Below are positions 1 to 64,000 of a DNA stretch of 64,000 bases, piece by piece. The DNA comes from an uncultured Balneola sp. Its GTDB lineage: Bacteria; Bacteroidota; Rhodothermia; Balneolales; Balneolaceae. Below the pieces are notes generated by a model, which was given only the letters and a program-made list of their open reading frames with translations, ran no database searches and had not been told where the DNA came from. Every line of letters starts with the position of its first letter. The first letter of the stretch is position 1. The translations under genes were made by a program, and so were the position numbers. The stretch covers positions 1-64,000 of the forward strand of contig CAJXQC010000002.1 of assembly GCA_913058495.1 (NCBI GenBank). The letters run 5' to 3'.

Positions 1-42
1 CCTCTCTATTCGTCGGCAGCGTCAGATGTGTATAAGAGACAG
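1..42 (+). other. Illumina Nextera adapter and i5 index (non-genomic)
   Basis: Bases 10-42 match the 33-base Nextera read-1 transposase adapter, including the 19-base mosaic end at 24-42. Bases 2-9 read CTCTCTAT, which is the Nextera i5 index known as S502/N502, and base 1 is compatible with the last base of the P5 arm. This is library sequence left at a contig end, so genomic sequence starts at about position 43. Anything upstream of the first gene should not be interpreted as promoter or repeat without trimming. Confidence 0.97.
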
Positions 43-52
43 CGCTAAGATC

Positions 53-152
53 ATCCTGAACTCGTTTCAGGATCTTTGTGAAGCCTATATCTAAAACATT
101 GGCAGATTTATAACCAGAGACACACCTTAAGATCCCGAAATAAATTCGGGAT
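53..152. repeat. Two REP-like palindromes
   Basis: Two perfect 8-bp-stem hairpins with 5-base loops share one design: ATCCTGAA/TTCAGGAT at 53-60 and 66-73, and ATCCCGAA/TTCGGGAT at 132-139 and 145-152. They differ at one pair in the stem. Such short intergenic palindromes are common in Bacteroidota-type genomes. The rest of 43-234 shows no gene. Confidence 0.6.
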
Positions 153-234
153 GACCTGCTTGCAATGTTTAGATTGGTATAAATAAATTTTTCTACTAAT
201 TATATGATATCTAAATGAATGACCTTTAAACAAC

Positions 235-768
235 TCAATTAAAAACCATCTGATGATATCCTTTATGCATATATGTCGTCACAACTGTCAACATAGAAAG
301 TCCGATCTTGATTTGAGTATTTACTTCCTCATGCTCATAATTACGGGCGAGTAAAGATTGACCGCATACGTATAACTCAACACCGGCTTCTTTTAGCTCG
401 TCGATTAGTTGCAGATTAGGATTATCAAGCTCGTACTTCTTTTGATATGCTTCGTTATTCAGGATCACATCTGTAGCACCACCATGTATTGCAACAGCCA
501 CATTCAGGTTTTTAGCTTTTACTCCACCTAATCCATGAAGATTCAACATTCTGGCAACATTATTGAGTCCGGGATTTATGCTTTCTTTGTCTCTTTGTAA
601 AGTTTTGAGATCTACCACGATTCTATACTCAATTTCTGAATCGGGATTTACCGCTCCTTCAATTTCATATATGGTGCCATAGTTTTTAATGATAGGATTA
701 GCTCCTTTTTGGGCAAATGAACAGGTTGCTACTATAAACAGTATTAATAATGTAAGAGTGTATTTCAT
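235..768 (-). CDS. Secreted DsrE/DsrF-like family protein
   Basis: A 177-residue protein with an N-terminal signal peptide (hydrophobic residues 4-15, cleavage after SFAQ near residue 20). The mature part resembles the DsrE/DsrF sulfur-relay fold: a beta strand with AVAIHGGA near residues 91-98, then the acidic LIDELKEAGVELYVCGQSL segment near 121-139, with Cys135 at the position where DsrE homologues often keep a cysteine. Family members act in sulfur transfer or have unknown roles; the signal peptide places this one outside the cytoplasm. I chose the ATG at 768 rather than the GTG six codons upstream because it starts exactly at the lysine of the signal peptide. It stands alone, separated from the next gene by a hairpin. 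Substrate unknown. Confidence 0.75.
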   Translation of the reverse strand: MKYTLTLLILFIVATCSFAQKGANPIIKNYGTIYEIEGAVNPDSEIEYRIVVDLKTLQRDKESINPGLNNVARMLNLHGLGGVKAKNLNVAVAIHGGATDVILNNEAYQKKYELDNPNLQLIDELKEAGVELYVCGQSLLARNYEHEEVNTQIKIGLSMLTVVTTYMHKGYHQMVFN

Positions 769-788
769 TTTGAAAGTATTTTGCACTT

Positions 789-836
789 AGCTATCAGCCT
801 TCAGCTTTTGGGACTAAACCTCAAAAGCTGATAGCT
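789..836. repeat. Intergenic hairpin repeat
   Basis: A nested inverted repeat: an inner perfect 9-bp stem CAGCTTTTG/CAAAAGCTG (802-810 and 822-830) and an outer AGCTAT/ATAGCT (789-794 and 831-836). It lies between two minus-strand genes and may end transcription of the upstream DUF3095 gene, but it has no T-tract. The AGCTATCAGC words recur in the hairpin near 6720, so it is probably a dispersed palindromic element. Confidence 0.5.
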
Positions 837-878
837 ATGAGCTGAATGCTATTTTTTAAGTTAATTTCTCAATTTTTA

Positions 879-2030
879 CTAAAGTTTTGATTTTAAAACA
901 CCTGATGCTTTGGTATATCCGCCATCTCCGCCATCCACAAAATGTATATGCTGATCTTTTCGATCTCTTACGTAGCAGGACATAATGCTTTCTTTACTCC
1001 GATGTGTACCGAACTGTATCTCTGCATCAGATTCCATCTTGTTTAGAAATTTTTCCAATTTATCGTGCTGAGTTTTCAATCCGGATATTACTGTATTTAT
1101 TCGCCCATCAAGTACTAATGTATCTGTTAGCTCTACAAGAGTATTCAGATATTCCTGTCCTTCTGCATTGAACCTAAGATAAAACTTGCCAACAGCAGTA
1201 GAGAATGTTCTCTTCAGAAAAAATTTAAAATTTCTGGAACCGTGTTTTATTTTCATTTCAGAGTTTATTCTGTCCAGAGTAGCATTCAAGCTTAATCCGG
1301 CGATACTGATCGGACTTCTTTTTTTGTGTGACCCATAAATGTTCTCAATTTTGTCCAGCACTTTCTTGTACACAGGTCCTTGATCATCTCTGTTGCAAGC
1401 TTTAACTAATAAACACAAAATTTCATGTTGCTCTTCCGGTGGTTTGATTCGGTCCCACCTGCATTCCATTCCTTCCAGGTTCAATATATTCTTCAGCACT
1501 TCCGGTGACTTATAAGAATCGTTTTCGCCCTTTATAATTCTTTCTACATAATGGAGACCGCCTCCAAGAATAATCGGTATCGAAAGATGTTCATTGATCT
1601 TTCCTTTTGCCAGTTTCAGCTTATATCCGTTGTCATATACTTCTGACACAGGCATATTTCCTACCCGCAAAAAGAGATCAAAATTATCAAAACTGTTGTA
1701 CTGATGTTCATTCAGAGCGTTTAGACAATCTTCGAGTATCTCAGAAGGAACCAAAAGAGTAGCTCCATCTCCCCCAAAGAAAAAAGGAATTGTGATTTTA
1801 GCTTCATGAGCAATATTTAAAACTGCGATAATGCTTCCGGTGGCGATCAGATTCACCACTTCATGGTTTCCTGAATTTATTGATTGAGTGGAATCTAAAA
1901 TATCTGTTATAACAACGTGCCAATCAGAGGGTACATCCTCAAAGAGTTCTTCTTTTTGCAACAATCTGGAAATAGATTGTCGATACTCATTTAGATTCGT
2001 ATAGAAATGGGGAGATCCGGTTGAAGACAT
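879..2030 (-). CDS. DUF3095 family protein with cyclase-like motifs
   Basis: A 383-residue soluble protein matching the DUF3095 family along its length (N-terminal FYTNL, then DWHVVITDI, FGGDGATLL and WDRIKPP segments). Two motifs resemble the metal-binding strands of class III nucleotide cyclases: ITDILDST with Asp43 and Asp46, and FFGGDGATLL with Asp88, the spacing being similar to the paired aspartates of that fold. A second GGDGG motif is near the C-terminus (about residues 368-372). No reaction is established for the family, so the cyclase relationship is inference. It begins with ATG, has no signal peptide or membrane segment, and has no obvious operon partner; the neighbouring genes lie on the same strand but are separated by hairpin or spacer DNA. 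Confidence 0.8.
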   Translation of the reverse strand: MSSTGSPHFYTNLNEYRQSISRLLQKEELFEDVPSDWHVVITDILDSTQSINSGNHEVVNLIATGSIIAVLNIAHEAKITIPFFFGGDGATLLVPSEILEDCLNALNEHQYNSFDNFDLFLRVGNMPVSEVYDNGYKLKLAKGKINEHLSIPIILGGGLHYVERIIKGENDSYKSPEVLKNILNLEGMECRWDRIKPPEEQHEILCLLVKACNRDDQGPVYKKVLDKIENIYGSHKKRSPISIAGLSLNATLDRINSEMKIKHGSRNFKFFLKRTFSTAVGKFYLRFNAEGQEYLNTLVELTDTLVLDGRINTVISGLKTQHDKLEKFLNKMESDAEIQFGTHRSKESIMSCYVRDRKDQHIHFVDGGDGGYTKASGVLKSKL

Positions 2031-2089
2031 AGGCTCAAAGATTAGCTATTTCACCATTGAATACAAAACCAATTATGGATGAGCTGAAT

Positions 2090-2833
2090 CTAAAAATTTA
2101 TCTTGAGATGGGCGGTAACTCCGGGTTCTCCAAATTCATTGAGATAACTAAAACTTGCTTCCGGAATCCTTTCGGACATATCTCTTGCCCGGGAAAATGC
2201 ATTAATACCACTTAATAATCTATTCGCAACCATTAAAGTAAGCAAAGTGGGTAGCTGATTTTCAGAATTTGCTACTCTGTCTCTTGTGTCACGAAATTCA
2301 AATCTATCGTTATCTGTTTCCCAGTTCCACCTGTTTTCGGGAGTGTCGGGAAGTACATTTTGCCAACGTCGGGTTCTAAGTTGAAAATCATTGTATTCAT
2401 CCAGGTTATCAAAATTAGCTACTGCCAGCTCAAATTCTCTGTTTCTGTTGGTAAGTGAAACACCTGCTTTTGATCTGGCCAAAATATTCAGATTACCTTC
2501 CAGACGATTTGCTCTGGCACTAAGTCCAAAGAAACCTGCCAAAAGAGCTATTTCAGATCCCAAATGAATTTTGCCACGAGTCCAGTTTTCATTATCAACA
2601 TAATGATGCCCCAATCCCGGAACTACAAAAGAAAGTAATAAAGCCTTTCGGGGACTTGGAAGCTCTTCGAATTTACTTTGTTGCCCTCCATATTCAAATC
2701 CTACCGATTGGGCGGAAACAGTATGAATAACGAATATTGAACACGTAATAATGAATAACGACGTATAGCTTAATTTTAAAATTATGCTTCTAAGACTTAT
2801 TCTTCTGATCAATATTCTGTATTCGTTATTCAT
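2090..2833 (-). CDS. Secreted small protein, DUF5683-like
   Basis: A 247-residue protein. The start chosen is ATG at 2833, with an AGGAAG Shine-Dalgarno-like sequence about 9 bases upstream and an 8-base overlap with the end of ccmF, which suggests translational coupling. The N-terminus has a basic stretch, a hydrophobic segment (about residues 22-40) and a signal-peptidase-like VSAQS site. Residues 55-95 (PSPRKALLLSF...GLGHHYVDN...GKIHLGSEIALLAGFFGL) resemble DUF5683, a Bacteroidota envelope family with a short membrane-seeking core. The chain ends VTAHLKINF, a beta-strand-like terminus. Function unknown; its place after ccmF may be only positional. Confidence 0.6.
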   Translation of the reverse strand: MNNEYRILIRRISLRSIILKLSYTSLFIITCSIFVIHTVSAQSVGFEYGGQQSKFEELPSPRKALLLSFVVPGLGHHYVDNENWTRGKIHLGSEIALLAGFFGLSARANRLEGNLNILARSKAGVSLTNRNREFELAVANFDNLDEYNDFQLRTRRWQNVLPDTPENRWNWETDNDRFEFRDTRDRVANSENQLPTLLTLMVANRLLSGINAFSRARDMSERIPEASFSYLNEFGEPGVTAHLKINF

Positions 2834-5321
2834 TATTCTTCTTCCTTTCTCTTCCCCAATGTCGGAAAATAGAAACGCTAAATCCAATCATCAGCAAAAA
2901 AGTACCCAGCCACACAACGGAAATAAAGGGTTTTTGTTCTGCAACAACTAAGATCCATTCACTTTCATATTCTTCATCTAACCCTTCAATACTCAGATCT
3001 ATTTCACCACTTTCGGGATATACTTTTGAAAAACTGAATGTAAGATCGTGTCCAGGTAACTCAACAGGTGGAGAAAACACGAATGTTTTGCCTTCCTCAT
3101 CATTATAAAGCGCAAATAACGGCTCGATCAAATACTGTTGACTACTAGCCATATGAGTAATTTGTATTTGAGCTCTTACTCCTATATTTGTATTCGGAGG
3201 TAATTTCGTGGTGTCTTCCATCGCGTATTCCAAAAATGACATTTCAAATCCGCCAACGGTAATAGTCTCTCCTTTTTCGAATTGGATGGTCTGTGTCTCA
3301 GGAACTTTGCCTTCTTCTTTTGCAACCGGATTAACATTGGCTCTTCGGGCTATCATATCATTTCTCTGTTTGATAAATGAACTTCCTGCTACATAAAGAT
3401 AGATATCACTCAATAAACCGGATCGGACATCAGGATCAACTGACCATTGAACGTTTTCCTGAGTAGAAGTTGCCAACATAGGATATACTTCCGGATTCAT
3501 ATAAAATGGTTCCCCACTTCCCAAAGGCAAAGGCTCGAAAAGAAGTTTATAAGTTTGTTGCCCGGGACGATTCTGATCCTGCAGATCAAATCCTTTATAG
3601 GTTACTATATACTTATCATTTACAATTTTCGGCTCTTCGAGTTTTAACTCCAGAAAAAGAACGGGTTCAGTAACCGTAAAACCCATTTCATCTTTGATCA
3701 CGCCTTGTTCAACCTGTTTGTTGTAGTTGCTGATCCTTTCATCCAGCATTGGCTTGTTGTAAACAGATGAAGCCAGAATTCCGATCAATAAAACCCCGAA
3801 GCCTACGTGAGTAACAGAGCCTCCGATCAACTTTGGTTTTTTTACACACAGCTGAACAATTACGAAAGTATTTCCAACTACTGCAAAGAAAGCCGTAAAC
3901 ATATAGAGTATGTAGTACAAGTCTCTGACCTCACCAAAAAATACAGCCGCAATCGTTAAAGCAGATGTAATTAAAAGCGGATTTATAAGAGCTGATGATA
4001 GGGTTTCAAAAGAGTATTTTTTCCAAAAAAGATACTGCCCGATCACCGTAAATACCGCCATTATCATGGCAATAGGCATGCTCCATTGATTGTAGAAACT
4101 GATTTCCGGAGGAGTTGGGTTTTCATTGAATAACAATCCTATAATAGGAGAACTGGTTCCCAAAATGATGACAAGTCCAAGTATGAACAGCAGTATTGCT
4201 CCCGTAAAAGTCATGAATTCACGAGATAAGATCTGCGACTCTTTTTCCTGAGATGGAAGTTCTTTATATCTCCACAGAAACATTCCCAAACCAAGTCCTG
4301 TTATCACTAACATGAAAATCAGAAGCTGATTATATAAACCAAGATCCACAAAGCTGTGAACAGAAGAATCCGCCAAAATCCCGGATCTGGTCAAGAAGGT
4401 TTCATAAACAATGGCAACATAAGCCAGCAATGCAAAAATGATGGACGACTTTTGTGCCACCGAACTTTTTCGCTGAATGATCATAGTGTGGATACCGGCT
4501 GTACCAATCAACCACGGAACGAGTGAAGCATTTTCAACCGGATCCCAAGCCCAAAATCCACCAAATGAAAGAGTTACATATGCCCAATATCCTCCCAGAA
4601 AAATAGCTGTAAGCAGTGCCACATTTGAACTTAATGTCCATGGCAAAGCAGGTCCAACCCATTCATTGTATTTTCTTTTCCATAATGCAGCCATAGCAAA
4701 ACAGTATGGAATAGTCATCATAGAAAAACCAACAAACAAAAGAGGAGGATGGATCATCATCCATGGGCTTTTGAGCAGATCGTTCAACCCGCTCCCATCC
4801 GGTGGAGCAAAATCGGGGTTATTCTGTACTACGGGAATGTCCGGAAAGTTCTCTGCAAATGTTCTGAATGGAGAGGCTCCGATTGTCAGATCTCCAAATT
4901 GCCATCCAACTATCATAGATATCAAAAATAACTGAGTAAGCGTCAGAAAAAACATCACGGGAGCACGATAAGGAGATCGCGTCCATCGAATCAATCCCAA
5001 TCCAAACAACCAGGAAAAGAATATCCACAACATAAAACTACCTTCCTGACCACCATAAAAAGCTGACCAGATGTATTTTGCAGAAAGATCTAAACTGGTG
5101 TAATTATAAACGTAATAGTATTTAAACTGATGGGTAAAGAGAAGATATACCAGCAAGGCTGATGCGGCGATCATAAACAAACCTTGAAAGCCAAAAAACC
5201 AGTTTCCTATTTTCAGCCTTTGCTCGTTTTCATCAGAAGCACTTTTAAAATAGTAGAAAAGGGAACCTAGTCCAGAAACAAACGCCAGAGTAATTAAAAG
5301 TTTACCAACAATTCCGATCAT
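2826..5321 (-). CDS. ccmF: Cytochrome c heme lyase subunit CcmF
   Basis: An 831-residue polytopic membrane protein of the CcmF/CycK/CcsA family, which joins heme to apocytochrome c in the periplasm. The tryptophan-rich WWD signature is visible as GGFWAWDPVENASLVPWL near residues 250-270, flanked by many membrane segments, and conserved histidine-containing segments (WMMIHPPLLF, SSVHSF) follow the family pattern. It is longer than the proteobacterial protein because of a large soluble domain near residues 530-790, common in Bacteroidota-type CcmF. The last membrane segment is at about 800-820. It is the last ccm gene of the cluster, 2 bases after ccmE. No ccmG or ccmH is present nearby. Confidence 0.95.
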   Translation of the reverse strand: MIGIVGKLLITLAFVSGLGSLFYYFKSASDENEQRLKIGNWFFGFQGLFMIAASALLVYLLFTHQFKYYYVYNYTSLDLSAKYIWSAFYGGQEGSFMLWIFFSWLFGLGLIRWTRSPYRAPVMFFLTLTQLFLISMIVGWQFGDLTIGASPFRTFAENFPDIPVVQNNPDFAPPDGSGLNDLLKSPWMMIHPPLLFVGFSMMTIPYCFAMAALWKRKYNEWVGPALPWTLSSNVALLTAIFLGGYWAYVTLSFGGFWAWDPVENASLVPWLIGTAGIHTMIIQRKSSVAQKSSIIFALLAYVAIVYETFLTRSGILADSSVHSFVDLGLYNQLLIFMLVITGLGLGMFLWRYKELPSQEKESQILSREFMTFTGAILLFILGLVIILGTSSPIIGLLFNENPTPPEISFYNQWSMPIAMIMAVFTVIGQYLFWKKYSFETLSSALINPLLITSALTIAAVFFGEVRDLYYILYMFTAFFAVVGNTFVIVQLCVKKPKLIGGSVTHVGFGVLLIGILASSVYNKPMLDERISNYNKQVEQGVIKDEMGFTVTEPVLFLELKLEEPKIVNDKYIVTYKGFDLQDQNRPGQQTYKLLFEPLPLGSGEPFYMNPEVYPMLATSTQENVQWSVDPDVRSGLLSDIYLYVAGSSFIKQRNDMIARRANVNPVAKEEGKVPETQTIQFEKGETITVGGFEMSFLEYAMEDTTKLPPNTNIGVRAQIQITHMASSQQYLIEPLFALYNDEEGKTFVFSPPVELPGHDLTFSFSKVYPESGEIDLSIEGLDEEYESEWILVVAEQKPFISVVWLGTFLLMIGFSVSIFRHWGRERKKNNE

Positions 5322-5323
5322 AA

Positions 5324-5713
5324 TCAGCTTTGTGATGCTTTTTCAAATTCAGGAGCATCGTTGTACTTAGAAGGACATTTCATCAACATTTCGTTGGCAT
5401 AGAATGTATCTCCTCTCATTTCTCCAATAACAACTAATCGGTCGGCCTGCTCAAAATTATTAGGCTTAGGCTTTGAATAAACCACTCTTTTACTTGCACC
5501 GTCCTCATCCTTCATGTAAAAAGAGAAAATCTTGGTCTCCATAGAAAACCCATAATCCTTTGATTCATCAAGTACTCCGGCAACATGAGCGGTTTTCATT
5601 TCTGATGCTTTTTCGAAGTTGGTGTATGTACTAATACTCTCTCCAAAGTTATACATCAACAGAGAGGTAAAACCGATTATGGCAATGATTCCAAAAATTA
5701 ACTTAGGCTTCAT
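5324..5713 (-). CDS. ccmE: Heme chaperone CcmE, Cys-type (CxxxY)
   Basis: A 129-residue periplasmic heme chaperone with one N-terminal membrane anchor (residues 4-21) and an OB-fold body (AHVAGVL near 42-48, YSKPKPNNFEQADRLVVIGE near 79-98, FYANEMLMKCPSKY at 104-117). The usual heme-attaching motif HxxxY is replaced by CPSKY: Cys113 stands where the covalently heme-binding histidine normally is, and Tyr117 is kept. Cys-type CcmE is known from archaea and some bacteria, in Ccm systems that also lack CcmG/H, and is active there. It overlaps ccmD by 11 bases. Confidence 0.92.
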   Translation of the reverse strand: MKPKLIFGIIAIIGFTSLLMYNFGESISTYTNFEKASEMKTAHVAGVLDESKDYGFSMETKIFSFYMKDEDGASKRVVYSKPKPNNFEQADRLVVIGEMRGDTFYANEMLMKCPSKYNDAPEFEKASQS

Positions 5714-5963
5714 GTTCTTCAGGGGTGTTTATTGTTGATTCGAGCTTGCTCACATTTCTGTCCACTTTGATCAGAAAGAACAGTAGCACCAACCAAATGA
5801 TCAGCGTAACTCCGAGTACTACAAAAATGAGATCGTTTGAATACATAAATTGAATGAATGCGTTTGATTGATCCAGTTGTTCAGCTCCGCTCCACTTGTT
5901 TCCATATGTAGAAGTCAGAGTATCAACGGTAGCTTGAGGTGCATCTTGTATGCGAATATTCAT
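5703..5963 (-). CDS. ccmD: CcmD family protein
   Basis: An 86-residue single-span membrane protein. One hydrophobic segment (about residues 46-66, FVVLGVTLIIWLVLLFFLI) is followed by a charged, heptad-like cytoplasmic tail (KVDRNVSKLESTI). Size, topology and position between ccmC and ccmE identify it as CcmD, the small protein that helps release holo-CcmE from the CcmABC complex. The N-terminal 40 residues are longer than in proteobacterial CcmD. ATG start; the 3' end overlaps ccmE, so the genes are probably translationally coupled. Confidence 0.82.
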   Translation of the reverse strand: MNIRIQDAPQATVDTLTSTYGNKWSGAEQLDQSNAFIQFMYSNDLIFVVLGVTLIIWLVLLFFLIKVDRNVSKLESTINTPEEHEA

Positions 5964-5972
5964 TTATTAAAA

Positions 5973-6668
5973 CTACGAATTTTCTGTGTGATATTGTACC
6001 GTTTTATATCGATGAACTACATCGTATATCCAAAACGCCAATGCAATAAATCCTATAAACGCCGGATATAAAACAAAGCGTAATTCAGGAGCTGTAATTT
6101 CACTAAAAGCCGGATTTCCTTCTGCTCCCGGATGCAGGCTTTCCAATTGGCGCGGAACCACATACAGCAAAAAGGGAATCGTTGTAACTGCGAAAATATT
6201 ATACACTGCTGAAAGCTTAGCTCGCTTTTGTTCGTCATCGAATGCAGAGCGGAGTACGAAGTACGCGTAATAGATCATTACTGCCAAGGCCGCCAAATTC
6301 ATTTTTGGTTCTGCGAATGTCCACCAAGTTCCCCAGGTAAAACGAGCCCATAGTGAACCGGTGAGCAGACCACAGATTCCGAAAACCACTCCTACTTTAG
6401 CTGCAGACTCCGCTTTAATATCAAAACTAATATTTGGGGTATTCAGATATCGGATGCTGTAGTAAAAACTAATTGCAAACATCGAAAACATTGCCATCCA
6501 CATAGGAACATGGAAAAACAAATTCCGGGCAGTTTGCTCAAGAATGGGAATTTGAGGGATACTGATCAGGATTCCTGCAGCGATCACTCCGGTCATTCCC
6601 AGTGCAACAATATATTTCCAGATCTTCAAGGTGAGTGCTCTTTTCTTATTTAATTTTTTGAAGCCCAA
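5973..6668 (-). CDS. ccmC: Heme exporter/handling protein CcmC
   Basis: A 231-residue protein with six predicted membrane segments. It keeps the two histidines expected to ligate heme in CcmC (His53 in FFHVPMW, His179 in ESLHPGAEG) and the tryptophan-rich periplasmic loop. The loop reads TWGTWWTFAEPK (111-122), where the usual sequence is WG.WW.WD.R, so the aspartate and third tryptophan are replaced. CcmC loads heme onto CcmE. The reading frame starts at TTG (6668); the first ATG would fall inside the first membrane segment, so TTG is preferred although no clear ribosome-binding site is seen. It is the first gene of the minus-strand ccm group; ccmA and ccmB are not in this window. Confidence 0.9.
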   Translation of the reverse strand: MGFKKLNKKRALTLKIWKYIVALGMTGVIAAGILISIPQIPILEQTARNLFFHVPMWMAMFSMFAISFYYSIRYLNTPNISFDIKAESAAKVGVVFGICGLLTGSLWARFTWGTWWTFAEPKMNLAALAVMIYYAYFVLRSAFDDEQKRAKLSAVYNIFAVTTIPFLLYVVPRQLESLHPGAEGNPAFSEITAPELRFVLYPAFIGFIALAFWIYDVVHRYKTVQYHTENS

Positions 6669-7061
6669 ATATACGAAGATGAGAACTTTGATGAGGACTT
6701 TTTACTAATGTTTTCGAATGAATAAAGAAAAAGCTATTAGCAGTTAGCTGATAGCTATTAGCTTTTTCTTTATTCGATATTCACTTGTTCTTCTTTTGGG
6801 ATGTTTTAAACAAGCAGATTCTTCAGGTTCTGCGGGATAGGTATAATAAATATTCTAAGGTTCGAAATACGTTATTTTAAATCCGAACATATTCGTCGGG
6901 CGTGAACGCCCTTCTAGCTTAAATTCAAGCAAAGGAAATGAATTTTTAAAACTAACTATTCATCATTCCTTACTCATTATTCAATATTCACCTGTTCTTC
7001 TTCTCGATGTTCTTCAATTCCTTTGTTATTTTGGTTATCAAAAATATATCTGACCAAACTG
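6669..7061. other. Intergenic region with palindromes
   Basis: No gene is seen in this divergent spacer between ccmC and the PH/SHOCT protein gene. It holds a 22-bp-arm hairpin (6720-6775), a short GGGCGT/ACGCCC hairpin at 6898-6911, and two related stretches near 6773 and 6980 reading ATATTCAC(T/C)TGTTCTTCT, which look like a partial duplication. The ccm promoter should lie here; no convincing TAnnTTTG box could be fixed. Confidence 0.5.
6720..6775. repeat. Long inverted repeat
   Basis: Two 22-base arms (6720-6741 and 6754-6775, GAATAAAGAAAAAGC...) are inverted copies with one mismatch and a 12-base loop. The loop and inner arms carry AGCTATTAGC/AGCTGATAGC words shared with the hairpin near 789. 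It sits about 50 bases upstream of the ccmC start. It may be a dispersed palindromic element or affect the leader of the ccm transcript. Confidence 0.65.
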
Positions 7062-7580
7062 ATGTCCAATCCTGAAAAATCCATCATCCTCACCCCTTCC
7101 CGTAAAAATTATTTTTGGGGATATCTGATCGGTGTGTTACTGATTCCTCTTTTGATAGGAGTTGTCGTGATCTGGTTTATCAACAGGAAAAGAAATAGTA
7201 TTCATTATCAAATCACGGATACTTCTATTTCAAAAATTGTAGAAGAAGACAAAACTGAATTAGAACTGGTCAATATTCTCGAAACTTCTGTTTCACAAAC
7301 CGGTGTTCAAAAGCTTCTGGGAATAGGTAATATCAAACTTAAGGCGAATGTAAGCGAACTGATCCTTGAAGGAATTGAGAATCCTGAAAGCTTTCTTGAA
7401 AAAATTGATACAGCCATTGCTTATCAAAAAGAACAGCTTAAAGCTTCTGAAAAGATAAAACCGCGAAAACCCACTCATGATCCGGGCACACTTGAAAAAC
7501 TGGATTATCTGACCGGACTTTGGCAGCAGGGATTGATCAGTGATGAAGACTATGATCAGGAACGAAAGAAGTTTTCTTAG
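7062..7580 (+). CDS. Membrane protein with PH-like and SHOCT domains
   Basis: A 172-residue protein. Start ATG at 7062 is preferred over a TTG 13 codons upstream because the family begins close to the membrane anchor. One or two hydrophobic segments at about 18-40 are followed by a bacterial PH-like (bPH2) domain at 43-125 (YQITDTSISKI...LELVNILETSV...LLGIGNIKL...ELILEGIENPESFLEKI), and a C-terminal SHOCT motif at about 142-172 (EKLDYLTGLWQQGLISDEDYDQERKKF). SHOCT motifs are thought to mediate oligomerisation. No enzymatic role is known. It precedes the S9 peptidase gene by 66 bases containing palindromes, so co-transcription is possible. Confidence 0.75.
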   Translation: MSNPEKSIILTPSRKNYFWGYLIGVLLIPLLIGVVVIWFINRKRNSIHYQITDTSISKIVEEDKTELELVNILETSVSQTGVQKLLGIGNIKLKANVSELILEGIENPESFLEKIDTAIAYQKEQLKASEKIKPRKPTHDPGTLEKLDYLTGLWQQGLISDEDYDQERKKFS

Positions 7581-7604
7581 TTCTTTTTAAATCCCTTTTA
7601 CAAA

Positions 7605-7642
7605 AAGAAACCGTTTCTTATCTCCGTACAATAATAACGGAG
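7605..7642 (+). promoter_or_regulatory. Palindrome and RBS-masking hairpin
   Basis: Two structures precede the S9 peptidase start at 7647: a palindrome AAGAAAC-C-GTTTCTT (7605-7619) and an inverted repeat CTCCGT/ACGGAG (7622-7627 and 7637-7642). The right arm of the second contains the only GGAG Shine-Dalgarno-like sequence, four bases before the ATG, so folding would hide it. Regulation is inferred only. Confidence 0.35.
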
Positions 7643-7646
7643 TATA

Positions 7647-10007
7647 ATGAACAAACTAACATCTTTCTCTTTCCTTTTACTGCTGATCAGCTTTTCCCTG
7701 AACAGCTTTTCTTTTGCACAAAATCAAAAAGCTAACTTTGAGCTGGCAGAACGTTTTACCACTCAGAAGATGCAAAAAATGGTGGGAAGCACTTCAGTAT
7801 TTCCACGCTGGATCGAAGACACCAATAACTTTTGGTACACTTACGTAAATTCCGAAGGCAAAAACTGGTATTTCGTAAATTCCGAAAGAGGAAATAAACG
7901 ACTTCTTTTCGACCAGGAAGAGATGGCTGCTCAACTATCTGAGAGTTTCAGCAGAACTTTTAACGCCAAGGATCTGGACCTGAAAGGCTTTGATTATGAC
8001 ACAGATCGCGAGCTGTTCACTTTCCATGTAGACAGTATCGAATTCACTTATAATTTGAACGGGAATCGTTTGATCCGTGGAGATTCTCTAGAAAAAGATG
8101 AGCGTGAAAACTGGAGATCTTACTCTCCCGATAGTTCGCATGTGGTTTTTGCAAAGCACCACAACCTGTTCATTATGGGTAAAGACGATCATGACAGCAC
8201 AGCAACTCAGATCACTGAAGACGGAGAACGCTGGTTCAGTTATCAATTTAGTGATGGTGACACTTCCAAAACTGAAAAACATCGAGCACGTGTAAATTGG
8301 TTTGAAGACAGTAAGAAGTTCTGGGTTAAACGACAGGACAAACGCAAAGTAGATGATCTTTGGGTGATCAATTCGTTAAAAAAACGTCCTGAGTTAGAAA
8401 CTTACAAATACCCAATGCCGGGAGAAGAAGATATTTATGTGGATGAGATCAAAGTCTTTGATCCTGCTACGACTGAGCATATTACGTTAGATACAGACAA
8501 ATGGGAAGATCAATCTTTGGGAGGAGCTTACTTCAATCAAGGTGGTATTTTTGAAACTGACAGATCTGATTTCCTTTACATCCTTCGTCGTGACAGAACC
8601 TGGAGTAAAATTGATGTATTAAAAGCGAATACTTCAACCGGAGAAGTTGAAATTCTGTTTTCGGAAGAAAGTAAACCATATTTCAACACAAGATATGCCC
8701 GACTTGCTATTATCAATGAAGGAGAAGAATATATCTGGTGGAGTGAGCGTACCGGATGGGGACAACTATACAGATACGACAGCAATGGAAATCTGAAGAA
8801 TAAGATCACTTCAGGTGCATGGGTTGTAGGTAATGTTGTTAAAGTAGATACTGCAGCCTCCAGATTATTTTTTGAAGGATATGGGCGTGAAGAAGGACAA
8901 AACCCTTATTACTCAAATCTCTATAGTGTAAAGTTTGATGGTTCAGGGTTTTCTCATCTCACTCCGGAAGATGCTACACATTCCATCAATTCTTCGGATG
9001 AAGGAAATTTCTTTGTAGATAATTATTCCAGAGTAGACCTGCCTACCAAGTCTGTACTAAGAGACGGTTCAGGTAAGATAATTACAACTTTACAAGAAGC
9101 TGATATTTCACAGATGGTGGAGCAAGGCTGGAAAGCTCCTGAATCATTCAAAGTAAAAGCCGCAGATGGTGCTACTGATATTTACGGTGTGATGTGGAAA
9201 CCATTCGATTTCGATTCTACGAAAAAATATCCGGTGATTTCTTATGTTTATCCGGGACCACAAACTGAGCCATTCCCGGCTAACTTTACGATCGGAGGAT
9301 CGAGAGCACGAACCACAACATTAGCTCAGGTCGGATTTATCGTTGTTGCAATGGGAAATCGTGGCGGAAGTCCGATTCGTTCTAAATATTATCATAATTA
9401 CGGTTATGGAGATATGCGTGATTATCCGTTAGCAGATAACAAATACGGTATCGAGCAACTTGCCGGCAAACATTCTTTTATTGATGCGAACAAAGTTGGA
9501 ACCTACGGTCATTCCGGTGGTGGATTCATGAGTACAGCTCTTCTGCTTACGTATCCAGACTTTTATGATGTAGCTGTATCTTCAGCCGGAAATCACGACA
9601 ACAATATTTATAATATCTGGTGGGGCGAAGTTCACAACGGAGTAAAAGAGAAAAAGAAAACCGTTACCAAAATGAATGATGACAGCACCAAAACCAAAGA
9701 AGAAGTCATTACGTTTGACGCACCTGTGGAAACCAATATCGAGCTAGCTAAGAACCTGAAAGGAAAGTTATTACTTGTTCATGGTGATATGGATAACAAT
9801 GTACATCCTGCGAATACAACCAGATTGGTAAATGCACTCATCAAAGAAGGAAAGCGTTTTGACATGATGATGTTACCGGGACGCAGACATGGTTTCGGGC
9901 CAATGCAACCTTATTTTGATCGAATGAGCTGGTATTATTTTGCAGAGCATTTGTTGGGTGATTACCGAACGAATGTGGAGTTTAATTTACCTCAGGATGA
10001 GAATTGA
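7647..10007 (+). CDS. S9 family dipeptidyl peptidase (DPP-IV type)
   Basis: A 786-residue secreted serine peptidase. The signal peptide covers residues 1-24 (SFSFAQ cleavage). Residues about 80-490 form a DPP-IV type beta-propeller; the alpha/beta-hydrolase domain follows from about 520 to the end. The catalytic triad can be read directly: Ser623 in GHSGGG, Asp716 in HGDMDNNVH and His748 in GRRHGFG. S9B enzymes cut dipeptides from peptide N-termini, usually after Pro or Ala, and in this group serve extracellular peptide use. Length and motif spacing are those of intact family members. A strong hairpin terminator follows 22 bases downstream. Confidence 0.95.
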   Translation: MNKLTSFSFLLLLISFSLNSFSFAQNQKANFELAERFTTQKMQKMVGSTSVFPRWIEDTNNFWYTYVNSEGKNWYFVNSERGNKRLLFDQEEMAAQLSESFSRTFNAKDLDLKGFDYDTDRELFTFHVDSIEFTYNLNGNRLIRGDSLEKDERENWRSYSPDSSHVVFAKHHNLFIMGKDDHDSTATQITEDGERWFSYQFSDGDTSKTEKHRARVNWFEDSKKFWVKRQDKRKVDDLWVINSLKKRPELETYKYPMPGEEDIYVDEIKVFDPATTEHITLDTDKWEDQSLGGAYFNQGGIFETDRSDFLYILRRDRTWSKIDVLKANTSTGEVEILFSEESKPYFNTRYARLAIINEGEEYIWWSERTGWGQLYRYDSNGNLKNKITSGAWVVGNVVKVDTAASRLFFEGYGREEGQNPYYSNLYSVKFDGSGFSHLTPEDATHSINSSDEGNFFVDNYSRVDLPTKSVLRDGSGKIITTLQEADISQMVEQGWKAPESFKVKAADGATDIYGVMWKPFDFDSTKKYPVISYVYPGPQTEPFPANFTIGGSRARTTTLAQVGFIVVAMGNRGGSPIRSKYYHNYGYGDMRDYPLADNKYGIEQLAGKHSFIDANKVGTYGHSGGGFMSTALLLTYPDFYDVAVSSAGNHDNNIYNIWWGEVHNGVKEKKKTVTKMNDDSTKTKEEVITFDAPVETNIELAKNLKGKLLLVHGDMDNNVHPANTTRLVNALIKEGKRFDMMMLPGRRHGFGPMQPYFDRMSWYYFAEHLLGDYRTNVEFNLPQDEN

Positions 10008-10028
10008 TTTGATATAAAACCAATCAAT

Positions 10029-10061
10029 AGGGACGTATGGCGATACGTCCCTACCTTTTTT
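10029..10061 (+). terminator. Rho-independent terminator of the S9 peptidase gene
   Basis: Perfect 10-bp stem AGGGACGTAT/ATACGTCCCT with a GGCG loop, followed after ACC by six T residues. The stem sequence belongs to a type of palindrome found widely in bacterial intergenic regions, so it may also be a dispersed repeat. Confidence 0.85.
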
Positions 10062-10154
10062 GATTTGGACTCACTTCCAGCAGAACAGCTATTCCTTTTA
10101 CAGAAGGAACTCTTTCTTCTTTCCATTTCTTACTGAGCGCAAGATCTTACGACT

Positions 10155-11477
10155 TTACTTTTTAACCAGTTTCTGAGATGACATATTCTGATATACTTTT
10201 TCCTGTTTTGTAACTGAGATAGTCCAAACAGCTCCTGCAATCAGCATCACTCCACCATAGATCATGATCAATGGTTTTACAGAGATCAGATCCAGTTCCA
10301 GACATGTTGCAGCCACCATCACTGAAAAAGAATTCGCAATAGTAAACAGCAACCATTCTGTGCTGAATATCCTGCCTCGAAATGTATCGGTTGTTCTTTT
10401 TTGAAGTAGAATAGTACTCATTACCCAATTGGCTCCCGACGCTGAATGAGCCAGAAACACAAAAAAGATCATTAACACTATACTTGTACTCCATCCTACT
10501 ACCATATACATCAGCCCGGTTATTAGAATACTAAAGCCCATCACCATTACCCAGTCTTTCTGATCTTTAAATAGCCTTCTTCCAATTACCGGACCAACTC
10601 CCGTTCCAATTCCGCGGGCTGCATAAAGCAATCCTAATCCGATACTCCCCATCTTGAGTACATCTTCGCTGACGATAATGAGTAAATAAACTAATCCACC
10701 CAGAAACATAGTTGAAGTTCCCTTTGCGATACTCGGTCTTAGAATATGCTTGTTTGAAAATAGATACTGTGCACCTTCTTTTATTCCGACAAAAGGATTT
10801 CTTGTTCTGAGCTTTTCCTCTGCCGTTTGTTCAGTTTGAGGAATAACCGCTCTGTACAAAAACCAAGCTGATATTATATAACTAAACGCATCCAGAATAA
10901 ATACCAGATCAGTTCCCAGAAACTCGGTTGCAAATCCTCCAATTGCCATTCCTGAAGTAAATATAATACTCCATGTTGCTGTCGAGATCACATTGGCATC
11001 AACAAGCTGCTCCGGAGTTGTAACATTTGGGATTGATGAAGTTTTGGCTGGTTCAAAAAGAGCAGAAAGCATCATCTGTACTGACGTAAGGGCAAAAGCG
11101 ATCCAAAGTGTTTCCGGAGATCTAACAAATAAAATCCCCAACAAAGATGCCGCTCTGGCAAAATCACAAAAAAGCATCAACTTCCTACGATTGAATCGAT
11201 CTGCTAAGTATCCTGCAAAGGGAGAAAAGAACGCCAGGCTCAACATCTTGACAACAATGATCAATCCAAGAAGTAATTCCGAATCAGAGTATTTGGCAAT
11301 GAGTGCGTAAAGGGCAAGGAGTCCAAACCAGTCTCCGAAGTTAGAAACTGCTTGGCTGATCCACAATAACCGATAATTTCGGTTTTCTTTTATAAGTTGA
11401 AAATATGGTTGTAGGCTTTTCAAAAATTCACTTTGATGGTATCTGAATTTGTACAACCAAATGTAACCATTACCCAC
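10155..11477 (-). CDS. MFS family exporter (EntS/MFS_3 type)
   Basis: A 440-residue major facilitator with about 12 membrane segments. The N-terminal FRNYRLLW-like entry (ENRNYRLLWISQAVSNFGDWF, about 31-51), the A-motif GYLADRFNRRKLML (about 93-106) and FEPAKTSSIPN (about 140-150) match the MFS_3 group, which exports siderophores and drugs. The substrate cannot be read from the sequence. The frame begins with GTG at 11477; an internal TTG about 19 codons later would also leave the first membrane segment intact, so the start is uncertain. No partner genes point to a specific cargo. Confidence 0.85.
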   Translation of the reverse strand: MGNGYIWLYKFRYHQSEFLKSLQPYFQLIKENRNYRLLWISQAVSNFGDWFGLLALYALIAKYSDSELLLGLIIVVKMLSLAFFSPFAGYLADRFNRRKLMLFCDFARAASLLGILFVRSPETLWIAFALTSVQMMLSALFEPAKTSSIPNVTTPEQLVDANVISTATWSIIFTSGMAIGGFATEFLGTDLVFILDAFSYIISAWFLYRAVIPQTEQTAEEKLRTRNPFVGIKEGAQYLFSNKHILRPSIAKGTSTMFLGGLVYLLIIVSEDVLKMGSIGLGLLYAARGIGTGVGPVIGRRLFKDQKDWVMVMGFSILITGLMYMVVGWSTSIVLMIFFVFLAHSASGANWVMSTILLQKRTTDTFRGRIFSTEWLLFTIANSFSVMVAATCLELDLISVKPLIMIYGGVMLIAGAVWTISVTKQEKVYQNMSSQKLVKK

Positions 11478-11532
11478 TCAAAATAGTCATTGACACTTTG
11501 AATGAGGTTGATAGAGTTATCTGCAATTCGTT

Positions 11533-12417
11533 TTACTGCTTATCAAAAGCGAGCACTGCATTCAGAATAAGTTGAACAGAAGATTTATAGAATTCCTGTG
11601 GAATCGTTTCAAATTCATCGCTTGCCTTATGATAATTTTCATGGTCTTCCACTCCGAAATACACAAATGGAACTCCTTTACTGTGAAATGGCCCATGGTC
11701 AGAGGAAAAAGTCCAATCGTTATAACCCAAATCCGGAGTGTCATGTCCGAATAACAATTTTAATCCTGCCGTATCTATGGATTCCAGAACAGGCTTTGTA
11801 TCAGGATAATGATGAGTGCCGGCTGCATAAATTTCGCTGCTATCATTTTGGCTTATCATATCCATGTTGATATTCAGCTTTACCATGCTCAAAAGAGCAG
11901 AATCTTCTACAAATGCTCTGGCTCCTTGTAAACCCATTTCTTCCGCATCAAAAGCTGCAAAAATAAGCGTATGATTTGGTTGTTCTTTTGCAAAATAGTC
12001 TGCCATTGCCAACAAAGCGGCTGTGCCGGATGCATCATCATCAGCACCATTAAAAATCAGCGAATCATTTCTTCCTAAATGATCATAATGTGCTGTTATA
12101 ACGATCATTGAATCCGTTTTTCCCTCAACTTTTGCAATAACATTTATTCCTGTCATTTCTTCCTGAGTCCGGCGATTCTCAAAAGTAAATTCATGGGTAT
12201 AAGAACCCTGAAACGGTTCAGTTCCTTCTTCCTGAAAACGAGTTATTAAATATTCACGAGCAATTCTATTTCCCTCTGTTCCGGTCCTTCTTCCTTCTGT
12301 AGCGTCAGAAGAAATAAATCGAAGATCTTCGATAAGTTGAGTAGTATCCAGGCTTGTTTTATTGTTTGGCTGACACCCCAATACCGGTATTAATAAAAGA
12401 AAGAGTAGTTTTTTCAT
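11533..12417 (-). CDS. M28 family zinc aminopeptidase, lipoprotein
   Basis: A 294-residue lipoprotein: signal peptide with lipobox LGC, lipidated Cys15. The two-zinc M28 active site is complete: His110 (TAHYDH), the bridging aspartate in NGADDDASG (126-128), catalytic Glu159 and ligand Glu160 (FDAEEMG), Asp186 (NMDMI) and His263 (ENYHKASD). M28 enzymes remove N-terminal residues from peptides at the cell envelope. It fits functionally with the secreted S9 peptidase gene nearby, though they are on opposite strands with the MFS gene between. ATG start. Confidence 0.93.
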   Translation of the reverse strand: MKKLLFLLLIPVLGCQPNNKTSLDTTQLIEDLRFISSDATEGRRTGTEGNRIAREYLITRFQEEGTEPFQGSYTHEFTFENRRTQEEMTGINVIAKVEGKTDSMIVITAHYDHLGRNDSLIFNGADDDASGTAALLAMADYFAKEQPNHTLIFAAFDAEEMGLQGARAFVEDSALLSMVKLNINMDMISQNDSSEIYAAGTHHYPDTKPVLESIDTAGLKLLFGHDTPDLGYNDWTFSSDHGPFHSKGVPFVYFGVEDHENYHKASDEFETIPQEFYKSSVQLILNAVLAFDKQ

Positions 12418-12589
12418 GAATTGATTGCTTTAATTTTGAGAGCTTAAGATTGAGTTAAATAAGACTCAAAGCAATTCTTAAAAACTAGTTTTACAAAAAA
12501 GTGAAATCTTATGGTCGATGAATTGCATTTCCTATTTACCACGATCAGCTAAATAGATTAACCTGTATAGCTACAAAACAAAACTTCAA

Positions 12590-12620
12590 TAAAAAACCCC
12601 GATCAAATCAATGACCGAGG
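12590..12620 (-). terminator. Terminator after the double-CxxC miniprotein
   Basis: Read on the minus strand, a 9-bp stem CCTCGGTCA/TGATCGGGG (two G-U type pairs) with loop TTGATT is followed by six T residues. It lies 100 bases after the miniprotein stop. The stem-loop design matches the terminators near 13130 and 54265. The rest of 12418-12720 shows no gene. Confidence 0.8.
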
Positions 12621-12720
12621 TTCGTGGTTAATTTTTCTAAAAATTAAAAAACAGGCCTACTACTCCTTCCCCTGTTCCTAGCTTTATGAATAACTTTACT
12701 CTGTAAATATCATTTCAGAC

Positions 12721-12951
12721 TCAGGAAAAGAAAGCATTTTTAAGTCGATCAATAAGTTTTTGCTTCATGACAGAATCCATTTCGTAGGCTTTCTGTAATT
12801 CTGTTTTTTTGTTTATATAACAAGTTTGACAAGCAAGCATGGTTTTACCCTGATCTTCCAACTTTCTGAGTTCGACTTTATAATTACCAATAGGTCGTTC
12901 TAAGCCCTCTTCTGAACTACAATAGGAACAATATCTGGTAATTACTTTCAT
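12721..12951 (-). CDS. 76-residue double-CxxC protein, function unknown
   Basis: A small hydrophilic protein, not recognised as a named family. With the ATG at 12951 it has 76 residues and two CxxC pairs, CSYC (8-11) and CQTC (41-44), spaced as in a zinc-ribbon or treble-clef fold, then a charged helical C-terminus (ELQKAYEMDSVMKQKLIDRL). An in-frame TTG would add 21 residues; the ATG is preferred because the CxxC domain then begins immediately. Its promoter region carries the same bipartite 22-bp-spaced element found upstream of the receiver/giant-protein unit, the PKD lipoprotein and the second receiver, so it may belong to their regulon, perhaps as a small nucleic-acid or protein-binding factor. 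Confidence 0.65.
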   Translation of the reverse strand: MKVITRYCSYCSSEEGLERPIGNYKVELRKLEDQGKTMLACQTCYINKKTELQKAYEMDSVMKQKLIDRLKNAFFS

Positions 12952-13033
12952 AAATGAATTGACTTTATTTCTATTTTGGTACGGGTGTGCCTTTACGGCA
13001 AATGTAAATTTCAATTTTTATGTATATATATCA

Positions 13034-13074
13034 ATAGGAAGGAGTGCTCAACTTAATAGGTATAAGTACCTATT
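13034..13074. promoter_or_regulatory. Bipartite dyad element, copy 1
   Basis: Two half-elements begin exactly 22 bp apart: ATAGGAAGGAGTGCTCA at 13034 and ATAGGTATAAGTACCTATT at 13056, the second a near-perfect palindrome. It lies 82 bp upstream of the double-CxxC gene. The same arrangement occurs at 34408, 38471 and 38983. It looks like a paired binding site for a dimeric regulator, with the two dimers on the same DNA face. Confidence 0.75.
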
Positions 13075-13115
13075 AACAGCTATTCTCAAATACTGCAACT
13101 ATTGAAGTAAAAAGT

Positions 13116-13146
13116 CAAAAAAAACCCAATCAAGTCAATGATTGGG
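13116..13146 (-). terminator. Terminator of the giant surface-protein gene
   Basis: On the minus strand an 8-bp perfect stem CCCAATCA/TGATTGGG with loop TTGACT is followed by eight T residues. It lies 24 bases beyond the stop codon of the giant gene and shares loop style with the terminators near 12605 and 54265. Confidence 0.88.
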
Positions 13147-13169
13147 ATTAGAGTTTTAATTAATATAAC

Positions 13170-16100
13170 CTATTTAATAAGCGTCATTCTTTTTGAATCC
13201 ACGTATTTACCGGCTACAATTCTGTAGAAATAGATACCGGAAGCAAGGTTGCTGGCATCAAAGCTGACCTGATGATAACCTGCGCTTTTTCTTTCGTTAT
13301 CTACCAGCGTTGCTACCCTACGACCAAGTAGATCAAACACCTCTAATCGTACTTCTCCGCTTTGCGGAATACCGTATCGTATTACTGTTGAAGGGTTGAA
13401 TGGATTCGGATAGTTTTGATTTAATTCCGCTGAAACAGGCAGCTCGGTGATCATATCTTCCACACTCACATTCAGTGGACTTACATCTACTGTCAATGTA
13501 TCCAAAGACACAATATTCTCGTTATTAGCCACTTGAATCGCTACAAAGAAAGTGTCTGCGTATGCCGGAGCTGTGATGGAAAGTTCACCATTGGTTCCAT
13601 CGAAGGCAAATACTTGAGCCGAGTCGGATTGGAGAGCAAACTTGAATTCCAGCTCGTTATCAGGAGTGGCAATATCGCTTACGTAATCCCACAGATTAAG
13701 AATTCGTGTTTCCTCAGTTTTAATTTTGAAAGGTTTTGGTAAGTCAGAGAAAACAGGTTCATCATCTACGCCTTCTTCCCCGCCCCACGATACTACAATG
13801 TTACTCGCCTCAAGTAAGGCTCTGAGTGCTGTAGCCCCTTCAGTGTTAAGTTCAATACTTCCAATATTGATACTTTGTACGGCAGTATTCACTTTGTCTT
13901 TCCAGCCCACAAACATCTTACTAACATTTTCAGAACTCATACCTGAACCAACTAAGAAGCCAGAGATGCTAGCAGTAGTAGAGGTTGTGTCGCTAAAGAG
14001 AATAATTGAAGAGTCTGAAGGAGCATTTTCAAAGTACTCTACATTCGATATATCCCAGTTGCTGATATCTTGATTGAAGGACTTTGCCCCTTGGAACATA
14101 TTCGACATGTTGGTTACCTGCGAGACATCCCAATCACCAACATTTTGTGTACTAGAAGTAGAAGATGCAACTTTTGCTGAGACTGGATTACAATCTTCAC
14201 CTTTTGGTGCAAAACCACCGTTAAAACATTTTGCCTCGCCGAACATATAATCCATTTCAGGCCCATGTCTTAAATCCCATAATAAGAATTGATTGAATTT
14301 TTTTGAAATGGCAAACATGTATTTCATGTTTTTGACATTTGAAACATTCCATTTAATAATAGATTGATCAAATTCTGAGCTATTAAACATATTGGACATA
14401 TCGATTACTGATGAAACATCCCAATTCCCTATAGGCTGGTCAAATTTTGCCCCACTGAACATCTCTCTCATATTTTGAACATTTGAAACATCCCATCCAC
14501 TAAGATCTTGATTAAAATGATGTGTAACAGGCAAGAAATCTCCACCGCCACTAAACATACCACTCATATCTCTAACATTAGATACATTCCAATTTGAAAT
14601 ATCTTGATTGAATGATGTAGCTCTGGTAAACATATAACTCATGTCTGTTACATTAGATACATCCCAATTAGAAATATCTTGATTAAACGCAACAGGAGTA
14701 CCACTAGAGCAAAATAACAAACCACAATTATAGCCCCCAATTTCACCAGAAAACATACGAGCCATTGTGGTAACACTTGAAACATCCCAAGAACCAATAT
14801 CTTGGTTGAAATCATTTCTGGTATAACTAACAGTAACTACTCCTGACGATGTATGACGTAGAATACGAACAGGATTGAATAAATTACTCATATCTGTAAT
14901 TCCTGTAGTAACCGTAGTTGCGAACTCAGGATGATTTGAATTCTCATTAAATAATGAGTCTAATCCGGCACGATCTCTTCGGGTATGAGTAACAGGTTCA
15001 TCATCAATAATTACAAACCCTTGTTCATTAATTGCCGCATTCGGTGCCTTGATGGTTACCCCGTTTTCTGCGAAGTAAAAGTTATTGTACAGTTCAACGT
15101 TCTCCTTACCTGTTTCAAGTACACTTAATTCAGGGATTTCTACTTCAACTGAAATATTGAAATTAACACCAGTGGTATAATTTAATTTTATATCTCTAGT
15201 TTCTAATTCCCAATAACTGCTATCCGCATTGAACGTTGGAGCTACAAATCCTGCTAAGTTGGTACTATCTGCTAGATTAATTGCTGTCCATGTAAAATTT
15301 GCTTCACTATCAGAAAGTGGAACATCATCTCCTAAAACATCAATAATTAACACAGAATCTGCGGAAAATCGATCTTTGCGAGCTATCAAATCAATCTTGC
15401 TGAGTCCAATTCCACCATCAATGATAGTCCAGTTAAAATCATCAATTATTTTCTGGCGACTCTTCACAGATCTTCGAGAATAGTTAGTACTGTCAACATC
15501 AAGGGTTAAGTTCATTGGTAACGTTTGTTCCGACCATTTGATGAGTAGAGAATCATAATTGATAATTGAAAGTGCAGTTCCTTCTAAGAAACCTTGAGAC
15601 CCCGCTTGCATGAATTCTACTGAACCAATTTGCCAGTCACCCAGCTCTTGATTGAAGGCAGATGCGTTGTTCAACATGTTTCTCAGATCTGTAACTTTAC
15701 TCACATCCCAACCGGATATATCCTGATTAAAGGAAGAGGCAAACTGGAACATGTCTCGCATGGTGTTCACATTGCTAGTATTCCAATTTGTTACGTCACC
15801 ATTAAATGCTGTTGCGCCATCGAACATGAAACTCATGTCGGTAATCGTTGATACGTCCCAATTATTAAGGTCAGCATTCACTTTTTCAGCAGCAAAGAAC
15901 ATAGCTGCCGTTGATGTTGCGTTGCTAAGATCTGGAGCATCTGTGGCATTATATACCATATTTCGTGCCCAAGCGAACATTCGTGTCATGTCTTCCCATT
16001 GAATTGAACCCCAGCTTTTTAACGAGAGCAATTGATCAAGATCCCCATCCACTTCTGCATTCATGTGTGGAAATACACCACCGATCATAACTGTATAGGT

Positions 16101-19100
16101 TCCAGCAGTTGCATAGGTATGCATAGGATCAGGGTCATCTCCTGCAAAGGTTTCTATTGTACCATCACCCCAATCAATGATAAAATCAAAATCGGTGATC
16201 TCGTTTCCACCACCGGTTGGAATAGTTACCGTCTCGTTGGGTGAAGTGGTTTGCCAGCGAGTTGTAAATTCAGAAGAGGAACCACCATCTGTAATTGTCC
16301 AGCCAAGGTCTATAAGACCATTATAGCTTGAAGCAGAGATAATAGAACGAACAGAATTGCCAAAAGAAATCTCAATATTACTAATGGCTGTAACCTTTTC
16401 TGCCCATCCTATAAGCGTGGAATCGTAATTTGAAGTAGATAACTCTGCGTCCTGCTTAAAGCCAATATCTATCTGAACTGTAGATGAGCCAATAGTACCA
16501 AAAAAGTCAAAGGTGTCTACGTTTTGGATATTCCAATTCCCAAGGTTTTGGTCAAAGGATTCTGTGGCTGCGAACATTCCGCCCATATTGGTTACTGAGC
16601 TTACATCCCATCCCGAAATATCCTGATTAAAATCTTTGGCTCCTGCAAACATCAGTTCCATATTGGTTACAGCCGAAACGTCCCAATCGGAAATATCTGA
16701 ATTAAATGAAGACTGATTGCTTAAGGAGAAAAACATATTTTCCATACTACTTACAGAGGATAGATCCGGAGTATCCAAGTTTCTTAACTCCAGGCTGTCA
16801 GCCCCGGCAAACATAGAAGCCATGCTTTCCCAATGGATATCTCCCCATAGAACCACACTGCGAAGATTTGAAATAGTGGCACCTTCCGCGCTTGCGTTCA
16901 TTTCAGGAAAAACGCCGGCTATTCTGATGTTTTTGGCACCAAATTCGGTATATGTATGAGATATAATCGGTGCATCGCCGGTAAATTTTTCTACTGTTCC
17001 ATCTCCCCAATCAATAGTGAAATCAAAATCAGAAATTTGATCTCCTCCTTTAGATCCAAGTTGAATTGTTGGTTGCTCTGAAGTTACTTCCCAGATAGAG
17101 ATGAACATATTGTATCGTCCACCATCGGTCAGTGTCCAACCTTTAAATCCAGTTAGATTACCATGAGCTGCGGAAGCGGGGCCATATTTTGCAGTGCCTA
17201 CATTCAACGAAAGATTTTCAGGTAGACCTTCTAATTTGTTCCAGTTATGAAGCAGTAAATCATAGTTTTGCTGGGAAAAACTGGTTCCCTGCAGGAAGCC
17301 AAACTGACCATTATCAAGTCGGGTAGCGCTAGTAATATCCCAAGTACTGATGTCCTGATCAAATGATGCAGCATTCAAAAACATACCGCCAAAATCGGTT
17401 ACTTTACTTACATCCCAACCTGATACATCCTGGTTGAAGGCAGTAGCATTAGCAAACATTCCGAACATATTTGTTGCCGACCCGGTTTTCCAAGTAGATA
17501 TATCACCATTAAAAGAATCGGTATCCTGAAACAATCCTCTCATATTTGTTACGGATGAAACATTCCAGTTGCTCAATTCCTGATTAAAAGCATCTGCGTT
17601 TTGAAACATTTCTCGCATGTTGGTCACCTTGCTGACATCCCATGTTGAAATATCTCCATTGAATATTGTGGCCCCATCAAACATAAAGCTCATGTCGGTT
17701 ACAGTAGATGTATTCCATCCGCTGAAATCTCCATGTAGCTTTTCTGCCGCAAAGAACATTCCTGCTGTTGAAGTTACCTTCGAAAGATCAGGTACATCTG
17801 TAGCTTTGTACTCCATATTGCGCGCCCAGGCAAACGAATTATTCATGCTTTGCCATTCAATATTTCCCCATTGATCTACAGAAACTAATTGATCCAAACC
17901 ACCATCCGCATTTGGTTTTAGATAAGGGAAAGTACCTTCGATCTGAACGGTATGAGTTCCTGCTGTTGCGTAGGTATGAGAAGGATCCGGATCATCACCA
18001 GTGATTCTTTCTACGGAACCATCACCCCAGTCAACGATAAACTCAAAGTCAGAAATTTCTGCTCCACCGCTTGTAGGTATGGTTACTGTTTCATTTGTAG
18101 AAGTAGTTGACCAGGTTGTGGTAAAGGCATTGGCAGGATCTACGGAAAGTACTTCGTTGACGGTGACTTCGAAACTATTATTCACTGAAAATTCACCGTC
18201 ACTCGCTGTTACTGTGATCGTTGCGGTTCCAAATTCCTTAAATGATAGTATAAGATTTGATTCACCACTGGCTATAGCTACCACCGATGACGGATTACTA
18301 CTCACTACCGAATAGGTTAATGTTGAATTTCCATCTGGATCAGAAAATACTCCACTAAGGTCTATGGTTGTATTCGGGTCTGTCTCATCCACAACAAGAT
18401 CACTTAATGGATTAATTAATACAGGAATTTCATTTTCATTAGTCACTGTAATGGTCAATAAAATAGTTGCTGTATTGAATATATCCTCGCCATCATCGGC
18501 CTGAACCGTTACTTCATACTTATTATTTCCATCTTGATCAGCAGGATTATCATAATCAGGAGAGACTTTAAATGTCAGATTTCCCGTAGAAGAATCAATA
18601 TTAAATAAATCAGCATCCGCTCCACCAGAAATGGAGTAAGCCAAGCCAATATCGGTTGCTCCACCATCTCCATCATTCGCATTTACATCTATAACACTTT
18701 CTGTACTGCCTTCAGTGAACAAAGCTGTGCTAGGTGTTCCTGATTCCAAACCATATACAGTTGCACCCGTAGCATTACCTCCGGATACAAATAATCTTGT
18801 ACCCTCATTATTGAAGGTAAAACTGTTTGATGAACCAATATCTAACGCTTCATCAAAACCTGAGTGCGTCGCTGTTGCCAAATCAAAAGGCTCTTCCATT
18901 TTAAACTCTTCAATTGTTCCTGATGAACCGAGAACTAATAATTTTTTCCCATCTGCGCTAAAGTCTATACTTTTGGGATATTGAAGGAATGGATCTGTAT
19001 ATAGATACTGGCGGTTAGCACTAGCTGTAGATAGAACGAAGGCTGTATTTAATGAATAGCTTGCAATTCGTATGTTTTGTGATTCTAAAATAAACATGCT

Positions 19101-22100
19101 TTTACCATCCCTGCTAAAATGAACATCGACGGGGACTAAATCATCCATTATTATTCTTGTGCCTGTAAAACTGGATGTCGATATGTCGAAAGGAATACTC
19201 AACTGATATTCTACTAATCCCGGAATGGCTCTATCCCAACCCTCCACTTCTACATCCTTAGTACTTGAACCTATTACATACATTTTCGAGCCATCTTTAC
19301 TGAACGTAAAGCCGTTTGGTCCAGTTTCTTCTGAGTAAACGGAAAAATCTTTACTAAAAATGGCTGTAGAAAAATCGAAAGGAGTACTCAGGTTGTACTC
19401 TTCAATATTAAGTACACTTGGATCACCATTAAGAATGAACAACTTTGTACCGTCATTATTGAAAGCAAAGTCCGTCTTTAAATCGATACCTTCAACAGTG
19501 TTAGTTTGTATAGCTGTAGACAGATCATAAGTTTCAATGAATACCGGTGGGTGGTTTGCCTCATTCACATTAACAACAAAACTATCTTCTACACTTAACT
19601 CACCATCGCTGGCTCGAACCGTAATATTGGCTACTCCGAACTGGTCAGTTTGGTAATTGAGAGTTAGTGCTGAATCACTAATTGTTGCTGTGACCAAAGT
19701 AGGGTTGTCATTTACTTCTACCGTGTAGATTAGTGAACCCGAAGCAGTCTCCACATCGTTAAAGTTAGTGCTTAGGTCTATGACGGTGTTTACTGCATTT
19801 TCATCCACAGTTACATCGGCAATAGGTGTACTTAGAACTGGGCTTTCATTTACATTAATAACCGTAATTTCCAGAGTGACATTAGAGGTATTATTTTCAG
19901 TTCGTCCATCATCAGCAGTAATGGTCACTTCATAGATACCATCTGTATTTGCATCGGTAGGGTTTTCGAAGTCGGGCGAATTAGAAAATGTTAGCTCACC
20001 GGTTGACGAATTGAGTAAGAAATCTCCGGCATCCTCACCACCTGTAATGCTATATGTGATTCCAAGGTCTTCTGCTCCGCCATCTCCATCGGTTGCATTA
20101 AGATCAATCACTGACTCAGTTGCATTTTCTGTGAAATCAACAGATGTTGATGTTAAGGCAAAATCCGGAGGTGTATTCACTTCATTCACTGTAACCATAA
20201 ATGAATCCTCTACGGATAGCTCCCCATCACTTGCAGTTACTGTAATGTTTGTAGTTCCAAATTTGTTTTGTTGAGGAAATAAGCGCAGCGTATCTGTATT
20301 GAATAACCCAATTACAAGGGTTGGATCATCTATTGCTGTAACTGAATAAGACAATAATTCAGAAGTGGTTTCATTGTCCTTGAAATTAGGACTTACAATT
20401 ATCTTGTATTCCCCAGAGTTTTCATCAACTACCACATCGGCAATAGGGGTACTTACTGTTGGGGCTGTATTAAATATACCGGCATCGCTAATTATCCAAT
20501 TATTCGGATCGTTCGTTAATTTTGCACGGGCTGCTGAAGCCGCCGCAGTGTATTTCACATTACCAACACCTAATCTCATATTGCGTTCCACACTTGGTAA
20601 AGCTGCCCAGCCAATAAGTAAAGAATCATAATTGGGTGTGGTGAGTCCGGAATTACCCAAAAAACTATAGAAAGCGTCAGTATCTTCAAAACTTAGTACC
20701 TTCGAAATATCCCAATCACCCAAATTCTGGTCAAAAGATACTGCCCCATTAAACATTCCAATCATATTAACAACGTTTGAAACATCCCACTGGCTTAGAT
20801 CCTGATTAAAAGAAGTAGCTTCTTGAAACATATTTTCCATGTTTAAAACAGACGATACGTTCCAACTACTTATATCCTGATTGAATACACTTGCGTGGCT
20901 AAACATCAAAGACATGTTTGACACCTTAGAAGTTTTTTCGCCCCAGTTATTAATATCCTGATTAAATGCAGTTGCACCTGAAAACATCACATTCATGTAT
21001 TCAACTGAAGACACGTCCCAGTTTCCAATGGGTTGATTGAATGCCGAAGTAGATGCAAACATAGCATCCATATATATCACTGAAGATACATTCCAACTAC
21101 TGATGTCTTGGTTAAATAAGGTTGCACTATTAAACATAGCTCCCATATTTGTAACAGCACCAACATTCCAACTACTTAAATCTTGGTTGAATATCTGCGC
21201 ATTAAAAAACATGGCATACATATTTGTAACAGAACTCACATCCCAGTTACTTATGTCCTGATTGAATGTATGAGCATTGTTAAACATCTTCTCCATATTA
21301 ACTACCTGAGACACATCCCAGCTTGAAATATCTTGATCGAAGTCTGTTTCTCCATCAAATAAATAGCTCATATCCGTTATTCCACTCGTACAAGTAGAAA
21401 CCGCATTGTCTGTAGTAATTTGATCTTTTGATCGTTTGGTGTAAGCGATTCCATTAACAACTCCAGTATCCCCGACTTCAGCCTCACTACAGGTAACCGT
21501 AACTCCATTGTTGGCAAGGAAGAATAAACTTTCGACTTCCAGCCAATCACTGGAAACCGCCACTCCGAAGTCACGCCCGTCATTCGGGGTAATTTCTACC
21601 TTTACAAATAAACCGGCTTCCGCTGATGTTGGAGTAAAAGTAGAGTCGGTAGCTCCGGCTATAGCCACGGAATCGGTTCCCATAGCATCACTTGCACGGT
21701 ACCACTGGAAGTTTGCCCCGGCATTCACATCATTCTCTATATCACTGTAATCGTAGCTTGCTGTAAGTACTTCTTTTACTTTCGGTGTACCTGAAATAGC
21801 TGCGTTACTTGCCATCGGGGCGGTGTTGGTTCTGCCCCCATCGGTAATCGTCCAATTGTTGGGCGCGCTTGTCAGTACCTCCCGCGCCGCCGCCGCCTCC
21901 GGGCTATACGCTACCGTTCCTACACTCAACGTTTGGTTTGGCTGAACGCTCGGTAAAGCTGCCCATCCGATAAGCAAGGAATCATAATTGGGTGTGGTGA
22001 GCCCGGAATTACCCAAAAAACCATTGAAAGCGTCAATATGTTCAAAACTTTGCACCTTCGAAATATCCCAATCACCCAGATTCTGATTGAAGGAAGTCGC

Positions 22101-25100
22101 ACCATCAAACATCTGTTGCATATCCGTTACTGCACTCACAACCCAGCTCCCAATGTCTTGGTTAAAGGAAGAGGCGCCGTCAAACATAGAAAACATATTC
22201 GTCACTGACCGCACATCCCAAGCTCCAATATCTTGATTAAAAGCCGATGCATCATAAAACATACTACCCATACTTGTAACTGAACTCACATTCCAAGCAC
22301 CTATAGGCTGATTAAAAGAAGATGCACCAACAAACATACCCAACATATTGGTAACGTTACTTACATCCCAAGATCCAATGTCCTGATTAAAACTATTTTT
22401 TTCTCCAAATAATAAAGTCATATCAGTAATCAGACTCGTACACACATTGGTTACATCAGCTCCCGCATTCACTCTTGCTCTCAGGCTATCTTCGCTTAGG
22501 GCTGTATACATCACTTCTCCCACTAAACCGGTATCTCCCGGGCTTGCATCACTACACGTAATCGTTACTCCGTTATTAGCAAGCAAGAATACACTGGCCA
22601 CTTCTATCCAATCGCTGGAAGCCGCCACTCCGAAGTCAAACCCGTCATTCGGGGTAATCTCTACCTTTACAAATAAACCTGCTTCCGCTGATGTTGGAAT
22701 AAAAGTAGAATTGGTGGCTCCGGCTATAGCCACTGAATTGGTTCCCATAGCATCACTTGCACGGTACCATTGGTAAGTAGTTCCTGATGCTATGTCTCCA
22801 TCAGCGTCAGTGAAGTCAAAAGTAGCTGTCAGAGTTTCTCCGAATTTCGGAGTGCCTGCAATGGCTGGGTTGCTTGCCACCGGGGCGGTGTTTGTTCTGC
22901 CCCCATCAGTGATCGTCCAATTGTTGGGCGCGCTTGTCAGTACCTCCCGCGCCGCCGCCGCCGCAGGGGTATATTCTACCGTTCCCACATTGAGCCTTAG
23001 ATTTGGTTGAACGCTTGGAAGAGCCGCCCAGCCTATAAGCAGGGAGTCGTAGTTAGGCGTAGTGAGCCCCGAGTTTTCCAGAAATCCTGCCCAGGGTGCA
23101 TCAAAGGCCGTTACGTTCGAAATATCCCAATCACCCAGATTCTGATTGAAAGCAAATGCATTGTAAAACAAAGCCGGCATATTGGTAACCGACCGCACAT
23201 CCCAAGCTCCAATATCTTGATTAAAAGCCGATGCATCATAAAACATACTACCCATACTTGTAACTGAACTCACATTCCAAGCACCTATAGGCTGATTAAA
23301 AGAAGATGCACCAGTAAACATACCCACCATATTGGTAACGTTACTTACATCCCAACTTCCAATATCCTGATTAAAAGAAGAGGCACCTTCAAACATGAAG
23401 CTCATATCTGTAACTGAAGACACATCCCAACTTCCAATATCCTCATTAAAAGAAGTATAGTGACCAAACAATTCCGACATGTTCGTAATTCCACTCGTAC
23501 ATGTTGTAGATGCATTTTCTTGACTGATTCCATATATATTTCGCTTGGTATACTCAACGCCATTAACTGTTCCGGTGTCGTCTAATTCTGCATCACTACA
23601 AGTAATCGTAACTCCGTTCTCGGCAAGCAAGAATACACTGGCCACTTCTATCCAATCGCTGAAAACAGTCACTCCGAAGTCAAACCCGTCATTCGGGGTG
23701 ATTTCTACTTTCACAAACTTGCTCGCTTGCGCTGATGTTGGGATAAAAGTCGAATCGGTCGCCCCTGAGATTACAGATTGCTCATTCAACGTATCTGACG
23801 AAACATACCATTGGAAATTAGCGCCTGCATTTGCATCTCCATCGGCATCACTGAAATCGTAGGTTGCAGCAAGGGTTTCTCTCACTTTTGGAGTTCCTGC
23901 AACACCTGCGTTACTCGCTATCGGGGCTATGTTTTCAAAAACATCTGTTACGGTTATAGTGAGTGTAATACTTTCTGTGTTGAATTCAGCTTCTCCATCA
24001 TCGGCTTGAACGGTCACTATATACTCGTTATCTCCATCAGTATCGGTAGGGTTTTCAAAGTCTGGTGCAGTTTTAAATGTAAGAACACCCGTAGAGGCAT
24101 TAATATTGAACTCATTGGCATCCGCGCTAGCCAAGATGGAGTACGTTAGGCCAGCATCTGCTGCACCGCCGTTTCCGTCGTTGGCATTTATATCAATAAC
24201 TGTACCTGTGCCATTTTCAGCAAAACTGGCTAAAGTTGGATTATCCAAAACGTATTCAAAGTGGGCTCCTAACGCATCATATATATACATTCTAGTGCCG
24301 TCACCATTAAAGACTAATGATAATGGGTTACTTGTTCTAGTACCTCCGTGATCGAATTCTTCACCGGGTCCTGCATATACTGCTTCAGATACGTCGTAGG
24401 CTACGGAAAGGTTGTATTCCACCACTGAATCATCTCCATCTCCCATAATGAACATTTTGGTACCGTCTTCATTAAAGGCCAGATCTCTTGGACTTAAATC
24501 CTGATCTCCTACATAAAACTCTTGATCCGTTCCAGCAAACACTGCTGTAGATACATCGTAAGGTGTCCCAAGGTTGTACTCAACCACTGATTTACCGTTA
24601 ATTCCAATTATAAACAATTTGGAGCCATCTCCATTAAATGATATAGATTCAGCGGAACTTTCTTCTGTGCCAATATTGAATTCTTCACTTTGCCCTCCAT
24701 ATACGGCCGTAGATACATCAAAGGCGGTACCAAGACTATACTCGACTACAGCCTTTGGAGAAGCATTCAGAACAAACATTTTTGTACCATCGCTGCTAAA
24801 TTCAGCATCTTTTGAAAACGAAATTTCTTCTCCAAAAGTGAACACTACTTGCTCATTGCTTGCTGTAGATAAGTCATACGCTGGGTTTAAGGTATGTTCC
24901 TTTATTTCAGGTGAATCGAGTGAAAATACTTTTGTGCCGTCGGCATTAAAAATAATCTGGGATCCACCACCCAACGGAATATATTCTGAGGAAGACAAAA
25001 CAGCCGTGGATACATCATATGCGCCTGGAAATATGGGCGCATTATTCACTTCAATCACCGTAACTATAAAAGTTTCATCTGCAAATAACTCACCATCACT

Positions 25101-28100
25101 GGCTCTGACCGTTATACTTGCTACACCAAATTGGTTGGTTTGGTAATCCAATGTTAATGTAGAGCCATCGATTGATGCTGCAACCAGTGTAGTATTATCG
25201 TTGGATTCTACGGTGTAGGTTAAATCTCCCGATGTGGTTTCTACATCACTGAAGCTTGTGCTTAGATCTATTACTGTGTTCGGTGCATTTTCATCAACCG
25301 TTACATCTGCAATTGGTGTACTTACTACTGGCGCATCATTAACTGGATTTACTGTAACGTTGAATGAATTATCTACAGTTAGTCCACCTGAATCTGTAGC
25401 ACGAATAGTAATAATTGCAGAACCAGAGCTGTCTGGGATTAATGACAGTGTTAATTCATCTGAAGTATTATTTACTGAAACATCTGCTAAACCAGTATTT
25501 GAATTCGACTCGACTGAAAAAGTCAATTCACTAGCTGCTTGTTCTGCGTCAGAGAACACAGAAGTTAAATCAATTGTTGTATTATCTGCATCTTCATCTA
25601 TAGAAAGATCATCAATCGCAGCTAACACAGTCGGCCCTGTATTAGGCACTATTACATTTATCGAAAAATTATCATCTACACTGGATGTTCCATTCTCTAA
25701 AGAAACAGAAGCTGATACTTGCAGAGAATACTCCTCGTCCAAATTAGTAACCGTAATTCCACTTAAATCATATCCCCATTGCTGTCGATCTTCATTAAAT
25801 ACCGGGCTTCCTGATGCGGACATACCTGTAGCCGGCGTCAAAGTCCATATTGGGTTTAACGCATCGGTAGCTACTGAATCGTCCAAGGTCAAATCCATCC
25901 ATAGCGTATCGGTAACTGATGTGTCTATCGGAGAAGTTTCGATAGTCGATAAACTCAGTGCCCCTGCTGTTAAACCACCATCAGTAATATTCCATCCAAA
26001 AGTGTCTACCAGTATATCTCGTCCTTCAAGTCCGGCCAGATTATAGGTAGTTGGGTTTACAGAAAAATCCAAATCACTTTGAAGACTTAACGCGCTCCAA
26101 CTGCTGAGCATGTCGGTATAATTTGCTGTACTTAAAGCTGTACCCTCTGCCATCAAGAACATGTCTTTCACATTACTAACATCCCAACTGCTTAAGTCTT
26201 GATTGAAAGCCGCCGCATCGGAAAACATAACCGTCATTGTATCTGCATTAGACACGTCCCAATCTGCCAAGCCGGTTCCCGTGAATGACGATGCTAAATT
26301 GAACATTCCCAGTAAATTCACTCCATTTTCGCTTGTATAACCTGCTGAAGAAAATGTCCAATCAGACAGATCTCCGTTAAAAGAGGTCGCGTTAGTAAAC
26401 ATGCTAGAGAAATCGGTTATCGTGCTTACATCCCAGCCGCTTAAATCGGCCGTGGTTAGCCCCGTAAAGGCAAACATGCCTTCAAGCGAAGTAGCCTGGG
26501 ATAAATTCGGGGTATCGGTTGCAGAGTAGGTAACCAAATTCGGAGTTTGGTAAAACATGTTGGACATGCTTTCCCAGATAATATTCCCCCATTGGTTGAT
26601 AGCAATAATCTTATCTGAATTAGCAGCAAGCGCTGGCGTGTTTCCATAGGTTACTAAATCAGCATTATCGGTTAGGTCTAGGCGCGGAAAGGTCCCGCCG
26701 ATGCGCACTTCGTACTCCCCAGCCACCGCATAGCTATGGGAAGGATCCGGATCGTCGCCTGTAATTTGTTCCACCGTGCCGTCGCCCCAGTCAATGATGG
26801 CGTCAAAGTTGGTGATCCCCGCCCCGCCGTCGGTGTACAGGGTAATAGATTCGCTGGGTGTTGTTGTTCTCCAAGTCGTGATAAATGCTGTTGTTGAATC
26901 TACACTTAATACTTCTTCTACCGTAATTGTGAACACTTGATCTGCAGATGTATCAATTCCTCCATTAGTTGTCCCGCCATCATCGGAAAGTCGAATGGTA
27001 ACATTCGCTACTCCAAAAGAATCAGCAGCTGGTGTAAAAGTCAGCGTTCCTGTTAACGGATCAACAGCCGGACCTACTTCAAAAAGATTGTCATTGTCGG
27101 TGCTTACATTAAATGTTAACCCCTGCCCGCTTTCGTTGGCTGGCCCAGCACTTATTCCACTTGCCCAATTACTTATTAATTGTGGGGCTGCATTCTCATC
27201 TACTACTTGGCTTGCTCCCTTCGTAAAAAACGGAATGTCATTAACTGAGTTCACTGTTACAGTGAATGAAGTGTCTGCCGTCAAACCACCAGAATCGGTG
27301 GCTCGCACGGTGATATCTGCGGTTCCAAACTCATTTGCTCCGTAAGCCAGAGTTAGGGTATCTGTTGTGTTATTTACAGAGGATGTAAGTAATATTGGAT
27401 TTGAATTGGTTTCTATTGAATAGACCAAATCATCGGCACTTTCATTAGCATCAGCAAAATAGGAAGTCAGATCTATGGTCGTATTATCTGCATCCTCATC
27501 AACAGTAATATCTTCAATTGCTAAAGTTACCACAGGAGCATCGTTCACTTCTTTCACAGCAATTGAAAAATCATCCTCGATACTTGCACTTCCATTCTCC
27601 AGTGAAACAGACGCAGAAACTTGCAGTGCATATTCCTGATCCAGGTTAGTAACCGTAATACCACTCAAGTCATAAGCCCATTGTTGTCGGTCTTCATTAA
27701 ATACCGGGCTTCCTGATGCCGACATACCTGTAGCCGGAGTTAAGGTCCATATTGGATTTAACGCATCGGTAGCTACGGTTCCATCAATTGTAAGATCCAT
27801 CCAAAGCGTATCCGTAACTGTTGTGTCTAATGGCGAAGTTTCCGTAGTCGATAAACTCAGTGCGCCTGCGGTTAAACCACCATCGGTTATATTCCAACCA
27901 AATGTATCGGTCAGTATATCCCGACCTTCTAAACCGGCGAGATTATAGGTGGTTGGATTTACTGAAAAATCCAGATTATTTTGAAGGCTTAAAGCGCTCC
28001 AACTGCTAAGCATAGCTGTATAATTAGCCGTGCTCAAACTGGTATTTTGCGCAAAAAGAAACATATCTTTGACATTGCTGATGTCCCAGCCACTTAAGTC

Positions 28101-31100
28101 TGCATCAAAGGATGTGGCGTCAGCGAACATCGTAGCCAAAGAATCTGCGTTCGACACATCCCAGGTATCCAGACCGGTCCCCGTAAAAGAAGACGCCAGG
28201 TTGAACATTCCATTAAAATTCAGCCCATTTGCTTCAGTGTAAGGATCTGCAGAAAAGACCCAGTCACTCAGGTCGCCATCAAAAGATGCTACACCACTGA
28301 ACATGGCAAAAAAGTTGGTAACCGTGGACACATCCCAACCGCTTAAATCTGCAATCGATAAATCGGTAAAGGCAAACATTCCTCTCAGACTGCTCACACC
28401 GGATAAATCCGGAGTATCTGTGGCGGAGTAAGTAACAAGGTTTGTTGCCTGATAGAACATATCTTCCATCGACTCCCAGGCAATATTTCCCCATTGATCA
28501 ATCGAGATTAGACCACTTAAGTCTGTTTCATCACCAGCGAAATATGGGAATGTTCCTCCAATTAGCACCTCATAGTCTCCCGCACTTGCATAAGTATGAC
28601 TTACAGTAGGTTCATTTCCTGAATAAATCTCAACCGTTCCATCTCCCCAATCAATGGTGAAGTCATAATCAGATACACCATCGCCATTTGTTGGAATGGT
28701 TACCGTTTCTCCGGGAGCAGCAGTATTCCAAGTAGTAATAAAAGCCGTTGCCGGATCTACACTTAATACTTCTTCTACCGTAATGGTGAACGTTTGATCA
28801 GCAGATGTATCGACTCCACCATTAAGTGTTCCTCCGTCATCAGAAAGATTAATCGTAACAGTAGCGACTCCAAAAGCATCGGCAGCTGGTGTAAATGTTA
28901 ATGTTCCTGTGGTTGGATCTACGGCAGGTAATACTGAGAATAAGCCATCATTATCCGTAGAAATATCAAAGGTCAGATTTTGATCTGTTTCATTGGTAGC
29001 TCCTGCACTAATACCCGTTGCCCAGTTAGTTACTGTTTGAGCGCCGGAGTTTTCATCTAAGGTTTGGTCTGCACCTACTATAAAAGTGGGAATATCGTTT
29101 ACCGGATTAACGGTAACCTTGAACGTGTCTTGAGCCGTTGCTCCCTGACTATCTTCGGCTTGAATGATTAGATCCGTTACTCCATTTTGATCGCTCTGAA
29201 GATTTAAAGAGAGAATTTCTGTAGAAGGATCTATAGAAGTAGTTAATAAAGCTGTATTGCTGTTTGATGCTACCGAATATGTAAGATCCGTATCTTCAAC
29301 ATCACTAAATACTGCTGTTAAATTAATTGAGCTTATAGAGCCATCTTCATTTACAAAAACATCGGCTGTTGGTGTAGTAACAACCGGCCCTGTATTAGGC
29401 ACTATTACATTTATGGAAAAGTTGTCTTCAATACTCGAAGTTCCATTTTCAAGAGGTACAGAAGCTGATATATCCAGCGCGTATTCCTGATCGAGTTCAT
29501 TTACCGCAATTCCACTTAAATCGTAGCCCCACTGTTGGCGGGATTCGTCATACTCCGGAGTGCCAGTGGCTGTCATTCCTGAAGCCGGCGTTAACGTCCA
29601 GGTTGGGTTAAACGCTGCTGTAGCTACTGAGTCGTCTATGGTTAGATTTATCCACAATGTATCAACTATAGTTGGATCTACCGGAGAAGTTTCCGTTGTT
29701 GATACACTAAGCGTACCTGCAGTCAAACCATCATCAGTTATAATCCACCCTTTAGTATTTACAAGAGCATTTCTTCCTTCCAAACCTGTGATGTCATACG
29801 TCGTAGGATTCACGGAAAATTCAACTCCGTCTTGCACATCTAAAGCACTCCAACTGTTCAACATAGCTGAATAGTTGGCCGTACTTATTGCTGCTCCTTC
29901 TGCAAACAGAAACATGTCGGTAACATTGCTAACATCCCAACTACTCAGGTCTTGATTAAAAGCTGATGCATCTGCAAACATAACCGTCATAGAATCAGCA
30001 TTACTAACATCCCAATTGGCTAATCCGGTTCCGGTGAATGAAGTTGCTAAATTGAACATTCCGAGGAAATTTACTCCGTTAGCTTGTGTATAATCTTCTG
30101 AAGAAAAAACCCACCCAGACATATCTCCATCAAAGGAAACTGCATTTGAGAACATGCTGGAGAAGTCGGTAATGGTACTAACATCCCAATCGCTAAGATC
30201 TGATGTTGTTAAGCCTGTAAAAGCAAACATACTTTCCATACTTGTAGCTTGAGATAAATCGGGAACATCCGAAGCTGAATACGTAACAAGATTTGGTGTT
30301 TGGTAGAACATATTAGCCATACTTTCCCATGCAATAGTTCCCCACTGATTAACAGCAATAAGCTTAGCTGAATTAGCAGCAAGCGCTGGTGTTTCTCCGT
30401 AGGTTACTAAATCAGCACCGTTTGTCATATCTAAATGCGGAAAAGTTCCATCCACTTTTACCTCATAATCTCCCGAAGCTGCATACTGATGACTTGGATC
30501 AGGATCATCACCGGTAATTTGTTCCACTGTGCCGTCTCCCCAGTCAATGATCGCATCAAAATCGGAAACTTTGGCCCCTCCATCGGTGTACAGGGTAATA
30601 GATTCGCTGGGTGTTGTTGTTCTCCAAGTCGTGATAAATGCTGTTGTTGAATCTACACTTAATACTTCTTCTACCGTAATTGTGAATACTTGATCTGCAG
30701 ATGTATCGATTCCTCCATTAGTTGTCCCGCCATCATCGGAAAGACGAATGGTAACACTCGCTACTCCAAAAGAATCAGCGGCAGGTGTATATGTAAGGGT
30801 TCCGGTAACTGGATCTACAGTTGGACCTATTTCGAAAAGAGCGTCGTTATCGGTGCTGATATTGAAGGACAGAATTTGTCCACCTTCATTCGCTGCACCT
30901 GGGTTTATTCCTGTTGCCCAACTAGTTACAGTTTGTGCACCAGAATTTTCATCTATGGTTTGGTTTGCTCCCGCAACAAACACCGGAACATCATTTACTG
31001 AAGTAACTGTAATCGTAAAAGTATCTTCAACTGATAATCCTCCTGAATCTGTGGCACGAATCATAATATCTGAGGTACCTGAAGAATCAGATTGAAGCGT

Positions 31101-33935
31101 TAAAGTAAGTTCATCCGAATTTGAATCAATTGAGGTATTTACTAAATCAGGGTTGCTGTTGGTGGTTACCGAATAGACTAAATCAGCAGCATTATCTTCA
31201 GCATCACTAAATACAGAAATAAGAGCAATAGCATCAATGTTTCCATCTTCGTTTACAGCAATATCCGCTATAGCATTGGTGACAACCGGAGCATTATTGG
31301 GAATATTTATTTCTACATAGGCTGAGGTATCAGCTATACCAAGAGAAGTACCATCAAACGGAGTTATTTCAACACGTATAAATTTTCCTGCGTCACCTGA
31401 TTCAACTACATAACTACTATCTGTTTCTCCGGATATCGTACTTTCATTAGTACCAGATCCATCATCCGCAACTAACCAGCGGAATTGAGCACCGGCATTA
31501 GGATCGTCCTCAAAATCATTGTATTCATATACTGCAAAAATCGTTTCACCAACATCAGGAGTTCCTGTGATATTGCCAGCAATTGCGATAGGACGAACAT
31601 TTATTTTTACGAAATCAGAAGTCGACGTTGAACCCTGTTGTGTTCCGTCATTTGGAGTAACTTCTACTCTGATGTATGCTCCTTCTTCAGCTGGTGTAAC
31701 TACATAGGTATTGTAAGTAGCACCTGCTATCGGAGTTAGTCCGGTTCCGACTTCATCTGCTGCTACATACCATTGAAAAGTAGTTCCTGATTCCAAATCA
31801 CTTTCAGGATCAGAATAGGTATAATCTGCGGTCAACGTATCGCCAATTCCCGGAGTTCCTGTAATGGTAACAGTACCGGCGGAAGGAGGTTGATTTGATG
31901 CCGCTACTTCAGAATAAGAGCTGGAAACTAAAGTTCCGACATCAGTTCCATCATTGGGTGTTACATCAACTCGTAAAAATTTATCTAAATCAGCTGACGC
32001 TACCGTATATGTTGAATCGGTTGCTCCAGCTATTTGAGTTGCATTTGTACCACTAGCATCGTCTGCACGATACCACTGAAATATCGTTCCTGATTCGGGA
32101 TCATTATCAGTATCACTGTAATCGTAGGTTACCACTAATTGATCTCCCAATTCAGGTAAGTTTCCTGCATTTGTTCGGTTATTTATAACAAGGTTTGAGG
32201 CAGCAGGGATTGTATTGGCTGATTCTCCATTCGGATTTAATTCCTGCTGTATTGGATAGCCGTTGTTTACTCCACTTACTAACTCCCAAACGTCTGTAAA
32301 ATCCCATGAAGCTCCTGTATAGGTTGACTCTGTTTTCATTTGTGAAGTAGTCTTACCAGTTATGCCAGAAGTAGAGCCTGCGCCAACGGCAGTGGTAGTT
32401 CCACTTTCATCAGTATCCCAAAAACTGTTTTGTGCAGCTCCAAAACCGCTTTTTAAGCCAACAAATCCTCCAATATTGGTACTTCCACTTACCGTTCCTG
32501 TCGAAAAACTATTTGTAATTATACCACTGTCTAGGTTACCAACTAATCCTCCAACCTGAGATGATCCTGATACTGCACCGGTAGCAAAACTATTTTCAAT
32601 ATTATCGTTGGCAAAACCAACCAGACCACCGGCATTATCCCCACCATTTACTGAACTTGTAGAATAGCTCTTATTAATAGTTTTTAGATTATGATTTCCA
32701 ACCAATCCACCAATATCAGAGCCGGTAGCCGTTACAGACCCCGTAGAATAAGACGCTGTAATATCGCCTCCATTCTGCCCCACTAATCCACCAACTTGAG
32801 AGGTTCCTGTTACAGAACCATTATAATAACTATTAGTAATGGTTCCATAGTTCTCACCAGCAAGCCCGGCTGTATTGGAAGCACCGGTAATATCCCCTTG
32901 ATCAATTCCTAAACTATCTACAACTCCACCTTCACCAATGGTAGCAATTAGTGCTACGTTACTATTCGATGAGCGATTTATGAAAAGACTTGTGACTGTA
33001 TATCCCTGCCCGTCTATATTTCCTGTAAATGGTGTATCTGCACCAATAGGTTCAAATCCGGCTCCACTATTCCAACTTGAAGTTCCTGAGGCGTCAATGT
33101 TTTGGGTTAAAATAAAGTAATCCGTCAGATTATTACTGATTTCCTGAAGCTGTTCGGCGGTAGTAATTTGATATGGATCTCCCTGAGAACCATCTCCTCC
33201 GGCAAAACTTACCGAGACCGATTCAGCTTGTATGGGTCCACTCAGCACACTTTCTCCAGAGGTGCCTGCATCTGTACCATCACTTGGAATGACAGAAAAA
33301 CTCATGTATTTGCCTTCATCAGCAGTAACTAATGTATAAGTATTTGCGTCAGCTCCGCCAATTGCTGTTTTTCCGGTTCCTCCTGCATCATCGCTTCGAA
33401 ACCATGTATACAAAGAACCACTTTCAGGATCGTTATCAGGATCACTATAATCATATGAACCTGACAGTAGAGAACCTACTTCTAATGTTCCGCTGATTGA
33501 AACATTTGATACTGTTGGCGGATTGTTACCACCTCCACCAACGCTTTCACTAATAGGGCCAACAGGATCGCTTGGGGTAGGCATCCCGTTGTCTGTACCA
33601 TTAGAAGGAGTTACCTCAAACACTATTAGTTTTCCTTCATCAGCTGCAACCAGTGTATACGTTATTGAGGTTGCTCCATCGATTGGCACCGGTGGATCAA
33701 ATTCACTGTCAAACCGATACCATTGATAAATAGAACCGTCTTCGGGTATATCATTCGGGTCATTGTACTCGTAAGTACCCGTCAGCGTTTCCCCAACTTC
33801 TGTGGTGCCAGTAATTTCAACAAAGTCCGCAAACGGACCGGAAGGTGGTGGCGGAAACTGAGCCTGTGCAGGTATGGCTATCAATAGTGTTAATAATACG
33901 ATTAGATTAGATAAAAGCTTAATTGAAGGTCTCAT
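13170..33935 (-). CDS. Giant 6921-residue modular surface protein with T9SS sorting domain
   Basis: A single uninterrupted 20.8-kb frame. Signal peptide 1-25 (IPAQAQ). Order of modules: two Ig-like repeats (about 30-235); GLUG repeats (240-565); three Ig-like repeats (570-870); cadherin-like repeats; three tandem super-modules starting at residues 1091, 1723 and 2342 (PKD-like WGDGTVE domain, BspA/DUF285 repeats, Ig-like and cadherin-like domains); a beta-propeller of DGTKMF...VEYNL repeats (about 2970-3230); three CSD...TGVVNG-headed DUF285 blocks; cadherin-like repeats; a second propeller (about 4790-5070); four further PKD/DUF285 blocks; a dystroglycan-like domain; and a C-terminal T9SS type A sorting domain (about 6835-6921, [10 protein letters not shown]...LASGIYFYR). 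DUF285 repeats have a 25-residue period ([20 protein letters not shown]). Such proteins are secreted by T9SS and act in adhesion or cell contact; the ligand is unknown. The gene start overlaps the receiver gene upstream by 17 bases. Confidence 0.93.
20490..23650 (-). repeat. Three tandem DUF285 blocks with near-identical segments
   Basis: Inside the giant gene, three blocks each run from an Ig-like domain through a Cys-containing head (VTITCS..) to DUF285 repeats and a TDGGRTN or equivalent tail. At DNA level 22207-22371 and 23191-23355 are almost identical over about 165 bases, and the tail segments near 21820-21900 and 22890-22970 are nearly identical and locally GC-rich. This indicates recent duplication or gene conversion. 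Confidence 0.8.
25050..30665 (-). repeat. Three tandem ~1.86-1.9-kb super-modules
   Basis: Codon anchors for VLSVD recur at 30665, 28769 and 26912, giving periods of 1896 and 1857 bases. Each unit encodes PKD-like WGDGTVE, DUF285 repeats ([23 protein letters not shown]), an Ig-like TLTPA.GM domain and two cadherin-like domains. Units 1 and 3 are the closest: about 200 bases (26830-27030 versus 30583-30783) differ at only a few positions. Confidence 0.85.
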
Positions 33936-34314
33936 GTTGTACCCTTGTATCCGTATTTAATTTCTTCGAATTTAAAATTGGTTGTAAATCAGAGAGTTTG
34001 TCTTTTGCGACAAAAGCCAATAAACCGAGTTTTTCTGCTTTTCGCCTAAAACTTGGTGTGTTGTAGCTGCTAACCAATATGATTTTTGCATCAGGATCTT
34101 TCTTTAGAATTTCTTCCGAAACAGTGAAGCCACTTATACTATGTAACTCTATATCCATCAGAACAAAATCCGGTTTTTGAGATTCATACTCTAACATTGC
34201 CCCTTCGCCTGTCTCATATTCTATAATCTGATGCATTTTACCCGTAGCAAGTATTACAAAATTTTTAATGGTTTGACGCATTTCAGCATGGTCATCAACT
34301 ATCATTATTTTCAT
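33919..34314 (-). CDS. Single-domain response regulator (receiver only), giant-protein partner
   Basis: A 131-residue CheY-like receiver without an output domain. The acidic pair Asp7-Asp8, phospho-acceptor Asp54 (VLMDIE), Ser82/Ser83 and Lys104 (FVAKDKL) are all present, so it can probably be phosphorylated. A 15-residue tail follows the domain. Its stop codon lies inside the start of the giant surface-protein gene (17-base overlap), which implies co-transcription and coupled translation. It is a paralogue of the receiver at 38548-38904. Without an output domain it may work by protein contact, as a phosphate sink or in a relay with the two neighbouring kinases. The bipartite promoter element lies 93 bp upstream. 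Confidence 0.88.
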
Positions 34315-34407
34315 TCTTATATCATTATTTTTAAATAAAGCAGCTCAAGATCCATACTATGATTACCCTTACAATACACAGAGTATAAATCTTCTTATAT
34401 TTTCTCT

Positions 34408-34448
34408 ATAGGAAGGATTCCTCAATTATCTAGGCAGAAGTACCTAGG
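34408..34448. promoter_or_regulatory. Bipartite dyad element, copy 2
   Basis: Half-elements ATAGGAAGGATTCCTCAAT (34408) and CTAGGCAGAAGTACCTAGG (34430) start 22 bp apart. The first contains the palindrome AGGAA-GGA-TTCCT and the second TAGG-N8-CCTA. It lies 93 bp upstream of the receiver/giant-protein unit. Apart from the terminators and gene remnant noted next, 34315-34787 holds no gene. Confidence 0.78.
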
Positions 34449-34523
34449 CTTAAAAAAAGAGCAAAAATAGACTGATAAGATCTTAGATATGTAGTGCAGC
34501 TTTTCTTAGAAATCATATAATCA

Positions 34524-34558
34524 TAAAAAAAGACGCCCAATTTACTGAGCGCCTTTTA
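34524..34558 (-). terminator. Terminator after a surface-protein gene remnant
   Basis: On the minus strand, stem GGCGCTC/GGGCGTC (with two wobble pairs) is followed by seven T residues. It resembles the terminator at 34721-34751, with which it shares an ACTGAnCGCC segment, suggesting a duplicated gene end. Confidence 0.7.
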
Positions 34559-34590
34559 TCTCTTTTACCCCTCAAAATTATCGAAGTATA

Positions 34591-34716
34591 TTATTTAGTT
34601 CTGCCCTGGCTTTTTGCAACACTTACCTGGGAACTGTCTGATGAACTGTTTCCTGCTACATCACCGGTAGTCATTGTGATTGTATAGGTTCTGCCGGTTT
34701 TTCCTTTACCACTTCA
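34591..34716 (-). pseudogene. C-terminal remnant of an Ig-like domain surface protein
   Basis: The minus strand encodes about 40 residues ending TMTTGDVAGNSSSDSSQVSV...GRTK and a TAA stop at 34591-34593, with an in-frame TGA just upstream and no proper start. The text GRTYTIT...DVAGNSSS is typical of the last strand of bacterial Ig-like/HYR domains. It lies between two related terminators, so it appears to be the decayed 3' end of a duplicated surface-protein gene. Confidence 0.5.
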
Positions 34717-34720
34717 TGAG

Positions 34721-34751
34721 TAAAAAAGAGCACTCATAATACTGAACGCCC
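34721..34751 (-). terminator. Terminator of the fibro-slime/PKD lipoprotein gene
   Basis: On the minus strand a 9-bp stem GGGCGTTCA/TGAGTGCTC (with G-U pairs) and loop GTATTA is followed by six T residues, 37 bases after the stop codon at 34788. Confidence 0.75.
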
Positions 34752-34787
34752 TTTATTGTTCATTCTATGTTATTGCTACGTCTTTAT

Positions 34788-37700
34788 TTAGTCGTCATCT
34801 TCATCTTCATCGTAATCATAATCCACCTTCTTAGCGTTGAAAATGGTTCCTGTAATGTCTAATGACTTTTTCGAGTCGATCTTGATCTTATCAGCAGAGA
34901 ATACGGAATGACTCAAATCCGTGGAATCTTTGCCCTTTAACTTAATCTCTTTTTTTGCAGTAACCACTGCTTGAACTGCTGAGAGATCTGTCTTAGCATA
35001 TATTTTAACATCATTAGCAGTTATCACTGCTCCTGAAATGTTAATAGCTTCTTTCGCTTTTAGATAGACTTTCTTACCCGCCTCGAGCTCACTATTTTGA
35101 GCATTGATCACTCCTTTTTTGGCGTCAAGCTTCATATCTTTAGCAGCAACAAGTCGACTGGCTATGGTTATGCCTTCTGCCTTGATATCAAGCTTCTCTG
35201 CGGAGATAACAGGAGTATTAACCGGAATTACGATGGCTACTTTCTTTGCATCGTATTTTCCATCTTCAAACTCAAATAATGGTATTATTTCATCACCGGA
35301 ATTAAACAAACCATCATTATTGTAATCCTTAAACGGGCGACCTGCTATTGATACTGAAACTGATTCGCTGCTTGAAGCGCCGTACGTATCAGTAACGGTA
35401 AGAGTAACCGTAACGGTGCCACTATTGGTAAAGTCATGGTTTACTGTTGCTCCGTTTGCCCCTATTCCATCTCCAAAATCCCAACTGTAACTAACAATAT
35501 CATCGTTAATGTCTGATGAACCGGAACCATCAAATGATGCTGAGTTTCCTAAAATGGAATTCCCGGCTGTTATTACAGCTTCTGGAGCGACATTTAATAC
35601 TTCAAACTGAACATCGTCTGAGGCACTTACGACCCCATTCACATCTTTCACTATTAAAGTAACTGAGTAACTACCAACAGCTAAACTTACAGTTGGAGAA
35701 ATTCCTGTCGCAAATTCGCTTCCATTCATTGTCCATAAGTAGCTTAATTCATCCCCATCTGCGTCAGATGAAGCCGAACCATCTAATGAAAGAGTAGTTC
35801 TAGATCCGGTTGCATTAATTGTAAAATCTGCGCCAGCATCTGCTACAGGAATTGTATTTACAACAGAAACGCTTACTTCGTCTGAGTCAGATTCTTCCCC
35901 ATCAGAAACGGTTAGTGTGAAAGTATAACTTCCATCTGCTAAGTTTGTACTGAAGGATGCATCAGTGGATACCACTGAACCATTAAGTGTCCATGAGTAA
36001 CTTAGTGCGTCACCATCAGCGTCCGAAGAACCGGAACCATCTAATGTTACCGAAGTAGTTGAACCCGTTGCTGTTACTGATTGATCTGCACCTGCGTCTG
36101 CAACAGGAGTTGTATTCACAACTGTTATTGTTACATCATCAGTGTCAGATTTCTCGCCATCAGAAACTGTTAAAGTAATTACATGAGTTCCGTCAGCAAG
36201 TTGCACAGTTGGTGTTGCGCCTGAAGCTCCATTAGACCATGAATAGGTTAAATTGTCACCATCAGGGTCAGAAGAACCCGAACCATCCAAAGTAACAGAA
36301 GTTGTTTGCCCGGTTGCATTAACTGTTTGATCTGCACCTGCATTTGCTACCGGAGCATTATTTACCGGCTCCGGATCTTCTGAAACAAGTTGAAGCGAAG
36401 TGACAAAAGCAAAGCTGGATCCTGCAGTACGTCGTTCTGCTTGGAAAATATCTAGTGAGTAATCTTCTCCGGAAGTCAACCCGAGATTATCCAGATTTAC
36501 ACTACCGTTTTCCGGTCCATGAATACCACCCAAATCAATTACCAACTCTCCGTTAATGAAAACCCATACATCATCATCGCCAGTAAATGAGAAGGACTCG
36601 CCTCCTCTATAAGTAAATGTGGTATGAATCTCAGTAGTGAAGTGGAAGTTATGATTGCGCCCTTGATTACCAAATAGTTGATTATCAATAGGAAAGTAAC
36701 TACTGTTCGCATATCTATACGTGCCGTCATCTTGCAACTCGAGAACGAAATCATGTGCTGTACCTTGATTCACGCCATCTACATTATTGTACCACTGGTT
36801 GAAGTTAGAAGCATTGCTGGTTGTACTACTACCACCTGCATAAACCGGCTTACCATCCGCTCCTAACGCATTCTGTACAATACCTGTTTCTAATCTACAG
36901 CACTGGCTGTCATTCTGGAAGTCTGAGTGCCCACCAGTGGTGCCATTTGCTCTAAAGTCCCGAATTAGCCCCGTGAGAGTAATCTGATCCGGCTTATCAG
37001 GTTCAATTGGAGGAGGAGTTCCACCAAATTCTTCTGTGGTTTCCAATCTGAATTTACCACCGGCAAGCCCACCTCCATCAAAAATAACGAACGAAAGTTG
37101 GTGTGTTCCGTCTAAAGTAACACCATACTCACCCGGAGAACTTGTAGCCGCCTGATATCCAACTAAACGAGGATTGTCGCCATTTTCATCAGCAAGATAA
37201 ACCCATGAACAGTTATCGGCTAAAAGTTGAATTACAAATTCCCCATTTCCTGATACTTCTGTCTCATATTTACTCCAGTTGTGACCGCCTGGTCCATCTG
37301 AGTTCATACTATTGTAGGAATTGATCCATGCAGCATCGAATGTCGCATTGTCCCAAGGATGTGGTTGTCCGTTATCCTGAGTTACTTCAAAAGCATTATG
37401 TGGATTTACCCAATTTGCAGTAAGTCCGAAATTGTTTGACTGGTAGCATACTGTAGAAGACCAACCACGATCTTCGGAAGCCGGGAAAATTGGATCGTAT
37501 GTTTGAATGGAAGAACTGCTGACATATACATTATTAACAGGTTCGGTGTTTTCAACATTAGCTCTTACTTCACTAATTGTAACATTACCTCCACTGGCTA
37601 CATTTCCATTATTTCCCATAGTTACAATAATACCATCTATATCTGCGAGATCTGCTTCTGTTATACCAGAAAAACTGGATGCTGAAATAGTTAAAGTAAA

Positions 37701-38366
37701 TGGAGTAGCTTGAAAAGGAATTTCAAATTCTCTGTATAAGAAATTATTTCCTGTTCCTGATGAAAGGTAAATACCTGCAAACCACTTCGATCCACCTTGC
37801 ATATCAGAAAAGTCTATTTCAAAACTTGTAAGACCTGATAAATCGTAATTTAATTGGTGTGTTGTAGGATCACATGTTACTTCACCCCAAACAATGCTTC
37901 TTTTTTGACCGCTCAGTATTGGATCTGAACAACTTCCGTACCTTAAGTCAATTAAAGATGAGTGAGTAGATGAACCACTGTAAGCCGCAACCATTTCACC
38001 TGGCGATGAACCTGTAACAGATAAACCAACATTCCCTGGTGAATTTTCTGATCCTGCTAATTCTCTTCTGTTTCCTAATGGACCTGCACCTTCATACAAA
38101 TCACGACCGGTTCTTGTACTTGCAGAAAATCCAGTAAGTGTTCCAACGGATTGAGCACCCTGATCAAAAGAATCAATAATTATCGAACTGCTTTGTGAAT
38201 TTGCAGCGGATTTACCTTTTACTGTAGAAATCTTTTCTTCCGCTGTCAGTTCGTCATTGTTATCGATTCCTGACACTGAAGAATCTTTACATGACATAAA
38301 AAGAAGTCCTGTAAACAGCACTATACTCAAAAGTGCCTTCGTTTTAAAAATTTTTGTGTAATTCAT
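34788..38366 (-). CDS. Lipoprotein with fibro-slime domain, PKD repeats and beta-solenoid tail
   Basis: A 1192-residue surface lipoprotein: lipobox FMSC, Cys26. Residues about 60-450 contain beta-sandwich segments. A fibro-slime domain lies at about 455-665, recognisable by FTGDDDVWVFINGELVIDLG and LDIFQAERR. Four PKD-like domains follow (about 670-1010; NAGADQTV...LDGSGSSD.DGD motif three times, then SWDFGDG). A DYNNDG calcium-loop-like linker leads to a C-terminal stretch of about 160 residues with a 19-21 residue period (AKDMKLDAKKGVINAQNSEL-like rungs), which fits a right-handed beta-solenoid, ending in an acidic tail DYDEDEDDD. There is no T9SS domain. The likely role is adhesion or matrix attachment. 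It carries its own copy of the bipartite promoter element 104 bp upstream. Confidence 0.88.
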   Translation of the reverse strand: MNYTKIFKTKALLSIVLFTGLLFMSCKDSSVSGIDNNDELTAEEKISTVKGKSAANSQSSSIIIDSFDQGAQSVGTLTGFSASTRTGRDLYEGAGPLGNRRELAGSENSPGNVGLSVTGSSPGEMVAAYSGSSTHSSLIDLRYGSCSDPILSGQKRSIVWGEVTCDPTTHQLNYDLSGLTSFEIDFSDMQGGSKWFAGIYLSSGTGNNFLYREFEIPFQATPFTLTISASSFSGITEADLADIDGIIVTMGNNGNVASGGNVTISEVRANVENTEPVNNVYVSSSSIQTYDPIFPASEDRGWSSTVCYQSNNFGLTANWVNPHNAFEVTQDNGQPHPWDNATFDAAWINSYNSMNSDGPGGHNWSKYETEVSGNGEFVIQLLADNCSWVYLADENGDNPRLVGYQAATSSPGEYGVTLDGTHQLSFVIFDGGGLAGGKFRLETTEEFGGTPPPIEPDKPDQITLTGLIRDFRANGTTGGHSDFQNDSQCCRLETGIVQNALGADGKPVYAGGSSTTSNASNFNQWYNNVDGVNQGTAHDFVLELQDDGTYRYANSSYFPIDNQLFGNQGRNHNFHFTTEIHTTFTYRGGESFSFTGDDDVWVFINGELVIDLGGIHGPENGSVNLDNLGLTSGEDYSLDIFQAERRTAGSSFAFVTSLQLVSEDPEPVNNAPVANAGADQTVNATGQTTSVTLDGSGSSDPDGDNLTYSWSNGASGATPTVQLADGTHVITLTVSDGEKSDTDDVTITVVNTTPVADAGADQSVTATGSTTSVTLDGSGSSDADGDALSYSWTLNGSVVSTDASFSTNLADGSYTFTLTVSDGEESDSDEVSVSVVNTIPVADAGADFTINATGSRTTLSLDGSASSDADGDELSYLWTMNGSEFATGISPTVSLAVGSYSVTLIVKDVNGVVSASDDVQFEVLNVAPEAVITAGNSILGNSASFDGSGSSDINDDIVSYSWDFGDGIGANGATVNHDFTNSGTVTVTLTVTDTYGASSSESVSVSIAGRPFKDYNNDGLFNSGDEIIPLFEFEDGKYDAKKVAIVIPVNTPVISAEKLDIKAEGITIASRLVAAKDMKLDAKKGVINAQNSELEAGKKVYLKAKEAINISGAVITANDVKIYAKTDLSAVQAVVTAKKEIKLKGKDSTDLSHSVFSADKIKIDSKKSLDITGTIFNAKKVDYDYDEDEDDD

Positions 38367-38470
38367 GATGTACCTATTTATTAAATTTTTGAAAAGCGTT
38401 GAATCGGGACGTTAATACCCCTACCCCAAGTTGCCTTTATTAAATATTGTTTATTCATCCTCTCATTTCA

Positions 38471-38510
38471 ATAGGAAGAAGTCCTCAATCTTATAGGAAG
38501 AAGTACCTAT
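38471..38510. promoter_or_regulatory. Bipartite dyad element, copy 3
   Basis: The clearest copy: ATAGGAAGAAGT begins at both 38471 and 38493, so the two half-elements are a 12-base perfect direct repeat at 22-bp spacing; they continue as CCTCAAT and ACCTATAAG. It lies 104 bp upstream of the PKD lipoprotein gene. Confidence 0.8.
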
Positions 38511-38547
38511 AAGAAAAGAGAGGACTGACAAGGCAGATGAGATATCT

Positions 38548-38904
38548 CTACCTTTTGAACTCAAGAAAGTTGTGAATAACTGAAAGATCGTCCTTGGCAA
38601 CAAAACCAATAGCTCTTATTTCTTTTGCTTTCTTTCGAAAGATCTTTGTGTTGTTACTCGTTACAATTATGATTTTTGCTCCGGGATCCTGCTTCAAGAT
38701 ACACTCTGTGGCTTCAAACCCATCCATTTTCTTCATTTCAACATCCATCAGAACATACTCAGGTTTATCGATAGCATAGTTTTGTACTGCGTCTTCACCA
38801 TTTTCGTATTCAATGAATTCTATCGGCCCTACAATAGATAGTAAAATTATGCTTCTTAATATTATACGTGTGGCTTCATGATCATCTACAATCATTATCT
38901 TCAT
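38548..38904 (-). CDS. Single-domain response regulator (receiver only)
   Basis: A 118-residue CheY-like receiver with Asp7-Asp8, phospho-acceptor Asp54 (VLMDVEM), Thr82/Ser83 and Lys104 (FVAKDDL). It has no DNA-binding domain. It is a close paralogue of the receiver at 33919-34314, sharing the MKIMIVDDH start and the VLMD and FVAKD blocks at the same residue numbers. It precedes the PKD lipoprotein gene on the same strand, but that gene has its own promoter element. It may relay or absorb phosphate from the adjacent Reg_prop kinases; this is inferred from position only. Confidence 0.88.
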   Translation of the reverse strand: MKIMIVDDHEATRIILRSIILLSIVGPIEFIEYENGEDAVQNYAIDKPEYVLMDVEMKKMDGFEATECILKQDPGAKIIIVTSNNTKIFRKKAKEIRAIGFVAKDDLSVIHNFLEFKR

Positions 38905-38982
38905 TAAGCTTTCACCTGATTCTTTTCTTTGATTATCCCTTTATATTTTAGTGAAAGTTGTTTCTGATATTCTTAATTAACA

Positions 38983-39022
38983 ATAGGAGCTAGTACTCAA
39001 TTGTATAGGCATATCTACCTAG
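38983..39022. promoter_or_regulatory. Bipartite dyad element, copy 4
   Basis: Half-elements ATAGGAGCTAGTACTCAAT (38983) and ATAGGCATATCTACCTAG (39005) start 22 bp apart. It lies 78 bp upstream of the second single-domain receiver and is the most diverged of the four copies, yet keeps spacing, TAGG, CTCAAT and CCTAG. Confidence 0.72.
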
Positions 39023-39152
39023 ACCAACCGAAAAATATTTTATCGAAATCCGGTTCGGTTAAGATTTGAAGTTTAAATAAGAGGAATGAGTATTAAATAC
39101 TTCCCTGACAATAATTTATATTGCTCTTCTTGACTATTTAGCAAACCCACTA

Positions 39153-42100
39153 TCAGCTTACTACAGGTATTTTTACTCTTATTGTTGTACCCTTTCTCAC
39201 ATCAGATTCTATTGCCATTGTTCCATTCAAGGTTTTAATCCTTTCTTTCATACCCAGAAAACCTATTCCTTCTGTATAAGTATCTGACTTAGTGTTAAAC
39301 CCCTTACCATTATCCCAAATAAGTACATCTATTATTTGTTCATTAAGCCTGATCATTACAGATGCCTCAGCTGCTGAAGAGTGTTTTAAAATATTTTGAA
39401 TGGCTTCCTGTACAACTCTGTAAAAACTGATTTCTTTTTCCTTCGGGATTTTATTGTCAATATTATCAACATGGTAACTCCATTCAATTGAGGATATCTT
39501 ATTAAGCTGATCACACAGATCGGAAATTGCGTCAGTTAAACCAAATTTTTCCAAATGTATAGGCCGGAGTGCATACGAAATATTTCTTACATCATCTATG
39601 GAGCTTGCCGAGCTCGAAATAATTTCATGTAGCTGCTCGGTTAGCATTTCAGAGTTATAAGGTTGTTTAAGAGCAAGTTCAGCTCTGTTTTTTATAACTA
39701 AAATCTGCTGCCCCAAACCATCGTGCAGTTCAGAAGCAATCCTTCTTCTTTCCACTTCCTGAAAATTAATCAACTGCTCAGAAAACCTTTCCTGTTTCTC
39801 ATTTTCTTTTTTCAGTTGATCCACTCTGTAGTAATATACAGCAGGTCCTGAGGTTAAAAATAACAATCCAACTATTCCGTAAAACCAGTTTGTTTGCCAG
39901 AAAGGCGGTTTCACCACAATTCCAATTGAAGCTCCTCTTTCGTTCCAAATTCCATCTGAGTTACTTGCGATTACTTTAAATGTATAATCACCGGGAGGAA
40001 TTTTAGAATATAGAGCTTGCCTTCTGTTTCCAACTTCAATCCAATTGTCATTCAATCCTTCTAACTTAAACTTAAAACGTGTTTTTTCCGGTTGATCAAA
40101 ATTAATTGCGGTATACCTAATATCAAGGAATGATTCATTATGAGACAACTCTATAGTGTTTGTAATCGGAATATCATTCTCAATCCCTTTTAAATTTTCT
40201 ATATATACAGGAGGTTTAGCGCTATTTATTTTGACATCTCTGGTTGATACTACAGAAACACCGCCAACCGTAGGGAAAAAGATATTTCCAGATGAATCCT
40301 GAATTACACTTGGTTGAAAACCTCCATTTGTTTCAACAGAGATCATCCCATCTTCCTCACCGTATGAAAACGATTGTACCGTGTTACTTTCGTCATCACA
40401 AAAAGCTGAAGCCGATGATATTGGGACTCTGAAAATCCCCCGATTGCTACCCATCCAAAAATTCTCATTTTCATCTTTAACTAAATGAGATACTATATTA
40501 TCAAAAAGCCCGTGTTGGGTTGTAATATTACAAACTTCTCCGTCTTTTAGTCTGAATAATCCATTTCCATAACTGCCCATCCAAAATACTCCTTCTTCTG
40601 CTTCATAAATAGCACGGATATATGGCTCATTCTCCAATTTATTTTTTGATTCCGGTTGTAAACTTACCTTTGTAATTTTTTCGTTTTCAATTTTATTTAA
40701 TCCTGAAATTGTTCCCACCCATAAAACCCCTTGAGAGTCTTCGTAAATTGATCTTACATCATCACTAGAAAGTCCATCTTCGATTGCAAAGCGTTTAAAA
40801 TCTGCTCCACTATATTTAAATAACCCGTTTAATGCTCCAATCCATATGTTTTCTTTGGAATCCTCCAACATTGATGAAATCACATAACCATTAAACCCAT
40901 CTTCTGAAGTGATTTTTTTACCCGGTTTTGCAAGATCGGTAGAATTTATCCGATACAATTCCTCGGCACCAAACCAAACACGGTTTTTGGAGTCCTCTAA
41001 TATTGACCATACACAAAGATTTGGTAAATGAGCATTAACAGCCGAATGCGTAAGTTTACTTTTACTCCACTCATAAATTCCCCCACAATTAGTAGAAAAT
41101 AAATTTCGCCCGTCACTTAGTTTGCTTAGTGAAAGCATAATGTCATTTTCAAATCCCTCCTCCTCTCCTATGGTTTTAATAATGGAGGGTTTTGCTGAAA
41201 ACATTCCTTCTCCTAATGTACCCAGCCAAAAAGTTCCCTGATTGTCTTTAAAGATTTTAGTGTAATTGATCTCGCGATCAGCATTGACAGGGTCGAATAT
41301 CTCAAAACGACCATCGTTCCACCTGCTTATCCCATTGTATGTAGTTACCCAGAAAATATTGTCGGTGTCTATAAAAAGCCTTTTAATAAAATTTGAAGTA
41401 AACCCATCGTCTGTATCATAAAAAGTTAGTTGTCTATTTTCATATTTAGCCAGTCCGTCTTTAGCCGTGGCTATATATATTATCCCTGAATTTTCTGGAA
41501 ACTCTTTTACCTCTAAAATTTCACTTCCAAGTAACGAGTTAAAGTCTTTAATAAGGATTATTGAATCATTTAAAGTATGCATCACTTTATCCTCGTATGC
41601 TAAAAGCACCCCAATAGTGTCATTAAGAGCTTTTTGGACAAATTCTTCACTCTCAATTACTTCTTTTTCTATAAATGAATCTCCGTTATGGAAATAAGGA
41701 ATTCCATCTGCCATAATCCAAAGTCTTTCTGCCTTGTCTTCGACCACTCGTTTGGGAGCAATAACTCTTCCTGTTTTTTTTAACTGGTATGTTCTGAATT
41801 TCCCATCTTTGTACTCTGTAAAGCCACTTTCTGTACTTATCCAGATTTTGCCCTTTCTGTCTTCATGTAAATTCAATATCCGGTCTGATGCCAATCCCTC
41901 TGAGTTTGACCTGTTAAAGGTGGTAAATGAATAGCCGTCAAAACGCACAAGCCCTCCGAATGTAGCCAGCCACAAATACCCATCTTTGGTTTGTATGATG
42001 TCATTTACTGAACTTTGCGGCAACCCCTCTTTTAAACCAAACTTATTGATTACATAATTTTCGGAATTCGGTATTTGAGAAAATAAGAAATGCGGGAACA

Positions 42101-42158
42101 CTGATAACAGAATCCAAAATATCAACAAAAATAAAGGCTTTATGCGTATTGAAATCAT
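39153..42158 (-). CDS. Reg_prop sensor histidine kinase
   Basis: A 1001-residue membrane kinase. Signal peptide at about 1-27 (PHFLFSQ). The periplasmic part is a double propeller of Reg_prop repeats (SSVNDIIQTKDGYLWLATFG, DSQGVLWVGT and others, about 40-650), then a Y_Y_Y domain (about 665-740, KFKLEGLNDNW...YTFKVIASNSDG). One membrane segment lies at about 753-776. The cytoplasmic part is a HisKA_3 dimerisation domain with phospho-acceptor His812 in SELHDGLGQQ, then a HATPase domain (DNGKGF, GIGFLGMKERI). HisKA_3 kinases pair with NarL/LuxR regulators, and one is encoded just upstream at 42342. Its closest paralogue is the kinase beyond that regulator. A weak relative of the bipartite element may lie near 42242-42285. 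Confidence 0.93.
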   Translation of the reverse strand: MISIRIKPLFLLIFWILLSVFPHFLFSQIPNSENYVINKFGLKEGLPQSSVNDIIQTKDGYLWLATFGGLVRFDGYSFTTFNRSNSEGLASDRILNLHEDRKGKIWISTESGFTEYKDGKFRTYQLKKTGRVIAPKRVVEDKAERLWIMADGIPYFHNGDSFIEKEVIESEEFVQKALNDTIGVLLAYEDKVMHTLNDSIILIKDFNSLLGSEILEVKEFPENSGIIYIATAKDGLAKYENRQLTFYDTDDGFTSNFIKRLFIDTDNIFWVTTYNGISRWNDGRFEIFDPVNADREINYTKIFKDNQGTFWLGTLGEGMFSAKPSIIKTIGEEEGFENDIMLSLSKLSDGRNLFSTNCGGIYEWSKSKLTHSAVNAHLPNLCVWSILEDSKNRVWFGAEELYRINSTDLAKPGKKITSEDGFNGYVISSMLEDSKENIWIGALNGLFKYSGADFKRFAIEDGLSSDDVRSIYEDSQGVLWVGTISGLNKIENEKITKVSLQPESKNKLENEPYIRAIYEAEEGVFWMGSYGNGLFRLKDGEVCNITTQHGLFDNIVSHLVKDENENFWMGSNRGIFRVPISSASAFCDDESNTVQSFSYGEEDGMISVETNGGFQPSVIQDSSGNIFFPTVGGVSVVSTRDVKINSAKPPVYIENLKGIENDIPITNTIELSHNESFLDIRYTAINFDQPEKTRFKFKLEGLNDNWIEVGNRRQALYSKIPPGDYTFKVIASNSDGIWNERGASIGIVVKPPFWQTNWFYGIVGLLFLTSGPAVYYYRVDQLKKENEKQERFSEQLINFQEVERRRIASELHDGLGQQILVIKNRAELALKQPYNSEMLTEQLHEIISSSASSIDDVRNISYALRPIHLEKFGLTDAISDLCDQLNKISSIEWSYHVDNIDNKIPKEKEISFYRVVQEAIQNILKHSSAAEASVMIRLNEQIIDVLIWDNGKGFNTKSDTYTEGIGFLGMKERIKTLNGTMAIESDVRKGTTIRVKIPVVS

Positions 42159-42341
42159 TTTAAAGACCTAAAAATCATTGTAAATAAAAAAATGATCAAA
42201 AAAAAGAAACACCCTATGTGTGAGCCTCTAATATTTTTTCCTATTCAAAACACTCAACTCTTAATAGTGTGAGTGATTATTTAATAATCACAAAAGGCGT
42301 GATCTCTCAAACATTTAGTAAACTGAATTTTGTTATCGCGT

Positions 42342-42998
42342 TCATGTTCTCGAACTATGTTCAACTGCGAATTTCAGAAGGGCGTGGGCTCCACTTAAAT
42401 CAAGTTTGCTGCAAATATTACTTCGGTGGTTTTGAACCGTTTTAATGCTGATGTTTAACTCTTCAGCAATTTCCTGATTTGTTTTCATCATGGCTACCAT
42501 TTCCAGCATATTTTTTTCGGAAGGAGTAAGCAAACTAATTCCTGATTTATCAGTTGCCGAACTTGCCAATCTGTTGTTTCGCTTTATCAGAAAATCAGAG
42601 ATTTCAGGGCTTAAATAGTAATTCCCCTTTAAAACGGTGTGTATGCAATTCATAATTTCGGAAACTGTATTTTCTTTCAGAACATATCCTTTTACACCAA
42701 TATCCATTGATTTATTAAACACAGATTCATCTTTAAACATGGTAAGAAAAATCACATCAATTTTGATTGATTCTTTTTGAACACGTTTTGCCACGTCAAA
42801 ACCTGATAGTTTCGGCATTTCAATATCAAGTATAGCAATCTGAGGTTTTTTATCACGAATGAATTCCAATGCCTGTTCACCATCCTCAGCTTCATAAATT
42901 TCTATATTCGGTTCCGAATCCAACACTTGCCTTAACCCTTTTCGAATAAGAGCGTGGTCATCTGCGATAACAATAGATATTTTATTTTTCATATTCAT
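42342..42998 (-). CDS. NarL/LuxR-type response regulator
   Basis: A 218-residue regulator: a receiver domain (acidic pair Asp13-Asp14, phospho-acceptor Asp58 in ILDIEMP) and a C-terminal LuxR helix-turn-helix (about 155-212, LLTPSEKNMLEMVAMMKTN, then EIAEELNISIKTVQNHRSNI). I chose the ATG at 42998 (ATGAATATGAAA; 42992 is equally possible) because it places the receiver at the usual distance from the start. The gene begins inside the last codons of the kinase gene upstream, so the two are coupled. As the only DNA-binding regulator between the four bipartite elements and the kinases, it is the best candidate to bind TAGG-N8-CCTA dyads; that is inference. Confidence 0.92.
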   Translation of the reverse strand: MNMKNKISIVIADDHALIRKGLRQVLDSEPNIEIYEAEDGEQALEFIRDKKPQIAILDIEMPKLSGFDVAKRVQKESIKIDVIFLTMFKDESVFNKSMDIGVKGYVLKENTVSEIMNCIHTVLKGNYYLSPEISDFLIKRNNRLASSATDKSGISLLTPSEKNMLEMVAMMKTNQEIAEELNISIKTVQNHRSNICSKLDLSGAHALLKFAVEHSSRT

Positions 42999-45867
42999 CA
43001 ATAGGTATTTCGATCTTAATTGTAGTTCCATTCTTTATTACAGACTGTATATCAATGATTCCACCAAGTGACTGAATACGTTCATGCATGCCAAGAAAAC
43101 CAAGGCCCTCTGATATACCATTCCTTACTAAATCAAAGCCTTTTCCATTATCCCATATTGTAACTGAGATTGTTCTGTCTGTTCTTTTTATCAATACTGA
43201 AGCCTCTTTAGCAGAAGAATGCTTTATAATGTTCTTGACACCTTCCTGAACTACCCGATAAAAATGAATCTCCTTATTTTCATGGATTGCTTTGTCAACA
43301 TTGTCAATATGATAACTCCACTCGATAGAAAGCGTGTTCTGTAATTCTTCACAAAGGTTCTCGATAGCTTCGGTTAAACCAAATTTTTCCAAATGTACCG
43401 GTCGCAGGCCATGAGAAATACTACGAACTTCACCTATTGAGATTACTGCACTTTGCATAATCTCATCAAGCTCTTCCTCTAATTCAATTATATTTCCGGC
43501 TTTCTTTTTAGCCAACTCTACTCTGTTTTTGATTACAAGTATCTGTTGCCCTAATCCGTCATGCAGTTCGGAAGCGATTCGTCTCCGTTCTTGCTCCTGA
43601 GAATCAATAAGCTGTTCACTAAATCGTTTTTTTCTTTCGTTTTCTTCTCTCAATAAATTTGTACGAATTCGATAAAAAAGAAATCCCACTCCAAAAATCA
43701 GACCGGAAACGATAGCAATAAACCAATCTTTTTGCCAGAATGGAGGAACTATAATTACATCAACAGAAGCGCCTTCGTAATTCCAAACCCCATCATTATT
43801 ACTCGCGATTACCTGAAATTTATAATCTCCGGGAGGTATTTTTGTATATATCGCTTCTCTTCTTGATCCTGCTTCAACCCAGGTATCATTCAACCCTTCT
43901 AGTCTGTACCTAAATCGTACTTTTTCAGGATCCGTAAAGTTAATAGCGGTATAATCGAACTGAAGGAAGGCTTCATCATAGTTTAATTTCACAGCTTCTG
44001 TTTCCAAATTGCTTCCTTCACTGTTTTTTATTTTTTCAATATAAACCGGTGGTGAAGTGCTGTTTTTATTTACATCCCGAGTTGAAACTTTGGCAATACC
44101 GGCAACAGTTGGAAAATAGATATTCTTATCAGAATCATATATAAAACTAGGCTGGAATCCGCCATTGGTTTCGGGAGAATTCATACCGTCTTTACTACTG
44201 TATGAATAGGAGATCACTTTGGCTATTTCTCCATCCGCCAATTTATTCAGACTCTCTCTGCTTGTACGGTGTATCCCTCGATTGCTTCCCATCCAAAAGT
44301 AACCATTTTCATCTTCAATGATTTGAGAAACTACATTATCGTACAAACCATTACCGGTATTAAAATGAAAAATCTCATCATTCTTAATTCTAAAAAGTCC
44401 ATCACCATAAGTTCCTATCCAAAAAATCCCATCTTCATCTTCGTGAATTGCTCTTACATGGGGTTGGGTTATTATATCTGGTTCAGAATTAATAGCTAAA
44501 CTAATTTTCTGAATTTCCTTGTCTTTGTAAGTATTTAACCCTCCATTGGTTCCAATCCACATTTTACCTGAAGAGTCTTCATAAAGAATTCTGGCATCTC
44601 GGTAGAATAATCCTTCATTTTCAGTTAATTTCTCTGTAAATGCATTGCCATCATAAATAAAAATTCCTGTGGTTGTGGCCACCCATATTCTATTTTTAGA
44701 ATCTTCTGTAATAGCAAATACCGAATAACCTTCGTACCCATCCTCACTCCCAAATAACTTTCCCGGTTTGTCAATTGACTCTGTCATATAAGGCTTTTCA
44801 CCACCTAGCCATATTCTACCTTTTGAATCTTGAAATACGGACCAATAACAACCTGTATCAATATAGTTATGCACTGATGATAAGGTTACTTTCCTATCCT
44901 CCCATTCATAAATACCATCACAATTTGTAGACATCAATATTTTTCCATCATCGAGTTTAGTGATGGAGAGCATTTTTTCATTTTGCAGCCCATTCTCTTT
45001 GTCAATCATAGAAATAGCCTTTTTTCTAAAGCGATAAAGACCGTCTCCTTCCGTTCCTATCCAATAATTTCCTTCATTATCTTGCAGAAATGATTTTAAA
45101 CGAATTGATTTTTGCTCTTTAAAAGGGGTAAGTGATTCAAATCCAGAATTAACGTTAACTCCGATACCGGATACTGTTGTTATATATTGATTGTTGTTGT
45201 TATCAAATTTCAGATCTATTACAATCTCATTTACTGGGTTAAATCTGATTAAGGACAGTTCTTCACCCATTTCAAGTTCAGTAATACCGTCAGCAGTTAC
45301 TACTAAAATTCTTCCTTCTTTATCCGGGTGTTCGTATACATAATTAATCTTTGATTCGATGTAAGTAATATTCTCCCAGACCTTTACTATAGAGCCGTCG
45401 TAAATTCGGTATAAATTTTTTTCAACCCCAAACCATTTCCCTTGTTTACTTTTAAGGGCATCTTTTCTAACCAATGAATCTGTGATTATCTCAATTTTTT
45501 CAAAACCTTCTTTTTTATAAGCAAAAAACTCATTAAAACCATACGCCCATATTGAACTATCAAAATTCTCTATAACACCAAATCTCTGGCTAATACCATC
45601 CCCGAGTTTGTACGTATTACATTCCTCACCTTTTATTCTGGTAATTAGTGTATTAGCATGGGCAGGGAACATCCATATTCCTCCCTCTAAATCAGCATAG
45701 ATATCTAATATCTGATCAGAAATCATACAAGAAGTGTTTGATCGATCAAATTTAGTGAACTTATCACCATCAAATCTGGCTAAACCACCAAAAGTGGCTA
45801 TCCAAATATATCCATCCGCCGTTTGCAGAATTTCATTAACTGAATTCTGAGGTAATCCATCTTCCAT
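42982..45867 (-). CDS. Reg_prop sensor histidine kinase, frameshifted at the 5' end
   Basis: The readable frame gives 961 residues: Reg_prop propeller repeats (about 5-610), a Y_Y_Y domain (about 625-700), a membrane segment (about 709-732), HisKA_3 with phospho-acceptor His769 (SELHDGLGQQ), and HATPase (DNGKGF, GLGFLGMHERI). It is a paralogue of the kinase at 39153-42158 over its whole length. The N-terminus is not the true one: the frame stays open upstream and encodes SIPNADDYVVTEFG, matching the paralogue's SQIPNSENYVINKFG, but no start codon exists in that frame. A signal peptide lies in another frame 5' of this. Removing one base near 45907 would join them. The 3' end overlaps the NarL regulator gene. 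Confidence 0.88.
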   Translation of the reverse strand: MEDGLPQNSVNEILQTADGYIWIATFGGLARFDGDKFTKFDRSNTSCMISDQILDIYADLEGGIWMFPAHANTLITRIKGEECNTYKLGDGISQRFGVIENFDSSIWAYGFNEFFAYKKEGFEKIEIITDSLVRKDALKSKQGKWFGVEKNLYRIYDGSIVKVWENITYIESKINYVYEHPDKEGRILVVTADGITELEMGEELSLIRFNPVNEIVIDLKFDNNNNQYITTVSGIGVNVNSGFESLTPFKEQKSIRLKSFLQDNEGNYWIGTEGDGLYRFRKKAISMIDKENGLQNEKMLSITKLDDGKILMSTNCDGIYEWEDRKVTLSSVHNYIDTGCYWSVFQDSKGRIWLGGEKPYMTESIDKPGKLFGSEDGYEGYSVFAITEDSKNRIWVATTTGIFIYDGNAFTEKLTENEGLFYRDARILYEDSSGKMWIGTNGGLNTYKDKEIQKISLAINSEPDIITQPHVRAIHEDEDGIFWIGTYGDGLFRIKNDEIFHFNTGNGLYDNVVSQIIEDENGYFWMGSNRGIHRTSRESLNKLADGEIAKVISYSYSSKDGMNSPETNGGFQPSFIYDSDKNIYFPTVAGIAKVSTRDVNKNSTSPPVYIEKIKNSEGSNLETEAVKLNYDEAFLQFDYTAINFTDPEKVRFRYRLEGLNDTWVEAGSRREAIYTKIPPGDYKFQVIASNNDGVWNYEGASVDVIIVPPFWQKDWFIAIVSGLIFGVGFLFYRIRTNLLREENERKKRFSEQLIDSQEQERRRIASELHDGLGQQILVIKNRVELAKKKAGNIIELEEELDEIMQSAVISIGEVRSISHGLRPVHLEKFGLTEAIENLCEELQNTLSIEWSYHIDNVDKAIHENKEIHFYRVVQEGVKNIIKHSSAKEASVLIKRTDRTISVTIWDNGKGFDLVRNGISEGLGFLGMHERIQSLGGIIDIQSVIKNGTTIKIEIPIDEYEK

Positions 45868-45985
45868 TCCAAATTCTGTAACTACATAGTCATCAGCATT
45901 AGGAATGCTGAGAAAATAATAAGGTTTGCGAAAGCCCTTGAATAAGCAGAATTGATAAAAGAAATACTGATAACTGTCGCGTCAT
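45868..45985 (-). pseudogene. Detached signal-peptide segment of the second kinase
   Basis: ATG at 45985 opens a 28-codon frame, MTRQLSVFLLSILLIQGLSQ..LFSQHS, a good signal peptide, then stops. The paralogue reads LFSQIPNSENY; here the frame reads LFSQ and then, one frame over, IPNADDY. An extra base at about 45907 (minus-strand C) explains this exactly. With the base removed the protein would be about 1000 residues, the length of its paralogue. It may be a true mutation or an assembly error. Confidence 0.72.
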
Positions 45986-46173
45986 AGAAAAAGTTTTCAG
46001 AAGATAAATAAGAGAAAATCAAATACAAACTAAAACCCTATTCTTCTAACCATTACCACACTTTATTTCTTATTAATACGAATTGAAAAATATCCAATTC
46101 ATCATGCGAGACCAACTTCACCAGGAATTTTAAACGAAGGTTTGAAGGTAATTTTTTAATCTAACTCATCATT

Positions 46174-46340
46174 CTAATTACCCCGTAATTTTTTGTATGC
46201 ATAAGCTCCACCTGCCACAGCGAGTAAACCAAGTCCGCCATCTATTGGGGCTTGAGCCGGATTATCGGGAAGACCTGGTTGGGCAACAATAACGGTAGTT
46301 GTCATTAAGATTGAAGCTAGAAGTACAAACGTTGTTTTCA
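46174..46340 (-). pseudogene. Frameshifted miniprotein with PIDGGL C-terminal motif
   Basis: The minus strand encodes MKTTFV from ATG 46340, then a premature TAG. One frame over, it continues ASILMTTTVIVAQPGLPDN, then APIDGGLGLLAVAGG and AYAYKKLRGN, with a TAG stop at 46174. Adding one base near 46320 restores a 55-residue secreted miniprotein: signal peptide, short Pro-rich link, PIDGGL motif, hydrophobic segment and basic end. This layout resembles the short proteins with a PID-type C-terminal sorting-like motif seen in Bacteroidota. The motif plus hydrophobic plus basic pattern suggests envelope retention. As in the kinase upstream, the lesion is a single base. Confidence 0.55.
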
Positions 46341-46370
46341 TGACGGATGAATTAAGAATTTAAAATTCAA

Positions 46371-46419
46371 GATTAAAAATTGGTCGTTTAGCTTTGCTAA
46401 GTCAGCACCAATTTTTAAT
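46371..46419. repeat. Intergenic inverted repeat
   Basis: ATTAAAAATTGGT and ACCAATTTTTAAT flank a roughly 22-base loop, and the AT-rich flanks (AATTAAGAATT / AATTCTTAATT) extend the symmetry imperfectly. It lies between the end of the RCC1 gene and the miniprotein remnant and could end RCC1 transcription, or be a dispersed palindrome. Confidence 0.5.
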
Positions 46420-46454
46420 TCTTAATTTTTCATTTTGAATTGTTAAAAAGCTGA

Positions 46455-49400
46455 TTACTTAATAAGGGTTAGTTTCTTGATGATCACCGAATTCCCTGCT
46501 CGAAGGCGATAAATGTACATCCCACTCGCGAGGTTAGAAGCATTGAAGTTTAGCGTGTAACGTCCGGCTGTTTTGTTTTCACCATTCAACAATGTGGCTA
46601 CTTTTCTTCCCAGAATATCAAACACTTCCAGTGTTACTTTTCCGGTGTTTGGAACTCCATAAGCAATGATTGTACTTGGATTAAATGGATTTGGATAGTT
46701 TTGATGAAGCTCCACTTTAGTAGGCAGGTCAATTAGCGGTTCATTGCTTACCGCTTGTGCCGGTGAAACCGTCAGCACAAATCGTGTACCGGATCTTTTT
46801 TGCTTAGCAGTTTGGAAAATAGATTCCAGACTTGGTGGGGACGCAATTTCTTGCGTCTGTACCTTCTTTACTTTTGCTGCATCCATAGTAAACTCATAAG
46901 ATTCTTCAAGGTCTTTAGTGATATCAAGTTCCGAGTCATACAAAGAAACTTCCCATCCCTCGGGGATATTTAAATCACCTTTAGAAATATGATGCGTTGT
47001 ACCACTTGCAGAAGTTTGAAGTGCCAATGGAATCTCAAACGGCTCTGTAATAATCGGTAAACTGTTTATATCCAGATGAGTTGTATCATTTAGGATGGAC
47101 GCCAACGTTACATAATTTGAAGAAAGTGGATTGAGTTGATGCGCATCCGAAGCATCTAGCCCAAATTCACCGTCTTCAGAAAACTGGAACCAGGCTTTGT
47201 TCTTTAGTCCTGAACTATCTGATAATTCGATTGAAAAATAAGTCGGCTCGGATTTAACCAACTGTTTACCAAGAAATCGTTTAGCGGAATCGGTTTTTGC
47301 TGATACCGGAATATTTAGAGTTGGGCTGGCTTCCGTTGTTTGCACAAAAAATGCATTGAAAGGTCCCACTTCCCCATCTGTTAAACTTCCCAGTGTTCCA
47401 TTCCAGCTTTTCCAGGATGCGGAATTGATATCATACACATACACCGAATTCGATAATCCCGAACGTGTAAATCCGTCCCAATCAACGTCATTTCGGAATG
47501 TATTACCTACTAACGCCCAACCGTTTACATTAGAATTTAAAAGCGTAGTTAATGATTGTGTTCCTTTCGGCTCACGACCTTCGAGCTTTAGTGTTTTCGG
47601 AAAACCTGAATCTCCTGCTACACCAGGTCCATTATCGTCGCTGAACACGTACACCAAAACTCCTTCTCCGGGATGCAGAGAATCGGACATATTACTTACA
47701 GAAGTCCAGTTGGAATTAGACAGACTTGTTGAGGTATTTGGCCATCGATATACATTGGAAGCTCCTCCTGAATGATTTGCGCCGGTAAATCCTTGCGTCC
47801 AGAAACTGCCTAATAATGGAGCGAATGAAGAATCCGCCACCGGACTGGTCATAATTCTCCAACCTTCAGCTCCTGTTAACTTTTGAGACGACTCTTTATA
47901 GTTCTTGATGGCATATTTCTTAAATAAATAGGATTCCACTTTTCGGCGATCATTATCGTTTAGAACATTTTTATATATAATTATTTCGGCAATCTGCCCC
48001 CCAAACCAGAACGTTCCTCCTGTTCTTACACCTACAAACAGCTGTGCAGATACTGAACTTTGAGCATTTACAGAGATCTGGGTTTTTCCGCTCCGATTTG
48101 CCGCTACAGTTGATGTTGTACTTGTAGCCCGGACATTGATCAGCTGAACGGTTCCATCTGAAAAATCACCCACCGATCCGATGTCAGTATAATTTCCTGA
48201 ATTCGGAATAAACCGTAAACCTGAAGTTCCGTTGGTGTGTAGTTCAAAATTCTCATTTGAACCGGCTAACAGGAAGTCGATCTCATTAGTTGCAGAAGTT
48301 GTTTTCGCTACCATAAATACTTCATAATCGCTACTCTGAATACCAAGCGTAGCGGTAGTTGGTGAGACCATATAGGAATCAGTTCCATTAAAGCCGATTG
48401 TACGTTGGTTGTTGATGGCGCTGTCGATAAGTACCGGGCGTTGTAATAAAATGGACTGTGTAAGGTTGTTATCATTCCCGCTTAGATCACCCCAAGTATT
48501 TAAAGAATCCCCGAAAGTAGTGAGCCCCCGACCTGCATCTACATGCATTTTGAGGTTTGTGGTTGGGATTGGAGATAAATAAGTACTGAAATTTGGAACA
48601 GGTACATGAGAAGGGTGATTTTGAGTTGGGTCGCTTTGTCCTAGCTTTCCAATATGATCAACATCCAGATTACTAACAGCGAAAGATGAAGCAACTACAG
48701 ATCCGTTATCCAACAATAGTAAAGAGTGTTCATAATCCGTAGCTATATCAACTACAAAACGACCGCTTACATTTGCTGACTCTATAAGCGTTGGAACTGT
48801 TAAATCTGTAAAGGTACTTACATTAAAACCAATATGCTTTCCATTACCAAAAGCATATGTTTTTCCGTCTTCAGTAAGAATGATGGTTCCTCTTCTGTTA
48901 CTCTGAACTTTAATCACCTTCTTATTTACAATACTTGAATGCGTTACAACTCTGGGAGTACTATTATCAACTTTATCACCTTGTCCCAATTGTCCGTCGC
49001 TGTTTTCACCAAATGTGATCAATTGCCCATCTTCGTTTAGAAGTATAAACGAGGATACGCCCCTGCTGACAATCGATCCTGATTTAATTTTTTTTGCCGT
49101 TATGGTAGCATGAGTTAATGCCGTTGGTACATTTAGGTTAACTGATGTACCATGTCCTAAATTACCATCCAATCCATAACCAAAAGTAAAAGCTGTTCCA
49201 TCCGAAGCAACTAAAAGAGTAGCACGGCCACTAGACGCAGCATGTATGATTTTTTTTCCCGAAAGGTTTGCATGGGTAAGGCGAACCGGTTGCGCTCTTC
49301 TATTGTTGTCCCCTAATCCAAGCTGTCCAAAATTATTATCTCCAAAGCCATACACCACTCCATCTTCAGTCACAATAAAAGTCACCGATAGCGTATCTAC

Positions 49401-51014
49401 TGCTCCAACCACAATTTGTTTAACGATTTTGTTATCAATTAATGAAGCATCCATTAATACCGGATCGTAATGATCGAGGCTATCTGTTCTTCCTAATTCT
49501 GCATAACTATTTTTCCCGAACTGGTAAATTTCATTGTTGGAATTAACTACATACGTTTGACGGTAGCCCGCAAAAATGTTCTTTACTGATACGTTGCCAA
49601 GTTTTGAAGAGGGAATTAGCGTTGGACTTTTTACTGTAGGTAAATTTGAGCGAAGTGAATTACCTACATATCCTGTAGAATAAACTCGCCCAAAAGAATA
49701 GATAAGGCTGTCTGTAGTAACAAAATAGTTCATGGTTTGACTCGTATACATTTTTGCAACGGTCTTTCCATCCATTTCTGTTTGTATGACAGGTCTGGGA
49801 AACGCTTCACCGGCTTTCCAACGCCCGGTTCCGGATGATTGAGAACTGGAAAACCAAGATAGTCTTTTTAATTGACCTCCAAATGTTAAAATAGTCCCAT
49901 CAGAAGCTCTCATATAAGTATATTCTGAATCCTCAGAACTTATTTCAACAATATTTTTCCCAACAATATTGGAGTGAGTTAACTGTACAGGTACAATAAT
50001 GTCTGTTAGCGGACGACCCAAGCTTTCCTCACCATTCCTGCCCCCAAAACTAAATACAGTTCCATCAGAGGCTAATAATGTTGCTGATTCTTCATTTCCA
50101 ACCACATCAATAATGGTTTTACCTTGCAAATTGCTATGCGTTATTTCTGTAGGAGTATTTACATCTACGTTTGGACCTCCCGGTGGTTCATACCCAAGAG
50201 GCCCAAGCCTAACTCCTGTACTAAAGACCTTGCCTGATTCGGTAACAAAGTAGCTTGACCCCACCCCCCCGGCTATTGCTTTTATAATGGTTTCTCCGGG
50301 AATATTCTGGTCCATACGTACAGGTGAATATGTACTTATACTATTTCCTATTCCCAAATCTCCGTTAGAATTTCTTCCATATACCCATACTTCGCTACTG
50401 TCGGTTCGTAACAAAACATGTTGTCTACCAGAGGAAATTTCCACTACCTTTTTGTTCACCATTCCATTTATCAAAGTAGGTTCTGTTATGGGATTGGTTG
50501 TGGTACCAACTCCAATAAATCCATATGGATTATCGCCTATTACAAAGACTTTTCCGGAAGCTGTTCTAAAAATACTATTCTTCTCTCCTGCCTCTACATC
50601 CACGATTGTATGCCCTTCAAAATTAGCATGTGTTATTTCTGTAAGTGTTGTATAGTTATTGCTTCCACTCAAAGCGAGTTGGTTTCTATCGTTTGATCCT
50701 ATACCAAACATTCGACCATCTGCTAATAGCACTATAGCATGTTCATTGTCATATGCAGTAGCTATGTCAACCACTTTTTGACCATTTAACGAAGGATCAT
50801 TTGCCAGCCCGGGAATATCAACCCGGTTAGTGTTGGATTGCCCTGCGGTGCCAAAATGGCCGCCTCCAAATGAATATAATGACCCATTTTCTGTGAGCAC
50901 CAAGCTTTGATTATAGCCGGTTACTACTTTTGGAGTAGTGCTTTGCCCAAAAGCTGAAAAGCTTATTACTGTTAAAAAAAGTACCCCGAAAAAAAGCGAA
51001 CGTATTGGTTTCAT
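46455..51014 (-). CDS. RCC1-repeat surface protein with LamG-like and T9SS domains
   Basis: A 1519-residue secreted protein. Signal peptide 1-23 (FSAFGQ). Residues about 25-820 form many RCC1-like repeats (YSFGGGHFGTAGQ, VYGFGDNNFGQLGLGDN, FTFGYGLDGNLGHG), enough for two propellers. A LamG-like concanavalin domain follows (about 825-1045, FNGTDSYM...FWFGGQIAEIIIY), then a Bacteroidota-type GWRIMTSPV domain and a C-terminal T9SS type A sorting domain (about 1430-1519, [15 protein letters not shown]...LASGMYIYR). T9SS secretion to the surface or medium is expected; the ligand is unknown. It follows the hybrid AraC regulator on the same strand and has a 21-bp-spaced direct repeat upstream, so it is a probable target of that regulator. 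Confidence 0.92.
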   Translation of the reverse strand: MKPIRSLFFGVLFLTVISFSAFGQSTTPKVVTGYNQSLVLTENGSLYSFGGGHFGTAGQSNTNRVDIPGLANDPSLNGQKVVDIATAYDNEHAIVLLADGRMFGIGSNDRNQLALSGSNNYTTLTEITHANFEGHTIVDVEAGEKNSIFRTASGKVFVIGDNPYGFIGVGTTTNPITEPTLINGMVNKKVVEISSGRQHVLLRTDSSEVWVYGRNSNGDLGIGNSISTYSPVRMDQNIPGETIIKAIAGGVGSSYFVTESGKVFSTGVRLGPLGYEPPGGPNVDVNTPTEITHSNLQGKTIIDVVGNEESATLLASDGTVFSFGGRNGEESLGRPLTDIIVPVQLTHSNIVGKNIVEISSEDSEYTYMRASDGTILTFGGQLKRLSWFSSSQSSGTGRWKAGEAFPRPVIQTEMDGKTVAKMYTSQTMNYFVTTDSLIYSFGRVYSTGYVGNSLRSNLPTVKSPTLIPSSKLGNVSVKNIFAGYRQTYVVNSNNEIYQFGKNSYAELGRTDSLDHYDPVLMDASLIDNKIVKQIVVGAVDTLSVTFIVTEDGVVYGFGDNNFGQLGLGDNNRRAQPVRLTHANLSGKKIIHAASSGRATLLVASDGTAFTFGYGLDGNLGHGTSVNLNVPTALTHATITAKKIKSGSIVSRGVSSFILLNEDGQLITFGENSDGQLGQGDKVDNSTPRVVTHSSIVNKKVIKVQSNRRGTIILTEDGKTYAFGNGKHIGFNVSTFTDLTVPTLIESANVSGRFVVDIATDYEHSLLLLDNGSVVASSFAVSNLDVDHIGKLGQSDPTQNHPSHVPVPNFSTYLSPIPTTNLKMHVDAGRGLTTFGDSLNTWGDLSGNDNNLTQSILLQRPVLIDSAINNQRTIGFNGTDSYMVSPTTATLGIQSSDYEVFMVAKTTSATNEIDFLLAGSNENFELHTNGTSGLRFIPNSGNYTDIGSVGDFSDGTVQLINVRATSTTSTVAANRSGKTQISVNAQSSVSAQLFVGVRTGGTFWFGGQIAEIIIYKNVLNDNDRRKVESYLFKKYAIKNYKESSQKLTGAEGWRIMTSPVADSSFAPLLGSFWTQGFTGANHSGGASNVYRWPNTSTSLSNSNWTSVSNMSDSLHPGEGVLVYVFSDDNGPGVAGDSGFPKTLKLEGREPKGTQSLTTLLNSNVNGWALVGNTFRNDVDWDGFTRSGLSNSVYVYDINSASWKSWNGTLGSLTDGEVGPFNAFFVQTTEASPTLNIPVSAKTDSAKRFLGKQLVKSEPTYFSIELSDSSGLKNKAWFQFSEDGEFGLDASDAHQLNPLSSNYVTLASILNDTTHLDINSLPIITEPFEIPLALQTSASGTTHHISKGDLNIPEGWEVSLYDSELDITKDLEESYEFTMDAAKVKKVQTQEIASPPSLESIFQTAKQKRSGTRFVLTVSPAQAVSNEPLIDLPTKVELHQNYPNPFNPSTIIAYGVPNTGKVTLEVFDILGRKVATLLNGENKTAGRYTLNFNASNLASGMYIYRLRAGNSVIIKKLTLIK

Positions 51015-51084
51015 AATTTTTAAGAATGAAATGAATAGATGGTTTGAACATAAATTGTCCTGATTTGAATCTACTCTTTTTCAC

Positions 51085-51118
51085 CTGCGCAAACGTGTCA
51101 ACTTTCTGCGCAAACGTG
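51085..51118. promoter_or_regulatory. Direct repeat upstream of the RCC1 gene
   Basis: CTGCGCAAACGTG occurs twice, at 51085 and 51106, exactly 21 bp apart, 71 bp upstream of the RCC1 start codon. Both copies are followed by (T/C)CAA. AraC-family regulators typically bind two direct half-sites about 21 bp apart, and an AraC-domain hybrid regulator is encoded immediately upstream. The GC-rich repeat stands out from its AT-rich surroundings. Confidence 0.75.
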
Positions 51119-51267
51119 CCAAAATTGAGTGAATAACTCTTTAATGCAGGTTGTGAGGACATTGTTTCGGAGACTTCGGGACAGGCTTACCCGATGTTGC
51201 TACTAAGATATTTTTGATCCCGTGCCTTTAAAAGGTGTACGGAGCTTAAGTAAGCTACACGAAATAT

Positions 51268-51385
51268 ATCTCCCCTTGAGGGGAGATGAATAAACCGGCA
51301 GTTCCCAATTTATTCTGAGGGGAGTTGCATGATTTAAAATCCAGCAACACCCTCCGTCTTACTTCAAGGGAGGATTTTATCCTAA
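51268..51385. repeat. REP-like palindromic cluster
   Basis: A perfect hairpin ATCTCCCC-TTGA-GGGGAGAT (51268-51287) is followed by a second, imperfect one built on CCCTCCGTC...AAGGGAGG and ending just before the regulator stop codon. CTCCCTTGA/TCAAGGGAG words are typical of intergenic palindromic elements in this group of bacteria. No gene lies in 51015-51387. Confidence 0.6.
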
Positions 51386-51387
51386 TT

Positions 51388-54204
51388 TCAGCTAAGCGGA
51401 TGCACACCGAAACGTTCTTCATAGACTTTACGGAAGCTGGTGGAACTTTTATACCCAACAGCGTTGGCAAGTTCTTCCAGCCTCATTGTTTTATCCTGCT
51501 CGATTAGTCTGCGTGCTGTGACCAATCGAATTTCCCGGATAAATTCGGCGGGGGTCATCCCTGTTTCTAACTGAATGTTTCTATATAAAGAACTCCGACT
51601 TTGCGAAAATTTTTCAGCCAACGACTCAACCGACAAACTACTGTCCTTAATATTTTTAGAAATGTATGCCATTACTTTTTCTGATAACTTTTCTCGGCTT
51701 TGTAATGCTTTATCCGAAAGAGTGATTTCTAATGCTTTTTTCTTTTGGTAATAGCGTAGTAAATTTTGTGTTTTCAGCATCAAATGCTCTTGAACAAATG
51801 GTTTAGTGATGTAATCAACTACACCAATTCTGAGCAGATGTAATTTATCTTCCTCCAGCGCCTTTGCAGTGAGTACAATAATGGGAATATCTTTCCACTT
51901 CGGTTTTTTCATCAATACTTCAACCAGTTCCAAACCGCCCATGACAGGCATCATCAGATCTGTTATTATTATATCCGGCGTATAGGAAGAAGAAAGCAAC
52001 TCAATAGCCTTTTCTCCATTTTTAGCTTCTTTGACCGGCCCAAGTTCTGATAAAATGTTACTCACATATTCTCTCATGTCCTGATTGTCTTCCACTAAAA
52101 GAATACTGTATTCGCTTTCGGTCTCAACAACAGGCTTAGCCGGGTAAAGCTGATCTTCTTCCAATGCATCTTCAACCATAGCAACTTCTTTTTCTTTCTC
52201 TTTAGAAACCGGAAGTTCCAATCTGAAACAAGCACCGTTCTTTACATCAGCATCTATAGAAAGCTCGCCGTTATGTATACGTGCCAAAGTTCGGCTGAGC
52301 TCCAGCCCCACTCCCATCCCTTCTATATATTCTGTTTCTTCTCTTTTAATTCTGTGGAAGCGCTCAAAAATAGCTTCTTGTTCATGTTCCGGTATTCCGG
52401 GGCCCGAATCATGAACTGATACCACAAATAGTTCTTCTTCTACAGATGTTTGAATAGAAATGTATCCGCCATCGGGTGTAAATTTAATGGCGTTAGAAAT
52501 CAAATTATTGATCATTACTTCTACTTTTGAACGATCAGCAAATAAAACGACACCTTTAGCATCAGGCAAAAATGTAAAGGTATGTCCATAATATTCTGCC
52601 AGAGACCGAAATGATTCCACAGACACAGACACTATGCTATCTGCATAATAATACTTTCGATTCAATGTAAGCTGATGCTTATCTGCTTTAGTAAGATCAA
52701 TGATTTGATCTACCATATCATGAAGTCGGTTTAAATTTCGTTTTACGATCGATAAATCTCTTTGGTGATCCTGATGAGTCACCTCTTCTGAGCGCAATAA
52801 TTTATTTACCAATCCCTCACCAATTGTTAAAGGGGTTCTGAATTCATGAGATATATTAGCAAAGAAACGGTTCTGGAATTCGTTAGCGACTTCAAGATCT
52901 GAAGTTCTTTCCTGAACCTTCGCTTCAAGGGTTTCGATCAAAGCAGCATAATTACTGGCAACATTAAAAGTAAGTGCAATTGGGATGCCTGTATATGCCA
53001 TCAAAATTGATATGATAAAAAGAACATGACTTTGTGAACCAAAAGCGATATAGGGCAACACATATAATAATCCCCCGCCAACAGTAAGTGCTAAGCCGGT
53101 TGCAATGATCCAGATTTTATTTTCTGAAGATTTCCTTTTTGCTTCCCAAAGTGAGTAGATCCCATATATCAAAGTTCCTGCGACTAATACAGGGTGTAAA
53201 AGATTTAACCATCCCCTGTTTATGAAAATGGAAATAACTCCAATAATTATTGAGATAAACAGAATACCGGCAAGAGTCTTCCGGGGGATCGGCAGATCAA
53301 AGATTCTGCGCAATGCTATCAAAAAGAAATACACTACAAAAATGAATGAAATAGCATAGGAAAACTCTGCAAAATATAAGTACGAATAGGTCCAGTCTGC
53401 CATCGTATCACTTAAAGTGGTAAAAGCATGAAGCAACATGAAAAAAGTGGTAAGAGAAACGTACGTATGATATTGACCTTTAAATTTTACTGCCAGATAG
53501 GTATGTATCAATACAAGAAGAGAGAGCAACATAAGTGCTCCGCCGAATATAAAAGCCCGATGCCTGCGTTGAAATATTTCGTAATCCGGATAAAGAACAA
53601 GATAAATACCGTTTTCAAACCATTGCCATGTTCTAAAGTAAGTCGGATTAGTATGATCGGAATATTGTACTAACAAAAAATTGGACCCCGGGCTGAACAT
53701 GACTCCCGTTTGGACTTTGTTTACGTATCTTGACAGAACTTCTTCATCAGGATTGTCAGAAACATTGCCATTTTTAAGTATTTCAATTCCGTTAAGCCAT
53801 ATTGTTACGGGCTCCTGTCCGAAATAAGATAAAATCCATGGAATTCCTGCAATGGATGAATCTGCGATAAACTCAGCCTCAAACCATCCATGATTTTTCC
53901 ATTTTGGATTAGATTTGAGTTCATTAAGATCAGTCAGATCAACAGAGATTGTATTACTGAGATTACGCTTCGAGTTGACTTCCTCAGGGTTATCAAACGA
54001 AAACTGCCAGCCATTCAAATCAAATAAAGTAAGATTTCCATAGCTATTGGTATCAGCGATACTGATTGTTTGAGCTATATTTACTTGAGCATGGGCTAGG
54101 CTTCCAACTATAAAAGAAGTGATAAAGATTAAGAAAATTGATTTCCCAATCGCTCTAAATTGGAAACACTGCGTTTTATAATTCAGCAATAAGCACCCCG
54201 ACAA
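51388..54204 (-). CDS. Membrane hybrid histidine kinase/receiver/AraC regulator
   Basis: A 938-residue one-protein two-component system. Order: signal/anchor (about 20-40), periplasmic galactose-binding-like 7TMR-DISM sensor (about 45-205), seven membrane segments (about 215-420), HisKA with His453 (NISHEFRTPL), HATPase (FADRSKVEVMINNLISNA, GMGVGLELSRT; about 565-675), receiver with Asp749 (IIITDLMMP), and an AraC helix-turn-helix pair (about 840-938, LSVESLAEKFSQSRSSLYRN and LEELANAVGYKSSTSFRKVY). It resembles Bacteroides hybrid two-component systems, but with a 7TM sensor instead of Reg_prop repeats. The frame opens at TTG (54204); no ATG lies before the signal segment, so the exact start is uncertain. 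Likely target: the adjacent RCC1 gene. Confidence 0.92.
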   Translation of the reverse strand: MSGCLLLNYKTQCFQFRAIGKSIFLIFITSFIVGSLAHAQVNIAQTISIADTNSYGNLTLFDLNGWQFSFDNPEEVNSKRNLSNTISVDLTDLNELKSNPKWKNHGWFEAEFIADSSIAGIPWILSYFGQEPVTIWLNGIEILKNGNVSDNPDEEVLSRYVNKVQTGVMFSPGSNFLLVQYSDHTNPTYFRTWQWFENGIYLVLYPDYEIFQRRHRAFIFGGALMLLSLLVLIHTYLAVKFKGQYHTYVSLTTFFMLLHAFTTLSDTMADWTYSYLYFAEFSYAISFIFVVYFFLIALRRIFDLPIPRKTLAGILFISIIIGVISIFINRGWLNLLHPVLVAGTLIYGIYSLWEAKRKSSENKIWIIATGLALTVGGGLLYVLPYIAFGSQSHVLFIISILMAYTGIPIALTFNVASNYAALIETLEAKVQERTSDLEVANEFQNRFFANISHEFRTPLTIGEGLVNKLLRSEEVTHQDHQRDLSIVKRNLNRLHDMVDQIIDLTKADKHQLTLNRKYYYADSIVSVSVESFRSLAEYYGHTFTFLPDAKGVVLFADRSKVEVMINNLISNAIKFTPDGGYISIQTSVEEELFVVSVHDSGPGIPEHEQEAIFERFHRIKREETEYIEGMGVGLELSRTLARIHNGELSIDADVKNGACFRLELPVSKEKEKEVAMVEDALEEDQLYPAKPVVETESEYSILLVEDNQDMREYVSNILSELGPVKEAKNGEKAIELLSSSYTPDIIITDLMMPVMGGLELVEVLMKKPKWKDIPIIVLTAKALEEDKLHLLRIGVVDYITKPFVQEHLMLKTQNLLRYYQKKKALEITLSDKALQSREKLSEKVMAYISKNIKDSSLSVESLAEKFSQSRSSLYRNIQLETGMTPAEFIREIRLVTARRLIEQDKTMRLEELANAVGYKSSTSFRKVYEERFGVHPLS

Positions 54205-54250
54205 AATCTATTGAATAGTAGCTGAATGTATGATTACTTCTTATAAACAA

Positions 54251-54282
54251 AAAACCCCGATAAAATTAATGATCGGGGTTTT
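54251..54282. terminator. Bidirectional hairpin terminator
   Basis: An 11-bp perfect stem AAAACCCCGAT/ATCGGGGTTTT with a 10-base loop has A/T tracts on both sides. It shares the CCCGAT..TCAATGAT-like layout of the terminators near 12605 and 13131. It lies between the hybrid regulator start and groEL. Confidence 0.75.
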
Positions 54283-54332
54283 ACCTCTTGTTATTATGCT
54301 CTGCGTCGGTACTAGGAATTTCAAACACAAAA

Positions 54333-54361
54333 AAAGCCCCTCCAATATTGAAGGGGCTTTC
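54333..54361 (-). terminator. Terminator of the groES-groEL operon
   Basis: On the minus strand a 9-bp stem AAAGCCCCT/AGGGGCTTT with a 10-base loop is followed by a run of T residues, 31 bases after the groEL stop. Confidence 0.88.
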
Positions 54362-54391
54362 ATTTCTTTTCAGAAGTTTATGAGGGATGAT

Positions 54392-56104
<1,713 letters not shown>

Positions 56105-56132
56105 TTAATTCTTTGTATTTGGTCTGATGTAC

Positions 56133-56420
56133 TTACGATAGGATTCCAACAATATCAGACTCACGCATAATCAGGTACTCTTCTCCGTCAAAACTTACTT
56201 CAGTACCGGCGTATTTACCGTAAAGAACTTTGTCGCCTTTCTTTACAGTCATATCAATTTTATTTCCGTTTTCTACTTTCCCTGCACCTACAGCTATAAC
56301 TGTACCTTGCTGTGGTTTTTCTTTAGCTGTATCCGGAATGTATAGACCAGAGCTGGTTTTTTCTTCAGCTGCGTCCGCTTGTACAAGCACGCGATCGCCT
56401 AAAGGTTTAATACTAGCCAT
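56133..56420 (-). CDS. groES: Co-chaperonin GroES
   Basis: A 95-residue co-chaperonin: [10 protein letters not shown] start, mobile loop [21 protein letters not shown] (about 19-39), and [11 protein letters not shown]...YLIMRESDI end. It caps the GroEL ring. The ribosome-binding site AGGAG lies 10 bases before the ATG. No CIRCE inverted repeat (TTAGCACTC-N9-GAGTGCTAA) is visible upstream, so HrcA control is not supported. Confidence 0.98.
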
Positions 56421-56512
56421 GTGTATGACTCCTCTTTATTTTGTGTTAGTAGTTAATTTGAGCAAATGCTCTTTCATTGTTTCATCAGCAACAATGCAAC
56501 TACCGTACCAAA

Positions 56513-57286
56513 TCATTCCATCATTCCGATGCTCTCTAAATGGGCTGTCAATTTTGCATATGTGGCGGGTTTCCAGTTCTCAGGTCGCAGATCATAGTCA
56601 TAACCTTCGGGTTGCAGATCTCCCAGCACCGGCTTCAGCGAATTGCTGATCTTCTTTCTTCTCTGATTAAAAGCTGTTCTTACTACCGTCTTTAAATTTT
56701 TATCTGAACACTCGAGATCAGGTTGATCGAATGTTAAACGAAGCACTGAACTTTGAACTTTTGGTGGAGGACTGAAGGAGTTTGGAGATACATCGAACAG
56801 CAACTCAACTGAACTCATTAGTTGTGTTTGAACAGAAAGTATTCCATAAGCTTTGGTTGAAATGTCAGCTGCTAAGCGTTCAGCAACCTCTTTTTGCATC
56901 ATTATAATGGCATCTTCAAATAGATTCCGATGTTCAAGCAAAGAAAAAAGAATTGGGCTGGTAATGTAATAAGGAAGGTTCCCTACTACATATGTTTTTC
57001 CTCCTTTAGCAATTATCTCATTCCAATCTACTTTTAAAACATCTTGTTGGTGAATGGTAATTCCTTCAACTTCAGCTTCTAAAACACTGACTGCTCGCTG
57101 GTCAACTTCTATCACATGTACATCGTCATACTTTTGAACAAGGTATTTTGTAAGAGCACCTGTTCCGGGGCCGATCTCAATAATTCGGTCTGATTTCTCT
57201 GCCTTAATAGCATCAACTATTTTATAAATGATGTTATTATCGTTTAGAAAATGTTGCCCCAGACTTTTTTTTGTTTTAAATGACAT
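56513..57286 (-). CDS. rsmA: 16S rRNA dimethyladenosine transferase RsmA (KsgA)
   Basis: A 257-residue methyltransferase that dimethylates two adenines in helix 45 of 16S rRNA. It has the SLGQHFL entry (8-14), SAM-binding IEIGPGTGALT (36-46), the catalytic NLPYYI motif (about 99-104) and the C-terminal helical PPPKVQSSVLRL domain. Complete and normal in length. It shares strand and close spacing with groES but a 92-base gap separates them. A divergent gene, the 7TM-HD protein, begins 122 bases away. Confidence 0.96.
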   Translation of the reverse strand: MSFKTKKSLGQHFLNDNNIIYKIVDAIKAEKSDRIIEIGPGTGALTKYLVQKYDDVHVIEVDQRAVSVLEAEVEGITIHQQDVLKVDWNEIIAKGGKTYVVGNLPYYITSPILFSLLEHRNLFEDAIIMMQKEVAERLAADISTKAYGILSVQTQLMSSVELLFDVSPNSFSPPPKVQSSVLRLTFDQPDLECSDKNLKTVVRTAFNQRRKKISNSLKPVLGDLQPEGYDYDLRPENWKPATYAKLTAHLESIGMME

Positions 57287-57408
57287 TAGATACTTTGCAT
57301 GTTATGTTTCCAGGCAGAATTAATTTGTCAGAAGTTTTAAATCTGGAAACTATTATCTGTAAATTAACGAACGCTTGCTATACTTGTAAGCAAAACTAAT
57401 ATTTATTT

Positions 57409-59799
57409 ATGAGTTTACTTGATAAAATCGGGTTAGGAAGGAAAAAGAGTGACATAGCTCCTCTTGTAGGAGAAAAGCTTAAAAAAGAGCAAGAGAAATA
57501 TTCTTTGAAAAGGAATCCTTACCTCCGTGCTTTTATTTTTATCTGCTTTATTGGTATTTCCATTCTTTCGTTGCCTAATGCAACCATCAACTCAGGGCTT
57601 AACTATAGTGTAGGTCAACCATGGAGAGCTGAAGACTTGGTTGCTCCATATACTTTTGCTATCAATAAAACAGCCGAAGAAATCCAGAATGAAGAAGATC
57701 AGATCAGAAATACAGTTTCTCCTGTTTTTAACATTGATCCAAATGTAGAAATTGGAGTACAAACTAAGATTGATTCGTTGTACAGAAATATTCAGCCTGT
57801 TATTGAAAGTTATTACAATTGGCAGGAAAGTAAACAACAAAGATTGTCCTCCGTTTTTGATGACAGTATCCGGTTTGCTCAGGAATATGCCAATGCCGAG
57901 ATACAACTTACTGAAGGTTCATGGACTGTTTTATTCGATAGCTATTACTCTGCTTTATCAAACAACCTTTCTGTTAACTCATTTATAGGAGTGCAGGTAA
58001 AGCAACAACTTGAATCTGTTGTAGAAACATTAATGAACGATGGCATTATTAACAGAACCAAAGCAAGCATTGAACAAAATGAAATTGTAATTCGGGATGT
58101 TGTAAACAGCACTGAACGTTTAGCCACAAAAGCCAGAGTTCGTGATCTCAGAGAAGCTAATGAGTTTGCTCAATTCCAGCTAAACAGAAGGTTTGAACAA
58201 AGTATAGCCCAGTTGGGGATGGAGCTTTACAATAAAGTTATTCAGTCAAACTTAATATTCAGTGAGGCCGATACTCAAACCAGGATCGAAGACCAGTTGT
58301 CAGAAATATCAACTACAAAAGGTGCGATAGCTCAAGGACAGATGATCATCCGGAAAGGAGATATTGTGACTCAACAAAGTGCAAATATTCTGGAGAGCTT
58401 ATCTGAAACCAGATCTCAAAATGCCTCGATCGTCGAAAAATGGCTCCGGTTTTCAGGTGGCGTAATTGCCATCTGTATGATTTCACTGGTATTCTTTATG
58501 TATTTATTTTTGTACAGAAGGCCTATAAGTACTCATAACGGATTATTCTTCCTTGTTTTTCTTACCATGGGGCTAATTGGTTTAGCAAGTGCAATACTAC
58601 TTCGATATGATATTTCAAGTATCTACGTAATTCCGGTTGCCATTGCTCCAATTATTCTCACCATTATTTTTGATTCCAGAGTAGGGATAATAGCATCTGT
58701 AACTTTAGCAGCGCTGATTGGAATGGTAAATGGTAATGATTTTGAATTTACTATAGCAACAATTTGCGCCTGTAGTATGGGGGTGTTTTCAGTTCGTGAT
58801 ATTAAAGACCGTTCCCAATTCTTTTTCACTACACCGGGTGTTGTCTTTATTTCATATATCATAGTAATTGGTGCTTTTTCTCTTACAAAGCTAAGTGGTT
58901 GGGAATCATTTTTTAATCAGATCTTATTTATTGCTATCAACTCGCTATTCATTCTGTTTACTTATCCCATCATTTTATTGTTCGAAAAGCTCTTTGGAAT
59001 TACAACTGATTTCACTCTTCTCGAAATGAGCGACACCAACCGTCCACTGCTTAAGGAATTGATGAATAAAGCTCCCGGTACTTTTCATCACAGTTTACAA
59101 GTTGCTAACCTGTCTGAAGCTGCTGCTGCCGCCATTAAAGCAAACTCGTTATTGTGCAGAGTGGGTGCACTCTATCATGATATCGGAAAGATGATAAAAC
59201 CCTCTTACTTCGTTGAAAATCAGGGTGGAGGTTCTAACGAGCATGATAAGTTAAAGCCGCAAATGAGTGCAATGATCATAAAAGCTCATGTAAGTGAAGG
59301 AGTTAAAATGGCGGAAGAAGCAGGTCTTCCAAAAACCATTATAAGCTTTATTGAGTCTCATCACGGAACATCTGTGATCAGATATTTTTATGAGAAAGCC
59401 AAAGAGGATGACAACCTTAAAGAAATGCTGAATGAAGAGCAGTTCAGATATGAAGGTCCCCTTCCATCTACAAAAGAAACCGGAATATTATTACTGGCCG
59501 ATGGAATCGAAGCTGCTTCACGTGCAATGAAAAACCCGAATTACAATAAGCTCGAAAATCTGGTTAACAAAATGGTTGATGACCGTGTGGCTGAAGATCA
59601 ATTGAGTAAATGCCCGTTAACTTTCCGTGATCTTAGTGTAATCAAAGAAACTTTTATCAATATTCTGGTTGGTGTATATCACGGACGAATTGAGTATCCG
59701 GAAGAGAAAAAGGAGAAGGAATCTGCAAAACAAGAGAACAACAACTCAACAACAGATGATACTTCTGAGAAAGAAGTGGAGTTGCCAAAGCAGGATTAA
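57409..59799 (+). CDS. 7TM-HD phosphohydrolase (PgpH-type c-di-AMP phosphodiesterase)
   Basis: A 796-residue membrane protein. A first membrane segment (about 41-60) precedes an extracellular 7TMR-HDED domain (about 65-335), then seven membrane segments (about 350-545) and a cytoplasmic HDIG domain (about 555-745). The metal-binding residues are visible: FHHSLQVANL, then His590-Asp591 in LYHDIGKM, IKAHVSEG and ESHHGTSVI. PgpH-type proteins hydrolyse c-di-AMP; specificity here is inferred from architecture. A hydrophilic, acidic tail closes the protein. The stop codon overlaps the xerD start by one base, so the two form an operon. Confidence 0.92.
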   Translation: MSLLDKIGLGRKKSDIAPLVGEKLKKEQEKYSLKRNPYLRAFIFICFIGISILSLPNATINSGLNYSVGQPWRAEDLVAPYTFAINKTAEEIQNEEDQIRNTVSPVFNIDPNVEIGVQTKIDSLYRNIQPVIESYYNWQESKQQRLSSVFDDSIRFAQEYANAEIQLTEGSWTVLFDSYYSALSNNLSVNSFIGVQVKQQLESVVETLMNDGIINRTKASIEQNEIVIRDVVNSTERLATKARVRDLREANEFAQFQLNRRFEQSIAQLGMELYNKVIQSNLIFSEADTQTRIEDQLSEISTTKGAIAQGQMIIRKGDIVTQQSANILESLSETRSQNASIVEKWLRFSGGVIAICMISLVFFMYLFLYRRPISTHNGLFFLVFLTMGLIGLASAILLRYDISSIYVIPVAIAPIILTIIFDSRVGIIASVTLAALIGMVNGNDFEFTIATICACSMGVFSVRDIKDRSQFFFTTPGVVFISYIIVIGAFSLTKLSGWESFFNQILFIAINSLFILFTYPIILLFEKLFGITTDFTLLEMSDTNRPLLKELMNKAPGTFHHSLQVANLSEAAAAAIKANSLLCRVGALYHDIGKMIKPSYFVENQGGGSNEHDKLKPQMSAMIIKAHVSEGVKMAEEAGLPKTIISFIESHHGTSVIRYFYEKAKEDDNLKEMLNEEQFRYEGPLPSTKETGILLLADGIEAASRAMKNPNYNKLENLVNKMVDDRVAEDQLSKCPLTFRDLSVIKETFINILVGVYHGRIEYPEEKKEKESAKQENNNSTTDDTSEKEVELPKQD

Positions 59800-60713
59800 T
59801 GGAAAAATTTAAACAGGAAGTCGATCTTTATATTCAGTTTATCAAACTAGAGAAAGGCCTTTCTGAAAACTCCATAGCATCCTACAAAAATGATATTAGC
59901 AGATATATAGACTTTCTGGTTTTTAATAAAAAAATTACCGATCTGGGCGGAGTTACACTTACTCATATAGAAGACTTTCTTGATTATCTGATCGATTCTG
60001 AATGTCTGTCAACTAGTTCTTTAGCACGAAATATTTCCAGTATCAGAAGTTTTCATGAATTTGCCACAGTTGAAGGGTTTTCTAAAGCTAATCCGGCTGA
60101 ATTGATTGAACTCCCCAAAAAAGCAAAAAAATTACCGGAAGTTCTGGATGTTGTAGAAATTGAAGCTCTGCTTTCATCACCAAATACAGAAAAGCCTGCC
60201 GGTATCAGGGATAAAGCTATTCTGGAATGTTTGTATGGAACCGGCATGCGGGTAAGTGAACTCACCGGACTGGAAATGGATCGTTTGTTTTTCGAAATAG
60301 GATTCATCCGGGTTATAGGAAAAGGAAATAAGGAACGTCTGGTTCCGGTCGGTGAAGTAGCTCAGGAAGCAATTGAACATTATGTGGAACATGTCCGTCC
60401 TTTATTTTTTAAACCCAAAAAAGCCGATAAATCGAAAAACAGAGTGTTCTTAAATCAAAGAGGCGGAGCTTTAACCAGAATGAGCATATGGAATATTGTT
60501 CAAAAAGCTGCAAAAGCTGCAGACATCAAAAAACCGGTTTATCCTCACATTTTCCGGCATTCATTTGCCACACATTTATTAGAAGGCGGAGCTGACCTGC
60601 GAGCGGTACAGGAAATGCTGGGTCATGCTTCTATTTTGACCACGGAAATTTATACCCATATCGATCGTTCATTTCTGCATCAGGTACACAAAGAATTTCA
60701 CCCAAGAGCATAA
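59799..60713 (+). CDS. xerD: Tyrosine recombinase XerD (XerC/D family)
   Basis: A 304-residue site-specific recombinase. The N-terminal SAM-like core-binding domain (1-100) is followed by the catalytic domain with all six residues: Arg151 (GTGMRVSEL), Lys175, His250 and Arg253 (HIFRHSFATHL), His276 (LGHASI) and nucleophile Tyr285 (IYTHID). Xer proteins resolve chromosome dimers at dif. Whether it is XerC or XerD cannot be decided without alignment; XerD is the better fit by general similarity. TAATG coupling to the gene upstream. Confidence 0.92.
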   Translation: MEKFKQEVDLYIQFIKLEKGLSENSIASYKNDISRYIDFLVFNKKITDLGGVTLTHIEDFLDYLIDSECLSTSSLARNISSIRSFHEFATVEGFSKANPAELIELPKKAKKLPEVLDVVEIEALLSSPNTEKPAGIRDKAILECLYGTGMRVSELTGLEMDRLFFEIGFIRVIGKGNKERLVPVGEVAQEAIEHYVEHVRPLFFKPKKADKSKNRVFLNQRGGALTRMSIWNIVQKAAKAADIKKPVYPHIFRHSFATHLLEGGADLRAVQEMLGHASILTTEIYTHIDRSFLHQVHKEFHPRA

Positions 60714-60718
60714 ATATC

Positions 60719-62401
60719 ATGAAACATATTGCAATATTATTTCTTTTTTTAATTCCTTTCTCCTCTCTATATGGACAATCGCGTTCAACCCAGATTCATG
60801 AAAATGGTTTAGTTGTTTCAGCAGAGGTATATGCTTCAGAAGTAGGAAAACAAATTCTACAACAAGGCGGAAATGCTGTTGATGCGGCTGTGGCTGTTCA
60901 ATTTGCATTAGCTGTTACCCTTCCCAGAGCCGGCAATATCGGCGGCGGTGGTTTCATGGTTCTTCAATTAGCTGATGGTACTTCAACTACTTTGGATTTC
61001 AGAGAAAAAGCCCCATCCCGGGCATCCAGAACGATGTATGTAAGAGATGGTGAATTTAAACCTGAGCTAAGCTGGGAAGGTATTCTTGCCGTTGGAGTAC
61101 CGGGAACAGTGGATGGAATGGTAACAGCTTTGGAAAGATATGGCCGAATGCCTTTGGAACTGGTTATTCAGCCGGCCATAGATCTTGCAAAAAACGGATA
61201 TTATTTGTCTTATGTACAAGCTCGCTCGTTGAACAGTCGATTTGAAACTTTTACCAAGTACGAAGGCTCAAAAAAATACTTTACCAAAGATGATGGTGTT
61301 CCTTTCAATGAAGGAGACCTGTTTATACAAAAAGATCTGGCTGAGGTTCTTGAACAAGTAGCACGATATGGCAGAGATGGTTTCTATTCAGGTTCCGTTG
61401 CAGATGCAATTGTGAGAGAAATGCGAAAACAAGGTGGATTAATTACTCATTCCGATCTGCGAAATTACAGAAGTAAATGGAGAGAACCCGTAAAAGCCCG
61501 CTTTCAGGATTATGAACTTTCTATAATGCCGCCTCCAAGTAGCGGAAGTATTGCAGTTGCACAAATTATCGAAATGATGGACGACTATGCTCTGGCGGAA
61601 CTAGGACATAATTCAGCCGACTATGTTCATTTAATGGCGGAATCAATGCGCCGTGCTTTTGCTGACCGCTCCTTTTATTTGGGCGATCCTGATTATTATG
61701 ATGTTCCGAAACATGATCTGATCGATCCTAAATATAATCATGCCAGAATGATCGACTTCTCCATGGATACGATTACTCATTCTTCCTCTCTCTCTCATGG
61801 TCAGTTCTCAAACAATTACGAGACAGATGAGACCACACATTTTTCTATTATCGATAAGGATGGGAATGCAGTGGCAGTAACTACAACACTAAATGGGTCT
61901 TTCGGTAGCAAAGTAGCCGTTGATGGAGCCGGATTTCTTTTGAATAATGAGATGGATGACTTTTCAGCACAACCCGGTGAGCCTAATGCCTATGGCCTGA
62001 TAGGTGGGGAAGCTAATGCAATTGAACCGGGAAAAAGAATGCTTAGCAGCATGACTCCGGCCATTGTTACTAAAGATGGTAAAGTAAGAATGATACTTGG
62101 AGCTGCCGGTGGACCCAGAATTATAACTTCAACATTGCAAAGCTTTTTAAATCTGGCTGTTTTTGGGATGAATGCTCAGGAAGCTATAGCTGCAAACAGA
62201 GTTCATCATCAATGGTTGCCTGATATCCTTTTTTATGAAAATTACGGATTGAGTCCGGATACCATTCGTTTATTAGAACAAAAAGGACATCAGCTCCGGA
62301 CCATGTCAATTGCACGGGGACATATTATTTATGTAGATCAGGAAGGAAAAAAATCAAGCGGTGTAGATCCACGAGGAGATGGACACGCCGCAGGTTATTG
62401 A
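60719..62401 (+). CDS. ggt: Gamma-glutamyltransferase
   Basis: A 560-residue secreted enzyme of the Ntn-hydrolase family. Signal peptide 1-19 (SSLYGQ). The oxyanion-type loop GNIGGGGFMV is near residue 75. Autoprocessing occurs before the catalytic threonine, Thr372 in DETTHFSII, giving the large and small subunits; the small-subunit motifs LNGSFGSKV, LNNEMDDF and MLSSMTPAIV are intact. It moves or hydrolyses the gamma-glutamyl group of glutathione and peptides in the periplasm. It starts 5 bases after xerD and is probably in the same transcript. Confidence 0.95.
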   Translation: MKHIAILFLFLIPFSSLYGQSRSTQIHENGLVVSAEVYASEVGKQILQQGGNAVDAAVAVQFALAVTLPRAGNIGGGGFMVLQLADGTSTTLDFREKAPSRASRTMYVRDGEFKPELSWEGILAVGVPGTVDGMVTALERYGRMPLELVIQPAIDLAKNGYYLSYVQARSLNSRFETFTKYEGSKKYFTKDDGVPFNEGDLFIQKDLAEVLEQVARYGRDGFYSGSVADAIVREMRKQGGLITHSDLRNYRSKWREPVKARFQDYELSIMPPPSSGSIAVAQIIEMMDDYALAELGHNSADYVHLMAESMRRAFADRSFYLGDPDYYDVPKHDLIDPKYNHARMIDFSMDTITHSSSLSHGQFSNNYETDETTHFSIIDKDGNAVAVTTTLNGSFGSKVAVDGAGFLLNNEMDDFSAQPGEPNAYGLIGGEANAIEPGKRMLSSMTPAIVTKDGKVRMILGAAGGPRIITSTLQSFLNLAVFGMNAQEAIAANRVHHQWLPDILFYENYGLSPDTIRLLEQKGHQLRTMSIARGHIIYVDQEGKKSSGVDPRGDGHAAGY

Positions 62402-62409
62402 TTTGTAAT

Positions 62410-62805
62410 CTAAATATGGCTTAATACATTCTTCGCACTTACTGAATTATGTGAATCGTGCCAGATCACCTCTCCCTGATTCAAGACAAATATTTGGGGT
62501 GATTCATGTCTCACATTAACTTTTTCTGCAAAATTTTTTGAAACAGAACGCTCGCTGATTACATCTATTAAATGAAAATCAATATCCGGATTTTCAAGAA
62601 GTTGGGGATCATTTAAATTTCGAAGAGCGAAATAGCTTACTCCACAACTCGGGCTATGTTTGTACACTATTTGCAATCGATTAAAAGAGCTTTTTATTAC
62701 AGCATTGATATCATCTTCAGTATGAATAATATTCCAGACAGTACTTTCCTCAGAAGGTGGCTCCACTCCGGTAAATGCTTTAGTTATTGTATCAAAAAAG
62801 CCCAT
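62410..62805 (-). CDS. ytxJ: YtxJ-like redox protein (monothiol bacilliredoxin family)
   Basis: A 131-residue thioredoxin-fold protein with one active-site cysteine, Cys54 in HSPSCGVSYFAL, and the conserved ESPQIFVL strand with a cis-proline (about 106). This matches YtxJ/DUF2847, linked to bacillithiol-dependent de-bacillithiolation in organisms that make this thiol. It is convergent with ggt and stands alone. The redox role is from family knowledge. Confidence 0.85.
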   Translation of the reverse strand: MGFFDTITKAFTGVEPPSEESTVWNIIHTEDDINAVIKSSFNRLQIVYKHSPSCGVSYFALRNLNDPQLLENPDIDFHLIDVISERSVSKNFAEKVNVRHESPQIFVLNQGEVIWHDSHNSVSAKNVLSHI

Positions 62806-62908
62806 ATTCCTCTTTTTTCGTTAATATATTACAAATCAATGTATTAATGGAACTTGTAAAAGGATTCTGCCATTGTAAAGAGTATAACAAATAAATTACT
62901 TACTGATT

Positions 62909-63613
62909 ATGGATACAAACTTAAAAGGATACTGGTTAGGTCATTCGGCATTTAAATTTATAAGCCAAAGCGGTAGCATAATTTATGTCGACCCCTTTCT
63001 TAAAGACAATCCTTCTACTCCTGAGGAATACAAAGAAATTACAGAAGCTGATTTTATACTTCTTACACACGGACACGAAGACCATGTAGGAGATACTTTA
63101 GAAATTGCAAAGAATACCGGATGTAAAGTAGTAGGTATAGTTGAGCTGATCGGTCTCTTACAAAAGAAAGGGCTAAGTGAAGAACAGGCAGTTCCTTTTA
63201 ATAAAGGCGGCACGGTTCGTTTTGATGATTTTTCTGTAACTATGGTTTCAGCTAATCACAGTTCTTCTTTTGACGGGGAATACGCCGGCGACCCAGCAGG
63301 CTTGGTTCTATCCTTTGAAGATGATCTATGTATTTATCATATGGGTGATACCAATATCTTTTCTGATTTAGCTTTATATGGAGAATTATATGAACCACAT
63401 GTTGTATTGGCTCCGATTGGCGATCATTTCACTATGGGACCGCAGGAAGCTGCATATGCAGTAGAAATGGTAAATCCAACTATCGCCGTTCCAATACACT
63501 ATGGAACCTGGCCTCCCATCGATTCAGATCCGAATGAGTTTAAAGAAATTCTTGAGGATATTTCTGAAGTGGAAGTGATTGTAGCTACAGCAGGAAAGGA
63601 TTTCTTAAACTAA
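62909..63613 (+). CDS. Metallo-beta-lactamase fold hydrolase, UPF0173 family
   Basis: A 234-residue cytoplasmic metallohydrolase of the UPF0173 group. The metal-binding motif THGHEDH carries His54, His56, Asp58 and His59; later ligands are in SANHSSSF, YHMGDTNIF and IPIHYGT. The substrate is unknown; no partner gene helps. ATG start and complete. Confidence 0.9.
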   Translation: MDTNLKGYWLGHSAFKFISQSGSIIYVDPFLKDNPSTPEEYKEITEADFILLTHGHEDHVGDTLEIAKNTGCKVVGIVELIGLLQKKGLSEEQAVPFNKGGTVRFDDFSVTMVSANHSSSFDGEYAGDPAGLVLSFEDDLCIYHMGDTNIFSDLALYGELYEPHVVLAPIGDHFTMGPQEAAYAVEMVNPTIAVPIHYGTWPPIDSDPNEFKEILEDISEVEVIVATAGKDFLN

Positions 63614-63625
63614 GATAAATCAAAT

Positions 63626-64000
63626 TTAAGGGACGCTGTAGTCTAGCTTTAAAATATCTTCTAATTCCAGTTTAAAATTTATAAAAGTAGAGTTTCGCTT
63701 TACATTTATGATGATATTTTTTTTATCGAACGTATTTATTTTGTCAAGCAGTTCACTTAGTGAATATTGATAAACATTTTTGTAGTCTACTTTTATAATT
63801 ATATCGTCTTTTTGTAAGCCTGCTTTATCAGCGGGTGAATCCGGTCTTACTTTAGAAACCACATAAAATGGTAATTCTAAAACCGGTGTTATTATTTCCA
63901 AACCACTAATATTGTACTTAAATTTTTCCCGGAATCTTCTATTCCTTCTTATCAACATACTCTCATCTCTGTAATTGTATATTATATCAAACCTTTTTAA
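63626..64000 (-). CDS. Partial retropepsin-like aspartic protease with PDZ domain (C-terminal part)
   Basis: The frame is open to the window edge (LKRFDIIYNYRDESMLIRR at the start), so the true start lies beyond 64000. The visible 124 residues contain FREKFKYNISGLEI, typical of the end of bacterial clan AA aspartic proteases of this group, and a complete PDZ domain (VRPDSPADKAGLQKDDIIIKV). The catalytic aspartates are not in the window. An internal ATG at 63958 is not the start. Confidence 0.75.
   Translation of the reverse strand, partial: LKRFDIIYNYRDESMLIRRNRRFREKFKYNISGLEIITPVLELPFYVVSKVRPDSPADKAGLQKDDIIIKVDYKNVYQYSLSELLDKINTFDKKNIIINVKRNSTFINFKLELEDILKLDYSVP

Follow-up and report, generated by a model that had tools for sequence, protein, structure and literature searches.

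A tandem repeat with 21-bp spacing as the predicted operator linking a membrane HTCS to an RCC1 surface protein in Balneola

A pair of direct repeats in front of a giant secreted RCC1 protein gene of an uncultured Balneola sp. is very probably the operator of the adjacent hybrid two-component system (HTCS); as predicted from sequence, the regulator would use it to control the RCC1 gene, which encodes a cargo protein of the type IX secretion system (T9SS), most likely by activation. In the genomes compared, the predicted arrangement of sensor, operator and surface protein recurs in related bacteria, even after exchange of the regulator's sensor end. The analysis covered a stretch of 64 kb, here called the window, and the features that matter for the argument are the following; both operator sites were defined from the sequence and from comparison across relatives.

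51388–54204, minus strand: HTCS of 938 aa with 7TM membrane sensor, HisKA, HATPase, receiver and AraC-type HTH; proposed regulator (TTG start uncertain)
51268–51287, minus strand: palindrome forming a terminator-like hairpin, located between HTCS gene and operator
51106–51122, minus strand: operator site 1 (promoter-distal), TTGGCACGTTTGCGCAG
51085–51101, minus strand: operator site 2 (promoter-proximal), TTGACACGTTTGCGCAG, offset from site 1 by 21 bp
51066–51073, minus strand: probable -7 element, TAGATTCA, its TA 11 bp after site 2; consensus TAnnTTTG
46455–51014, minus strand: RCC1-repeat (beta-propeller) secreted protein of 1519 aa with a C-terminal T9SS type A sorting domain; proposed target

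The initial annotation had reported that CTGCGCAAACGTG occurs twice at 21-bp spacing, upstream of the RCC1 gene and downstream of the HTCS gene. Both copies are present without mismatches (51085–51097 and 51106–51118), and the coordinates place them as described, within the 373 bp that separate the two genes. The repeat extends beyond the reported 13 bp: the 17-bp copies at 51106–51122 and 51085–51101 differ from each other at one position, and the full element, read on the coding strand from 51122 down to 51085, is TTGGCACGTTTGCGCAG-N4-TTGACACGTTTGCGCAG with AAAG as N4. A genome scan for the pair had been named beforehand as a check; it found a single occurrence of the exact pair in the 3.4-Mb genome, in a position resembling a promoter, and not many copies unrelated to promoters. 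Single copies of CTGCGCAAACGTG with up to two mismatches were at background level in the same genome (18 matches vs 27 for a reversed-pattern control). Exact direct repeats of at least 13 bp with a period of 14–60 bp occurred twice in the whole window, one of them being the 21-bp pair, while first-order Markov simulations of 64 kb gave a mean of 0.025.

In Bacteroides, the operators predicted for HTCSs are direct repeats in which two conserved sites follow each other in tandem at an average distance of 21 bp (PMC3878776), and the element in the window shares this form and spacing. In the intergenic DNA flanking 80 other, unrelated HTCS loci of the Bacteroidota type (among the matches listed), 21 bp was the commonest direct-repeat period, with 28 repeats at a score of at least 9, compared to 1–14 at other periods. 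The tandem half-site layout earlier ascribed to an AraC-type regulator thus takes the published form of an HTCS operator, found again near other HTCS loci, and this match together with the independent peak assigns the element by its architecture to the HTCS operators.

The neighbouring gene, previously described as a membrane hybrid kinase with an AraC domain, indeed encodes a membrane sensor, HisKA, HATPase, receiver and AraC DNA-binding HTH on one polypeptide, and it is the only one of hybrid size among the seven genes for AraC-domain proteins in its genome. The Reg_prop/Y_Y_Y periplasmic propeller sensor, which is typical but not universal of HTCSs, is absent from this protein, which has a 7TM sensor instead. 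Its first 430 residues were modelled as a signal helix, a beta domain (about 45–206) and seven membrane helices (211–429) with a mean pLDDT of 82; the structure model therefore contains both the 7TM part and the extracytoplasmic beta domain of 7TMR-DISM sensors. The Pfam model 7TMR-DISM_7TM had no match in the window HTCS itself and was matched by 3 of 11 members of its clade (best E 2.5e-5). The best matches of a structure search, human Wntless and GPCRs, were weak (TM about 0.3) and were set aside as evidence of relationship.

The promoter layout downstream of the operator was compared across 18 operator sites. In all 18, a TA follows the second repeat after 11–12 bp (mean 3 of 18 at other offsets), and it usually opens a -7 box of the TAnnTTT type. 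This motif agrees with the -7 consensus TAnnTTTG (PMC7366714). The distance from operator to start codon was mostly 81–108 bp. A scan for sigma-70-type promoters gave no match, which is expected for a Bacteroidota-type sigma. The spacing between site 2 and the TA therefore suggests that site 2 occupies the stretch immediately before the -7 element, in the manner of a class II activator. Because the terminator-like hairpin separates the HTCS gene from the operator, the RCC1 gene seems to have its own promoter. The hairpin palindrome ATCTCCCCTYRARGGGAGAT (51268–51287) was also found at 17 places in the genome with up to two mismatches, and at none in the control; it is a repeated intergenic hairpin.

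Under the proposed mechanism, the 7TM sensor would receive an extracellular or membrane signal, and phosphate would pass from His453 to the receiver Asp749 within one polypeptide. The AraC domains would then dock in dimeric form, next to each other on one DNA face, at the two 17-bp sites, which by sequence lie two helical turns apart, with site 2 ending 11 bp before the -7-like box. The bound dimer would most likely recruit RNA polymerase (class II activation), which would lead to expression and hence surface display of the RCC1 protein.

Activation is not certain, because the clade of the window HTCS lacks the S/CHIP-DK contact residues between receiver and DBD. The window protein has KDIP-RN, with all four variable positions changed, and the consensus, which is that of most HTCSs but not of all, was found in no member of the clade, vs exact matches in 52 of 86 other HTCSs (among the matches listed). 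A non-consensus contact motif has been linked to phosphorylation-independent binding or to repression, and an HTCS of B. thetaiotaomicron with such a motif represses its genes (PMC11253607). By analogy with that work, the absence of S/CHIP-DK may reflect a different mode of inhibition in the clade. The HTCS might therefore bind the operator as a repressor, or independently of phosphorylation, with the signal relieving or altering binding; we consider this unlikely, yet it is the likeliest of the alternatives. Against it, the operator is placed upstream of the -7 box and leaves it uncovered, which suits activation better, and the phosphorylation residues, the kinase His and the receiver Asp, are invariant in the HTCS alignment.

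The proposed target of the HTCS carries a Por_Secre_tail/TIGR04183 domain at its C-terminus (43.2 bits vs a cut-off of 23), as do T9SS type A cargo proteins. A Pfam scan of 14 window proteins found neither SusC nor SusD, which belong to the polysaccharide-utilisation loci typically controlled by HTCSs. Downstream in the same gene block lie a LuxR-type response regulator (42342–43031) and two propeller kinases. Two small ORFs (33919–34314 and 38548–38904), which by sequence resemble stand-alone response-regulator receivers, immediately precede the genes of a 6921-aa T9SS protein and a PKD-domain protein, so that each large secreted protein in the block follows a signalling gene.

Searching 129 genomes of the order with a tolerant operator pattern gave 14 sites in 10 genomes, and none with the reversed-pattern control. 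When the same genomes were searched with the kinase-to-AraC part of the regulator, all 10 operator-bearing genomes were found to carry the window HTCS clade, and all were among the 12 with the closest HTCS matches; in the remaining two, G070 and G046, the operator site is present in diverged form. Within the genus itself, operator and HTCS were both present in three of eight genomes and both missing in the other five. The probability of such co-occurrence by chance was 3e-13 when phylogeny was left aside, and 0.002 when the count was restricted to contrasts within three genera; since the genomes are related, the co-occurrence is not fully independent.

Twenty loci of relatives were chosen by their HTCS. 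Nearly all have a gene similar to the T9SS tail adjoining the HTCS or one gene away, and in many the 17+4+17 operator precedes that gene. Most of the 14 pattern sites are found 81–108 bp ahead of a giant T9SS cargo gene, and some of these genes are unlinked RCC1 paralogues; such extra sites before paralogues distant from the HTCS occur in G035 and in G038, where the distance in contig coordinates is about 200 kb. RCC1 homologues matching over the full length were confined to genomes carrying the window HTCS clade. In line with the link that the initial annotation drew between the AraC regulator and the RCC1 gene, the same operator adjoins the orthologous HTCS and precedes T9SS cargo genes in related genomes. 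Two of the 14 sites, both in G041, do not stand before an intact cargo gene. One precedes a split lnt-like gene that is followed by a cargo gene. The other (L076:5580) is a perfect operator pair just past the RCC1 gene, with no ORF of at least 90 aa directly downstream.

This distribution also bears on whether another regulator binds the repeat, such as the LuxR-type response regulator or a different AraC protein, the HTCS being a mere neighbour. Candidates exist, given the seven AraC-domain genes of the genome and the LuxR-type regulator and propeller kinases of the same block; we nevertheless regard this as very improbable, as the operator occurs only in genomes with the window HTCS clade and stays with that clade, and its 21-bp tandem form is that of HTCS operators. 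The probability that the repeat is a chance or structural feature without a regulatory role is close to nil: the 64-kb simulations gave no repeat at the 21-bp period, position and sequence are conserved across families of the order, and no point in its support was found.

While the predicted operator and the type of proposed target persist, the sensor types differ between relatives. The window HTCS has a 7TM sensor, whereas its close relatives in G003, G006, G020 and G035 have propellers (Pfam), as probably does that of G070, to judge by its length and similarity. G003 keeps the operator and has an RCC1 protein 91–92% identical to that of the window, and its sensor is a propeller. A tree of the HTCSs was built from the kinase motif onward, covering the kinase-to-AraC part with the sensor columns excluded. 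In this tree 7TM and propeller types were intermixed, with five changes, at least two of which are forced by well-supported branches, suggesting that sensors have been exchanged.

The proposed T9SS targets vary by genome as well and contain RCC1, FG-GAP/Laminin_G, GLUG or Laminin_G modules; in more distant relatives the proposed target is of a second type, an lnt-like gene with a T9SS cargo gene after it. In three loci (L058:11828-15630, L045:3235-8270 and L075:4721-8529) an operator-like site was seen before an apolipoprotein N-acyltransferase-like gene and then a T9SS cargo gene, the lnt-like gene of L075 being split into two ORFs. At the HTCS C-terminus of L045 and L058 the first HTH helix is kept, while the second has SSSGFKR in place of SSTSFRK or SATSFRK; the operator sites of these two loci keep TTGGCA and differ in the 3' half, and a link in specificity with the changed helix is possible. 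As a separate observation, in G017 (L042:12714-19613, L079:7753-11658) a different propeller HTCS adjoins an FG-GAP T9SS protein preceded by a 21-bp direct repeat of its own, TTTCGTCGGATTTGTTC / TTTTGTCGCATGTGTTC.

The whole might represent a modular sense-and-display cassette of the Balneolales, a proposal that we hold to be about evenly balanced. A fixed kinase-receiver-AraC output and a fixed operator would be joined on one side to interchangeable sensors, either 7TM or propeller, and on the other to interchangeable N-terminal modules of the secreted proteins (RCC1, FG-GAP, GLUG, Laminin_G); a single constant switch would then wire different signals to different surface proteins.

Like the HTCSs of Bacteroides, the predicted regulator unites sensor kinase, receiver and AraC HTH on one polypeptide and has tandem sites about 21 bp apart near the genes it would regulate. 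Unlike them, its proposed targets are T9SS surface proteins and not polysaccharide-utilisation genes, its sensor is of the 7TM type, and the S/CHIP-DK contact motif is missing. With 7TMR-DISM sensors the modelled protein shares the signal helix, the extracytoplasmic beta domain and the seven membrane helices, but in the window protein this sensor module continues into a kinase-receiver-AraC output, and the Pfam model does not match it. The RCC1 protein resembles T9SS type A cargo in its Por_Secre_tail/TIGR04183 C-terminus and its RCC1 propeller repeats, and differs in its large size and in its proposed placement under a dedicated HTCS, for which our open-access literature searches found no described case. 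HTCSs are known to regulate glycan-utilisation genes; here, one clade is seemingly dedicated to secreted surface proteins. With sensors exchanged while operator and output remain constant, and mostly one operator per genome, the arrangement offers a testable circuit from signal to surface, and this natural series of sensor swaps provides a way to ask how HTCS sensors couple to a common output.
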